Positions 1 through 64,000 of a stretch of 64,000 nucleotides of DNA are shown in pieces. The first letter of the stretch is position 1. Each line of letters begins with the position of its first letter. The DNA is taken from the NCBI GenBank assembly GCA_902728285.1, contig CACVBU010000185.1:414212-478211 (forward strand). Reading direction: 5' to 3'. The position numbers and the translations under genes are program-made. A model generated the notes under the pieces. The model ran no database searches. It saw nothing but the letters and a program-made list of their open reading frames with translations, and was not told where the DNA came from. This DNA comes from Clytia hemisphaerica (lineage: Eukaryota; Cnidaria; Hydrozoa; Leptothecata; Clytiidae).

Positions 1-3000
1 TCTGGCGACATGTAAATTTTTGATCCAACCTAAGAGAAAATTTGTAAAGTTATAGCTCAAGTCAGACTACTTTTCTACCTATTGTAATTGTGACTTAAAG
101 TTGACTGTCTAAAGTCAATGCACTGCCCTCTTTTGACGTATATGCAATGACTCCTTTCAATCTTTTCAAGCTGTTTACCTAATCTAACCTTGTTTGGTTA
201 AGTCCAATCTAATCTCCTCACGCTTTAAGGGTCTGTGGTGTTTAAGCTAGGTTAATAAATGCATGAAGATATATAAACCATAATCGATCTTTGAAATGAG
301 CTTTATTCATACTATTTGTGAATTAGAGGCCTAAAAAGACACAATATCTATGAAGTCAAATTATCAAAACACAGTGTCAAATAAATCGATTTATAGAGTT
401 TATACTATACATTTGAATAGATTTGATAAGATTACGAGTCTGACTTACTGGATTTACATGCTAAATTGAAAATTATACCTGAGTTTTAGCAAGTGATAAA
501 CTTTTCCCATTGTCATCATGAAACGCCACTGCAAGACCAAAATCGCCAATACAACACGAACCATTTTTTCGTACCATAACATTTTGACTTTTCAAATCAC
601 GATGAGCAATCATGGGTTTATTGAGGAGGTTTTGATGTAAATATGCAACTCCTTGTAGCATGGAGGTCATAAGTCTAGTAATGCTTTCAAAACTCAACAT
701 GGGTACAGTTCGTAGATAGTCATACAAAGATCCATATTCGATATACTGAGTAACTAGGTTATGATGGTAAGGCCTGTCTTCATGCGTCTCTCCAGCATGT
801 ACTAATGTTAATATATTTTGGTGTTGGATATTCAATATGGAGTAGATATCTTTTTCTGTAGTCCAGCATTTAGCTCCAACGGGCGAGGCAAATAATTTAA
901 TGGCAACATCGTGTTCTTCGTAATAACCTTTCCATACTTGGGTGAATTGACCTTGATAAATATGTTTTTGTTTATGGAATAATGGTTGCTTGGAAAGAAG
1001 GGAATCGGATGAAACTGAATCCGTTCGGTCAAGTTTTATATGTTTGTAAAGTAGGTAGATGACCAAGATGGAAGCGATTGGTATTGCTATAGTCAATGTG
1101 ATGATTAGAATGTGTACAGTGTTTCCATTGCGTTGCTTTTGAAAATGGTCATCTAAAAAAGATTAGTATTTTTCTGAGTAAAGATATCCATCTCATTTTT
1201 CTGTTTTATCTTTAAATAGTCGAACGTGCGCACCGCACTGGGCTCAACTGCAGATTTTCCCGTTATTAGAAGGCCCAATTGTAACATTTCAAATATTTAG
1301 TATTAGGTAGCAAATAAACTTTGTCCGTTTTGGCTGAAATTTGGTACACTTGTTCCTTGGGTGAATACCTGGGGTGTTTTTATCTTAATTTTTTCATTTT
1401 TTTATGTTTGTAGAATAGTGTCCTCGTCCTAAGAGCCTTTAAAAATAGATAACTTAGGAGAAAGTTCCTCAAACCTTTTGTGGCTTTTGTTCACACGTTG
1501 CTCTGAAAAATTAATTTCCCACAATTTATCATATACGAAAATTGATTTTAAAATTTATCAAGATATTAAAGTTTTCTTGGGTTCACAAATGTTTACATAT
1601 ATCCCTATTCTTAAAGTCTACCATCATAGCTTTACAGTCACTATCCACAGACAAGTTTAAAATATCCCGATCAAAGGGTCCCAGGCCCCAAAAATCAAAA
1701 TTTTCAAAAAATGAAAAAAACACCCCCAGATATTCACCCAAGGAACAAGTGTGCCAAATTTCAGCCAAATCGGACCGTTTTAAAGTCTCCAAGCTGCCAG
1801 CCTCGTTTTGGTGAAAAACTCGTCCCCAGGCCCCAAAAATCAAAATTTTCAAAAAATGAAAAAATACACCCCCAGATATTCACCCAAGGAACAAGTGTGC
1901 CAAGTTTCAGCCAAATCCGACCTTTTTTGAAGTGTCCAGGCTGCCAGCCTCGTTTTGGTGAAAAACTCGTCCCCAGGCCCCAAAAATCAAAATTTTCAAA
2001 AAATGAAAAAAACACCCCCAGATATTCACCCAAGGAACAAGTGTGCCAAATTTCAGCCAAATCCGACCTTTTTTGAAGTGTCCAGGCTGCCAGCCTCGTT
2101 TTGGTGAAAAACTCGTCCCCAGGCCCCAAAAATCAAAATTTTCAAAAAATGAAAAAATCACCCCCAGATATTCACCCAAGGAACAAGTGTGCCAAATTTC
2201 AGTCAAATCCGACCTTTTTTGAAGTGTCCAGGCTGCCCCAAAGTTTTAGCCTCGTTTTGGCGAAAAACTCGTCCCCAGGCCCCAAAAATCAAAATTTTCA
2301 AAAAAATGAAAAAATCACCCCCAGATATTCACCCAAGGAACAAGTGTGCCAAATTTCAGCCAAATCCGACCTTTTTTGAAGTGTCCAGGCTGCCCCAAAG
2401 TTTTAGCCTCGTTTTGGCGAAAAACTCGTCCCCAGGCCCCAAAAATCAAAATTTTCAAAAAATGAAAAAAACACCCGCAGATATTCACCCAAGGAACAAG
2501 TGTGCCAAATTTCAGCCAAATCCGACCTTTTTTGAAGTGTCCAGCCTGCCCTAAAGTTTTCGGACGGACATACAGACATACATACATACATACATACAGA
2601 CAGACATTCTCAGATTATAGCTCAACTGAAGTTGAGAAAAATCTTTTGAAATATTTAAAAGTTCAAATTCAAAATATAATCTCAAAAGTGGTTAAGACTT
2701 TAAAGGGACATTAAAGTAGTAAAATGTAAACATTGCGCGAACCACGTGTCATTAAAAAGAACAATTAAAATCACGTGTCCAAAAAAAACTTGTAAAACAA
2801 TTGAACAATCAAAATTCGTCATATTTGGTTTGATTTTTTATTTTGACATGTGACATTTGTTTTGATTTTGTATCCGCTGCATACAGTTTGTTTACAAATT
2901 TCGCAAGTACTGTTATGTCCCTTTAACTAACAAGTTGATAATTTCAGAAACAGAAAGGGTAGTTTTCTCTGAGTTGTTTGTAAATGAAGAATTAATTTAG

Positions 3001-6000
3001 AAACTGAATAGAAAAATGCCTTTTTGAGGCTTTTACAAACTATTAAAAATGGTATAGTAATTTCTATTGATAGAAACAAAACAGTTATTTTATGTGTAAA
3101 CAAATTGTTTATTGAAGCTCGTTAACTATGACAGACACTTTGATTTATGCTACAAATCAGGGAGCCGGCGTGTGTCTAGCCACCACAATGATTATAATAC
3201 CACAAAAACGGAAAAGAATGCAATTATTTAAAGGTAACATGAAAGAGAACGAGGCAATTCATTTTTAATCTCCTCTAATTGCTTGTAAAAAGAAAATTAA
3301 ACTGTTTTTAATCAGGCATCATCCTTTAAATCAACCACAAATAATTATAAATTAATCATCCTCAGCACAAGTCGAAAATAAAATAAACAAAACTGACTGC
3401 GAGACTTTCGCAAAAAACAAAAAGAAACAATTTAGTTTGTGTTATTTTTCCACTTACCAGTCTTTGTGAGTGAAGTAGTTTGGGGCTTTAAGCCACTCAA
3501 CTTAGTGTAGTTCACCATGGAAAAGTTCAGATTTTGATTGCAAGAATCTCCAATGCAGCAACACTCTAGACTGATTTCTTTCTTATGATCCAGTAATCCC
3601 AAAACACAATCCTCTGTCAAGTGTTCCTTACTTGACCTATGATCGCATGCTTTTGATTCCAAAACAACACTTTCTGAACAGCCACTGATAACATGAGTGA
3701 ATTCTTGTTTTTCTATGTCGTATTTGAGAAGTGAAAAGCAGGAATCTTCTGGGTTGTTACATTCATAAGTCCGTTCACAATCTTGAATGTTTTTGCAATA
3801 AGGATGATTGACTTTGTTACTGAATCGAATGCATTTGTGAGGCCAAACTAAAAAAAGAATGTTCAAAATTTTATTAATTGAAGACCAAAATTTTGATATT
3901 AGCCTCCCATTTGGTTCCAATTTTTGTTGATCATGTATTGCTGGCATTCCGAGAAAATTTTTTTATGTCACCCACATATAGATATCTCCAAGGAATACAT
4001 TATAACATCAAATTGATGCTAATTATAAAATCACAACCACACCCTTTTAAAACATTAAACTTTAAAATTGTCAACAATAGATTTAAACTCTAAATTTTGT
4101 CCTTCATAAAAATATTGGTGATGAAGACGACCAGAATCCAGGTTGTGCTAATTTTGAAAAAAAATTATAAAATGTTATAATTCCTTTAAAACCTGCGAAG
4201 TAAACACATATTTAAAACAAGGAGGGTTTAATAATGGTAAGTCCTAGGTGTATTAAAATTGTAGAATTTTTCAAGGGTGCCATTACGCGCTTATCAGCTA
4301 CCGTGAAGTCGGGTAACTTGCATCAGTGGAGGCTAACATGCATAGCCCTGAAATGACTGACCAATCAAAGCAGCAAAATTTCAAAACAAATGAGCTACGC
4401 AGCTTCGCAGCTCTACTCTATCATTTTTCTTTTGATTTAACTTTGTATTTTAAGGACCAGCCCCAGGTCATTCATTTGAGGGCTATGCATATTAGCCTCC
4501 ACTGATGCAAGTTACCCGACTGCACGTTATTTGAATTAAGTGTGTAATGTCATCTTTAACAGTCCCGGAAATCCTTGCATTTGCACGGTTTTTTTCCGAC
4601 CCTGTGCAAATGAGCTAGAACGTGTAAGGCAAAATGCGCGAAAATTAACAAATCTCAACTTTAAAATGAAAATGGCATAAAAAGAAGACGAATTGGCATT
4701 TTCATTTTCTCTTTAGAAGATTCTTTAAGCCTTTTTAGAAAATTTTTGTCTACAGGTTAAAATTTTGATCTGTTCATATTTTTATAATCAAGTGTAACAT
4801 TTTTCCACTCTGTGTAAATGCAACGGGTCGCAGTGATCTAGTGTGTATTTGCACGGGTTTTTTTCGTCACTTTAGTTTTCAACCCGTTGCATTTGCTGCA
4901 TGTCGAACCCTGTGCAAATGCAAGGATTTTCGTGACTGTTTAACTAGCTAGTAAGTCAATCATTTAAAAAAACCTCATTTCGCTACCTTAATTCAGAAGT
5001 GGCCTAAGTCCTGTGAGCCTTAATTCAAAAGGGGCCTAAGTCCATTATGGTCATTTTGAGAAAATTGCAATTAAAGTTTTTCCTTGATTCTGAAACCATT
5101 TTTGATGGTAAAGCTTTGAAGTAAATGTTTTCTGAAAGCCATAGCTATAAGCTGTTTTTCCAATGAAAAGGCATTCGTTTGAAAGGTATGTATTTTTGTA
5201 TGTAACAGGTGCAACTTAGTAAATCTTGCAGAGTGGACTTAGGCCTTTTTTGAATTAAACATGAATTTTGAAAAACGCGTAAGGGTTAATTTCTGCCTTT
5301 TAGAGTTCAAAACCTACACATATGACACTCCAAAATAAAACCACTTACACCTAGATTCAAGATAAAGAGAAAAGACAATCTCAGTAAAATAAAGAAAAAC
5401 TCAATTAAACTTTTTAGGATGCATGGACTTAGGCCCATTTGCAATTCAATTGGACTTAGGCCTCTTCAAAACTTAACAAACTTATTTTGGTGGACTTAGG
5501 CCTTTTTATTGTAAAAAGTTGATGGACTTAGGCCCTTAATTGTAAAAAGATGATGGACTTAGGCCTCTTTTGAATTAAACATCACTTTTATCAGAGCTTC
5601 AGTATGAAGTTTTGAACCTTTTTAACTTTTAAAAACTACTTGTTATGTACATCAAAAGAGAGCAAATGAGCCAGAGATTGAGAAAAACTAAAGATCTCAA
5701 ATTTCATAAAAATGGACTTAGGCCCCTTTTGAACTGGGGGGTACCTGGACTTAGGCCCCTTTTGAATTAAGGTAGCGATTTGTTTCTGATTGCGTAGATG
5801 AATTTTTAAAATCCTGCCAGTCTGGAAAGAAAAGAATATTTACGCCAGAGATAGCCTTTGTGTAAGCCTATGAAATCCAAAAGTCTGCGCCAGAGATATC
5901 CGGCGTACATGCCTTACTTTCCAGATTGGCTTGAGCGAGACTCAATTCAATTTTTTTCAATTCAAAACATATATTTACCCGAAGGAAGGGACACCAAGTT

Positions 6001-6273
6001 TAGAAGCCTAATTACAAATGGTGCAACCTAAAGAACAACAACAACAACAAATGAAAATAGGGCATTCCCAGATATTGTCTCTACCATTGAGATACAGAAG
6101 GGTCTATGTGGAACCTGATGACTCGAATGCCACTTTGTAGTGCTGAAAGTGAATTCTCCTGACAAGAGTAAACTTTTTTTCTGGAATCAAATAAAAATAA
6201 AGAAAAAAAACAAAAAAATCTTACCTTTTAATGGCAACAACATGAATGTTATGAATAGCAAATTTAATCCCAT
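1..6273 (-). CDS. Type II TGF-beta/activin receptor serine-threonine kinase (5' four exons, partial)
   Basis: Single-pass receptor kinase for TGF-beta-superfamily ligands; type II members phosphorylate type I receptors. Exons on the minus strand, read 5' to 3': 6273-6225, 3847-3458, 1152-479, 29-1 (continues beyond the window); all junctions are GT-AG and the phases join without a stop. Exon 1 encodes a signal peptide (MGLNLLFITFMLLPLK). Exon 2 is the Cys-rich activin-receptor ectodomain, ending in the family hallmark CCCIGDSCN. Exon 3 holds a membrane segment (about residues 158-180), a VAIK lysine motif, catalytic loop HRDLKSQNV and DFG (DFGLA). Exon 4 starts VGSKIYMSP, the activation-segment block that reads VGTRRYMAPE in relatives. 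The order and motifs fit ActRII/BMPR2 better than type I receptors: no GS box is visible before the kinase. The rest of the kinase lies to the left of base 1. Confidence 0.9.
1684..2607. repeat. Tandem array of 145-157 bp units with a CATA microsatellite end
   Basis: Six head-to-tail copies start at GGCCCC at 1684, 1829, 1976, 2122, 2278 and 2435. The first three spacings are 145-147 bp and the later ones 156-157 bp, because the later units carry a short CCCCAAAGTTTTAG insertion. The array ends in a CATA/CAGA microsatellite (about 2568-2607). A single inverted partial copy lies at about 1318-1405, so the whole has inverted ends. Open frames on both strands here are by-products of the repeat. 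It sits in the intron before the receptor kinase exon. Confidence 0.85.
2700..2926. mobile_element. TTAA-bounded MITE
   Basis: A 227-bp segment begins TTAAAGGGACAT and ends ATGTCCCTTTAA, so the 12-bp ends are exact inverted repeats starting in TTAA. This suggests a piggyBac-type non-autonomous element. It has no coding capacity. Confidence 0.6.
4307..4521. mobile_element. MITE with 43-bp terminal inverted repeats
   Basis: The left end AGTCGGGTAACTTGCATCAG and the right end form 43-bp inverted repeats with one mismatch, extending inward to GCATAGCCCT. The core is about 130 bp and non-coding. It lies in the first receptor intron. Confidence 0.8.
4560..4938. mobile_element. MITE with TTTAA target duplication
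   Basis: Inverted ends of about 32 bp (CAGTCCCGGAAATCCTTGC, matched by GCAAGGATTTTCGTGACTG on the right) are flanked on both sides by TTTAA (4555-4559 and 4939-4943). The core contains further CCTGTGCAAATG motifs. Non-coding. Confidence 0.75.
4981..5777. mobile_element. Inverted-repeat element carrying ten GGACTTAGGCC boxes
   Basis: Ends are CGCTACCTTAATTC and GAATTAAGGTAGCG. Inside, the 11-mer GGACTTAGGCC occurs ten times: twice as its complement near the left end (about 5000 and 5033) and eight times forward (about 5233, 5424, 5451, 5491, 5522, 5553, 5712, 5742). No protein is encoded. The box repetition resembles subterminal transposase-binding sites. Confidence 0.75.
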
Positions 6274-6315
6274 AATTAAATAGGCATGCTTTGGATTTAA
6301 AGTAGATAGTTACTC

Positions 6316-6528
6316 TTAGGTGCAAGAAACTTCCTCAGGCAGGCCAAAAATCATATTCTTAATAAAGGCATCCAGGTGTGTGGTGTGAGCGACTTTCCCA
6401 CGAGTGATTACTATTTTCTTTTTGTTTCTTGGGTCGCGATTGTTTTGATTTTTTAGTACCTGAGCAAAGATTAGCTCTTTTTTCAGAAGAGCGTCATACT
6501 TTACCTTTACGGTTCGTTTGACGAACAT
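6316..6528 (-). other. Upstream ORF (70 codons) in the receptor leader
   Basis: An ATG-started 70-codon reading frame on the receptor strand ends 43 bases before the receptor start codon at 6273. The product is basic (MFVKRTVKVKYDALLKKELI...) and matches nothing I recognise. It could be a regulatory uORF, a coding exon of another transcript, or chance. No transcript evidence is available from sequence. Confidence 0.3.
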
Positions 6529-6614
6529 TCCGCTTTGTGAACACTAAAAAGACACGTTATAGTTATCGAAAGTGAAAGTACAATCTAAGAAATGGTCGAA
6601 CGGTCAACGGTTTT

Positions 6615-6626
6615 CAAGATGGCGGC
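6615..6626 (+). promoter_or_regulatory. YY1-type site (CAAGATGGCGGC)
   Basis: The 12-mer matches the animal YY1 consensus AAGATGGCGGC. An inverted match (GCCGCCATCTTG) lies at 7811-7822, on the other side of the ORF at 6976-7515. YY1 sites mark initiator regions of many promoters, including some LINE promoters. Use here is inferred only. Confidence 0.4.
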
Positions 6627-6673
6627 AAATTTTTAGTTTTTCATTTTAAATTTTAAATTGTTGATCATAAGAA

Positions 6674-6795
6674 GATTTCGGTGGAGGATTTTCACCAGAG
6701 AGGAGAACAGGAGAATACGGTGGAGGATTTTCACCAGAGAGGAGAATACGGTGGAGGATATTGACAAGAGGGGAGATTTCGGTGGAGGATTTTCT
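6674..6795. repeat. 31-bp minisatellite (GGTGGAGGAT)
   Basis: Four copies of a unit with the core GGTGGAGGATTTTC start at 6680, 6719, 6750 and 6781. Spacings are 39, 31 and 31 bp. It lies between the receptor start and the ORF at 6976, and may belong to the 5' leader of the LINE. Confidence 0.7.
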
Positions 6796-6975
6796 ACAAA
6801 GTAAAGAACCATCAAACCCATCCTTGAACCAACACTCAACAAACAAATCCTGTTTTTCTTGTTTCAAAAATTTTAATAGGGTCAAGAGTGCGTGGCCTAC
6901 AAATTACGTAGTTTTTTAGAACCTATGAAATTTACTGAACAGACAAAAGAAAAGGCAAGAATATATAGATAAAAG

Positions 6976-7515
6976 ATGGGGGAGAGATCAACAACAAAAG
7001 CAACAAAAGTCTATGCGGTGAAAACAGGCAGAAAGAAAGGGCTGTTTGAGACATGGGAAGAGTGCTCAGAACAAGTAAATGGATATAAAGGGGCAGAATA
7101 TAAAGGTTTTAAGACTAAAGAAGAGGCAGAAAAATATTTTCAAGGGATAACCCCTTTCGAGAAAGAAAACAGAGATACACCGAAAGGAGAGGAAGTAAAA
7201 CCTAGTGCTTTAATAAATCCTGAACTAGAAGGAAAAAGTACTCAGGGAGAAGAAGATGATCTGGAAGAGGAAGAATTTTATGATATCCCAGTAGGAGAGA
7301 GTGAGGAAGATTATTTAAGCCAACCCGTGGTGACCCTAAATAAAGAGTCACACTCGAAACCAAACAGCAATGAGATGGAAGAAAAAGACAAGGATGAGGC
7401 GGCCACGTGCGTTTGGTTTGGGAACGCGAAACACGAACGCAAACTACCCATGTCTAAACTTTTCAATATATCTCCAGAACTAACAGATTTTTTGAAATTC
7501 TGTAAAAAGGTCTAA
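6976..7515 (+). CDS. ORF with RNase H1 N-terminal / viroplasmin-like domain, probably LINE-associated
   Basis: A 179-residue intact ORF. Residues about 12-56 (KVYAVKTGRKKGLF, then TWEECSEQVNGYKGAEYKGF, then EEAEKYF) follow the RNase H1 N-terminal RNA/DNA-hybrid-binding fold (VYAV-x-x-GRKxGxFxTWxEC...QV...KxF). This domain is also used in viroplasmin and in some retroelement ORFs. An acidic low-complexity stretch follows (EEDDLEEEEF), then a short conserved-looking tail with CVWFGNAKHERKLPMSKLF. No RNase H catalytic domain is present. It is co-oriented with the LINE ORFs 1 kb downstream, so I take it as an accessory or 5' ORF of that element. A host gene cannot be excluded. Confidence 0.55.
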   Translation: MGERSTTKATKVYAVKTGRKKGLFETWEECSEQVNGYKGAEYKGFKTKEEAEKYFQGITPFEKENRDTPKGEEVKPSALINPELEGKSTQGEEDDLEEEEFYDIPVGESEEDYLSQPVVTLNKESHSKPNSNEMEEKDKDEAATCVWFGNAKHERKLPMSKLFNISPELTDFLKFCKKV

Positions 7516-8461
7516 GTTCCTGAATAGTTTTACTATGTTCTATGGAAAAATCATAAGCATCAGTCAAATACTCGTTCATCTATTTAAGATTGAAGACAAA
7601 AATTTGCGAAGAAAAATATACCTTGAGCACAAAAAATGCTTTTTTAAACACTTTTTTCCACCGAAAAACAAATAACTTTTTACAGACTTACCTTCCCCAA
7701 ACATTGAAGAAGCCTCTACTAATTAAAGTAAATGAGATAAGATAAGATAAAACCTTAAAATCAACCAGAATTTACAACCTTTCGTCCAAAGCAAAAGACG
7801 TGCTTTTCTCGCCGCCATCTTGAATTTAAAATGAGAATTCTAGAGAGTTCCATTCGTTTCCAGCTCCCGCGGTCTTTTTTCATCCAATCAGATCGCGCGA
7901 TTTCACTTTCGCTTTCTCTAGTCCAATAAGACTGCGGGATTTGAGTCATGTGACTTTTCTATTAAAAAACCCGCGTGAAATACAGGGGGTCAAAAATAGA
8001 AATACAGGGGGTCACACTACGGGCTACAGGAACTGAAAGCAAGCAATTAAGGCCAATATTTTTGGTTTTTCTGAAGGACAAAAGGTATAGGAAGCTTTAC
8101 TGAAAGAGGGATAAGGCCGGGACAATCTATTTAAAAGATATGGACATAAAAAAGGCACTTTTTTGGGTGATAATTAAGATTTTACTTAGAAACTTTAATT
8201 CTCTTACCCCCGGCTCGGCCCCCCCTGATATGAGCAAGGAAACCATGATGGCCACCCCTACTGAAAATTTCAGATCAAAACAAACAAGGAATTAATTCCT
8301 GTAACTCGAAGAAAATTGGAAAAAACTGGTTTTTGACTGTTTCTGATCCTAAAGTGCTATTTTTTGGTAAAAGCTATACAATTTATGTTTGGATTTCTAG
8401 AAAGCTTACCCATTCATTGTTAATACATTTTTTATTTGAAAGTAATCTCTTCATGGAATAA
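7516..8461 (+). other. Non-coding stretch between the viroplasmin-like ORF and LINE ORF1
   Basis: I see no ORF of note here. Features: an inverted YY1-type site at 7811-7822, two copies of a short motif (AATACAGGGGGTCA) around 7979-8014, and a C-rich patch near 8210-8225. It could be LINE leader, an unspliced intron, or an insertion. I found no splice pair joining 6976-7515 to ORF1 in frame. Confidence 0.4.
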
Positions 8462-8623
8462 AAAGATATAGTCAAATCTTGTAGGGTCATTTTTCAAAAT
8501 TTTTTTGCCAAATTTCGATTTTCGCATTTCGCCATTTTACCCTACGCAAACGCACGTGCGGCAGGACTAGGAGAGTTTGAGAAAGGCAGAGACGAAAACA
8601 ACAGATGCGGATATTGTAAAAAA

Positions 8624-9949
8624 ATGATATCCAAATCAACCATCAAAGCAATAGAGTGTGACCTATGCTCTAAATGGTTCCACAGCAACAAACAGTGTGG
8701 AAGTGAGCTAGTGCAGGTGTACAACCAAATTATATTACTAGGTGACAGCCCTCTTCTAAAGTGGTACTGTAAGACGTGTGAAAGTGAAATAGAGAACCAT
8801 CAACAGAAAATAGCAGTCAATGTAATGGCCCTAAAAGCGGCAGAAGAAAAAGTAGAAGAAAAGAGCGACACCATAGCAAAACTTAAGGCAGAGGCAAAGC
8901 TGATGAAAGATAATCTAAAGATCGAGGAAGAAAAACACCAGATGGCATTAGTACAGATAAATGGAAAAGAAAGATGGATATCAGAAGTCGCAAGAGCAAT
9001 AGGCATACACCCAAAGCAGAATGAAGAAGGACAAGAAACAAATGGAAAGGAAGTGCTCCAGTGCTTAAAAAGAAAATGGGATGAAAGCAAAAAACGGGAA
9101 AAAGGACTTAGAGACGAGATAAAACAATACAAGAAAAACATAGAGGAGACTATCGTGGAGAAAAGAGAAATAGAAAAAATGCTACAAGAAATGATAGAGA
9201 ACGCTAAACAAGAGAAGGAAAGTAGGCAGGAGAAAGAAATTACGATTCCAGATAGAAGAGCAGAAGCTGAGGAAACAGAAATCACCAGAAAAGAGAAGAA
9301 GATAGAGGAAAAAGTCCAGGGAGAAGCAGAACCAGCAGTGACAAAGAATAAACAGCAGAACCACAAAGGAAAATGGGAAGAAAGGCAGAGAGTAAGACCA
9401 GGAAAGCCAACCCAATGGGAAAACCAGGTGGAAAAAGACCAAGAAACCAGAAGGCAAAATAATGAAGCGGTAAAGAAACTTTGTATATGGCATAATAAAA
9501 AAGGATGTAGATTTCAGAACCACTGCAAGTTTGAACACAAGAAACTATGTCAAAACATCAGAGAGCAAAAGGAATGTAAGAAAGCCAACTGTACACAAAG
9601 CCATGATACATCAATTGTATGTAGATATAACAAAGATTGCAATAAACCAAACTGCAAATTTATCCATACACAAGACAGAGAACAGGGAAAAGAAGAGAAC
9701 CAGAGAGAGAGGAATCAGTTAACAGACGAAGGAAGGGGACAAAAAAGAAGGCAACATGAACAGATCAGCAGAATCAAGCAATTTGAAAATGAAAGTGAAA
9801 CTGATACAAAAGAACAACAACTGTTGGAGAGACTGACTCAAATGATGGGGAAAATGATAAAGGAAAGCGTAAAGCAGACCCTAGAACAAATAGGAGAAGA
9901 AAATGGAAACTCACCTTTTTTAGGAGAGAGAGGGATTCCCCCTCAATAA
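8624..9949 (+). CDS. LINE ORF1: PHD finger, coiled coil, three CCCH zinc fingers
   Basis: The retrotransposon RNA-binding protein; 441 residues from the first ATG, but the frame is open from 8462. The first Cys pair of a PHD-type finger (CGYC at 8606-8617) lies upstream of that ATG. The rest follows: IECDLCSKWFH, then WYCKTC. The true start must therefore be upstream and non-AUG, or supplied by splicing. Residues about 65-260 are charged and heptad-like (coiled coil). Three CCCH fingers follow: C287-X7-C-X5-C-X3-H305, C309-X8-C-X4-C-X3-H327 and C333-X5-C-X4-C-X3-H348. This arrangement resembles Nab2/ZC3H14-type RNA binding. A basic and acidic tail leads into the frameshift site. It overlaps the ORF2 open frame by about 146 bases. 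Confidence 0.85.
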   Translation: MISKSTIKAIECDLCSKWFHSNKQCGSELVQVYNQIILLGDSPLLKWYCKTCESEIENHQQKIAVNVMALKAAEEKVEEKSDTIAKLKAEAKLMKDNLKIEEEKHQMALVQINGKERWISEVARAIGIHPKQNEEGQETNGKEVLQCLKRKWDESKKREKGLRDEIKQYKKNIEETIVEKREIEKMLQEMIENAKQEKESRQEKEITIPDRRAEAEETEITRKEKKIEEKVQGEAEPAVTKNKQQNHKGKWEERQRVRPGKPTQWENQVEKDQETRRQNNEAVKKLCIWHNKKGCRFQNHCKFEHKKLCQNIREQKECKKANCTQSHDTSIVCRYNKDCNKPNCKFIHTQDREQGKEENQRERNQLTDEGRGQKRRQHEQISRIKQFENESETDTKEQQLLERLTQMMGKMIKESVKQTLEQIGEENGNSPFLGERGIPPQ

Positions 9950-9959
9950 ATAAAGGAAT
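9916..9959 (+). promoter_or_regulatory. -1 ribosomal frameshift signal: slippery heptamer plus potential pseudoknot
   Basis: T TTT TTA (9916-9922) is in exact zero-frame phase with ORF1 (codons TTT 9917, TTA 9920). Slipping one base back continues at 9922 into the ORF2 frame, which is open to 13311. After a 7-base spacer, GAGGG (9930-9934) can pair with CCCTC (9940-9944). The loop ATTCC (9935-9939) can pair with GGAAT (9955-9959). The third loop is AATAAATAAA (9945-9954) and contains the ORF1 stop (9947-9949). Short stems with an A-rich third loop are typical of compact frameshift pseudoknots. If all five loop bases pair, no loop-1 base remains, so four pairs with one free A is more plausible. 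Confidence 0.75.
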
Positions 9960-12900
9960 AACAATAACAGAACAGGACAAGGAGGAAGACAAACTAGGAA
10001 ATTTTTCGAGGCAACCAAAAAATGAAAGGAAAAAGACTAGAAGAGGAGGAAAGAAGGTCAAGAACACTCTGAAGAATTTCGAAATTTATTACAACAACAT
10101 CAGAGGGGTCAAATCAAAGATGTCGAGCGTGTTGAGCATTGTAGATGAAAGGAGGCCAGATATGATCATCCTTATTGAAACATGGCTAGATGAGAGTGAA
10201 AAATTTGAAATCAAGGGGTACAAGCCTTATCGAAACGATAGAAGAACATCAAATGGAGGTGGGGTCCTGATAGCAGTAAAGGAACATTTAGAGCCAATCA
10301 CAAAGAAGGTTTCAATGACAAAAGGGAACCTCGAAAGCCTATGGATTACTTTAAATAACAAAAGACACAAAATCAAGATTGGAGCAGTCTACATCCCAAA
10401 AGAAAACATAGGAAGAAACAAACTAGAAGAGGCATTCAAGGAAATAGAGAAAGAAGTAGAACTTGGGATCATAGGAGACTTCCAAACCATGGTAGTAGGA
10501 GATACAAACTCGAAAATCGAAAGCGAGGGTGAAAGTGTAGGAGGAAAGATACAAAAAGAGATGGTTGAGAGACTAAATTTCACAATAACCAACGAAACAG
10601 ACAAATGCCAGGGCAAGTGGACAAGGATTGAAGGAGAATGTAAATCAAGACTTGACTATGTTATGACATGCGAAAGAGCAGAAAACAGCATAATATCAAT
10701 GCAAATAGACGAAGCTAAGATATGGACACCCTGCAGACTGAAGAAACAAAACGGAGAAATAAGACAGATATATAGCGACCACACTGCCATTATGGTGGAA
10801 TGCAATTGGACCATTGGTGAATGTGGCAAAAAGAAACAGCAATACACACGTCATGGGCCAGCAGAAATGAAGAGATTTGAAGAAATGCTGAAAGACAAAA
10901 AATTCAAAGAGGTACTCAATAACGCTAAGGAAGGAATGAGTAGGCGATATGAGCAATGGTCAGAAATGGTTGCGCAGGCATATGAAAATGCGGGAAAAAA
11001 AGTAACACCTCGGAATGGCCAGTCAAAGGAGGAGCGGCTGCTAAACCAAAAATACAAAAATCTGAGAAAGATACAAAACCAACAGGGAGAAGATAAAAAC
11101 CTAACTGAAGAAATACAGAAAGTTAAGGAGGAGATTCTAGAAGCGGAAGGAAGAAGGATCAACAACACAGTAGTAAGAGCTGTGCAAGAAATGAAAAAGA
11201 AGAATGGTGGTATTGACCAAGCAAAATTTTGGGAGATACATAAAAAGATCACCCAAAGAAGGAGAGAAACACAAACAACATCAATCAAAGACAAAGAGGG
11301 AAACCGTAAAGACGATAAGCAAGAAGTTTTGAAAGTGTACAAAGAGTTTTATGAGGAACTGCTAACACCAAAGGAATACACCACAGAGAGGGGAAAACAG
11401 CAGGAAAGGTTAATTGCAGAAAATTTTGAGGAAATCATAAAGACGGCAACAAAGCAGAAACCAATGGAAATCACCACAATGACCATAAATAGAATAATCG
11501 AAAAGCTGAAAAAAAGAAAAGCACCAGATAGAGAACAGTGGAGAAACGAAATGCTCATAGGAGGGGGCACTGAAATCGAAGAGCACCTCAGGATCATTTT
11601 TAACCAAATATCAAATGGAGAGGAGATACCCCAAGCGTGGCAACAAGTCAAAATAAAGAGCATCCACAAGAAAGGATCCACACTGGAAATGAACAATAGG
11701 AGAGGAATCTTTATTACAAACGTGGTCAGTAAAGTATGGGAAAAAGTGCTCCTAGAAAGAATGAACCAAACAATGAAAATTGACATAAACCAGAACGGTG
11801 GGCAGAAGGGAAGAGGAACCTTGGACAACTTGATGGCCATACTGAGCATACAGCAGATGGCAAAGCATAGAGAAACGTACATTGTCTTTGCAGACGCAAA
11901 GAAGTGTTTCGACCGACTTTGGCTCAAAGACTGCATCAAGGACTTGAAAGATGCAGGAGTGAGAGAAGCTGAAGCCAGACAAGTGTTCAAACTTAACAAG
12001 AAATGCCAAATCATCATTGACACCCCAGTGGGTTCCACACAGGAGATAGAGATAGGGGAGATTGTGAAGCAAGGAACAGTTTTGGGGCCACAACTGTGCT
12101 GTGCATCAACAATGATGGTGAACAAAGTTGGTCCCGGTATAGTAACATCAATGGCACCAGGTCTACAAGTAAATGCGCTAGCTTATGTAGATGACATTGC
12201 TGGGGCAGGCTCAAAACTGGCAGCAGAGAACACTTTAAAAGCACTCAAGGAGATGGAGGAGACAAAAAAATTCACCTTCTCAACCTCAAAGACGAAAATA
12301 CTCCACATAGGGAAGAAAAAGAATGAAGAAGAGCTGTCTTTTGAACTGAGAGAAGGGATGGTGAGGGAATGTCAAGAATACAAATATCTAGGAACCTGGC
12401 TGAATCAAAAAGGCAACTTCTCGAGACAACTCCAGGAAATAGAACAGAGAGCAGGAAAGATAGCAGGAGTCATAAACTGCCACGGCCAAAAAGCAATCTC
12501 AATGGAATTGGCAACAAAGTTGTTCCTGTATACGGAAACAGGAACAAACTCAATCTTCGGAGACGTAGAGCTATGGCCAGCACTCACAAAGACAGACTGG
12601 GAGAGTCTTGAGTCCATACACACCTCCAACATCAAAAAGTTTCTTGGACTTCCAGTTACAACACCCAGCTGGGGAGTTCTAGCAGAGACAGGTATCTGGC
12701 CAATAAAGGCCACGATAAATTACAAGAGGCTAATGGTTCTTCACAACATAGTGAACGGCAAAGAACGCCTGGCAAAGACTATTGTTGAAAGCCAAATGAC
12801 AAGAAAGTATGATGAAGAAAGCTGGTACAGTGCAACATGGAGGATAGCTGAGAAACTAAAAATACCAGGGGAGCTGAGAGGATTACCCAAATCAAATTGG

Positions 12901-13311
12901 AAAAGACAAGTAAAGGAGGCAACAAGAAAGGAGATTCAAGAAGAAGTGAGAAGAGAAATAAAGACGAAAAAGAAATTGAGATTCCTGACAAACTTTGAGG
13001 AGAAGACCTATCTCAACGTCAACACTCAAGCAGATGCCAATCTACTCCTGAGAGTACGCTTGAATATGATCAAGGCAAAAGCAAATTATGGCGACAAAGG
13101 GACTTGTAGATTTTGCAGTAAGGAGGAAGAAAGTACAGAGCATCTAGGAGAGTGTGAGGAGATTGATGCTGAAAAAGTAACAGTGGATGAAATCAAATCA
13201 GGCAACCAAGAAAGCTTAAAGAAAGTTGTCAGGAGATACAGAATGGTTGAAAAGATGCTCCAGGTAGAGGAAAAAGGTGGCGATGCCATCTACGGAAAAT
13301 CACGGAACTAA
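9922..13311 (+). CDS. LINE ORF2: APE-type endonuclease, reverse transcriptase, C-terminal zinc knuckle
   Basis: Retrotransposition enzyme, probably made as an ORF1-ORF2 fusion by -1 frameshifting. The first ATG is 10120, but the conserved endonuclease start (YYNNIRGVKSK) lies before it, and the frame has no ATG from its opening near 9804. In frameshift numbering from 9922 (1129 residues): endonuclease motifs NNIRG (58-62), IETW, GDTN, SRLDYV and SDH; reverse-transcriptase motif A FADAKKCFD (Asp about 658), QGTVLGPQ, and catalytic YVDD (755-758); C-terminal knuckle C1062-X2-C-X8-H-X3-C1078. No frameshift or stop interrupts it. The long antisense frames over it are shadows. Confidence 0.88.
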   Translation, partial: RRERDSPSINKGITITEQDKEEDKLGNFSRQPKNERKKTRRGGKKVKNTLKNFEIYYNNIRGVKSKMSSVLSIVDERRPDMIILIETWLDESEKFEIKGYKPYRNDRRTSNGGGVLIAVKEHLEPITKKVSMTKGNLESLWITLNNKRHKIKIGAVYIPKENIGRNKLEEAFKEIEKEVELGIIGDFQTMVVGDTNSKIESEGESVGGKIQKEMVERLNFTITNETDKCQGKWTRIEGECKSRLDYVMTCERAENSIISMQIDEAKIWTPCRLKKQNGEIRQIYSDHTAIMVECNWTIGECGKKKQQYTRHGPAEMKRFEEMLKDKKFKEVLNNAKEGMSRRYEQWSEMVAQAYENAGKKVTPRNGQSKEERLLNQKYKNLRKIQNQQGEDKNLTEEIQKVKEEILEAEGRRINNTVVRAVQEMKKKNGGIDQAKFWEIHKKITQRRRETQTTSIKDKEGNRKDDKQEVLKVYKEFYEELLTPKEYTTERGKQQERLIAENFEEIIKTATKQKPMEITTMTINRIIEKLKKRKAPDREQWRNEMLIGGGTEIEEHLRIIFNQISNGEEIPQAWQQVKIKSIHKKGSTLEMNNRRGIFITNVVSKVWEKVLLERMNQTMKIDINQNGGQKGRGTLDNLMAILSIQQMAKHRETYIVFADAKKCFDRLWLKDCIKDLKDAGVREAEARQVFKLNKKCQIIIDTPVGSTQEIEIGEIVKQGTVLGPQLCCASTMMVNKVGPGIVTSMAPGLQVNALAYVDDIAGAGSKLAAENTLKALKEMEETKKFTFSTSKTKILHIGKKKNEEELSFELREGMVRECQEYKYLGTWLNQKGNFSRQLQEIEQRAGKIAGVINCHGQKAISMELATKLFLYTETGTNSIFGDVELWPALTKTDWESLESIHTSNIKKFLGLPVTTPSWGVLAETGIWPIKATINYKRLMVLHNIVNGKERLAKTIVESQMTRKYDEESWYSATWRIAEKLKIPGELRGLPKSNWKRQVKEATRKEIQEEVRREIKTKKKLRFLTNFEEKTYLNVNTQADANLLLRVRLNMIKAKANYGDKGTCRFCSKEEESTEHLGECEEIDAEKVTVDEIKSGNQESLKKVVRRYRMVEKMLQVEEKGGDAIYGKSRN

Positions 13312-13392
13312 AATACGACGTATTTATAGGTCTCGCACTCTTTTATTAACAATATAGAAGTGCCTATCAAAACAAAAGATAGAGAGGACCAC

Positions 13393-13429
13393 GCAGAATC
13401 GCAGAATCGCAGAATCGCAGAATCGCAGA
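13393..13429 (+). repeat. LINE 3' tail of GCAGAATC repeats
   Basis: 4.75 copies of the 8-mer GCAGAATC stand 80 bases after the ORF2 stop. Some LINE families end in short tandem repeats instead of poly(A). I found no clear target duplication here. Confidence 0.75.
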
Positions 13430-13783
13430 TGGTAGACCAAAAAACCTAAATTTTGCTGCCCATCAAACTGTCAGAGATCAAGTTTCTGCATGCAAGCTTT
13501 AGAGGCTTCCATTAAGGGTCAAGAACAAAACCAGAGTCCACAGCAGGTATAGTGAAGATTGTTATAATTAATTTTTAAAGCTTCATCATCACTCTGAATA
13601 GCTTCTTGAGAGAGAAAACACCATGACTACCGTAAGTTGGTCTAATATCGACATCCCAGACACTTTGACCTGAATTTTTGAGGTTACTGCTTCGATCCGT
13701 GTTTGGAAAACTATGCAAACCTTTTCTTCATCGAGTAAAGACTCGGAATATGTACAGCTAGGTCTCAGCTAATAATAACGAAA

Positions 13784-14369
13784 TTAGCTGCTTATGAATT
13801 GAACATCAGATAATTTCCCATGAAAAGGTAAATACAGTTTCACTTCTTTTTTTGCAACAGTGGCGACACTTTCATTTTCATCACTAGACTTCATTTTTTG
13901 TACAAAATTCTTACACATCGCTATCAGGATACTTATTCTTAACCAATGTTCGTTTGATAACTTCCCAGTCACTGAGAAATAGACGTTCGTTTGTAGTAGG
14001 TACTTGTTATAAGAATTTACCATCTTCTTTGACGATCTTTGTATCAAGGAAGGGGAAACTATCCTCTGATGTTGATTCTTCTTCTTTGGTGAACACAATG
14101 TTTTTATATCGAGTGTTCAACTAATTGAAAAATGCTGTAATGTGTGCTTGATTTTTGAACAATGGAAAACTATCATCAACATAACGTACGTAATGTATTA
14201 TGTGATAATTCAATAGAACTAACGTCGATAGAAGCGTTTTTTCAATATCAATGGGACAAATCTCGAAAGCCTTTTCCTCAAAATTTCTCATGAATATATT
14301 AGCTAATACAGGTGCTAATGGTAAACCCATGGCAACCCCATCAATTATTAAGTCTGGGAACTGTTGAAA
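13784..14369 (-). pseudogene. Penelope-like reverse transcriptase fragment
   Basis: On the minus strand, QQFPDLIIDGVAMGLPLAP then VLANIFM and later YVRYVDD are reverse-transcriptase motifs 4 and 5 in the Penelope style (GVAMGSPLAPVLANIFM, RYVDD). The frame then meets a stop (ITAFFN*) and continues as LNTRYKNIVFTKEEE then FPFLDTKIV. It is broken and truncated, with no endonuclease domain attached. Confidence 0.75.
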
Positions 14370-14588
14370 TACCGTAACTTGGTCTAATATCGACATCCCT
14401 CCTCTAAATTCGACACCCTTTTCTAGAGCTGAAAAATTAAAAAAAGGTCAAAATTATTTTATTTGCTTAGTGTTAAGGGAGGATAAATCTTTTTTCAATC
14501 ACCGATTCCAACTTTCATATTATTGCTATCTCTAAAAAAGGGTGTCGAAATTAGAAGACGGATGTCGAGATTAGAATAACTTACGGTA
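14370..14588. mobile_element. TA-flanked MITE, CCGTAAGTTG family (copy 1)
   Basis: Ends TACCGTAACTTGGTCTAAT and ATTAGAATAACTTACGGTA are inverted repeats continuing inward through CGACATCCC and TTCGACACCC. The TA duplication suggests a Tc1/mariner-type element. A second full copy lies at 22004-22209 and a solo end at 13628-13655. Confidence 0.85.
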
Positions 14589-14974
14589 GTCAGTATAGCC
14601 CTGACTCTATAAAATTTACAGTCAGTTCAGACTTAAACTCGTTTTATCAAGATTACAGGGTTTTGAGTACAGTATGAGTGGATTTTACTTTTGTTTTCAA
14701 GTGGTTTCATTTTCAATTTCAAGGCAACATCTGAGCAACGGGGTGCTCCCATAGTTACAAGGGTATGTGCAAAAAACAAAATATAGAAAATTTTCCAAAT
14801 CCCCCATTTCGATTTTAATGCAAAGAAAAATGAAACTTTTCTTTGTTTCACTTTTTTGCACCAATTCTTCAAAATTAGAATATTCAAGATTTTTCTTCTT
14901 TTTCTTCTTTTTGATTTATTTCATTTGACGTCAAATTTTTTTCTGGCTGGTTGTGCTCGTCGAAATGCATCAAA

Positions 14975-16012
14975 ATGGCGAAAACTAAAGAAATACCAAA
15001 AAAAACCGAAATTCAACAAAATAATGGATTCTGCACCCCTGACAACTGCTTCATGAATGAGATTGTGAAGGACAATGATGTGCTACAATGTAGAAGATGC
15101 GAAAGGTTTGTCCATTATGCATGCACGGAGCTACCTGCCTATCAGATACAGCTGTGTCTCCAATACAAAAGCCGGCGCTTCGAATGTGCCAAATGTGTTA
15201 CAGTCACGCCAATTCTTCTGGAAAAGATCAAAACAAGTACAGAAAGAGTGCGTAAAGACAAGGCAACAAATACTGATAAGGTTAATAATGGAGAGCAACA
15301 AGGAGATAAATCTACAAACGCCCGATTGGACAGGCTGGAGAAGAAAATCGAGAAACTTTTAGATAAGGAAGAAGTCGCTAAAGATAAAAAACAAAGGACA
15401 TACGCAGAAACTACCAAAGAAGAACTGAAGAAGCAAGAGGTAACTATGAAACAACAGACATATGCTAGCATTACAGAGTTAAAGAAACAAGAGGTAACGA
15501 TCAAGAACTTCATCAAAGAAGAGAAAGAAGAAGTACGATGGCTGAACCTGACAAAGTGCAATATCATTGTTCACAACATTGATGAACTCAAACATGAAAC
15601 CCTTGAAGAACAGCGAACAAGTGATAAAGATTACGTCGAAGAATTTGTGAGCAACCAAATGGGACTAAAGGTAAACATCGTCAGCGCAGAAAGAATAGGA
15701 GCTCGAAAGGACGAGATGTTCAGGACGAAACGTTGGCGACCCTTAAAAGTTGTGTTAAGGAATGAGGAAGAGAAACGTCAGATTCTAGCATCAGTCCACA
15801 AGCTAAAGAAAATTGTAACTGATTTACGAGTAACCGATGATTTTTCTAAAAAAGAACGCGAAACCATCAAAGAATGGCATAGGAACGCAAAAGAGAAGAC
15901 AAAGTTACAAAAGGATGGCAGTCAAATAAAGGTTAGAGGAAGTCCTCGGACTAGACTCTATTTCAAGAAGATCTGCTGTGACTTACGCGTTACTGAAAAT
16001 GAAATATTGTAA
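14975..16012 (+). CDS. Intact stand-alone LINE ORF1-type protein (PHD, coiled coil, RRM-like)
   Basis: 345 residues from an ATG in good context (AAAATGG). A PHD-like zinc domain at the N-terminus has CTPDNC, LQCRRCERFVHYAC and FECAKC. A Lys/Glu-rich coiled coil follows, with two near-identical TYA/KKQEVT segments. Then an RRM-like block (CNIIVHNIDE ... LKVVLRNEEEKRQILA) and the C-terminal motif KVRGSPRTRLYF complete the ORF1 layout of CR1/L2-like LINEs. No ORF2 follows: the sequence runs into AATAAATAAATTC (16107) and then the AP4E1 leader. It could be a non-autonomous ORF1-only element, a 3'-deleted copy, or a domesticated gene. The first frame codon in the window (14951) is TTG, so I chose 14975. 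Confidence 0.75.
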   Translation: MAKTKEIPKKTEIQQNNGFCTPDNCFMNEIVKDNDVLQCRRCERFVHYACTELPAYQIQLCLQYKSRRFECAKCVTVTPILLEKIKTSTERVRKDKATNTDKVNNGEQQGDKSTNARLDRLEKKIEKLLDKEEVAKDKKQRTYAETTKEELKKQEVTMKQQTYASITELKKQEVTIKNFIKEEKEEVRWLNLTKCNIIVHNIDELKHETLEEQRTSDKDYVEEFVSNQMGLKVNIVSAERIGARKDEMFRTKRWRPLKVVLRNEEEKRQILASVHKLKKIVTDLRVTDDFSKKERETIKEWHRNAKEKTKLQKDGSQIKVRGSPRTRLYFKKICCDLRVTENEIL

Positions 16013-17018
16013 AGACGACTGATTTAGAGGCCAACTGTGCGCCTACAAAATGTTAAAATATGATTATTTCATAGAGGTCGATAGACCTGCGAAATATATT
16101 ACTATAAATAAATAAATTCTATGATTTTTTATGGCACTTTGTTGACAATCTAACTCTCGCTTCAAATTCCCGCTTTCTTCAGTAAATTGAAAATGAGAAA
16201 AAACCTAAGCCTTAGGATCACGAAATGAAAAAAATATATGAAGGGTGAGATTTTACAGCCGTCTGTCCTGCAAGGCACTGAGAGACCAAGGGTGCCAAAA
16301 AGAAGTGGTGTTTGAAATGCGGCAACCTCATTGGTGGACATTTGATAAACAGCTGCAAAGGAGCACCGGGAAGCAATCCGTAGAAGAGACCACTTTCGTT
16401 TTTGTTGCAGATTTCGATATAAACTTCTCTCACATTACTTGTCAATGTGTTGTGTCAACTTGTCAACATTGTATTGTTGTAAAAGGATAGATTCAAAGAG
16501 GGAAGTCTAGCCTAGTTTCTAATCCTGATATAGGATATAAAGCTTAGACTGACAATATAGCCCTAACTCTTCATATATAATTTGAGGGAAAGACATATAT
16601 TTGAACTTTGCGCCCAATGCTACAAGCTTGCACATAAGCTAAAGTCAGTTGATCGGTTACAACAATCTTTGATTCATGCACCTACTCACTCACACACCCA
16701 CTCAACCAACACACCCACTTCACCCGTACAATTTAGAAGTCTCTGTTAAATAAATCATATATCATTGATTGAATCAACTTTGAAAAACTTTCCTTGGCAC
16801 ATCACAAACAAAATATATGTACGATATATTTTTTGCTTCTTATGCTGTGTTTTGAAGTTTAATGATAATAAATGGTTATCCTTATGTTAAAATTACTCTC
16901 ACTCAATTTCTTATTTCTTTATTTCAACTGAAAATTGACAATAGAAAAAATAAATAGAAATATTAAAATCATAGATAATTGAAATCAAACACTAATTTCA
17001 TTGAAATCAAGTGGCAAG
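16013..17018 (+). other. Intergenic region upstream of AP4E1
   Basis: Contains an ATAA-rich tail and AATAAA (16107-16112) after the ORF1-type gene, and a CACAC/CACCC-rich stretch near 16690-16730. One plus-strand segment (CLKCGNLIGGHLINSC, about 16310-16360) resembles a zinc knuckle but is too short to call. The AP4E1 promoter should lie here; I see no decisive core element. Confidence 0.4.
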
Positions 17019-20000
17019 ATGACACCTGGAATAGATAACATACCTTCATTGAGCCCTTACTCAACTTTTGCTTCCAAATTTACTCAATCGTTTCAACAAT
17101 TTGTGAAAGATATAGCAGATTCGAAGTCTAAAACGGTACATTGCTTTTTTTTTTGTTTATGTTTATGATAATATCTACAATCACCACCGTAATATTTGGC
17201 ACAAAAGGGGAATTCGCTCAAACTTTTAAAACCACTAGTGAATTTAAGTGCTTTAAAGAAAGGTTGGAAAAAAAGAGTATTAGCAGGAGACTTTTAAGAC
17301 TTTGGACCTTAGGATCTCAGGATCTAAATGCTCAATAAAGTTCCATCAAGGCTGAGGATATAGCCTGGAAGCCACTCTGCCCCTCCCAAATCGAAAAATC
17401 CAATGAGAACAAAGTGAAATATTGTCAATATATATCAAGGGTGATTGTAGCTATATTATTTCTTGTTTTTTTTATATTACTTAATTCTTTTTGGAATTAT
17501 ACTTATTTTTCAATGCACCTTTCCTGTAATTTGCAAAACAGATGCGGGCCCATTATTTTGCTGCTCTCCACCGTTTGGCCTCTGGAGGTAAACAAACCCG
17601 TTTTTGCCTGCATTTTCCTTAGGGAAAGTTGGTTTTTTGAGCTTTTCTTAAGTTCTGTCTATCAAAATCCCCTCATGATATTATACTACCCTGAAATTTT
17701 TTTTTCCAAAAGGAGATATCAAAAGTTAGAAGCTGTAAATCCACTTTCGCTAACCCCTTTTGGCCAAAAATGCGTTTGTTTACCTCCCAAACAATTTTAT
17801 ACACAATGGTGGAGCGCACATTTTCCTGGGCCATTTCTGAGAAGTTTGAATTACAGGAAAGGTGTATTCTCCCATTTAAATTCAAAAACTCCTGTTTCGA
17901 AATTCATAGTCCCCTATGAGTTTAGCCTCAATTCCTTTTCATTGAAATTTCATTAAAATAATATACTACAAAAAATTCCATCAGTTTTGTTTTCTTTTCT
18001 CTTTTAGGAGGAAGATCGTATCATAAGCTTAGAAGTGGAAAGATTGAAAATTGCCATTCTAAAGCCGGTCAATTCAGAGGTGAGTTTTGATTACAATCAT
18101 TTGAATCAAACTCTTCAGTGATTGCCTTTCCATTATTAAAACTTGAGTATTTGGATGGATCACAGGCAAGAAACAACAAAAATTTATTTATTTATTGATA
18201 AATTTTCTCCCTACTCTATGGTAGAGCATCTTCAGATCTAACATAACTCATAAAAAAACCTATCATATAACATCTAGCATCTTCAGACATTTGATTAAAA
18301 ATTATTTTTATTCCCTAGATAAAAAATTAATTAAGTTACTCTTATGAACAATAAAATCATTAATAAAGACAATAAAATGATTATAAAAGATTTTCCCATA
18401 TGTTGGATAAAAGTTTAATTTCTTCTTTTTTATTTAGTAAATTAGTTTTGTGTTCCTTAATTGCAAGTGCCTCTTTGAATTTACTCATTTTGAAATTCCT
18501 TTCTCTAAAAAGTACTTTTACATCATCAAACTCTGCCTCGTGATTTTTGTTGTTTCTTGCCTGTGACCCATCCAAATACTCAAGTTTTAACATTTGAATC
18601 AGCTTTCTCTTTTATTGCTGTTGTGTTTATTGCATCTAAGTTACCTTACAATTTTCTTTGAACCTATTTACTCGCTAACTCTTAAATGACGATGCAAAAT
18701 TCTTTATAAGAATAAAGTATACAAGAACATTAGGAACAAAGAATTCTTTTGGAAATTTGTACTTAAGTACTCTTTAAATACTGAAAATAAGAATATTTTT
18801 AAGAATATTTAAGGCTTAAGAACATCCGAGCGCTTCCACAATGTTTGATGTTCGTCGTAACAAATTCTTTAATTTTTGAATGAATTGTTTTGTTAGAAAC
18901 TTAATCAAAATTCATCAACAATTCTTTCATAATCTTCAGAGCTTTGCTTTTTGTTTTGTAGAAACAACGAAAAGAACAATTTGTCAAGCTTATTTATTGT
19001 GATATGCTTGGTAAAGATGTATCTTTTGCAAACATGGAGACTGTAAAGAATGCTCAGCAACAAGATTTGATGTACAAAAGAGTCTGTAAGTTTGGAAATT
19101 CGGAACTGCCTGGAAACTACAATTCAAGGCACGTCAAGGCACATCAAAGAAAGGTTGATTATGATAAGAGCAAGAACTGGCCAGAAATGTACTCCCAAAC
19201 AAAAGAAAACTACAATTTCCTTTCGTCTAGGAGTTACCTTTCTGGCCAGTTCTGGTTCTCTTATCATAATCAACTCTTACTTGACGTGACTTAAATCGAA
19301 GTTACATCTCCTTCAATGGTTTATCCCAAAGTTTAAGGTCTACCTGATAGAAATGAGGAGCTTTAGAATCTTTTTTATTTAGATTATTAAATAATCTGCT
19401 TCTTGTTTATTTTGGTGGTTTGGCATCTCATACATTAAAAGCATTTTTTTCAATCTTTTTATTTTTAGCATATACAGCTTTGGGATTGTTTTTGAATGAA
19501 GAGAATGAAACGGAACGTATGATGAACATGAGCTCCATACAAAGAGTACGTCACATTCTTTCAAAAAATAAAGAAAGTTTCAGACCATGTTCAGACGTTA
19601 CGGTTCCGTTCCGTTCCGTTCCAAACAAGGTGTGAACGTCAAAATTCGAAACGTCAAAAAAGAAGACGTTACAAAGCAAAACAGATCGAAACGGTTACGC
19701 TCCACTTTTTTTATCGGAGCGGAACTGCTCCGTTTTCTTGTTCCGAAACAATATGAACATACTCAATCCGTAACGAAAATCAAACCGGAACGAAACAGAA
19801 CAGAAACGTGTGAACATGGTCTCATTTATAATTCTTGCTATTCATGACGTAATCTTTTTATACGGACACACTGGACAAAAAACAATGAAACTGGTCGAAA
19901 ACGCCCCGTGTTTTTCGTGTGTTTCTGTGTAAATGATTTTACGTCATGAATGTCAAGAATTCAACAGTTATCCATATTTATTCTCTGAGCAATAATCTAT

Positions 20001-23000
20001 GGTCCAACCCTGATCTGCGACAATAAGTGTTTTCTGTTATCAATAATGGTCACATAATGACTATTCATCATATAATGGTCCTCAAAGTAAATAATATATG
20101 ATGTTAACAGATATCTTTGCAGAACAAGATAGAAATATTACTAAAGGCTTGGGGACAGGAGAATTTTTTTTCGCGTTGGTGCAATGCAACATGCTCCATC
20201 CCACCAAATCCCACCAACCTGAAACGCTTTCTCGTGTCCCACCCCATTTTTCTTTCTACCAGTAAATATGAAATCGACAACACTTTTAATGACATTTGTG
20301 TGTCTCTCACTTTTGTCCCAGGGACAAAATCAGCGTATCTTTCGGGTATTTCCCTCACTTTTTGTCCAATGAAACATTAAAAGAAACCATGGGACACGAA
20401 CTTTTTCTCTTGTGTTGGTGGGATGGAGCATGTTGCATTGCACCAACGCGAAATCGTGTCCCCAAGCCTTAAGTAATATTTCCATTTAGTATCTGTTTTA
20501 CTTTTTATTTAGGATTTGCAAAGTTCTAATGTTTTGAATATCTGCTTTGGACTGTTTGCTGCATCCAAACTAGTTTACAGTGATATGATGCAAGCTGTTC
20601 TTCCATTACTGCAAAATCTTTTGAAAGATAAAAGGTAATTACTTTGGGACGATATTGAGTTTTTACAAGCTCTTATTTGATTTGATTGGTCGTTAACCCG
20701 TAATAAAACAATTTTGTTACTTTTTCTAAAGAACGCGTCATTTTTGGACCTACCTTTGTTCGTCCGTCCGTCCGTCCGTCTGTTACCAGCTTTTCTCGAG
20801 ATTGGCTCATTAGTTTTTTCTGATTTTTGGCACAATGATGCAAAATAGTAATGCCCAAAATATGACGGAGCCCGATTTTCGAAAATATGCCGGAAAAACC
20901 GTTTTTTTGGCATTTTCTCGAGATTTCATCATTAGTTTTTTCAGATTTTTTGCACAAAGATGCGTATTAGCAATGCCCAAAACATGGCCGAGTCCAATTT
21001 TTGAGAAAAATTCTTTTCCGGCCGAAAATGCCGGAAATATGCCGGAAATCGCCGCTTTTGCAGATTTTCATCGGACTTTTTCCTTATAATTGGTTGTTTT
21101 TTCATTTAAAAATGAGCAATGCCCACCATCAAGCATGATTCAATTGTCAATAAAACTGATTTTTGAGACCAGAACTTTCTATTTATTTTTTCCCTTCAAC
21201 CCTCCCCTCTCCAGGGGGGGGGGGGGTCGGTAAAATCTCAGACATATATATGAGTAGTAAAAGGATTTTTACGAATTTTTACATACCACCACCCAGACTC
21301 TTGGAAGAGGTATTTTACTACCCTGGTAGTAAAAGTTTTTGAGACAATTTGTCATAAAGACCACCTATTTTTGGTTGTTTTTCGGACTGATTTTACAAAA
21401 AGAGCTAAAAAATATTATTTCTGTGACACATTTTTCACTTTGTGCAAAAATTAATGTTTTGCCCTTAGAATTAAAGTCTTTTTTTATATTGACAAAAAAT
21501 CTCGTTTTGTTTGCAGCAAACAACTTTCCAACAGAAAATTTTTCCAAGTTATAAAAATTTTCAGATTTTTTCAGAAAAGTTATTCAAAAAATTAAAAGAA
21601 TCACAAAAATAGCTTAAAGTTTGCGAATTTTACCAGTTTTAACTACCCAGGTAGTAAAATTTTCAACATTTAACACATAGATACCACCCACTTTAGTATT
21701 TAACTACCCTGGGTAGTAAAAAGTTTTTTCGAATTTTCGTCACACCACCACCGTAGTAAACGTCATTATGTCTGAGACTTTACTACCTTATTGTTATTAT
21801 TATTCATTAAATTCAAATCTTATTGATGTTAATAATAAATTATTATTAACATCAATAAGATTTGAATTTGGGCTTTCGAAATATTTTAAAAATGCATTCG
21901 TTGGACAATAAGATTAATATCCGGTCATTGCAATTCAAAGTGTCACATTAGCTTTAGACTTTTTCATACTTGTTTTTGTTGAAAAAATATAATGCAAAGT
22001 ATCTACCGTAAGTTGAGTCTAAAGTCGACATCCCTCTTTTGATTTCGACACGTCTGGATCGCTGATTGAAACTATTTTATAATATAGCGATCAAAAAGGA
22101 AAAAAAAATCCTTTGTATAACGATGATCCCGGCCTTTTTATTATTCCTATCTCTAAAGAAGTGTATCTAAATTAGAAGAGGGGTGTCGACTTTAGACCAA
22201 CTTACGGTACCTTCTTTTTCTTTTCTAGGGATGTAGTGCGCAAAAAAACTTTAATGGTTTTTTACAGATTTTGGAAATTGAATCCTGACGCGTTCGATTT
22301 TGTGTCGACGTTTAATCAATATCTGTTTGATACTGATCCGTCAGTTATGCAAAGTAGTTTGATCGCTTATTATGATCTCATTCAGGTAATTCCCTTTTTC
22401 TTGTTATGTGAAAAAATTTCTTGAAAACCTTGAAAAGGCATGATTGTGACAGTATAGTTTTGTCGTTGCTAAAGCTCCAAAAGATTTTCTCGCTCGCATC
22501 GCTCGCAATCATTTTTCTGGACCAAATGCTGGTAATAGCCTCTCTTGCACCTCGTCAAGAACGGTGATGTTCGTACTATTTAAATCAATTTAAGTTGTGA
22601 AAAACTTTGAAAATACCCAATAAATGGTCCAAAAAATCTTGAAAAATGACTATAAAATATTGCCAAAAAAAACCTTGAAAATGGTGAAAAAAATTCCGTA
22701 GACACCCTGCGGTGGTGTTGTAAACGCATACAAAATTAAGTTTTGTTTGTTTTTCATCTTTCAAACGGGTTTTTTAATAAAAGTAAGTGTATCGTTATTA
22801 ACCCATCAAAATGCTCTATAATTCTATAACTTCAAACAATCAAATTAAAAAAAAAACTAACAAAAAAAGTCAATTTCGACTTTTGGTGAGTTAAAACACA
22901 GGTCGACATGGGTTCAAGCGCCCCGAGGTCGCCAAACCTACCGGTAGAAGACCCGAAAAGATGGATAAGTAATCTTATCTATTCTTCAGATATTTCAACC

Positions 23001-26000
23001 CTATTATTATTATAGGCTCAAAAGGGCGAGAAACAGGTTATTTCAAAGAGAAAAGCCTCGTTGGAAAGTCGGTCCCTTCAGTTAACAATGCCTCATAAAC
23101 CTTACTACATAACCCAAACAATTTTTTGTTCCCCTTGCATGTTCCAGTTACGGAGACTGCCGAACTAAATTTTCGATTTTTACTTATTGTTTTAGTGTGA
23201 TCCTTTCAAATACAAGAAATTGACATCAACCTTTGTCAACATTTTGAAACAAATCTTGGATCATCGCTTACCAGAGGAGTTTAATTACAAAGGGTATGCC
23301 GCACCCTGGATGCAGATTCTACTACTCAAAATATTAGCTCTACTTGGCACTGATGATTTAGGGTGAGTTATTGGGTTAGTTATTTTGCATGCGACAACAT
23401 AATTACATTTTTGTGATGTAATTATGACGTCATCACAAAAATTACTGGGAAAAATAACTCGGAAAAAATAACTCGGGAAAAAAAATAACTCGGGAAAAAA
23501 ATTCGGGAATTCCAGGCCCCAAGTTATTGGCTAATTATTGGGTAGTTTTCCATCATGCATTTCGCGGCTTAGCTCAGATAGAAATGCACCACTGGAGAGT
23601 CTTCCACCCTTTTAAAAATTTTAAAGACTTTCCAGTGGTGCATATAATGAAAAGCTCTAAAATTTTGCACACTAATATATGTATTATATTGAATTTAGGA
23701 ACTTTTGGACGAGAGAGGCTAAAAACATGATAAGCAAAAAAGTTCGAATATGATCAACTTTCTGATCTTTTAATAAAAAATTCAAGAAACAAACAACTCA
23801 AGGACTAGCCTGTTAGACAAAAAACGCTTTTTTATCACGAAAGATAAAGAAAAATTTTGGTTTGTGGGAAGGCACTGGCTACTCAAGGAGCGTAAGGGAT
23901 CCTATTTCAGTTTTTTCAAAACTGCATTACTTTAATGGGATAAAATTTCGCGGGGATTAAATTTCGCGGTTGAGCCTATCCGCGAAATTCAAAAATTTGG
24001 GGACTTAATTTCGCGGCTGCCACTATTGTGTGGCAATATTTTCACGATTTTTTATCTTTATACTGTCAAATCGTGCATATTGGTTGTTGAAATATACATT
24101 ATTTGCGCTTTTTTGATGCAAGTAACCATTCAAAAAGTATTTATTTGACATATTTTGAGTTTTGATTTGAAATATTTTCCCAAATTTCCATTGGAATTTA
24201 ATTTAGCGGATTTTCGCGGATGACACCCAAATCCGCGAAATCCGCGAAATTTAATCCCCGCGAAAGTTTATCTCACTAAAGTAACTTTACCATACAAACA
24301 TATCATTTGTTATGCTCAAACGAAGTGTTTTACGGTGTGATCATGGATCTGCGCTGTCCACAGATATCTCATATAAAACACTAGATAGAGTTTTTCCTAT
24401 CCTATTTGAAGCAAAATAATTCGCTTTCTTGGATGAAATGATGTCACAATTTAGCTTGCGAGATCCTTGAATCTTGAAGTCGGGATCGGGAAGTGACTGT
24501 GACTGTGACCTACTGTGGCCTACTGGCGCATTATTTTGCTTTACCTGACGTTGTTTGGGAAATACAGAATAACTCTATCTAGTGTTTTATATAAGATATC
24601 CATGGCCCTGTCAGATGGTACAAAATGCCTTTAACTTATGGTGTTCTAGAACGCCATGGTTAAACTTGAATAGATTTAAGAAAAACCTTAAAAAATCGAC
24701 CATTTTGATGACGTCATAGGTATAAAAACTTAATTTTTTTGTGGTCCTCGACTTCTTGCTGTAGAGTTCCGTTTCACACATTTTTTAAATATTACAGTAT
24801 TTTGAGTCTTGAAAAAATTTACAGCGAGGCTTAGGAAGCTTAAAAAAAAACAGAAGAACAGGGTCATTTTTTTCAAGTATTATATCCTAAAACATTTCCC
24901 TTTTCACCAAATTGAATTTTTACCAAATACACGTTTTTTTTTATTAGAACCCAGTTTATAAGAACATTGAGGCTGAAATTCGTCAAAAATTAAGAATATC
25001 GTAAGAACGTGCCCAGCCTCAGTTTGGAAAAAAATGACAAGAATCTACAATTTTTCCTCTTTTTAAGCAGTTTTAACCGAACTTAGTCAAATATTGTCCA
25101 AAGCACATAGAAAATAAGCACATCCAGGCTCAGCCAAATTTTAGGTGTTCTAATAAAAAAAAACGTGTACAATTGAAAAAATGCCTACCTATCAGGGTTT
25201 TGGTAAAGTAGATTTTTGAGTTCTTCTAAAATACTGTGGACTCTTGATATTTCGAACTTCTATTATTTTGCATCATTCGAAGTTATTCTTAGTTCCCGTA
25301 AAAGTGTAACGCCTGGTAATCTCTACAATTCGAATCTCTCCGTAATTCGAGCATATTGGAATTCCCATTTGAGTTCACATTAAGCTTTTTTCATATGCAC
25401 GTAAAATTTACTTTAGACCTTACGGAAAATCGTTCATAAGGCTGTCTTTTGGGAATTTCTTCGACATTATGGTAGAGTTTTTGTTGATTAAGAGCGTCTT
25501 ACGTGACTTTTCCTTCCGTTCGAAACTTTTTGAACGTAAGCAAACTCTACTTAGGTCTTAAGTAAAATTTTACGTACATGTGAAAAAAGCTTAAAGCTTT
25601 GACTGTATTACGAAGAAGGATTTTTTACTATTTTATTGGTTACTCTTGTGGCTGTGAAAAGGTTTTATTAATGACTGGTCGAAATATTAAGAACTTAAAA
25701 GTAACAAACTAGAAATCCAAACAGAAAATAGACAGCGAAAAATGTAAAGTCGAGTTCTCAAGTTCTTGTAAAAACGACAGTAAAAATGATTTTGCTTCCA
25801 CTAGCACAACACATAAAAATGCTCTCTTACTCTCTCTGTGTCGAACTAGTTTACAAACAAAATAGTTACAAAATATGAACTCAATCTAATTTCCCATGAG
25901 GGGCAATTATCTAGACGCAAGGGAATGTGACGCAATGCAAAACAAAGAAGCCTCATGAGACGCAATGAAATGAAAAGACACTTAACCAAAGAACTTATAT

Positions 26001-29000
26001 ACACCGGGATTACAAATTAAACATAATTAAAACTAAATGTTCAAGTTCATTAAAGATGGCTTTTCTGCCATCAACAACTCTTTTATTTTTTGTTTTCTGC
26101 ACATGTTTACAAAATTGAATTATAAAAACTGAGTTTAATTGGGTCGTGGTAGAAACAATACAATTGTGATAAAAATGCTGCGTAAATGTTAAATCTTCGT
26201 TACAGTTGAAAAAGCACTGCCAATAACCACATGTGCAACATAATTACCACCTGTCATTCGCTCTCCAGAAACTTTCTTGACAATTGGTTTTTTAATCATT
26301 GATGTTCCGGCACCAATCAAAGCGGCGCCACCAAAAACTGCCCCTAAACCACCTGTCAATGCTGTAAGCGCGATACCACCTGCTATGGCACCAGCACCTC
26401 CAAGAATTGAAAATCCTGCTTTAGCAAACGTCTTGCCTTCAGATTCTTGGCAAGTACACGTGCAACGATTAGGGGCATCACATTGGTATCTGTAGTCGTA
26501 ATCCTCATTACATTTTCCATCTATGCATGAATCGCATTTCCCCATCTTTGTTTATATTTTTAATCTTTGCTTGACTTTTCTATATGATAAAATACTATAG
26601 TCAATGTAGTTCTTATTGCTTTTTATAGTCTCCCCACTTATCGTTTTGAAAATATATATTTTCAATCACACCCTAACTTCACCAGTAATTAAATATTTCT
26701 CGATCCCCCGACAGTACAGGGCTTGTTATGAAATCGGTTTTCACTAAAAAAATCACCCTAAATAAGCAGATATTTGAATCCAAGAATTGAAAATTTTTTC
26801 TATTGCCTCTTCCAGTAGGACAAAACATGTTTTGTTCCTCCGCTTACTGCCCACAATACCATAAATAAAGTATTAATTAACTTATAAAAGGATATCAGTT
26901 TCTTTGCCATAAAAGGCGAAAAAAGTCTGATCTCATTCAAGAGATATTTAGTACTAGAAATAAGGGCTCTTGAAATGTGTATATGTTTACTTTTTAACCC
27001 CTGAGATACTAGTATAGTAAACACTAGTAACTTTCTTTTCCCAGAAAATTAAGGTTCCCACTGCTTTTCCTCGCTCTAATTAGCTGACAGTTAGTGAAGC
27101 ATTGCTTCTAAAGGTAGGAGAAAAGCGAGGGGGGGTTGGAATAAAAATGTCAAAAAGGAGGCTGATACAGCAGAATCAGGGCAAAAGAGGGAACTTTCAA
27201 AAAAAAATTTCCCAAAAATCAATAAGCGGGGGGGTTGGAATAAGAATGTCCTGGGTGGAAAATTTTCGAAAAATTAATTAGCGGCCCCCCCCCCCCCCCC
27301 CCGGCTTTAGGCACCCGAGAGTAGATTCTAAAAAGTGAGTCGGTGGGTCGTTCTAAAAAGTGAGTCGGTCTGTCTATAAAGTGAGTCGGTCGGTTTAAAA
27401 AGTGAGTCGGTCGGTTTAAAAAGTGAGTCGGTCGGTTTAAAAAGTGAGTCGGCCGGTCTAATAAGTGAGTCGGTCGGTCTAAAAAGTGAGTCGGTCAGTC
27501 TAAAAAGTGAGTCGGTCGGTCTAAAAAGTGAGTCGGTCGGTCTAATAAGTGATTCGGTCGGTCTAAAAAGAGAGTCGGTCGGTCTAAAAAGAGAGTCGGT
27601 CGGTCTAAAAAGAGAGTCGGTCGGTCTAAAAAGTGAGTCGGTCGGTCTAAAAAGTGAGTCGGTCAAAAAAGTCTAAAAAAGTGAGTCGGTCGCGTTCTAC
27701 AAAATTGAGGCGGTCGGTTACAACGTCGGCGGTCTACAAAGTCTACAAAGTGAGGCGGTCGATCGGTCTACAAAGTGAGGCGGTTTAATTTTTCAAATAT
27801 ACCTAGCATGATCAAAGTTGATAAAATGTCCTAAGAGAAGAGATTGCATCTCTCATGCCAAACCAAACGAATCATCAAAAAAAGAAGCAACAAAAGAATC
27901 ATTCAACTGTGAGTTTGTTTACTCACCTGCGTTGGGTTTCGGTCGCTAAAAAATCCCCCTTCCATTTCCAACATGGGTTTCGACCGGTAAAATGGGTTTC
28001 GGCCGTTAGGTTGGGCTTCGACCGCTAAGCTGGGTTTCGACCGCTGAAGTTGGGTTTAGACCGCTGACGGAAAAAAATACGCGTCGGCGGCTGGTTTTCA
28101 AATAAAACTTGGAGTTACACCTCAAATCATATCCCGGTGTTCTTAACCTGATAACAGTTGTTCATAACGCGCACGGTAAACCTCTGAAGGCGCTTGAAAA
28201 TTATACATCTGAGGAAAATAGTCCTCTCGCGGAAAATTCTACACCAAGAATCTTGTTGTGCGCCAGAAAATTAAAAACTGATACTGCGCCCTATTCATAA
28301 ACACAGTCACGCAACTTTGTTGTTATTCCTATTAGTCCTTTTAGACAAACGCGGCCCTTACGATTTCGAGATTGCATATTCGTCAGATTGTTATGTTTTC
28401 ACCCATTCTTTAGAGCTTCAGCGTGGTGGGCAGAAAAAAATCCCAATCTGATCTCAGGCTAGGTGTTCTAGGATGGCATTTCCAAATTTCATTTCTTTCT
28501 ATACCCCTACCTCTCTTTTCATCCACACCAATTTATATTTTTATTTTCTCCTTTTTGGACCTACCACGGAGGTCCTTTAAATTAACTGATGTTCGTTCGT
28601 TCGTTCGTCTGTTACCAGCTTTCCTCGGGATTGGCTCATTAGTTTTTCTTATTCTTTGCATAGTAATACAAATTGACAATACTCAAAAAGTGACGGAACC
28701 CAATTTTTTTTAAGAAAATTTTTGGGCAAAGTGCCTGAAAATGGAGTTTTTTGGACTTTTTGTGAAATTGCTTCATTATTTTTTTCTGATTTTTTTTGCA
28801 TAAAGACGGAGGACAAGATTTTGTTATCTTTTTCGTTTAAACGTAAAAACTTTTAAGCTTCCCCGACCAAAAAGCCAAAGAGATCTTTTTTGAAATTTCA
28901 AAATTTTCATCTGTCGTAAAACGTAAAATACTTTTAAAAAACGTAAAACGTAAAAACTTTTTAAAGCTTCCCTGACCAAAAAGCCAAAGAGGTCTTTTTT

Positions 29001-32000
29001 GAAATTTCAAAATTTTTATCAGCCGTCCTTACTTCCAAAGGAGGACCAAAATCAGCGTCGATTGCTAATAAAAATTTTTGTTTGTTTCAGAGAAAGCAAA
29101 AAGATGTACGAGATCTTAAGGCAATGTCTTGAAACCACTAACACAGATCAAACTATCGGCTGTAGTAAGTCTTATTCAATCTTTTTGATTCAAAATAAGG
29201 GATTTTATTGGCGAATCTTATAACGGGAAAAATTCTCCAGAATGAGCAAATTCGTGAAGTTTTTGTTTTCGCAAATCGAGGTTTTCAAGTTATTTCGCGG
29301 TAATAACTTTTCGCGAATGGCAAAGTTTTCGTTGATTTTTTTCTCCATATTCTCGCTATTTTTCATTGAACAGAGAGCCAAACTAATCTATCAACTTGAG
29401 AAGTATTCAAAAATGCATCATTAATCATTTTTATAGCACTTTAAGCTGTTAAGGAGATGACTTCCTGCAATACAATCATCGTCAAAATACTTTAGAATTT
29501 AGTTTCACTTCCACTTTATTTCATTGGATATTTCGATTTAGTGGCTTCTAGGCTATGTCCCAGCCTTATTTGAACAATTTTAAATCCTGAGATCCTAACT
29601 TTTGTTAAGTTATAAGTCTCATGTTACAACTCAGGAGTTCAAACTTTACTCCCCAACCGTAAGTAAGCACTTTATAAAAATCACTTGCGGTTTTAAAATG
29701 TGGAGGGAGTTTCGCCTTTAGTGCCAAATATTTTGACGCTGATTGTAGCTATGGTACACTTTTGAGGAAAATCTTTTACTTCAAGGCTGGTTTCCACTCT
29801 CGTGCGACATGAGCCAAAACTTTTTGACTTTTTTGTAAGCTCATTGGTCGGTTGAAAAATGAAGCAATTCCATTGGTCGAAATTGACGTAACGGATGAAA
29901 AAAGTTGAACTTCCTTCGCGCGAAACTTTTTTATGATGTAATCTTTTCTTCAGGCAATAAAAAACTGGCGCCCATTTCGCGCGAAAGTGGAGACCGGCCT
30001 TCATTCATAAAAACAAACTTCAATAAAGCCTATTCTCCTAAAGGATGTACGTGTCAACCCTCCAATGTTATCCGATATTCCGATGGCGGATCGGCGGCTG
30101 CCCACGCTAAAGCTCTAAAGGGAGTGGGCCAATTTCCCATCGGAGAGGAATGATAGTCGGCCTTTGATCCTTTAATGTGTCGCACCCCAGTCGGGTTCAA
30201 CAGCCCTTGCCCGTAAACCTAAAAATATTTCGCTTGGACCCGCCAATACCCGAAAACGAGGGCTGGGTTACCAGATCTCCTGCTGCAAAATTCTTGACGC
30301 GGTCTCGCAAAATTCCGTAATGTAAACCTTCCAGATGTTGAAAATTTTCCCGACCTTCAGAGCTTTAGCTTGTCGGATGAAAATTTCACCATCTGGATGC
30401 CAGATAACCTCCAATGGGCCATTCCATTTTATATCCGTACAGGTGAGTGGACGAACATTTCAAGAAGGTAATCCGAGAAAAAATTCCAGGGGGTGTTTTT
30501 TCATTTTTCCCCGGGGGGGGGGGGGGGGGGTTTAAAAAAGTTATTCTGAAAGTTCCAGGGATAAAGGATCTATTTTAGTTCGTCCACCCTCACCTTAAAG
30601 TATGAAAGAAATTCTTTCCAAGGGTATTTTTGCAAATTTTGCCACTTTCCAGGGTATATCCACACATTATCAATAATTTTATTTCAACTTGAAAAGGTTC
30701 GTCCACCCCCCCCCCCCCTCTGTATGGTTTTTACCCTTTAACTGCCGATGTCGGTATATGCCGACATGGGCACTTTCGATTTCTTTGCCGATGTCGGGAT
30801 TTGCCGACATGAGCACTTTCCATTTCTTTGCCGCAAAATTTAACACTTCAACAAAGATTTTGTATTAGATGGTTTGAAATGAAAAAAAATGAATAGTTAA
30901 AACTTTTTGATGTTGAAAAATAACTATTCTACACTGTTCAACTCAAAATTATAGTTCTTGGCGAATACTTCATATATCCTTCAAAAAATGAAGTGAAAAT
31001 CGCTACCTTTTGCCCATGTCGGCATACGCCACATTCGGCAAATAGGTCGAGTTGTGAAAAAATGCCCTGGCAAATAGGTCGAGGTGTGAAAAAAAAGATC
31101 GGCACTTCAAGACTTAATGGAACAGCCCAATATAACCACAAATATGGTACCACGCTTAGTAACTCCCAATGGGCACAAACGTCTTTTGGACGTCTAATGT
31201 ACGTTTCTAGGACGTCCAAAGGTCTTAAAACCGTTCATTGAATGTCCATAAGACGTTGCGTTCTGTACCAGAGGAAATGTCACGTATAACGTAGCGTAAT
31301 TTTGAAATGAATTTTGAAATTTCCGTAGATATTGGCTACGTCTATAGACAACCCTAAAGGGCTACATACACTACACAATATATTGTCAGACAATATATTG
31401 ATGATATATTGCTGAGTGCCGGCAATATATTGAAAAGATGTCCGCAATATATTGTCAGCTTGATTTGCAATTTTCCAACAATATAGGGGACTGTTTACAG
31501 AAAGAAAATTCTTTTTTATAATAGAGCACCTGTTATTTACTTCGTAAATTACGGTCCGAAAACGATATTGCCAAATATTGTTCGTCAATATATTGTGTAG
31601 TCTGAGTAGCCCGTAAAGGGCTACACACACTACACAATATATTGTGTTGAACGTTGAAAAAGAATGCGGCTATTATATTTTGATTTTTTTTCACTACATA
31701 AAATATTGTCAGGTAATAAATATATGGATAATATATTGATAACATATTAGAGAGTGCCGACAATATATTGGAAATGTGTCTGGGATATTATTATCAGCTC
31801 GATTTACAATATTCCAACAACAGAGGGTAACCGCAAAAAAAAAAAACTGAAAATATTTTATGTGAATAAAAGCATCATAGTCTTTAAATTTGTCATTTTC
31901 AAGTTATGGAAACTTATTTTAAATCTATAGTCTATATGGGGAATTTTCTTCTTCGATTTGACTGAAGAAAAATAATTCGGACTAGTATTTTTTTTAGATA

Positions 32001-35000
32001 GATTTTCTTTTCTTTTTAAACATCTTGGAAGTATTTATGAGGTAAAATTTGTATATAATGTGTAGAGTCTTCTCTAATCCGAGTTTTCGCGAGTTCTATT
32101 TTCTGATTACAACGGCTTTTCAGCGTAGCGAAGTCCGCGTGGATTTCACGCAAATGCCGGATTGGAAATAAAATTTACCGCCAGATTTTCAAAACTGTGC
32201 CACTCGAAAATAAAGGAAATCGCTTGATTCAATCTGTCATCAAAAATACGGCGAACATTTTAAAGGCTTTGCTTTTTCTTGCCTGAGATTTTTTGAGAAA
32301 GATTCGCTTCTAGCTCTTCGGGCTTATATTTCATTGGTTTTCGTCGCAAGGCTTCTGGGCTAGATAATAAGTAATGATAATAGATGTTGTGCTTTGGCTA
32401 GGTAGAAATTCCTACCCAGGCCACGTGATATTGCAATAGAATTTAAGCGCTTGACCAATAAGAAGCTTCACGGGTTTTCGAAATTTTGAAAACAATAGCA
32501 GCAATATTTTTGGTATTTAAATTGCGATATTCACTATTTTTTGCTTAGAAAAGCTTGAAGCACAACATTTAGCCCGTGGGGGCTTAATTAATCTATGGTA
32601 GTGCTCTCCGATCGGAGCTGAGTATGAAACTTTAGTTTTTCGACCAGGTTAGTGTAATTCTACCGGGTGTGCCACAAAAAAGTTTCTCTCTTTGAAACTA
32701 ATTTTCTCAAAATCTAAAATTTTTAAAAGAACCACTCCTATTTCATTGGAAAGAAGAAAGATAGACTTAGATTTTGATGGGTCATTTATTTAATTCGATT
32801 CATTAGATCAAAAGTTATGCTCAATTGAATAAAAAAGTTACTTTCAGAAAGTGCTCGAAAACGTCAAAAATCGACCTATCAAATTTTTTACTTTAAATTT
32901 GGCAATTGCAATAGCCTTTACATAATTAAGAGCATTTTTCCGTAACAAAACACATAAATTTTGAAACGAAACGAAAGGGTCGAAAGGGTTTAAAATCCTC
33001 ATCAACATTAATCTAATTTGGTTTTACTGGGAATTTTTTCTTAGATTTTTGGTTCTAGACTGGATAAAGTCTATGTAAGGCTGGATCTACCTCGAAACCC
33101 ATATTTGATGTATTTTTATGAATTTTACCAGATTATTTGGCCTTTTTTGACGAATTTCCTTCCTTTCATTGAAATTCAACCTTATTTTAAATAACTTCAA
33201 CCTCCTTTAAATAACAAAAGGTCATTTAGACAGCTAATTATCATTTTTAATGACTGAAACGAAAATACTGATATATCATATAACTATGCTTCTGTTTAAT
33301 TTGATAGGTCGATTTTTAACGTTTTTGAGCATTTTCTGAAAGTAACTTTTTTATTCAATTGAGTATGACTTTTGATCTAATGAATCGAATTCAATAAATG
33401 ACACACCAAAATTTAAGTTTATCTTTCTTCTTTCCAATGAAATAGAAATGGTTATTTTAAAACTTTTAGATTTCGAGAAAATTAGTTTTAAAGAGAGAAA
33501 CTTTTTTGTGGCGCACCCGGTATATTACTTTGATTTCTTTTTATCTCTCTAGGCGTAGTTTATGAATGCTTGCTTACAATATCCACCATTTACACGGATA
33601 AAAGTTTGATGGAACGCGCCACCAACAAAGCCAGTGTTTTCATCACATCAGAAGATTACAACATGAAATATCTTGGTATGTTTATAAGTAACCCGGGGGG
33701 GGGGCACTCGATTGAAAAACGACCATACATGCGGCCCAAAATTAGGCCTTTGAAATCGGACCCTTACAGTGAAGTTTTTTACCATTTTCAGGCGAAATAT
33801 GGTCAGGTTTTCGAAAGGTCACACCTTTGGAGTGCAATTTTGCTCAACTTTGCTGATTTCGACTCTTACACTACATTTTGGGAAGCTCGGAAAATACACC
33901 CTTAAAGGCCGCACGTATGGTAGATCATCTACCTTGAGTGCCCACCCCCCCCGGATAAGTAACATATGGGTATGCGTGTTTCAAAGCACTTTTAGACTAA
34001 CCTTCCTTTTCTTCGATGGATTTTGAAGCACGATAAAAATCTTGTCTTTAAGATCTTTCACAAGCTGGCACACAACGTTGTTTCAACGTTTATTTAACGC
34101 TCACAACGCTCATATAACGTTAGATGAACGTTAACCCTATATTCATACTAGGCTTTTAGGGGCGGTTGAGACATTGAATAATTTTTTTATGAATAGAAAG
34201 TACAGTGGAACCTCTAATTAGCGGACACCATTGGGGAAAGGGGTTAGTGTCCGCTAATTAGAAGTGTCCGCCTTTTAGAAACTTTTGATCTCGGAGCTCC
34301 AATTTTGAAAATACAAAATTGGGGTCTAAAGTACTTATCTGCAGACACTAGGCCATAGAAGAACAAGAGAAAGGTTATTAAAACGGTTATTATTGACTAG
34401 CAAGAGGTTAAATCGAGGTGGTGGGTACGGACATGAAGTACCAGTGATTTATGATTTCTTTGGCCCCCCACCTAAATTCGTTGAATGGGTCAAGGGAAAA
34501 CTGGAAATTTGTAGAAATAATTTGAAATAATAAGACTAATAAGTGCTTGAAATAAAAATATCTAAAAAACTTTTTTTCGATTTTGGACGTCTGTGACCCG
34601 TTTGATATTCAATGTCCGCTAATTGGAGAGCTAAAATAGGGGTTTTGGCCATTTCGTGCGAAAAAATTTGTCCGCTAATCAGAGGGTCCGCTAATTGAGT
34701 GTCCACCTTTTAGAAACTTTTTTATGAGGATTTGACTAGGAAACGGCCGGGGAAAATGAAATTGTCCGCTAATCAGAGGTGTCTGCCTTTTAGAGTGCCC
34801 GTTAATTAGAGGTTTTACTGTAGTTTTAAAATCTGCTGGGAGTTAATCACCTTGGTAATAATTTCAAAACCAGGCAAGTGATGTTCGTGACGTAATTTAT
34901 GAAAACGTCTATTGTGCAAAGGAGAAGAGTCAAAGCAAACAAGTATCATAGCTATCAGACTAAGCTTTCAATCTTTTCCCTCTAGGCATCAAAGCATTGA

Positions 35001-38000
35001 GTGACTTTATAACAACAGATTTCGATTATGCGGCCAAACATCAGCAAGTCATTATCAATTGCTTACAAGACCATGACGACAGTCTCAAACGAAAGGTTTA
35101 ACTTGATTTTAATGCATTTGCTTGTTTTTGATAGGTGAATAAAAAATTATTTCCGGCGAATTTTAGATTCTAGACTGGCGAGTTCTTAACAAGCCTAGTG
35201 TATTTAGTATCGAACTTGAGGCTGCGAACCGAATTTTTAGACCGGTGACAATACACCTTTTTACGATTAGCTGCTTCGTATAAAAAGTCACCAAAATTTC
35301 AAGTATACAACCCATCTCATTGGCTAAAAGCAAAAACATAAACAAAACAATGTGCTTTCAGTGCTCTTACTCTTACTTACATTTTTTTGTTTATGTTTTT
35401 GCTTTTAGCCAATAAGATGGTTTGTTTACTCGAACTTTTGGTGACTTTTGGTGACTTTTGGTGACTTTTCATACGAAACGGCTAACCGGAAAAACGTGTA
35501 TTGTTATTTTTTTCTAGCCTTGGACCGGCAAAATTCGTCGCTTACCGGGCTTAAATAAGCCCCCTGTCAGTCATAATCTTGTAAATAGCACTATCCAAGA
35601 AGAATAAACGCTTTTTTCATAGCAACACACTTCATAAGACTATTCATAACGAAATTGGCTAAAAAATTAATAGTATGCCAAGAATATGACCATCATGGAA
35701 CTAACCCTAAGAATGCCGTTTTAGAGCATTTTCAATTATAAATTGCCAATATTCTTCAGAAAGGCTCAACATTTTCACAAAAATGTCATTTTATGATTTA
35801 GACGTATGTATTACATGTTAAATCTAGGTTGAATTTTGGGTCCTGAGCTAGAAATGCTGTACTCTTAGGTTCCAAATAAATGCCCCCCCCCCCCCGCTTG
35901 TTAAATTTTCGAAAATTTTCCAACCCCCCCTCCCATGGACCTTATTAGGACCCCCCCCCCCCCCGTTATTAATTTTTAAGAATATTTTCAGCTGCCAAAG
36001 AGAAGGCCCGCTATTTTGCTCTAAATAGCCTGAATTTAGCCTATATTTACCTTATTTTGGGTTTTCAGAAGTACAGTTTCCAACCCCCCGGCAATTAGGT
36101 CCCCCCTGTATTAAAATCGAAAATTTTCCGACCCCCCCCCCCCCCTCGTTTGTTTGGAACCTAAGAGTAAGAATATCTCAGAACAATTTTCACTAAAAAG
36201 TTTAAGAGTATCCATGATGAAATGAAAAACATTCTTATAAAAAAGCATTTACTCTATATTAAATGATAAAGATCTTTGAACCCTTCTTCTTAGACTTTGG
36301 AGCTTTTGTATCGAATGGCAAATGTGTCAAATGTTGTAACTATTTGCGAAGAGATGATCAAATATCTACGTTCGACCATGGATGATTATATAAGATCAAC
36401 CCTGGTCACACAAATTACAACTTTGGCTGACAAGTGAGTAAGCCCCATCCCCCGAAATTTGTACCAGCGTGAGAAAGAATATGGAGGTTTTTGGAAACCT
36501 TACATACATACACGTTTTTTTTATAAGAACATTCAAAATTTTTGAAGCCTTGGGATATTCTTAACTTTTTTGAGTTTTAAGCCTAAAAATGTTCTTAACA
36601 TGTTCTTATTTTCACCATTTTTTGAGTATTTTTGTCCATTTTCCAAAGAAATTCAGTGTTTTAGAGTCTGTAAAGCCTTAAAACGTTCTTAGCTTGTTCT
36701 TAATATAATATTTCGGCCATCGAAGCCTTATGTTCTTATATAGTTTGTTCTAATAAAAAAGCGTGTATCCTTATATTCTTAAACTTTCCTTAATTTTCTT
36801 CCGATCTTATTGCTAATTTTCAAAAATCGTGAATTACATGTGCATGTATTTATACAGTAGAGTCTCCATAAATCGAACAAGCACTCAAAATTTATCGATT
36901 TACGGAAATTTCGAAATATTGAGACTGGGTCTATATAGCATTGTTGACTGAAGGGATCAGTAAGCTTGTACGAATTAAGGGGATATTCGAGTTTATTGGT
37001 TTCTTTACGGGTATCAATTCAAAAAGAACTTTGATCAAAGATATAGCTTGGTCCAGGGATATATAAAGGTCAGTGGATCGAACCCACGACCTTGCGCACC
37101 GTAGTCCACTGCTCTTCCTTTACACCACGCCTTGCTAAAATTTTCTTTTAGATTTGCACCTGACAACGAATGGTTCATAATGACGATGAACGAAGTATTT
37201 GAACTTGGTGGTCATTTAGTACAAGAAGATGTTGCTCACAATATCATGAGATTAATAGGCGAAGGTAAGAAACAATATGGTCAATATTAGTAACTACAGT
37301 TGACTCTCTCTAATTCGATCTTTAAGGGACCAGGAATTTTCTTCGAATTAGAGCAAAATTCGAATTACAGAGAGTATTTTATACTACTTTCTAGCAGAGG
37401 GGATAAATATTCGAGTTCAAATTACAGTTAAATGTAACAACAGTCAATTTTCATAGCTAAAGAGTTGACACCACTAACAAGGGGTTCTCTCGGCTACGCA
37501 CATCTCCTCTGATATGTTTTGAAATTTATAATATGCACCATTACAATCTCTTCTGTCATTACATCACGGACCCAACAGCTGATTGGTTGTAAGTGACGTA
37601 ATATCAGTCAGTACTTCACTTTCAACCAATCAGCTGTTGGATTCCGCGGAAAACATTGCAATGGTGCATGTCATGAATCCTCATTGTGTATAAAATTTTC
37701 GACCGAAAGCTATCCCAAATTTGGGGGTAACCTTTCTCGATTTTATTTCTTAAAAAGGTTTAAAAACAATGATTGTATCAACCTCATTGAAATGTTTAAT
37801 TCAAATTTAATGAAATTATAAGATTCTTCATATAAAACTTACTAATCAGGCTAATCAAGTTTCAAAAACTCAGAATTACAAAGAAGAGGGTAACTCTCGA
37901 ACGGGAATTTTGTACACGTTACGTATCCCTTATATCAAAACATATCAGAGAGGATTCGTGCAGCCCAGGGGTTTTCGGTTCATATCCCTGTTTTTTTCAG

Positions 38001-41000
38001 GATTTTAAGGTTTACTAAAGGGCTACTTAGACTACACAATATATTGACGAACAATATTCAACAATATGGTTTGCGGACCGTAATGTACGAAGTAAACAAC
38101 TGGTAATCAATTATTAAAAGGAATTTTTCTTTCAGTAAACATCCCCCTATACTGTAGGAATATTGCAAATGGAGCTTACAATATATTGCAGACACCTTTT
38201 CAATATATTGCCTACACTCCAGCAATATATCATCAATATATTGCCTGACAATATATATTGTGTAGTGTATGTAGCCCTTAAGATTCGCTAATTGAATTAA
38301 AGAGTGCTTGATATATATTGGAAGGCGTTGCATACTCACGATTTTCGAAGGGAAATTCAAGAAAACGCTTCGTTAGACAGATTGTATTAAGTAGATTAAT
38401 TTACAGTTCGCCCCCAGATAATTAATTAATAGCTCATAAATGTTATGTCATGGTCACCTAACTAAGTTTTTGATTTGATTATGTGATCTGACCTGCATCT
38501 TTAGCCAAAGCATTCAAAGCTGTGTTGCATTTTGACTAAAAACGAAAGCAAGAACGACTGGACTGATGTTTGATGTTTTTGATTTTTCTTTTTTCTTTTT
38601 GGACCTACCTCGGAGGTCCTATAACCCATGTCCGTCCGTTCGTCCGTCTGTCTGTTACCAGCTTTTCTCGAGATTGGCTCATTAGTTTTTTCTGATTTTT
38701 GGCACAAAGTTGCAAAATGGTAATGCCCAAAATGTGACGGAGTCCGATTTTCGAAAAATAAAATTTTCTGGCCGAAAATGCCGGAAATATGCCGGAAAAA
38801 CTGTTTTTTTGGCATTTTCTCGAGTTTTTTTTGATTTTTTGCTCAAAGATGCGTATTAACAATGCCCAAAACATGGCCGAGTCTGATTTTTGAGAAAAAT
38901 TTTGTTCCGGCCGAAAATGCTGGAAATATGCCGGAAATCGCCGTTTTTCTGGATTTTCATTGGATTTTTTTCTTATAATTGGTTGTTTTTTCATTCGAAA
39001 AACATTATTAATAGCAATGCCCACCATCAAGCATGTTTCAATTTTCAAAAAAATTGATTTTTGAAGCCGGAACTATTCAAAAATCGCCAGAACAACCTAT
39101 TTTCGCCGGTAAGACAGTATTTCTTGAATTTCTCGAGCTGTACTTTATATTTTTTTATGAAATTTTATACACTGATGCAAAATGACAATACCTAAAATGT
39201 GACGGAGCCCGATTTTCGAAAAACATTTTTTTCCGGCCGAAAATGCCGGAAAAACTGGTTTTTTGACATTTTCTCGAATTTTCATCCTTAGTTTTTTCTG
39301 ATTTTTTTGCAGAAAGATGCGTATTCGCAATACTCAAAACATGACCGAGTTTGTTTTTTTGAGAAAAATTCTTTTCCGGCTGAAAATGCCGGAAATATGC
39401 CGGTAATCGCCGTTTTTGCAGATTTTCATTTGATTTTTTCCTTATTTCTTTGTTTTTTTTTCACACAAAAACATTATTAATAACAATGCCCACCATCAAG
39501 CATGTTTCAATTTTCAAAAAAATTGATTTTTGAAGCCGGAACTATTCAAAAATTACCGGAACAACCTATTTTCGCCGGAAAGACAGTATTTCTTGAATTT
39601 CTCGAGCTGTACTTTTATATTTTTTATGAAATTTTACACACTGATGCAAAATGACAATACCTAAAATGTGACGGAGTCCGATTTTCGAAAAACATTTCTT
39701 TCCGGCCGAAAATGCCGGAAAAACTGGTTTTTTGACATTTTCTCGAATTTTCATTCTTAGTTTTTTTCTGATTTTTTTGCAGAAAGATGCGTATTCGCAA
39801 TACTCAAAACATGACTGTTTTTTTGAGAAAAATTCTTTGCCGGTAATCGCCGTTTTTGCAGATTTTCATTTGATTTTTTCCTTATTTCTTTGTTTTTTTT
39901 TCACACAAAAACATTATTAATAACAATGCCCACCATCAAGCATGATTCAGTTGTCAATAAAACCGATTTTGCAACCGGAACTTTCTATTTCTATTTTCCC
40001 TACTCCCCTTCCCTCTTCCCCATCAACAATCAATGATAAAATTTATGTTTTATGCATTTTCGAAAAACGCTATATCGTCTGACTGATTGTTTTCATTTTT
40101 CTCCTTATTGCTATCTAGCTTTCATCATCAGGTAGGTCCATTCAGCATGTTGCTTGTTTTTTTTTATGCGATTGTTTCGTTTAGCCCATCACCGCGCTCA
40201 AAAGCTCATTTAATTGATTCCAAATCTAAATGCAAAAGATTCGGATCAGGTTGACATTATAGGGCCCATGGGCGCCAAGCGTATCTTTCACTCTCGCTGA
40301 ATAGACTTGGCGCCCACGGGCCCTCTAATGTCAACCTGATCCAAAGATTGCCCTTTAGAATAAAAACGTGTTATGTGCGGAGTAATGAGAATCTGCTCGA
40401 AGATTAACTTGACACATACAGTGTGTTACTTGTTAAAACAAGTTTACTAAGAGGTATTTTTGTCTCAAAATTCAGGAAGGTCCACCAAAATTCGACGAGT
40501 TAAAGAATTCTGACCAATTCGTATAAAGTTGTGTTGTGTAAGCCCATTTTTCGTCTGAGAGTATAAACTTTACTTTGGCACCACTACCGGGTGTCCCAGA
40601 AAAAGTCCCCTTATTTGAAGTGAGTTTTCTCGCCTTCTTTGAATTGTTAAAGAATCAATCCATTTGCATTGAAAAGAGGAAGGATTAACTTAAATTATGA
40701 GGGGTCATTTTTTAAATTTGGTCAACTAAATATAAAGCTATGGCCTTAATGCTAAAACATTACTTTTCAAAAAGTTAAAAAAAAAGCGAAAAACGAAAAA
40801 CTACTGCAATGTAGACTGGGGTGTCCTTTCATATACTACTATTATGCAGTAATATAGGTTTATATGATAATGCGAATACTCTTGAATCCAACAGTACCAG
40901 ACAATTTCAAAAAATACAAGAAAAAACATAACCCGAAGGTACATTTTATAACTCATTAACGTTTTTAATTATCATTTTACTGCTGTACAGATTTTTAGAA

Positions 41001-44000
41001 TAAAAGTAGATTTTTGAAATGTATTTAGTTTATGGTTGAAAATGATGAGATAGAGTCATCGAAATATTCCGCATTATGAATACTTTCTTGTTGTTTTTTA
41101 TTTAAAAACTAAGAAGGATGCTGATCTTCGGGTTATGTTTTTTCTTGCGAATACTCTTATTACGGGATAGTGTTAATTTTTTTAATCCATCAGTTTCCTA
41201 CTTTCTACTACGTGTAATACAGTAACATATTTGTTATATGATAATGCGATAACTGTTACGGGATAGTGTTAATTTTTTTAATCCATCAGCTTTCCTACTT
41301 TCTACTACGTGTAATACAGTAACATATGTGTTATGTGATAATGCGATAACTGTTACGGGATAATGTTAATTTTTTTAATCCATCAGTTTTCCTACTTTCT
41401 ACTACGTGTAATACAGTAACAAATTTGTTATGTGATAATGCGATAACTGTTACGGGATAATGTTAATTTTTTTTTAATCCATCAGCTTTCCTACTTTCTA
41501 CTACGTGTAATACAGTAACATATTTGTTATATGATAATGCGATAACTGTTACGGGATAATGTTACTTCGGTTATAATGTCCATTAGTTTGCTGCTCTTCC
41601 GTAAATTTTGCTGTCTAGTATGCCAGACTAACTGTATTAAAGGTTTTAGTTTTACCGTGTTCCTGTTTCATATCGGACACATGTTTTATATCAGGCCCGT
41701 GTCTCCTATTGTTATATTGTGTTCGATGCCGTTCTGAAAAAACAAAAAGATGTTTTTCTTTCCTCTTTTTTAACCAATATTGCTCCACAACCGTGTCCAT
41801 TCAATGTGAAAAATCTTGGTAATTTAAAATTGATGATTAAGCAAAGGATATCAACTTAGTTTTAAGAAAACCTTTAAAAACATGTTTTTTTATAACTGGC
41901 TTTCTCGTTGGCTTTCTTGTTCGTTGAAGATGGGGTGTATTCTGCGTTGTCGAAAATCAAACAACCGTTTGATCCAAGTTCGGAATTCCTTGATAAATTT
42001 GTAATATAGAAACACATTGATAGCGTTGTTGATATATAATAAGTTGTTTGAAATGAGAAATAGAATTTTAACGGCCAAACTGTTTATTGTTAATCTATTA
42101 CGAGCTGATTTCTTCTCATTACCTATTAGTAGTGTAGCGTAGACTATGGAGATGAAAATTTTCGGAACAGTCACACAGATTAACATAAAGATAGTTAACC
42201 ATCTTAGAGTTTGGACTGCACTTTCATTTCGCCTGCGTTGTTGGTTTTGTTGACGTGTGAGATTCGCATTTTCTGTTGCCTGGCGTTGTAAGCATCTCTT
42301 TATTTTGTAGTAAAACCATATGTTACCAATGATAGGAGCGATCACCAGACCAATCACAACAATTACATATGATATTGAATTCACAATCAATTCTACATTT
42401 CTGTCTTTAATAAATAAATCTGTTGGTAGAACCGCAAAGACGGCCATAGCGTAAAAAGCTGCAATCATCAGATTGATCTTTTTATTAGTGTTATCATCTT
42501 GTTGTAAAGGTCTGGTGATTTTCGAATATCGATCATAAGCCATCACTAGTAATATCCCACCGGAAGCTGACATGCTCAAAAATGTAATAAAATAGACAAC
42601 ATTAAAAAGCCATTTTAAGCTATCAGGCATTTGTTCGTTGAAGACATTGAAATTGCAATATTGATATACGTCCCATATTTCACCAAAAAGACATGCGAGA
42701 AGATCCGCAACTGCTAATTGTACAATACATAAGTGGTGAGAAGAGATATCTCTAAAGCCTTCTTTAGTGAAGAATTTCAGAATCAGCAAATTCCCAGGAA
42801 CGCCACAAAAGGCGTTAAGTGTTGAACATACCATGTTGACTGTTACTCTATCCGTAATATCCGCCATTATTGGAATTATCGAAGAAGTTTGTTTACAAAT
42901 TGCGAGAGAAATGAATTACATACCAGATCGAATTTCTGCGCCATACAAGTTTTAAAGACCACAGACTGAGCTTTTAGTCTGTATATCATCACTACGCACC
43001 AGGCTATTCTTAGTTCTTATAGTTCATAACTATCTTGCTAATATTGGTTGAGATATCCATTAGAAATATGATGTGGTTTTGTCTGACTGCGTTTATGGTA
43101 TACACGAAAAAAGTTGTTTTTCCTTGACAAGATATCTTGGTAATGATTGATTGACACCACTAAACTTTATTATTATACCTTAAAAAAAGCCTCAATAACA
43201 GATATCTAATATAGAGTGCTAGAATGAGCTATTCGTTTTCCTTTTAGAGTAAGTGCCTTGAAGGAAAACAATACTTTATCTTAAACTGTGGGTAGTTTTT
43301 GTCGTGAATTTCTCCCCACTCAGTGATTTCATAGATTTTTGCTAAACTTACGAAATTTTCATCGAAAAGTGAAAAGACGTGTGTTTTAACAGTTTTGGTC
43401 TAGTCAAAAAAACTGTTACAATTTAGGTTCGTAATGTGTTTTTTTTTTCTTTAACCGTTTAAGTGCCGGCCCCGTTTTCATTTTCCCTTTTTTTTAAAGA
43501 TACATATCTTTAACAACTTCAATCTTTAAACCGTAAGGAGTAAAAAGCTCACTGGATAGCTTAAAATCTGCCTTTTCTGGGAAGGGTTGGGTGAGAAACG
43601 GCCGAGGGGAGATGTTAGCTTAGGGGTTTTAAGTTAGTCAGATTTTGTTTTGACAGAATGTGTGTCTCAGTACGCAGCGGTGAAACGCCCATTCAATTCG
43701 GTAGAAGATAGAAGATAATAAAAAAATGTGTTGTTTATCAAAATATTATGGTCAAACCCCGTTACGATCCGGAAAAAGTCATGCTACAGTGTATGGCCCC
43801 TAAAATTTAGGTTGAATCTAAAATCTTTTTAGAGATCACACCTATTAAAAATAATTAATTAACTTTTTGTAGTGTTCAAAACAGTACAGTACTTCTATTT
43901 TCTTTCCCAAAATTTGTTTTTAAAAACTCTTATTGCAACAATATTTTTTAATCGCTCAAAGTTAGATCACCTTTTTTCAATGGCCCCTAAAATGTAGGTT

Positions 44001-47000
44001 TGAATTTTTGGCGATCTTTCAAAAACTACTAATGGTATCGAGTTGATTTTTACCATTGTTTCAAAGCGTGATTTGGAGGATTATGAGCTTTAAATTGTTT
44101 ACTTATATTTTCACAGTATGTTCATGGTTGTTAAAATGCAGGTTTGTGGCCCCTAAAATGTACGTTTCGTTAAATCCGCATTATGTATTACAGTGAAGTA
44201 AACAACAGAAAAACCTGTTTACATATTCTCGTTATCCGATGAATTTACTGGCTGACTGGCATGAAATTTATCGTTTTACGTTGACAAATTTGAGAGTTTT
44301 TTAAACGCAAAGCCAAGATGGAAAATTTCGAAAATGCAGAAATAGAAATTTTTTAGCGGCTGACGTCATTTGGAAACAATTCTTGTCGGATTTAGTGAAT
44401 CCTGCTGAATCCTGTCAAAATGTTGTAATTAAAACTTTACTTCTTAGAAAGATATCAGACTTTGAAAGAATTTTTCACCTATTTTCTTTATCTTGTAAAA
44501 TATGAAGTACTCAAAACAGCTTAGGTAAAAATGTTCGTTTAAAGTGTAACTGCAGGCTACAATACTTTGCTAAGCACCAACCTACATTTTAGGGGCCACA
44601 GCATTTTAGGGGCCATACACTGTACATGAAATTTGTTCAATTCCTTACTTTTTAGATCGAAACTTAAACGTAAAAGACCATTTTAATTTTCTAATTTAAA
44701 AAACGCAGTATTTTGTTTTAATCAGGAAATTTTTGCGCTCCCAACTCAATTGGTTTTAGAAATCTTGATAGATTAATATAACCAATTATTATAAAGGTTG
44801 AAAATTTCTGACCAATGACTTTTCGAAATTGGCAATAACGTGTCAAAAGACAAAAGAATATCAGGCCCGGCGGAACAACCGTAAAAGTGCGGAGGCTGAA
44901 GGCTCAAAATGAGATGCAATTCGCTAGAAATTTGAGAAAAAAAATCTCATTTGCTCAAAAGTGGGGATGCTGAAGTCTCCCCAGTCTCCACGTTTCCGCC
45001 GAGCCTGAATATTACAGACTGAAATTTTGGATAAAGATGCCTCATCTAGAGTGTTATAAATATGTAAGATGTCTGTGGCCCAACAAAAATAATGGTGTTA
45101 ATGGTTTTTTTTCGATCCAAATCATCGGAAATTAAATATTCCTTTTATAAATGAATTTTATAACTTACTATAAAATTAAGTCAGTAATAAGTTTTCATTT
45201 TAAAGACAAAACTTTTTTTTTATAATAGAGAAACTTATGAAATAATCGAAAATCCCTAATCCAAAATAAACTTAAGTGAAAAATATTGATTTATAAATGG
45301 TCTTGTTAAAAATAGGCGTGTGAAAATCAAGAATCACCAAAACATGAAATCTTGGGATTGCTTTGCGATCATATTTGAGAGTTTTCTTTTTCTTTGTCAG
45401 GAACCCTTCTTATGTTCAAAATAGGGCAAAACCTCGAAAATGAATCTTGCGAAATGCGCTTTTTCCAATTTTTTTTTTCGACTGCGAAAACACGCTTTTT
45501 TTTTATAAGAATACACTTTATAAGAATGTCCATGATGAAAATGGCAAAAAAATTAAGAATAATGCTAAGAATATCACCACCATGAAATTTTGCTACTCAA
45601 GCTAAGAATGCCTTTTTTATAGTATTTTCAATTATAAATTGTCAATTACCCCTGAGTAAGGCTCTCTCCTTTTACAAAAATGTACTAAATGTTAAATCTA
45701 GTCTGAATTAGGATCCTTACCTAAAAATGTTGTAAGAATATTTTAGGATGATTTTCCCATGATGAAATGGATTTACACCATTCTTATATAAAAAAGCGTG
45801 AATTAGTTCCAACTAAAATTAGTTCCCTATTCAACTAATAAGGTAGGAATTTTGTCTACTTGTATATTTTTTATAGAATATCAGAAGGCTATATTTTTAC
45901 TTAAAAATAACGAAAACAAAATAACAATTTGATTCAAACTGAAGACAGTGGAGTTTCCACAACTGGAACATGCACGTGGAATAAAACTCTCGGGTGCCTA
46001 ATAAACGTACGTTTATTTTTTTCGTGTCAAATTTCCCGCATGTACGCACCTTATTAGGACTTGTACGTTTATTTATTTTAAGGAATTTTCTCGCCTGTAC
46101 GTTTATCCCCTCCTGTACGTTTATTTATTTTGACCCGATATCGCCCGATTCATATTGGAAAAAATTTGTTATTTTTTGTTCAAGTAAGACGTGTAGAAAG
46201 GCCGTTAATTACAATAGAACGTATTGTGGGAGATTTCGAATGTTATACGAGTAAATTCGAACGTTTTGCTATAAATTCGAGTGTTTGATTTGAAAAAATT
46301 GGAAAATTGGTAGATTTTTCCCTGTACGTTTATTTTAGCCTGTACGTTTATTTATTTTAGCTCTGATTTTTCGCCTGTACGTTTATTTCAGCCTGTACGT
46401 TTATTAATTCAAATGTTATCCTCCCCCTGTACGTTTATTTTGGTCTGTACGTTTATTAGGCACCCGAGAGTAGCCTGATCGAGTTATGGAAATACACGTT
46501 TGCTTTTTTTTTATAAGAACATTCAAAAATTTTTGAAGCCTTCAAATGTTTTTAACTTTTCGGGTTTCAAGCCTAAAAATGTTCTTAACATGTTCTTATT
46601 TTCAGCATTTTTTTAGTATTTTTGTCCATTTTCCTAAGAAAACAGGTGTTTTAGAGCCCACAAAAGCCTTAAAATGTTCTTAACTTGTTATTAATATTTT
46701 GGCAACCGAAGCCTTATGTTCTTATATAGTTTGTTCTTATAAAAAACGTATATCGAGATATAGAGTAAGGTTAACTGAAGAGACAAGAAAAATTGTTCGA
46801 GTTAAAGAGGGGTTTGATTTATAGAGGGTCGAATTAAAGAGACTCTACAGTATGATTTTGATACCCCGGGGAGGAGACAATGAAAGTAAAGGACCTACTG
46901 TAAGTGTGGCCCTTAGGGTCGAATCAGCAAAGGTGAGAAAATTGCACTCTAAGGGTGTAGAATTTGGAAAATCTGACCCTATTTTGCCTGAAAATGGTCA

Positions 47001-50000
47001 AAAAATTTCAACCAGATGCACCGTAAGGGTCTGATTTCAAAGGCCTATATTTTGGGCCGCACGTATGGTTGTTTTGAAATCGAGAGCCCCCCCCCCCACC
47101 ACCCCTGTTTTGATATGAATTTTTTAGAACATTTTAAGAATTTTCTGAATGATAGAATTTAAGAGCCTTTTGGCTTTGACTAGATTTATTGGTTAGGTGT
47201 GAATTGAATTGAACAACGGAAATTCATATCAAAGAATAAACTTTTTTTTTAAATAAAAGTAGTGCTAAGATTTTTTGAATTCTTTTTTTTTGTTGGATTC
47301 AGAGGGATTCAGAATAGATGAATTCTCAAAAGCTAGCCCATTTTTTATTTGAGATTGCGAAATTGCCTTAAATCGTCGATTTTTAGCTAAAAGTATAATT
47401 TGCACTTATCTGTTCAATAAATGAAAACTTTTGTAGCTTCTAAAAGCCGAAACCCCCTCTTTTGATAGCTTTTTGTGGGTTTTCATATTCAATTCATTAT
47501 TTCTTTGATGAATGTACGAGAAAAAATAATTCAAATATTGAGCCATTTAGGTTTGAAAAAAGTTGAGCATTAATCATCTATTCTATTATCCCTTAACAAG
47601 TACGCCGAAAAAAAGCGGCCGCAGCATGAAGGTAGAGCATCTAGCTACGGTGCGCAAGATGCATCTCTGCTTGATGCTCAGCATTTAAAGAGACGGATCA
47701 AGGGTAAGTGGAAAAATTCAGGGAAAGGAGTGGCGCCCTCCCCTACCTTCGGGTAGACAGCTAGAGAAAAGGTATCCTTCGGATCGCTCTCGAATGCGGT
47801 CGCAGACTTACTTTATTATTCTTTATTTCCTTTATAGGTATTGATGACGTCAATTCATCAGGGGACGACAATGACAGTGATGACGTCATCAGCGAGGCTA
47901 CACGTGATTTGCGTGATCACGCTCTTATATCTTACGTCACGTTGATGGATAAACCGTGTTTGCCAGATCTGTTGGTCAAATTGGTGTCATGGGTTGTCGG
48001 TGAATATATAGAAGAAGATATGGGATATGATTTGAAGTCGATCGTGGAGAAGATGACAAATATGATTTACCGACCGTACCAATGTAAGAAACGTTTTGTT
48101 GAACCTCCGGTACGGTCTACATAACGTGTAACAGACTATCTATCGAGATTTAGGGAGTGTAAACCCTTTGTGCGCGCTGTTTTTTTTTGGAAAGTTGAAA
48201 ATTTTCTTAAATTTTATTTTGAAACTCAAGACTTTAAACATTTTTTTTTCACTTAAGGTAGCGAAACTCAAGCCTGGATCATTACTGGTATCACAAAAAT
48301 CCTCGCACGAAGTTCACAGCCTAGTTCACTATTTGTCGATATCGATATTTCAAAGCTTGGATCAGAGGCTAGACGCCGCTACTCAGAATTGAAATCTATT
48401 TTGAAGCTTTGCAACCCGGTTATGTTGAGTGATGTCCTGCCTTATGATGGTAGCTGTGAGGATATCGAACCAGACGAGACGCTAGGCTTTCTCGATGGTT
48501 TTGTACAGCAAGCATTATTGAACGGCGCCCAACCATATTCAAGTGAATTAAGTCAAGCTAGTATTAGACAAGAGGATACTGAACAAGTTCACGTGAAACG
48601 TACAGATCTTATTTACGTATACGATGCACCCACAATACCTTCAAAATCTGCCCCCGTGTCATCAGAGAAAAAGAGCGGAGAAGATAGTCTAGAGGATGTG
48701 TCTCAATATCAAAAGCATGACCAGTCAGCCATTCTCCATCCTTCTTTGACGCCTCAACAAGGTCAAGTACCAATGTAAGTTTCTACAAATTTTTCGTTAT
48801 GTTTGAAGTAAGTACATGTTTTTTTTTTAAGCATAACGCTTATAAGCATACGAAGGCTCAGATTTGCAGAATTCCTAAACATAGCATAAGCATATATGTC
48901 AGCCTGGAATATTTTTCAAAAGGTTTGGTAGAGGTCAAGTAAAAATAGACATTCCACGGCTAGCTACATTCCACTGCTCCCAAAATTTTTACTAAATTTC
49001 TGAAATTTCACTAAAAACTTGGCTTGGGTTGAATCATAAGCATGATTCATAAAAGCATAAGCTCTGTCTGGATGCTTTAAGAACTTAAGCATACACGAGC
49101 CTGACCAAGAGGCATTCACTTGCTTATAAAAAAAACATGTAGCCTTTCTCAGTAGGGGCCTTCATGATACTTACTCATGGGAACCGAGTAGATAGAATTT
49201 AGTTATACCGTTGACGCTCTCTAATTGTAATTCGATTTTCAACGGGAATTGGATTTTCATTGAATAAGGGAGCGTCGTTTATGATATGTTGACGGGGACT
49301 TTATAAATTTCATCGAATAAGGGAGCCTATCGAATAGGAGAACGTCGAATTAGAGAGCGTCAATTGTACTTGGTGGGTACGCATTTGGTAATTTCCCCTG
49401 GAAAATATAGGAAAAAGGTTTGATTAATGTTCCATTCAATATGCGGCAAGAAAATATTATCGTTCCTTTTCCTTAGAAAATACAAGGAATCGTTTTAAAT
49501 ATTTCTCATAAAAGTCAAAAATACACTTATTCTCTCAAAAATGACAGCGAGCGAAGCGAGCTTAATTATCCTGACGAAGAGTCGTCTTGGGCGTCGCTAG
49601 AACAGTTAGTTGGTCTATAATTTCCTTTTTTTTCGGGGAGGGGGGGTTATTCAGAGGTTAAATTTCAATCTGTTTGTAACTTAATTTCTGTTTTATAGAA
49701 CCAATCTATCAAGCAACAAGCCTGGGAAATGGCAGAAAGACCGAGGACTAGTTACCAGGTCTTCAGAGTCTGATATGACGTCATCAGTTGGCTCACCGAC
49801 ACCCAGTTTTCGTGATGGTAGTTCAACCCATGAAACAAGGCTGGATGGTGGTCGATCTAGGAATAATAGCAGCTCCTCTTCTAAAACTTCAGAGGTATAA
49901 AAATTGTTAAATACTGATCGTCTTCGTTATATTTATGACCTAAATACTTTTATACGAAACCACCACTAGTTTTGTATTTAAACGATAAAACTAGTGCCAA

Positions 50001-53000
50001 ACGCCCGAGCTATTTTGGGTGCTTCCGTATAAAACATTACGTCATGAATACCATGAATTGGTGGTATCTCTGATATTATATTGTGTATATACACGCTTTT
50101 TTTTTAATAAGAATATTGTACTTAGGCTGAGGGTGAGCATTCCCCGCTGGCACTCAACGTTGTTTTAACGTTCAAATAACGTTATTTGGACGTTATGAAT
50201 GTCAAATGGACGTTATTTTGACGTTGTGTGCCGGCCGGGTTATTCTTATTTTTCTATTGTTCTAAACAATAGGCCTATTGTTCTAACTCTGAAATCTCAC
50301 CCTGATATTCTTATAGAAGTTATTCTTAAAAAAAAGCTCTTTTGATTGCTACCAATAAAACATTCTTACATATTCTCCTTTCAGGATAAATCAAGTGGCA
50401 CCAGATCCTCCGGAAAACCTGACAAGAAAGAACAGCTGGCGAAAAGTCTTTTCGGTGGTGGTAGCCAATCAACGAAAACGCCCTCTTCTAAACGCCCTAC
50501 GTCTGGGCGGGGTGGAAAACGAACATCTTCTTCACGCTCTAACAAAAACAGAACGGATGCATCACTTTTAGGAGATTTCCCATCTCAAGGAGATAACACT
50601 CCTCAACTCTTGGGAGATAATGATGTATCACAGTCTAATAATGAGAACGACCTGTTATCGCAGTCTTTAGGAGATAACTTCGCTATTGGGAGTGCTCTCT
50701 TATCCCAACCTTTGGGAGATATGAATAGCCTGATCTCACCTACAACGAGCCCCACTCCTCCTAATGATTTACTCGATGGATTATCTCTATCACCAATGAA
50801 TATAACGCAACCATTATCTCCACAATTTAACTCAAACAAAGACGCGGGAGTTGTGGATTTGATGGGTGACATGATGAATTTGGAGGTAAACTTTCTTCCT
50901 CTAGCACCCTACTTCTAAGCCCAAATTCATAACCTGTTTTTATGTACTTCTACACGCTTTTTTTTTAAATACACTTTATAAGAATGTCCATTATTAAAAT
51001 GGCCAAAAAATTAAGAATATGGTAAGAATATCACCATCATGGAATTTAGCAACTGAACCTAAGAATGCCATTTTTTAAGCATTTTCACCTGTAAATTGCC
51101 AATAATACCCCAGTAGCGCTCAATATTCTACAGGTGTGTATTACAAAGATTTTCGCCAAAAAGTTAAGAATATCCTAGCCTGTTAGACGAAAACCGCAAA
51201 ACCGCAATAAAACAAAGAAAAAATTTGGTTTGTGGGAAGGTACTGGCTAAGAATATCCATGATGAAATGAAAAAACACCATTCTTATAAAAAAAAAGCGG
51301 GTATTTGACGATTCACTTTTCAAACCGGTTTGAGTTTTTTTGCTGGCACGCAACGTTGTTTCAACCGTCATCTAACGTTATATGGACGTTTTGAACATTA
51401 GAAGAACGTTAAAACAACGTTGCGTGTCAGCTGGGTTTTTACATTTCGTCTGTGGTGCTGAACAAACAAATTTCTTTGTCTAACTACTTGATATGTTTTT
51501 ATTCGAAATAAATCTGATTTTTTTTTTCGGTTTTGACTGTCTTTTTATCACCTTTTTCAGCAGTCGAATTCCACACAACACACGCAAGAATCACTTCTTC
51601 TACCATCATCCAACTTATCACCAACGAATCCCCAAGAAAGCACCCTTCTACCACCCTCTTCACCGCCTCTTAAAACACTAACGCCCATAGAGTCAACCCA
51701 AGTACCTGACCATTTAAAAAACGTTCGTTCCACGACTGTTAAAGAGTTAGCATCGGATATGTGTTTACGTATCTCGAATCAATTCGTATTCCAAGACGAC
51801 AAGCTTGCCGTTGCTCTACACGTAACGAACAAAACCGTCAACCCGCTCAAAAATCTCCGAATCGTGATTACGCCACCATCTTGTTTACGCGGGACGGACT
51901 CGGAACTTAATTTCCAAATGACGGATACCGACCTTGAACCGAATTCGAATTTTTGTCACGTGATCAATCTTACGCACCAATCACCTTCACCCAAAATGGC
52001 GCTCAACGGTCAAGTATCGTATAAGGATTTCACGAATACTGAAAAGAAGGTTTTCATCAATCTAAACATTCCGTGGTCAGCTATACTAAGAAAATTAGAC
52101 CTACAAATGGCTGCTTTTGAGGAAGGCTGGCGTAACAAGAGTTTACACGACCTTAAACAAAATATACGCGTTAGTATGACTTTGGAACGATTGATGTCAT
52201 TGTTCGAGCAATGGAATATCAATTTGATCAAAGAAATTGGTAAGATCCCATTGGGCTCTTCCGAAAAAGTTTGGGGGGGGGTGAAAACTTACCTCCCGTA
52301 TATTGTGACCTTTAACCCCCTGGAGAGACATTCGGTAAAATTACCCCCAAACAGAGCAAGTTTACCCCTCGGATAAGGCAAATTTTACTTTGAATTTTTC
52401 CCTACTCCACAGACAATACATCCTCCACCCCACATTTTCTGGAAGAGACCATTCTAAAATCCAAATTGTATCATGCATAGCTTTTCAATACATTGTGAGC
52501 CGGTACTCACCAAGCCAATTTATTGTAATACAATATCTTTTGTACAATCATGGTCATAATATTTGAGAAAAAAGGGAAATTCCCACGAAATCTTATAGCC
52601 ACAGTCGATTTGGAAGTGTTCTAACTTAGGTTGGAAGGGTAGAGTTATAACTCTTTAGGACCTTAGGATCTGAGGATCTAAAAGTTCAAAAATGGTCCAA
52701 TAAGGCTCTAGTCTGGAGACCATACTCTGTACAAAAATATTTCTATCCTGTTAAAATCCCAACAACTTCACTGAAATACAGAGTATGGAATTATTGACTC
52801 GATTCAAATCACTTCAAATCACAAAAGAAAAAACCGTTATTTTTTCAAAACAATTCAAAAGCTCGCGCCACTTCTTGAAACAATAGAGATGTTTGACGTC
52901 ATACTTTTGTTTATCAAATCATAACAATAAGATATTAGCCAATCAAATTCTGCGATTAATTCTTGCATCTTGTATAATTCCCGGCTACTACTGTCTATAC

Positions 53001-53824
53001 TTTGATATTTTTTTGAAACCACATAGACAGAGAAGTCGGGTCTCCCAGCTAATAAGGCTCATAATTTAAGCTGGAAGTCTATAACCCCGAGCCAAATTGA
53101 AATATCCGTTTCAATTTAAGAGATGGCCCAAAATCGACTTTCTCGCCCGAACTCCGAATTTCGAAAAACGAGGAAATAAGCTTAATTCTCAATAGATTGC
53201 GACCATGATTGTAGTGTATTTGGCCATTAAGAAAACTGATTTACGTGGGAACTGATGTTAACGTTTTTGGTGTCTAAAGTTACACTCTAGAGAAATTGTG
53301 ATCTGAAGTTGAGGAAATGAGATGGACCAAATTTTTAGGGAAGTTGGATAAATACTCTCGGGTACCTAATAGCCCCCCCCCCCCCCCCCCCCCCCGCTTT
53401 TTAAATTTTTGGAAAATGTTTTTGAAAGTCATAACGTCCATATAACGTCATTTGAACGTCAAAACAACGTTGTGTGCCAGTTGGGAATTCTGTTGTATTA
53501 GCCTCCTTTTCAAAAATTTTCCACCCAGGACATTTTTATTCCAACCCCCCCCCCCCCCCCCCCATTTTAGGTACACGAGAGTATGCTTTTACACTTTTTT
53601 GGGGGGAAATTTACTTTTCTTCACTTAGTCCTCTTAATATTGTTTCGTTTTTGCTTTTTCTTGTAGCTGGAGAAATTATTGCGTCATCGACCGTTCTAAA
53701 GAAAGAGACTGTGTTGTTCCATTTCAACATCAAACAACATGGTAGCGTAGAAGTGAGAATTAAATCAAGCAGTGAAAGACTTAATGATTGCATTTACAAA
53801 TTTATTCATTCTGAAATTTCATAA
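17019..53824 (+). CDS. AP4E1: AP-4 complex subunit epsilon (18 exons, 1230 residues)
   Basis: Large subunit of the AP-4 adaptor coat (epsilon, beta4, mu4, sigma4), which sorts cargo at the trans-Golgi. Exons: 17019-17135, 18008-18079, 18962-19085, 19469-19545, 20513-20634, 22229-22385, 23196-23362, 29091-29164, 33553-33675, 34986-35095, 36294-36433, 37152-37264, 47838-48083, 48258-48774, 49699-49894, 50385-50885, 51561-52239, 53667-53824. All junctions are GT-AG and all phases agree (3693 nt including stop). Diagnostic blocks shared with vertebrate AP4E1: FVKLIYCDMLGKD, TLELLYRMAN, FAPDNEWFIMTMNEVF, SWVVGEY, SCEDIEPDETLGFLDGF, DKKEQLAKSLF. Trunk about 1-650; Ser-rich hinge about 650-1005 (exons 14-17); appendage about 1010-1230. 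Exons 1 and 4 are short and less conserved, so they are the least certain. Human AP4E1 is 1137 residues; the excess is mostly hinge. Confidence 0.93.
17510..17867. mobile_element. Foldback element in AP4E1 intron 1
   Basis: Arms of about 100 bp, degenerate, are related as inverted repeats (AATGCACCTTTCCTGTAATT on the left; TTACAGGAAAGGTGTATT on the right, plus GGAGGTAAACAAAC / GTTTGTTTACCTCC). The 180-codon plus-strand frame over it is a by-product. Confidence 0.6.
18139..18593 (-). pseudogene. Penelope-like 3' end: GIY-YIG C-terminal fragment with inverted partial copy
   Basis: The minus-strand frame 18593-18381 reads LEYLDGSQARNNKNHEAEF, FDDVKVLFRERNF and KMSKFKEALAIKEHKTNLLN, which follows the C-terminal part of Penelope endonuclease ORFs. 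An inverted copy of its first 45 bp lies at 18139-18184, so the piece has TTAAAAC...GTTTTAA inverted ends. Its 3' tail holds two CTGAAGATGC motifs. It lies in AP4E1 intron 2. Confidence 0.6.
18204..18235 (-). ncRNA. Hammerhead-like motif in Penelope tail
   Basis: On the minus strand, CTGAAGA (conserved core CUGANGA) is followed by a segment able to form a hairpin (CTCTA / TAGAG) and then GAAA. Penelope elements are known to carry hammerhead motifs. Stems I and III and a cleavage triplet were not resolved, so this may be a decayed copy. Confidence 0.3.
19582..19822. mobile_element. MITE in AP4E1 intron 4
   Basis: Inverted ends AGACCATGTTCAGACGTT and AACGTGTGAACATGGTCT surround a core with GTTCC and GGAAC runs. 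It begins 37 bp after exon 4. Confidence 0.65.
20131..20487. mobile_element. Long-arm hairpin element next to AP4E1 exon 5
   Basis: Arms of about 85-95 bp pair almost perfectly (AAGGCTTGGGGACA ... CGCGTTGGTGCAATGCAAC against its complement). The right arm ends about 25 bp before the exon 5 acceptor at 20512. Confidence 0.75.
20739..21170. repeat. GGACCTACC/CGTC-repeat element (copy 1)
   Basis: Starts TTTGGACCTACC, then CGTCCGTCCGTCCGTC, TGTTACCAGC and TCTCGAGATTGGCTCATTAG, then degenerate repeats with TGCCGGAAA. The same opening recurs at 28553 and 38600. The right end is unclear. Confidence 0.6.
21227..21780. mobile_element. MITE with GGTAGTAAAA palindromes
   Basis: Ends GGTAAAATCTCAGACATA and TATGTCTGAGACTTTACTACC are imperfect inverted repeats. 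Inside are several ACCCTGGTAGTAAAA / TTTACTACC motifs. It is preceded by a 12-base G run at about 21217. Confidence 0.6.
21809..21869. repeat. Perfect 61-bp palindrome
   Basis: A 30-bp arm beginning AAATTCAAATCTTATTGATG is followed by one A and its exact 30-bp complement. No mismatch. It has no transposon-like flanks that I can define and sits in AP4E1 intron 5. Confidence 0.9.
22004..22209. mobile_element. TA-flanked MITE, CCGTAAGTTG family (copy 2)
   Basis: TACCGTAAGTTGAGTCTAAA at the left and GACTTTAGACCAACTTACGGTA at the right, the same family as 14370-14588. The right end is 19 bp before exon 6 of AP4E1 (22229). Confidence 0.88.
23584..23643. repeat. 60-bp hairpin (ATGCACCACTGGA)
   Basis: ATGCACCACTGGAGAGTCTT pairs with AGACTTTCCAGTGGTGCAT across a TTTTAAAAATTTTAAA centre. 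Probably a very short MITE. Confidence 0.7.
23927..24284. mobile_element. MITE rich in CCGCGAAATT
   Basis: Ends TTACTTTAATGGGATAAA and TTATCTCACTAAAGTAA are inverted, and both arms continue with TTTCGCGGGGATTAAATTTC or its complement. The core holds further TTCGCGG boxes. Confidence 0.75.
24362..24600. mobile_element. MITE (AAAACACTAGATAGAGTT arms)
   Basis: About 31-bp inverted ends, AGATATCTCATATAAAACAC ... GTGTTTTATATAAGATATC, with a non-coding core. Confidence 0.7.
24928..25169. mobile_element. TACACG-T-tract MITE (copy a)
   Basis: TA-bounded ends TACACGTTTTTTTTT and AAAAAAAAACGTGTA, followed inward by ATTAGAACC / GGTGTTCTAAT. Related elements with this T-tract end occur at 36509, 45488, 46493, 48813, 50090 and 50951. 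Confidence 0.7.
25380..25594. mobile_element. TTAA-bounded MITE (AAGCTTTTTTCA)
   Basis: TTAAGCTTTTTTCATATGCA at the left and TGTGAAAAAAGCTTAA at the right, with arms continuing through CGTAAAATTTTACTT. The TTAA edges suggest a piggyBac-type target. Confidence 0.75.
26082..26087 (-). terminator. Polyadenylation signal of the nested gene
   Basis: AATAAA on the minus strand about 100 bp after the stop codon at 26189. Confidence 0.5.
26189..26545 (-). CDS. Small Cys-rich, glycine-zipper protein nested in AP4E1 intron 7
   Basis: 118 residues, intronless, function unknown. Residues 1-35 hold seven Cys (GKCDSCIDGKC, YQCDAPNRCTCTCQ) with no signal peptide. Residues about 42-82 are a Gly/Ala-rich hydrophobic stretch (SILGGAGAIAGGIALTALTG, GAVFGGAALIGAG) able to form one or two glycine-zipper membrane helices. 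The tail KKVSGERMTGGNYVAHVVIG looks like a conserved module I have seen in assorted invertebrate proteins but cannot name. Context supports a real gene: AACAAAG before the ATG, a TATA box 74-82 bp upstream and AATAAA downstream. It is transcribed against AP4E1. Confidence 0.7.
   Translation of the reverse strand: MGKCDSCIDGKCNEDYDYRYQCDAPNRCTCTCQESEGKTFAKAGFSILGGAGAIAGGIALTALTGGLGAVFGGAALIGAGTSMIKKPIVKKVSGERMTGGNYVAHVVIGSAFSTVTKI
26619..26627 (-). promoter_or_regulatory. TATA box of the nested gene
   Basis: TATAAAAAG on the minus strand, 74-82 bp before the ATG at 26545. This is a plausible distance for a short 5' UTR. Confidence 0.55.
27100..27323. mobile_element. C-tract element with end CACCCGAGAGTA (one end seen)
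   Basis: The right end TTTAGGCACCCGAGAGTA (27306-27323) follows a run of about 20 C. Upstream are two copies of GGGGTTGGAATAA with AAAATTTTCGAAAAATTAA, the same internal sequence as at 57287-57520 in inverse orientation. No matching left terminus was found. Confidence 0.55.
27327..27785. repeat. 21-bp minisatellite (GTGAGTCGGTCGGTCTAAAAA)
   Basis: About 16 regular copies to 27665, then diverged copies (GTGAGGCGGTCGGTC) to about 27785. Because 21 is a multiple of three, the minus strand stays open as a 7-residue repeat (FRPTDSL). I treat that frame as a by-product because it lacks any flanking gene signal. Confidence 0.85.
27930..28070. repeat. Short tandem repeat (TGGGTTTCGACCGCTAA)
   Basis: Six irregular copies of a 19-23-bp unit with the core GGGTTTCGACCG. 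Its GGTCG/CGACC content resembles the minisatellite just upstream. Confidence 0.65.
28553..29051. repeat. GGACCTACC/CGTTC-repeat element (copy 2)
   Basis: Starts TTTTTGGACCTACCACGGAGG, then GTTCGTTCGTTCGTC, TGTTACCAGC and GGGATTGGCTCATTAG. It contains a 105-bp internal duplication (AAAAGCCAAAGAG at about 28870 and 28980). The right end GGAGGACCAAAA is about 40 bp before AP4E1 exon 8 (29091). Confidence 0.6.
29783..30002. mobile_element. MITE (AAGGCTGGTTTCCACT)
   Basis: Ends AAGGCTGGTTTCCACT and AGTGGAGACCGGCCTT are inverted repeats with mismatches; TCGTGCGA / TCGCGCGA follow inward. Confidence 0.6.
30003..31165. other. Intronic stretch, no gene seen
   Basis: A GC-richer patch (about 30040-30310) of unknown origin, an 18-20-base G run at about 30516-30534, a C run at about 30703, and two copies of a GCCGATGTCGG...GCCGACATG inverted motif (30745-30830). 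No exon of AP4E1 is missing here (intron 8). Confidence 0.4.
31166..31262. repeat. ACGTC-phased element related to the ACGTT palindromes
   Basis: CCCAATGGGCACAAACGTC opens the element. ACGT boxes then recur every 11 bp (ACGTCTTTTGG, ACGTCTAATGT, ACGTTTCTAGG, ACGTCC). The right arm is degenerate. Confidence 0.55.
31359..31612. mobile_element. MITE GGGCTAC/ACTACACAATATATTG (copy 1)
   Basis: Ends GGGCTACATACACTACACAA and TTGTGTAGTCTGAGTAGCCC. The core is full of CAATATATTG repeats. A second left end starts at 31618 with an unclear right limit near 31830. A full copy lies at 38020-38277. Confidence 0.75.
32661..33522. mobile_element. Foldback element with about 240-bp arms, TACCGGGTG ends
   Basis: TA-bounded ends TACCGGGTGTGCCAC and GTGGCGCACCCGGTA. 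Arms pair over about 240 bp (for example AAAGTTACTTTCAGAAA / TTTCTGAAAGTAACTTT). It ends 30 bp before AP4E1 exon 9. A related end (TACCGGGTGTCCCAGA) lies at 40585. Confidence 0.85.
33693..33954. mobile_element. CCGGGGGG-ended element with 9-bp target duplication
   Basis: Ends CCGGGGGGGGGCACTC and GAGTGCCCACCCCCCCCGG are inverted, and ATAAGTAAC flanks both sides (33684-33692, 33955-33963). A 9-bp duplication is typical of Mutator-like elements. It inserted 18 bp after the exon 9 donor. A related copy lies at 46864-47107. Confidence 0.8.
34063..34135. repeat. ACGTT palindrome MITE (partial copy)
   Basis: GCTGGCACACAACGTTGTTT followed by further AACGTT boxes; the right arm is incomplete. Confidence 0.6.
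34201..34822. mobile_element. Tigger/pogo-like MITE (copy 1)
   Basis: TA-bounded, with ends TACAGTGGAACCTCTAATTA and TAATTAGAGGTTTTACTGTA and internal GTCCGCTAATTAG boxes. The CAGTGGAACCTCTAATTAG terminus is the style of pogo/Tigger elements. A nearly identical copy lies at 60584-61216. Confidence 0.85.
35225..35545. mobile_element. Foldback element with GTGACTTTTG repeats
   Basis: Long imperfect arms (GCAAAAACATAAAC / GTTTATGTTTTTGC and AGTCACCAAAATTT / TTTTGGTGACTT), with GTGACTTTTG repeated three times in the right arm. Limits are approximate. Confidence 0.6.
35860..36169. mobile_element. C-tract MITE, TACTCTTAGGTTCC ends
   Basis: TA-bounded ends TACTCTTAGGTTCCAAA and TTTGGAACCTAAGAGTA. 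Three runs of 13-15 C lie within (about 35883, 35943, 36127). Its ends resemble the TACTCTCGGGT family at 53353. Confidence 0.8.
36509..36767. mobile_element. TACACG-T-tract MITE (copy b)
   Basis: TACACGTTTTTTTTATAAGAA at the left and TTCTAATAAAAAAGCGTGTA at the right; internal AAAATGTTCTTAACTTG-like repeats are shared with the copy at 46493. Confidence 0.7.
37066..37140 (-). mobile_element. tRNA-derived SINE fragment before AP4E1 exon 12
   Basis: The minus strand reads GGCGTGGTGTAAAGGAAGAG then GCGCAAGGTCGTGGGTTCGATCC, that is, a weak A box and a good B box (GGTTCGATCC). It ends 12 bp before exon 12 at 37152. Related to the SINEs at 47618 and 62753 by the GCGCAAGGT...GTGGGTTC segment. Confidence 0.55.
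37533..37669. mobile_element. Short MITE (ATGCACCATT)
   Basis: Ends ATGCACCATTACAAT and ATTGCAATGGTGCAT. An inner hairpin pairs CCAACAGCTGATTGGTTG with CAACCAATCAGCTGTTGG. Confidence 0.75.
38020..38277. mobile_element. MITE GGGCTAC/ACTACACAATATATTG (copy 2)
   Basis: Ends GGGCTACTTAGACTACACAA and TTGTGTAGTGTATGTAGCCC; inverse orientation to copy 1 at 31359. Confidence 0.8.
38600..40140. mobile_element. Large GGACCTACC element with internal duplication (copy 3)
   Basis: TGGACCTACCT at the left and AGGTAGGTCCA at the right are inverted ends. The left part carries GTCCGTCCGTTCGTCCGTC and GTTACCAGC; the body repeats a TTTTCCGGCCGAAAATGCC motif. About 430 bp is duplicated in tandem (39060-39490 and 39490-39960). 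Short frames over it are not genes. Confidence 0.7.
40243..40342. mobile_element. 100-bp palindromic MITE (GGATCAGGTTGACAT)
   Basis: GGATCAGGTTGACATTATAG and its near-perfect complement enclose GGGCGCCAAG / CTTGGCGCCC and a short loop; arms are about 40 bp. Confidence 0.8.
41161..41565. repeat. 96-99-bp tandem repeat
   Basis: TACGGGATA recurs at 41161, 41257, 41353, 41451 and 41550, giving four units. The unit includes CCATCAG, CTACTTTCTACTACGTG and TGATAATGCGATAACTGT. It lies 0.3 kb beyond the 3' end of the GPCR gene. Confidence 0.88.
41890..42867 (-). CDS. Orphan class A (rhodopsin-like) GPCR, intronless, nested in AP4E1 intron 12
   Basis: 325 residues with seven hydrophobic segments. TM1 carries GN (FCGVPGNLLILKFF), TM2 LAVADLLACL, TM3 ends in DRY (VMAYDRYSKI), TM5 holds the single helix Pro (VIAPIIGNIW), TM6 has TVP in place of CWxP, and TM7 NVFLYY in place of NPxxY. 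The usual disulfide Cys at the top of TM3 and in loop 2 are both absent. The C-tail is short and basic, then Glu/Ser-rich. It is a surface receptor with unknown ligand, closest in style to divergent peptide/amine-like receptors of invertebrates. The ATG at 42867 is the first in frame; a 5' UTR intron is possible (CTG|GTATG near 42922). Confidence 0.85.
   Translation of the reverse strand: MADITDRVTVNMVCSTLNAFCGVPGNLLILKFFTKEGFRDISSHHLCIVQLAVADLLACLFGEIWDVYQYCNFNVFNEQMPDSLKWLFNVVYFITFLSMSASGGILLVMAYDRYSKITRPLQQDDNTNKKINLMIAAFYAMAVFAVLPTDLFIKDRNVELIVNSISYVIVVIGLVIAPIIGNIWFYYKIKRCLQRQATENANLTRQQNQQRRRNESAVQTLRWLTIFMLICVTVPKIFISIVYATLLIGNEKKSARNRLTINSLAVKILFLISNNLLYINNAINVFLYYKFIKEFRTWIKRLFDFRQRRIHPIFNEQESQRESQL
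42868..43784. other. Upstream region of the GPCR, no further gene seen
   Basis: Possible GPCR promoter and leader on the minus strand. The rest is AT-rich with no clear repeat structure or ORF. Confidence 0.35.
43785..44624. mobile_element. TA-bounded element with GGCCCCTAAAAT boxes
   Basis: Ends TACAGTGTATGGCCCCTAAA and TTTAGGGGCCATACACTGTA are inverted. The box GGCCCCTAAAATGTAGG or its complement occurs five times (about 43794, 43982, 44151, 44583, 44603). No transposase remains. Confidence 0.8.
45488..45802. mobile_element. TACACG-T-tract MITE (copy c)
   Basis: Ends AACACGCTTTTTTTTTATAAG and CTTATATAAAAAAGCGTGAA; internal TTTATAAGAATGTCCATGATG shared with copy f at 50951. Confidence 0.65.
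45986..46471. mobile_element. ACTCTCGGGTGCC element with CCTGTACGTTTATT repeats
   Basis: Ends ACTCTCGGGTGCCTAATAAA and TTTATTAGGCACCCGAGAG. The box TGTACGTTTATT occurs about ten times in one orientation between the arms. The terminus matches the C-tract elements at 27323 and 53353. Confidence 0.8.
46493..46750. mobile_element. TACACG-T-tract MITE (copy d)
   Basis: TACACGTTTGCTTTTTTTTT ... TTCTTATAAAAAACGTA; strongly similar inside to copy b at 36509. Confidence 0.65.
46864..47107. mobile_element. C-tract element with TTTTGATA target duplication
   Basis: TTTTGATA flanks both ends (46856-46863, 47108-47115). The inside shares TTTTGGGCCGCACGTATGGT with the 33693 element in inverse orientation, and ends in a 13-base C run. 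Confidence 0.65.
47618..47815 (+). mobile_element. tRNA-derived SINE, internally deleted, before AP4E1 exon 13
   Basis: GGTAGAGCATCTAGCTACG (A-box side) is followed directly by TCTCTGCTTGATGCTCAGCA, GGATCAAGGGTAAGTGG and GTGGCGCCCTCCCCTACC, matching the full SINE at 62753 but lacking about 55 bp that hold the B box. Its T-rich tail runs into the exon 13 polypyrimidine tract (acceptor AG at 47836-47837). Confidence 0.8.
48813..49141. mobile_element. TACATG-T-tract MITE (copy e)
   Basis: TACATGTTTTTTTTTTAAGC and GCTTATAAAAAAAACATGTA, with several CATAAGCAT motifs within. Confidence 0.65.
49205..49368. mobile_element. MITE TACCGTTGACGCTCTCTAATT
   Basis: TA-bounded inverted ends TACCGTTGACGCTCTCTAAT and ATTAGAGAGCGTCAATTGTA, with ATTCGA / TCGAAT boxes inside; resembles Tigger-type termini. 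Confidence 0.75.
50090..50338. mobile_element. TACACG-T-tract MITE with an ACGTT palindrome inserted
   Basis: Outer ends TACACGCTTTTTTTTTAATA and TTCTTAAAAAAAAGC. The inner segment 50142-50239 is a complete ACGTT palindrome element (CCCCGCTGGCACTCAACGTT ... ACGTTGTGTGCCGGCCGGG). Confidence 0.7.
50951..51303. mobile_element. TACACG-T-tract MITE (copy f)
   Basis: TACACGCTTTTTTTTTAAATA ... TTCTTATAAAAAAAAAGCGGGTA; contains a segment (TTTGGTTTGTGGGAAGG) also seen at about 23860. Confidence 0.65.
51342..51434. repeat. ACGTT palindrome MITE (copy)
   Basis: GCTGGCACGCAACGTTGTTT ... AACAACGTTGCGTGTCAGC, with phased ACGTT boxes, directly after the element at 50951. Confidence 0.8.
53353..53583. mobile_element. 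C-tract MITE, TACTCTCGGGTACC ends, with nested ACGTT element
   Basis: TACTCTCGGGTACCTAATAG then a 23-base C run on the left; a C run then ATTTTAGGTACACGAGAGTA on the right. A partial ACGTT palindrome (53428-53486) sits inside. It ends 84 bp before the last AP4E1 exon. Confidence 0.75.
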
Positions 53825-54881
53825 TCATTCATTATCTTCCAAGGGTGCTAGCACTAGATTGACGAACTACTGAAAGCATGATTCAAATGTTGAAAGGACT
53901 GAAGGACTTCAAGGATAAAAAGCCTCAAGAACGGTTTGCATTTGCGTATTTAAACATTCGGAAATTCTGAAATCTTTCTTTTTATATATTTTAATCGATT
54001 TAAACGTAAACTACTGAAACTGATTACAAATTAATGATCAATTAGATTAATATTACCTCAATTAGATCAATTTCGGGAGCCTGATAATTCGAAAATGGCA
54101 ACAATTTAAATTTGAGAAAACGCCAAATTTATTTATCCAATCAAAGTAGAATCTCAAATCCTGGCTATTGACTTATTTGACCCAAGCAATGATTATTGAA
54201 TTTTATAATTTTGCCAATTGACTGAAATACTAGGTATAGTGATTATGAATTAATTTTATTTTATAGAATTTTTATGAATTTGAAAGTGTTTTATTTCTAT
54301 CAATTTTCTATTGTGATTTAAGACCAATGCTAGAAAACAATCAAAATGATATTAAAGTAATTATTAAATTTATGCGCTTAATACAATTTTCAAATATGAA
54401 ACGCCTTTCTATTTCAATGCTTCTTCCAGACTTTTGTTTATAAAAAAGAAACTGTTGCTTACAACTTACTATTACATATTTGCTTCAGCTTTTTAAACAC
54501 CTTAAAAACATGACACGATTTTCAACTTGTGTAGCAAGCATGCTTCACTGAAAGTTTTTTAAAGTAAGTTTTCAATTGGATAATGTAAAAATATGAAATG
54601 TTGATAAAAAATAGTTTTTCTTCTTTGAAATGAAAGGCCTTCTTGGTTTAAACAGTAGTGAAAACAATTGCATAGAATTTGCCCGTTAATTGACCGAATC
54701 GAATTTTAATACGAACGGAAATTTTCTTAAAAGATCTTTATAAACATTTCTAAATTCATATTTGTTTTGAGTTTGAAGCGATTTTCAAATTTTGAAAATA
54801 AAAAAAAAGATTTTGAGTTACGTTGAAGCATTTTTTTGCTAAAATTTAGGGCATAAAAAAAGTTGTTTTTCGAAAAATAGA
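53825..54881. other. AP4E1 3' UTR and spacer before the ML-domain gene
   Basis: Very AT-rich, about 1 kb, no repeat with inverted ends and no ORF that I can support. The promoter of the downstream gene should lie near its right end. Confidence 0.4.
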
Positions 54882-57800
54882 ATGATGGTTACTTTTAGAA
54901 TGAATTTCGTTTTGATTTTGTTGGCAACTTTTTTCATTTCTTCGCAGGGTATGGAAATGAAGAACTGCGGTAAGTATTTTCACAACCCTGTGTCACAGAC
55001 ACCCTGTAACCGCCCCAATGAAAAATTTCGACCACGTTGGAAAAATATCCTCCAATTTTAGCCCCTCTAGGAAGTCATTAGACCCTGATTTCATCCCCAT
55101 TTGAAAATTAAGGGGATAAATTGCACTTTAAAACCATCCCCATTGGATTTTTCGAGTTTAGAAATTTTCATCCCCACCCCATTATTAGTATAAGAAAAAT
55201 TTCCACCGGGGCTGTGATACAAGGGTGTCTTAACTTTTCTTTGATATTTTTCTTACAAAGAGATATAGTTCTGGTTATCAGACGACTTCTAGCACCTTGC
55301 TTGACCCTTGCTTTCATTAAAATTTACCTCCGAATCTTGGGCTGTGAACTGCGAAAAATCTTTTTCTGCGAAATGTTTTTCCCTTTACCCTAGTCATTCA
55401 TGAGCTTTGTTCCTAAATATTTCTTTTTTGACATTTTTAAGCTATGTTAGGAATATGTTACTGTATCTATAATTCCTTATTGAAAATATCTATCAAATTT
55501 TTGTATTTAGACGCTAAAGCTCCAATCCAGTTTTCAGTCACTCAATTCCCAAGTAAACTACCTCTCAAAAACAATGCAACTTTCCACGTATCTGCTGGTA
55601 TTCAAATCAAAAATTATGTTCTTCCAAAGAAAATCAAAATTAAAGTTGATGTCTCAAAACATATGTTGTTCTGGGTGAAATTACCTTGTATTGGGTGGTA
55701 AGTTTAAGTTCAAAAAGCTGTTTGGGGAATTTTGAAATTATTTTTCTTATGCATATGCAATTTTTTAATAAGCAACTCCAATTTTCGGGTCAGCCCTGTG
55801 GTTACTTAGCATTCTAGCTCATTTTCTAAAAAATTTGCCTTAACCACTCCTGATATGATACCATATTTATGCTTATTGGGTCAAAGGATATCGTTTGCCA
55901 TGTTCAGATCATCTAAAAAAGCTTTTACTTTACGAGTCATTTGTTCCTGGATTTGAAACCATTGGATTGCAGTGTAACTTTGTAATGTCAGAAATTTCAT
56001 CGTCGATGGAAATTTTTATGACATATTGTTTTGAAGTCCCCCCTCTGAGAGAGGGAACACCATCAACCAACAGGGTATTCTCTGGCGTCAATCAGTAACG
56101 TAAATAAAGCATGGGACACATGGGGACGCGAGGTTGCCCTCGAACCTTAGCAGCCCGGCTGCTTATAAACGTGCTCCCCGAGATAAGAAAGAGTGGAAAG
56201 CATTTTAAAACAAAGGTCAGGTATTGATGTGGACTATGTTAAAGTCTAAGACAAATCATTATCTAAGAAATAAACCTAAAGCCGAAGAAAATTCGCAAAC
56301 GGGCTTTTTGCCGAAAAGAGTTTACAGCCGGTAGAGTCTTCTTCAAAACTCTGCGGTGGTTTTTTTTCCATATACCGCCGTAACGCCATATTTCCCCGTC
56401 TTTACTATCACTGCAACGGGCGATAACATCGTCTAGTATTGAGGGAACAAATTTTTTACTGAAGTCAAAATTAGCGAAAGGCACATGGTATTTCGAATCA
56501 TCCAGGGAAGGGAACCAACTTTTTCCGGGTAAATGCCGTTTATTTTCCTTAATAAAATTGTGGAGTATAAATCTGAAAAGAAAGGCATTTTGAGGTTAAA
56601 AGTACTGTTTATTAGCAAATTGAAATTGCGATAATTTTTGATCAATTTCAATTTTGTTAAATTTGGTGATTTGAGAAATTTGAAACACTAAAATGACGAC
56701 TAGAATACTAAAAAGTTGCGACTGTGGCACATAATATTCTTTTGTTTAATATGGCGGGAAAGTTACTTGGAAAATGGTCGATTTTTTTATTTGATTTGCT
56801 GAATCTTGTCAAATTTCTTAGCTAAAATTAGTCGTCCATTAAAATAACTTTGATTTTTTTGCATTACTTTCAGCGATCAATTACTGTCCTGTGACAAGTT
56901 ACCACAACTTTGTATGGTGAAAGACTTTTGCACTGATTGCTCTTTGAACGTCAAAAATGTGAAGATTCAAATGCCAGCCGATATTGAACAAAAAATACCA
57001 GGATTTCTTCCCAATTTTGCGATTGACGTAAGTAAAACTTTTTTACATATTTTTTTTATACGCAAGTGTATGCCCCTTGGTCCAGGCTCGTGTATGCTTC
57101 AGTTCTCAAAGCAATTTGATTATTAGCCCTCTAGAGCCATTTGCGCCCTCCGCTTCGCGTCGGGCCCAAATGACACTATCGGGCGAATAATCAAACTACG
57201 CGGGCAGAAAATAACAACAACGACCTCAAACTGAACGCTATTGTTATATTATCAGCAATAGAGAAAAAAAGGCTGTGACTTTCATGTACTCTCGGTCTCG
57301 GGTACCTAACAGCCGTCCCCCGCTAATTATTTTTTCGAAAATTTTCCACCCAGGACATTCTTATTCCAATCCCCCTCGCTTATTAATTTTTTGAAAAATA
57401 TTTTTGAAAGTTCCCTCTTTTGTCCTAATTCTGCTGTACTACATAGCCTCCTTTTCAAAAGTTTTCCACCCAGGAATTTTTATCGCACAACCCTCCCCCC
57501 TGCTTATTAAGTTTTGAGTTTTTTCCAACCGAATGCGAATTAAATAGGTTTTGTGCTCGTTAAAAAGATAGTTCCGAGTGGAATATTATCGAAATAGAAA
57601 AACTTCTGAAAAGTCAATAAATGAAGATGAAAATCAGCGCTCAGCCAATCAGAAGCTTCGCAGATTTTCGAAAACAATAGTAACACTATTTTTTTACGAT
57701 ATTCTTTTTTTTTTGGCTTGGAAAAGCTTAAAGCGCTCCATGTAGACCTTCGTTCTTTACAGAATTAAGCGTATTAAAAATTACTTGAGCCTACAAAAAA

Positions 57801-58727
57801 TGTTTTTTCCTGATTTTGGCTATTTTTGGCTTTTCAGTATTTCCCTAAATTTTTAAAGCACCCCTCAAGCATTTCTCAGCCTTATTAAGCTTTCGACCTA
57901 AGCATCTCTGAGCCTGTTTTCGGATTTTTGTAAGCTTATAATAAAAAAAATATGTATTCGCTGAAATATGGTATACGAAACAAAATTTGTGGTCACTTAA
58001 AGCAAATGGACAAATGAACTTTAAGGTTGTCCTTGGTTATACAACATAATGGCGAACTTGGTACTTATTTCTACAATTAATCATGGGGAGACCCTTGATA
58101 ACTAAATTTTATTGGTTTTCAAATGTCAAAAATAACAATAATCAGTGCTATAACATACTGGCAATTTTGGCTATTTTACCATTTTTCGAAAATTGAAGTC
58201 CGAGAAAGAATGTCAATTTCGCTTCGGGCCTTCAACTTGATTTCATCGATTATTTCGATCTGGAAGGGATTTATTGGTTCGTTGGTTTCTATGGCTATAT
58301 TTCAAGCCCTACTGGACCATTTTTTAACTTTTGGATCCTCAAATTCTAAGGTCCTAAGTCTTAAATCTAGCGTTAAAACTCAGAGTTATAACTCTACCCT
58401 TCCAACCTAATTTAGAGCGCTTCCAAATTGTGTAGATATTGATAAATTGGATGAGTAGAAAAAAAATGAACCTCTTTGCAAAATTTCATCACTACACAAT
58501 ATTTTGTCCCGGTTTTGGCGGATTATGGCCTAATTCTGCCTGACTAATAGTCAAACGCCTGATTTTGATAAAAAACGGTGTAAATTTTATCAAAATATTT
58601 TAAATTTTATCAAAATATTTTCTTTTTCTTTTAGGGTAAATACTGGTTGAAACTACGAGTTGTCAATGCTGATAATGAGAAAGAAACGATCGCATGTGCT
58701 GAAATTATTACAAAATTAGACGCTTAA
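54882..58727 (+). CDS. Secreted ML-domain protein, GM2-activator-like (4 exons, 173 residues)
   Basis: Predicted lysosomal or secreted lipid-binding protein. Exons 54882-54969, 55511-55697, 56874-57027, 58635-58727; GT-AG junctions and phases agree. Exon 1 encodes a signal peptide (FVLILLATFFISS). The mature part has the paired Cys of the ML fold: FWVKLPCIG (like LWIKIPC of GM2A), then LLSCDKLPQLC, FCTDCSLNV, a proline-rich loop with PGFLPNFAID, and the final strand GKYWLKLRVV...TIACAEI. Length is close to GM2A (193). NPC2 is the alternative family, but the Cys pattern and the CAEI C-terminus fit GM2A better. Two ATGs open the frame (54882, 54885) and a third in-frame ATG at 54900 is also possible. 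AATAAA at 58731. Confidence 0.82.
57287..57520. mobile_element. C-tract element, TACTCTCGG end, in ML-gene intron 3
   Basis: TACTCTCGGTCTCGGGTACC then AATTTTTTCGAAAATTTTCC and CACCCAGGACATTCTTATTCC twice. It shares its interior with 27100-27323. The right terminus is not clear. Confidence 0.5.
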
Positions 58728-58776
58728 TATAATAAAAAAAAATGGAAAGCAATTGAAAATTGTCCTTTTAGTCATT

Positions 58777-58986
58777 AGCGAGGTTAAACAAGAAGCTTAT
58801 CTACGGCGTACGGAATCTATGACGTGAGATTTGGCATATTTCACATAATAAACCCAGGCTCCAAATTACAACGTACAGGTCAAACTTTACGAGATAGAGC
58901 TTAGCCTTGAGATTTGGGCACTAGCTTGCGAAAAACTCACGTCGTAGATTCTGTACGTTGTAGATAGTTTCTTGCTTAACCTCGCT
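58777..58986. mobile_element. MITE AGCGAGGTTAAACAAGAAGC
   Basis: About 50-bp inverted arms (AGCGAGGTTAAACAAGAAGC ... TTTCTTGCTTAACCTCGCT; TCTACGGCGTACGGAATCTA / TAGATTCTGTACGTTGTAGA). It lies 50 bp after the ML-gene stop. Confidence 0.8.
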
Positions 58987-58989
58987 ATT

Positions 58990-60450
58990 ATCCCTCACAA
59001 TTCTACGTTTCTCCATTTTTGTTCATAGATTTCTTGATGGCATCTCCTCAATTTTATAAGGAGAATGGTCGATGTAGAATGGCCCTTCCGGAAACCGGAT
59101 TGTGTTTGATTGTATAAGGATGACTCGATGAGCTCAAGGATATGTATGAGGATGATTTCTTTTGAAAACCTTTGACAGTACAGGTAGAAAAGAAACGGGT
59201 CGAAAGTTCTTTGCAAGCGTAGGATTTCTCACCTTTTAAGGATAGGGCAGATACGTGCTATTTCCACTTGTCCGGAAAGATACCGGTTTTCTTAATTGAG
59301 TTGTTGATAATGTGAGCAAGAGGCGATGTGATGCTGACCGGTTTGAGGTGTTTGATAGGTATTCCAAGGTAGCCGCTTGAGCAGTTGTTACGGAGACTCA
59401 AGAAGATCTTTAAGAATTCTTCGTATGTCGTAGATCGGAATTGAACTTTTTCTGCATCATCAGCAGCATTGAGTTCGGCGATTAGCTCCTCGGCGTTGAA
59501 TGCAGTGTTATCTTCGTTGCATAGTGATATGAGCGTAGTGTATTGTTTAATACGTGATGATTGTGGTTTCAATATTCTAGGAATTGTCTGCCATACTTCT
59601 TTCGAGTTTTTCGATGACAGTGATTTTCGACGTTTTGTTTTTAACGATTTGTTTTTGACTGTTTCTGACCTTTCGGTATTCATCTGATTTGGTGACTTTT
59701 CTTTTTCGAAGGTCTTCTAAAGTCTATTCACGATAAGTGTGCACTCTTTTTTCTTTTACCTATAACTTTTGAAGGAATTCTTCAATCTTTATAAATTTGG
59801 TATCATTGGAAAGATATTAGTGAGTGGAACAGTTTAAAATAAAAAAATCTTTAAAAACATTCTAAAAATGAAGATGAAAATGAAGAAGTAAAAAATGAAG
59901 ATCTTGTAGAAAAGTGCTATAACTATCATTTTCACTCAAGTGAATCCTTGATCATCGAACGTCATCACTGTGAAAATAATTCTCAAAAATAATCATTCAA
60001 TCAAAAGATATCAAACAAAGTTATAAGCTGATTGACGTCTAAAAACGCTGTTTTCTGCAGTTTTTTGCTGTTTTTGGGGTCAATCACTTATTAACTTTGT
60101 ATCATAACTTTATATTGAATAAATATTTTAATGAAATTTCTTCACAGTGATGATCTCCTAAGATCAAAGAATCTCTCCAGTAAAAATTAAAGTTATAGCA
60201 CTTTTCTACAAGATCTTCCTTTTTTTCTTCTTCATTTTCATCTTCATTTTTAGAATGTTTTAAAATATTTTTTTGTTTCAAATTGTTCCACTCACTAATA
60301 TCTTTCCAATGATACCAAATTTATAAAGATTGAAGAATTCCTTCAAAAGTTATAGGTAAAAGAAAAAAGAGTGCACACTTATCGTGAATAGACTTTAAAA
60401 TGGTTTCTAGATCGGACAATATCAGGATCTTGCCACCACGTGACGGGGGG
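58990..60450 (-). pseudogene. Decayed LINE ORF2 fragment, split by a foldback element
   Basis: The minus strand holds WWQDPDIVRSRN (60440-60400 side), then KEVWQTIPRILKPQSS, YLGIPIKHLKPVSITSP, LAHIINNSIKKTGIFPDKWK and further on YNQTQSGFRKGHSTSTILL: the linker and first reverse-transcriptase motifs of a CR1/Rex-like LINE. Frameshifts break it, and it is interrupted at TA by the element 59718-60397. It is a different family from the intact LINE at 8462. Confidence 0.7.
59718..60397. mobile_element. 680-bp foldback element with about 220-bp arms
   Basis: TA-bounded ends TAAAGTCTATTCACG and CGTGAATAGACTTTA. The arms pair for most of their length (ATAAGTGTGCACTC / GAGTGCACACTTAT; GATCTTGTAGAAAAGTGC / GCACTTTTCTACAAGATC). 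Removing it rejoins LINE sequence on both sides. Confidence 0.85.
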
Positions 60451-60583
60451 GGGGGGGGGCGTGTAAGCTTAACTATTTTCTATGGAGCATTCACCTGAAA
60501 AAATCGTTAAATCACACTTGTGTGAAAACTAATTTCTTAGGGTGGGGCTCGGTTCGTTTTTCACACAGGTGTGAAATCGTAAA

Positions 60584-61216
60584 TACAGTGGAACCTCTAA
60601 TATTAGCGGACACTATCGGGGAAAGGGGTTAGTGTCTGCTAATTAGAAGTGTCCGCCTTTTAGAAACTTTTGATCTCGGAGCTCCAATTTTGAAATTAGG
60701 CCATCCCAGGGTGTCAAAAATACAAAACTGGGGTCTAAAGTACTTATCTGTAGACACTAGACCATAGAAGAACAAGAGAAAGTTTATTAAAACGCAACAA
60801 TTTAGTTTTTAACAAATAAAAGAAAATCTAGAAATATAACACCAAAATTGAAAATACAATTCGTTGAATGGGTCAAGGGAAAACTGGAAATTTGTAGAAA
60901 TAATTTGAATAATAAGACTAATAAGTGCTTGAAAGTGCTTGAAATAAAAATATCTATAAAAATTTTTTTTTCGATTTTGGACGTCTGTGACCCGTTTGAT
61001 ATTCAATGTCCGCTAATTGGAGAGCTAAAATGGGGGTTTTGGCCATTTCGTGCGAAAAAATTTGTCCGCTAATCAGAGGGTCCGCTAATTGAGTGTCCGC
61101 CTTTTATAAACTTTTTTATGAGGATTTGACTAGGAAACGGCCGGGGAAAATGAAATTGTCCGCTAATCAGAGGTGTCCGCCTTTTAGAGTGTCCGTTAAT
61201 TAGAGGTTTTACTGTA
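60584..61216. mobile_element. Tigger/pogo-like MITE (copy 2)
   Basis: TACAGTGGAACCTCTAATAT ... TTAATTAGAGGTTTTACTGTA; the same element as 34201-34822 with a small internal insertion (GGCCATCCCAGGGTGTC). Confidence 0.85.
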
Positions 61217-62148
61217 ACACCCTTTTTGTTTACACCATTTTGAATTGAGTGTTTCTTAGATAGAAGCTTAGTCGATGGAAGCAGCCAAAAAAGGTAATCG
61301 GAGTTTTCATTTTTACCTTTTACTTCAATCAACAGACGTGTTCGATCGAGGTGTTGTATTTTCAATGTCGAGTCTCCTTTCATAGGCAAGCTCTTCTCGG
61401 ATGCAAAAAGCTATCCCTCCTTCCTCCCTTTACGTTGAGGCCATTTTTGGGTATGAAAACATAATTGCCTAGACTATGCTATAGTCTAAGACGAGTTTCA
61501 TCTAAGAGGAACAAACGTGAAGACGGGAGTTTTTTTCGGGGGTAGCTGTTGTCGTAGCCGTAAACACAGACTTTATATCCACCGCGCAACATGTCACGTT
61601 TTATAATATACAAGGTATATTATAAGTCAATAGCAAGACATAGTCGAACGAACTTGACAGAAGTAATGTTAATTTTTATTTTTAAACATGTTTCGATATA
61701 TTAATATCATCATCAGTAATTATTTAGTGTTCTAAAAATAAATAAAAATTAGGTTATTAAAAGTGCAAGTAAAATGATAAAATGAGACGAAGTATAAGGA
61801 CAAAATCAAAATAATCAAACTATCAAATTAACAAGGTATATTATATCATATTGTTAACCGGTTACTTTTTCGAAGCGGGCTACATGGCTTTTTGCGCAAT
61901 GCAATTGGTTCTTTTCGCATGACGACGGGCATGTCCAGAGTTGCCCGTCGTTAGGAAAATTCATTGTGACGTCACTGTTTCAAAGGAAAATGAACAATGC
62001 GTTGACATCATTTCTCTTATTTTTTATTTCTGACGTCAGAAATTATAATAATTTTTTATCTCTTTTCGCTGTTTTTTCTGCTTTATTCCGCTATTTTTCC
62101 TGGATAAAGCGCTAAAAATCAATCAAAGTTGAAGGAAACGGTTAACAA
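61217..62148. other. Intergenic, mostly unassigned
   Basis: No gene seen. On the minus strand 61716-61690 reads CTGATGA, a GATAT/ATATC hairpin and GAAAC, a hammerhead-like core of the kind found in Penelope tails. A TTAACCGG...CGGTTAAC pair (about 61855 and 62138) brackets 61.85-62.15 kb, but I could not confirm arms. Confidence 0.3.
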
Positions 62149-62288
62149 ATACAATAATGACCGGTTTTTTTCGGGCTCTACTGAAAATATTGCCCTCGGT
62201 CAACGCAACAACCTCGCAAGCTTGGTAGTTACTTGACCTTGGGCAATATTTCTCAGTACAGCCCTCACTAACCGGTCATTATTGTATT
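62149..62288. mobile_element. 140-bp MITE ATACAATAATGACCGG
   Basis: About 60-bp arms: ATACAATAATGACCGGTTTT ... CTAACCGGTCATTATTGTAT, with ATATTGCCC / GGGCAATAT further in. Confidence 0.8.
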
Positions 62289-62654
62289 AATAATATATAT
62301 ATAGTGAAGATATGTAATATCTGTCATTTTAGAAAAAGAAAAGTATTGATATATAAATAACTCAAACTGATAAAAACGAAAAAAGTTAAGAATATTTTTG
62401 TTAATTGTGTGTATTTACGATTTTTTTGGTATTTTTTATTTTTTAATCATTCCGAAACAGAGGGTAATTTAGCAAAAAGTTAAAGGGAATTTAAATAGTG
62501 GTATGTGAAAGAAAAACCTAATCCAAATAAAGATAGAAGAAAAGTAATAGTGGAGAAACAATGAATTGCAAAAAACTTTTTTGATAAACACACTTCCGTA
62601 AGTTCATCAAAATACATACAAAATGGGGACAAATACAAAAGCAAACACATCAAA

Positions 62655-62660
<6 letters not shown>

Positions 62661-62688
<28 letters not shown>
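62661..62688 (+). repeat. A28 homopolymer
   Basis: Pure A run of 28 bases; could be the tail of a retrocopy or a simple expansion. Minus-strand frames through it read poly-Phe and are not genes. Confidence 0.9.
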
Positions 62689-62689
<1 letters not shown>

Positions 62690-62752
62690 ATACATAAACA
62701 AAACAAAACCCGAAGTCCCAGACTTGTGACTGGCATAGTGACTTTCCACGTG

Positions 62753-63014
62753 GAGCGACCGTAGTACAGTGGTAGAGCATCCGGCTACGATTCGCAAGGT
62801 TGTGGGTTCAACCCCCAGCCGGGTCATACCAAAGATTCCCAAAATGGTACTTGATGCCTCTCTGCTTGATGCTCAGCAATTAAGAGAAGGATCAAGGGTA
62901 AGTGGAGAAATCCAGGGAGAAAGAGTGGCGCCCTCCCCTACCTTCGGGTAGATAGCTATCGAAAGAGGAGCCTTCGGGTCGCCTCCGACTGCGGTCGCAA
63001 ACTTACTACTTACT
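62753..63014 (+). mobile_element. tRNA-derived SINE with target-site duplication
   Basis: The 5' part folds like a tRNA: A box TAGTACAGTGGTAGAGC, possible anticodon loop CTACGAT, B box GGTTCAACCCC (62805-62815). The tRNA-unrelated body has TCTGCTTGATGCTCAGCA, GTGGCGCCCTCCCCTACC and CCTTCGGGT repeats, and the tail is TTACTACTTACTAC. Flanks ACTTTCCACGTG (62741-62752) and ACTTCCACGTG (63015-63025) are the target duplication. Confidence 0.88.
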
Positions 63015-63025
63015 ACTTCCACGTG

Positions 63026-63488
63026 TTTAAGGGCCCACACTCAGTCGTCTTCGGAAAACATAGTAGAAAAAGGAACTGACCAGCAGCTTCCAAATAAATA
63101 ACAGACAACAAACAGACACTACAACAAAATACAGTACAAAAGGGCAGAAAGACACACTGTACCAACTATCCCACGTACACTACAGGTGAAACAAACATTT
63201 GTAACAAACACAATCTTACATAAAAATAGAAAAAAATCACACAAAAACTGAAAGAATAGAATCGTAAGTTGGCCGAGAACCCGGTTCGGCGTGCCGCGAC
63301 GGGAGGACTGCACAGGGCAAAGAAAAGTAGGAAATGAATACCTCCGATGCTATATATACGGACGATAGCATCGTCTAATAATTGTCTATCTTTACCGCGT
63401 TTTCTTGTTTCGTGTTTGTTATCCATGTTTTGGTAACAGCGATAATATCAAACTTACCGATCGATAAGTTAGTATTATTGGGTCCTAT
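63026..63488. other. Intergenic, nothing identified
   Basis: No convincing ORF, repeat arm or RNA structure. Short minus-strand frames here lack homology I recognise. Confidence 0.4.
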
Positions 63489-63585
63489 CCCAGCTGGCAC
63501 ACAACGTTGTTTCAACGTTCATCTAACGTTATATGGACGTTGTGAACGTTAGAAAAACGTTGAAACAACGTTGTGTGCCAGCTGG
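63489..63585. repeat. ACGTT palindrome MITE (best copy)
   Basis: CCCAGCTGGCACACAACGTT ... AACGTTGTGTGCCAGCTGGG, a near-perfect palindrome of 97 bp. Seven ACGTT boxes occur at spacings 11, 11, 11, 9, 11, 11. Confidence 0.9.
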
Positions 63586-64000
63586 GATTGGTGACCAATG
63601 ACCGTTTGATTTGAAAAACTCCTAAGAAAGTATCCGTCTTTTTAAGTTTCTTTCATTGTATTATCTTATGGAAGAATTTCGTCCGGGACATCTAAATCCA
63701 GAAAACTTTTTTTAAGACTCGAAGATGTGTATCATTTCATACCTCATTATTTTCTTTCATCATTTAAAGGAAAAGATGCGTTTAGAAGGAGAGGAATTAC
63801 TCTCGATGTGTTTGTACGAGTTCCAATCCCAACAACCTTTGTGTTAATCTCTTTTGCACGTTGCGCTATTAAATTTGGTGCTTTCTTTGTTTACACTCAT
63901 TGATTCTTTTTGAATAAGGGTTATTTATTAATTTGAATAAAATGTCTATTCAAGCTACTCATATAATTAATCCTTCCATCCTTTTAACTTTTTGTACAGC
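63586..64000. other. Right edge, nothing identified
   Basis: AT-rich; no exon-like segment with splice sites that I can support. Confidence 0.4.

Follow-up and report, generated by a model that had tools for sequence, protein, structure and literature searches.

A probable U UUU UUA signal for programmed −1 ribosomal frameshifting between the two ORFs of a Clytia hemisphaerica LINE

Introduction

Control of the ORF2:ORF1 ratio has been worked out for few LINEs, SART1 and mammalian L1 in the surveyed literature, and in these ORF2 is expressed by reinitiation (PMC5972666). For the LINEs of Paramecium, a +1 shift or reinitiation was proposed for groups 1 and 2, and readthrough for group 3 (PMC5405496). 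The Dictyostelium elements TRE5-A and TRE3-A (DRE) are said to need a −1 frameshift for ORF2 (PMC5911963), and through that claim −1 shifting in LINEs is already in print. Among viruses, the shift site of HIV is given as U UUU UUA, the 3′ stimulators of alphavirus frameshifting are diverse, and no functional structure 3′ of the site has been shown in Semliki Forest virus; the non-LTR elements mentioned in the accessible sections of the same review are HeT-A gag and TART (PMC5009743).

In the open-licence literature searched, no account was found of a −1 shift at U UUU UUA that joins two LINE ORFs, or of an animal LINE clade that has a retroviral-type site with comparative support alongside an ATGA stop-start family. 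The alphavirus 6K-TF sites share the U UUU UUA heptamer, and the compact pseudoknots of luteoviruses have a 5/2/3 geometry (5-bp stem 1, 2-nt loop 1, 3-bp stem 2) with an A-rich loop 3.

The junction described here lies in a 64,000-nucleotide stretch of DNA from the hydrozoan jellyfish Clytia hemisphaerica (the window), to which positions refer unless another locus is named. The window occupies C133:414212–478211 of the genome. It carries the same U UUU UUA as HIV-1 gag-pol, which is viral, whereas here the heptamer belongs to a LINE. Like groups 1–3 of the Paramecium LINEs, the window LINE would require non-standard decoding of ORF2, but the decoding proposed for Paramecium is not −1. A preliminary description of the window had proposed an ORF1-ORF2 fusion by −1 shift at this heptamer.

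Results

The window element is an APE-type LINE (non-LTR retrotransposon) on the forward strand, occupying approximately 6600–13429 as a whole. We infer its start, near 6600, from the beginning of the match to a second genomic copy, L013, in which positions 1092–1898 align with the 5′ UTR and first ORF1 portion of the window (6600–7400). In the frame reading of the window, the 5′ open frame of ORF1 runs from 6973 (KMGERSTTKATKVYAVK..), with an ATG near 6976, and this first portion includes an RNase H1 N-terminal-like domain. ORF1 is split by an insertion at 7401–8556, which adds 1156 bases (1.16 kb) relative to L013 and whose two ends are similar in inverted orientation (CACGTGCGTTTG). The window copy is thus not intact, which the preliminary description had overlooked; the inserted DNA is probably a transposon of the DNA class or a MITE. 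The remainder of ORF1 (8557–9949) encodes a PHD-like zinc finger, a coiled-coil-like stretch and CCCH-like cysteine clusters, and ends in a TAA at 9947–9949, the first base of which lies 25 nt past the last base of the heptamer. By frame reading, ORF1 and ORF2 overlap by 145 nt (9805–9949). After the proposed slip, ORF2 would be read from 9922 to 13311, with an AP endonuclease, a reverse transcriptase and a C-terminal Cys/His motif. The first two domains scored above the Pfam cut-off (PF03372, E 1.5e-6; PF00078, E 3e-20) and the Cys/His motif was judged by eye; the best PDB matches were R2 reverse transcriptases (E 4.4e-5), and an NCBIfam search gave no informative match. The element ends in a tandem repeat, (CGCAGAAT)4.8, at 13392–13429, the copy number of which differs among insertions.

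A DNA search of the 417 Mb genome found the window family at four places (window, L013, L014 and L015), whose common 3′ end carries CGCAGAAT units in varying number and whose flanks differ. L013 is 98% identical to the window at the DNA level, with intact ORFs and an unchanged heptamer. L014, also 98% identical, has many stops and T5 instead of T6, and L015 (97%) has a match that starts at window position 10077. These four copies say little about constraint. Comparison of the window with L013 yielded dN/dS values of 0.137 for ORF2 (20 synonymous and 11 nonsynonymous changes) and 0.143 for ORF1 (9 and 6), and this purifying selection on both ORFs indicates that both were translated in recent ancestry.

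ORF1 of L013, free of the 1.16-kb insertion, is intact and 603 aa long. Its N-terminus carries the RNase H1 N-terminal domain (PF01693, E 2.8e-18, residues 11–54); the PHD-like finger falls below the Pfam cut-off (E 0.01), and Pfam returned no CCCH match in this protein. CCCH fingers do score above the cut-off in ORF1 of P0054, L032, L047 and L060. PF01693 was also seen at the start of ORF1 in L025 and P0054, and the Pfam scan did not find it in ORF1 of L032 or L060. In public databases, L013 ORF1 (1474–3282) is identical to P0053, a Clytia hemisphaerica protein called 'DNA ligase 1-like', a name that is evidently a misannotation of a LINE ORF1. Another protein of this species, P0001, is 100% identical across 74% of ORF2. 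The ORF1-ORF2 fusion predicted from L013 would comprise 595 + 1126 = 1721 residues. The size proposed earlier, about 1560 residues, is wrong because it was taken from the downstream remnant of the insertion-interrupted ORF1.

Other features lie elsewhere in the window. An open frame of 365 aa at 14915–16012 resembles, by eye, another LINE ORF1, with PHD-like cysteines, a coiled coil and an L1-like-looking C-terminal part. On the minus strand, 14121–14447 encodes a fragment (GVAMGLPLAPVLANIFMRNFE..YVRYVDDSF) that we take to resemble a Penelope-like reverse transcriptase. A tandem array with a 21-nt unit occupies 27296–27728.

The slippery heptamer T TTT TTA is located at 9916–9922 in ORF1 phase, with zero-frame codons TTT (9917–9919) and TTA (9920–9922). 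Here the preliminary description was exact: the heptamer is in ORF1 phase 25 bases ahead of the stop, the −1 frame is open to 13311 (it reads 9805–13311), and this frame has no ATG until 10120, inside the endonuclease, where the codon follows YYNNIRGVKSK. The probability of an in-phase TTTTTTA arising by chance in the 145-nt overlap is about 8e-4 under a Markov model and 9e-4 by codon shuffling, and this heptamer is the sole T6 run in 8558–13311 (0.28 expected). The expected number of canonical in-phase heptamers of any kind is 0.32 for the window overlap and rises to as much as 1.1 for that of L032, which is longer. Weak by itself on that count, the window copy is suggestive, and the case for the site therefore rests on its relatives.

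Searches of the genome gave at least 42 matches with the protein, at least 109 with the endonuclease and at least 5 with ORF1. Twelve junctions were read (window, L013, L014, L025, L032, L040, L047, L048, L053, L054, L055 and L060). The loci left out are L034, L038, L049 (runs of N), L050, L051 and L052, in none of which the junction could be read, and L015 and L035, each of which starts past it. An in-phase TTTTTTA was found at eight of the twelve (window, L013, L032, L040, L047, L048, L055 and L060), with a T-run of exactly six in all eight. Counted by family, the heptamer is present in five of six, two of those five being decayed downstream. The junctions without it are L014, with its T5, and three copies with an ATGA stop-start (L025, L053 and L054), in which the stretch reaching from 300 nt upstream of the ORF1 stop to 100 nt downstream contains no T6. 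The alignment of junctions that the preliminary description called for thus bears out the heptamer, kept in 5/6 families, and not the proposed stems, which are missing in L032 and L047.

These families are strongly diverged. In ORF2, L032 is 35% identical to the window family (over 790 aa), L047 39% (171 aa) and L025 35% (1083 aa), and in an in-clade endonuclease tree a single 100/100 set, of 11 long-branched rows, contains window, L013, L032, L047 and L025. Window, L013, L032, L047 and L048 have a −1 frame that is open across the site; this frame begins 12 nt ahead of the heptamer in L047 and L048 and 21 nt ahead in L032, and the ORF1 codons beyond the heptamer number 8 in window and L013, 113 in L032 and 52 in L047 and L048. 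In all five of these loci, the coding sequence examined has a single T6 run, namely the in-phase TTTTTTA of the overlap (chance probability about 0.0008–0.004 each). The heptamer is also in phase in L040 and L055, where, however, the −1 frame is shut after 20 and 32 codons and, in L055, the endonuclease sits in the third frame; we read both as decayed, and they back only the phase. L060 (C261:1381300–1384000, minus strand) has the heptamer, an intact ORF1 and an internally deleted ORF2. It could be a non-autonomous derivative that retains ORF1. Comparison of L047 with L048 revealed no purifying selection (1 synonymous and 4 nonsynonymous changes at the start of ORF2, 1 and 2 at the end of ORF1), the changes being too few.

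Given the residues P/S-F-L and the codon usage of each of three families, the probability of NNT-TTT-TTA is 0.0097, 0.025 and 0.0095, or 2.3e-6 jointly; codon usage alone is unlikely to give an identical T-TTT-TTA in all three. At the protein level, ORF1 of P0054 shares 37% identity with L013 by BLASTP (41% in the alignment), and its end, TFLEEGGIPPQ, compares with PFLGERG(I/T)PPQ in window and L013, with an equal distance from F-L to the stop. This conserved tail falls exactly on the position of the first stem described below, and dual coding could be an alternative cause of its conservation. A second ORF1 search returned five further proteins, four of which (P0059, P0060, P0061 and P0063) have F-L-E past the zinc fingers, P0062 being without it. 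F-L-E is invariant in L032, P0059, P0060 and P0061 amid a poorly conserved C-terminal region. In the ORF1 alignment, the F-L of L032 does not align with that of the window, and the site has therefore moved or arisen twice.

Downstream of the heptamer, all segments named in the preliminary description are present: GAGGG (9930–9934), ATTCC (9935–9939), CCCTC (9940–9944), AATAAATAAA (9945–9954) and GGAAT (9955–9959). Stem 1 is a predicted 5-bp GC-rich hairpin, GAGGG-AUUCC-CCCUC, at 9930–9944 on the plus strand (−8.4 kcal/mol), starting 7 nt past the heptamer. A putative stem 2 would pair GGA (9955–9957, plus strand) with UCC (9937–9939), giving a 3-bp pseudoknot with loop 1 at 9935–9936 and loop 3, AAUAAAUAAA, at 9945–9954; the window would also allow a fourth pair, with 9958. 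The 5-bp stem 2 proposed earlier fails, as it contains a C.A mismatch in the intact L013 (T9936C) and leaves no loop 1. The best predicted pseudoknot has a 4-bp stem 2 (UUCC:GGAA) and a 1-nt loop 1 in the window, and a 3-bp stem 2 (UCC:GGA) and a 2-nt loop 1 in L013, with an A-rich loop 3 in both. T9936C, the sole L013 change in this region, falls in loop 1 of the 3-bp version; it leaves the −1-frame residue unaltered and replaces I by T in ORF1. The stem comparison between window and L013 is one of near-identical DNA copies only.

The compact pseudoknot score was equalled at 0.7% of element positions for the window and 1.1% for L013, and the fold over 35 nt at 3.7% and 3.8%. Over longer spans the window-family fold is ordinary: 31% of positions equal it with 60 nt and about 60% with 100 nt, and the 60-nt downstream fold is unremarkable against shuffled sequence (z −1.31; 25 of 200 shuffles as stable). 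In L032, L047 and L048, no structure was predicted in the first 35–50 nt past the heptamer, and no such pseudoknot. A short hairpin or compact pseudoknot would probably stimulate slippage in the window family only; a pseudoknot confined to one family, and not general, is plausible from these predicted folds, and the other families must have a different stimulator or none. Rfam returned nothing at gathering score on 9800–10100; the best match, RF04351 (E 0.0027; 25.3 bits, where the gathering score is 68), covers the hairpin at 9922–9961 and was taken as chance. A pattern search with GGAATNNNNNTTTTTTA was discarded: its matches numbered 330 forward and 289 in reverse, compared with 290 and 310 for a control with the pattern reversed.

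The first ORF2-frame ATG (10120–10122, plus strand) lies downstream of the YYNNIRG motif, as does the first such ATG in L013 and L032, and it was rejected as the start of ORF2 since it would remove this motif. None of these three loci has an ATG at the ORF1 stop, the arrangement of a SART1-type stop-start. In L047 and L048, an ORF2-frame ATG in good context occurs 90 nt past the heptamer, and ORF2 may start there. Among six ORF2 proteins of the clade, which are predicted proteins starting at Met in these rows, four (P0002, P0004, P0005 and P0007) have a Met upstream of YYxNIRG, and some relatives may therefore use an ATG; P0003 and P0006 begin past the motif. Two of the four, P0004 and P0005, group with the L025 family. 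In that family, L025 (C417), L053 (C366) and L054 (C472) have an overlapping ATGA stop-start between ORF1 and ORF2, from which ORF2 is probably expressed by termination-reinitiation. A AAU UUU was considered as a slip site in L025 and L054, where it is in phase; in L053 its phase is lost while the ATGA is present, and reinitiation is therefore preferred for this family. In L032, C CCA AAC is in phase at rc 1471 and is a candidate second slip site.

Discussion

Observed directly in the DNA are the in-phase heptamer, the overlap in the −1 frame, the lack of an ATG and the recurrence of the exact heptamer in diverged families. We interpret the junction, with a probability of about 0.8, as the place where ribosomes on the RNA of an APE-type LINE undergo programmed −1 frameshifting, which would yield an ORF1-ORF2 fusion. 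Most ribosomes on ORF1 would stop 8 codons past the heptamer, and a minority would slip from U UUU UUA to UUU UUU and enter the endonuclease-reverse transcriptase frame, so that the fusion would be made at a low ratio to ORF1, like retroviral Gag/Gag-Pol. It is from sequence that we infer the slippage, its efficiency and the existence of the fusion protein. The fusion proposed in the preliminary description is favoured by the in-phase heptamer in 5/6 families, with its predicted size corrected. That description had also held that intact copies lacking the heptamer or the stems would count against it, and such copies exist in part: L032 and L047 are stemless yet keep the heptamer, and the L025 family is without the heptamer, but has an ATGA start in its place. 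On balance we favour, with less assurance, a wider reading in which the whole cnidarian LINE clade would make a Gag-Pol-like fusion by U UUU UUA, the heptamer being kept, or regained at other positions, over a deep divergence, the 3′ stimulators turning over, and one branch having passed to ATGA reinitiation.

Clytia, like Hydra, trans-splices. The most serious rival, though in our view an improbable one, is partly for this reason a 3′ splice acceptor, TTTTTTAG|G, which looks like a polypyrimidine tract plus AG and at which spliced-leader addition or cis-splicing would yield a separate ORF2 mRNA. The junction reads CC-TTTTTTAG-G in window, L013, L040, L047, L048 and L060 and TC-TTTTTTAG-A in L032; with a G after TTTTTTA at seven of eight loci, TTTTTTAG therefore also resembles an acceptor. 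A Hydra operon combines a polypyrimidine tract with an AG acceptor and spliced-leader addition, and its downstream gene starts at its own start codon (PMC3273482), whereas a spliced ORF2 here would still be without an AUG unless the leader supplied one. An acceptor leaves unexplained the ORF1 phase in all five T6-bearing families, the −1 relation in those with an open frame, and the conserved P0054 tail past F-L; L055, a decayed copy, has TTTTTTAC and no AG. Rather less probable again is a mechanism of the SART1 or L1 type, with termination-reinitiation or with internal initiation at a downstream AUG or a non-AUG codon. SART1 does operate by UAAUG coupling (PMC5972666), the ATGA of L025, L053 and L054 is of this kind, the L047/L048 ATG could serve an internal start, and the ORF2 frame of L032 offers GTG 1189, GTG 1315 (in good context) and CTG 1339. 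The window family, however, has no ATG ahead of 10120, where starting costs the protein its YYNNIRG; the sole in-frame codon among CTG, GTG, TTG and ACG in the window (CTG 10069) is TTG in L013; and in L013, 42 ATGs, counting that of ORF1 itself, lie between the ORF1 start and the first ORF2-frame ATG.

Programmed −1 slippage by the ribosome has a transcriptional counterpart, treated as a subject of its own in the review PMC5009743, in which the polymerase would add one U within the same T6 run and ordinary translation would give the same product. We consider it very unlikely: T6 is short, the mechanism has no need for an ORF1-phase T TTT TTA ending in A, and reverse transcription of T7 RNA would leave fused-frame genomic copies, whereas T7 was found at none of the twelve junctions. 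Least credible of all is chance, or conservation of F-L at the protein level with no decoding role. F-L-E does lie within a helix-like stretch in the L032 group, but the codon-level probability of 2.3e-6 and the lone T6 runs oppose this explanation.

If ribosomal −1 frameshifting at U UUU UUA is true of this LINE clade, the conserved site would imply that ORF1 and ORF2 are delivered as one covalent unit, that their ratio is set and that fusion gives cis preference, a LINE strategy convergent with Gag-Pol. With ATGA in a related family of the same genome, two decoding strategies would be directly comparable in a tractable jellyfish.

A PHD-bearing ORF1 occurs in many CR1 and L2 subgroups (PMC4120745), and in this respect the CR1/L2/Jockey superfamily resembles the window element with its PHD-like finger; the window-type ORF1 adds the RNase H1 N-terminal domain and CCCH fingers, and the terms 'RNase H' and 'CCCH' do not occur in the main text of that article. 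SART1 and L1 are likewise two-ORF LINEs with a coupled ORF2; the L025 family is SART1-like, whereas the window family is not. A luteovirus-type pseudoknot can be drawn, as a predicted fold, for window and L013, and was not found in L032, L047 or L048. Dictyostelium TRE5-A and TRE3-A are, like the window element, APE-type LINEs for which a −1 shift is proposed, the likeness lying in that published claim; unlike the window LINE, they are Amoebozoan, L1-like and tRNA-gene targeting.
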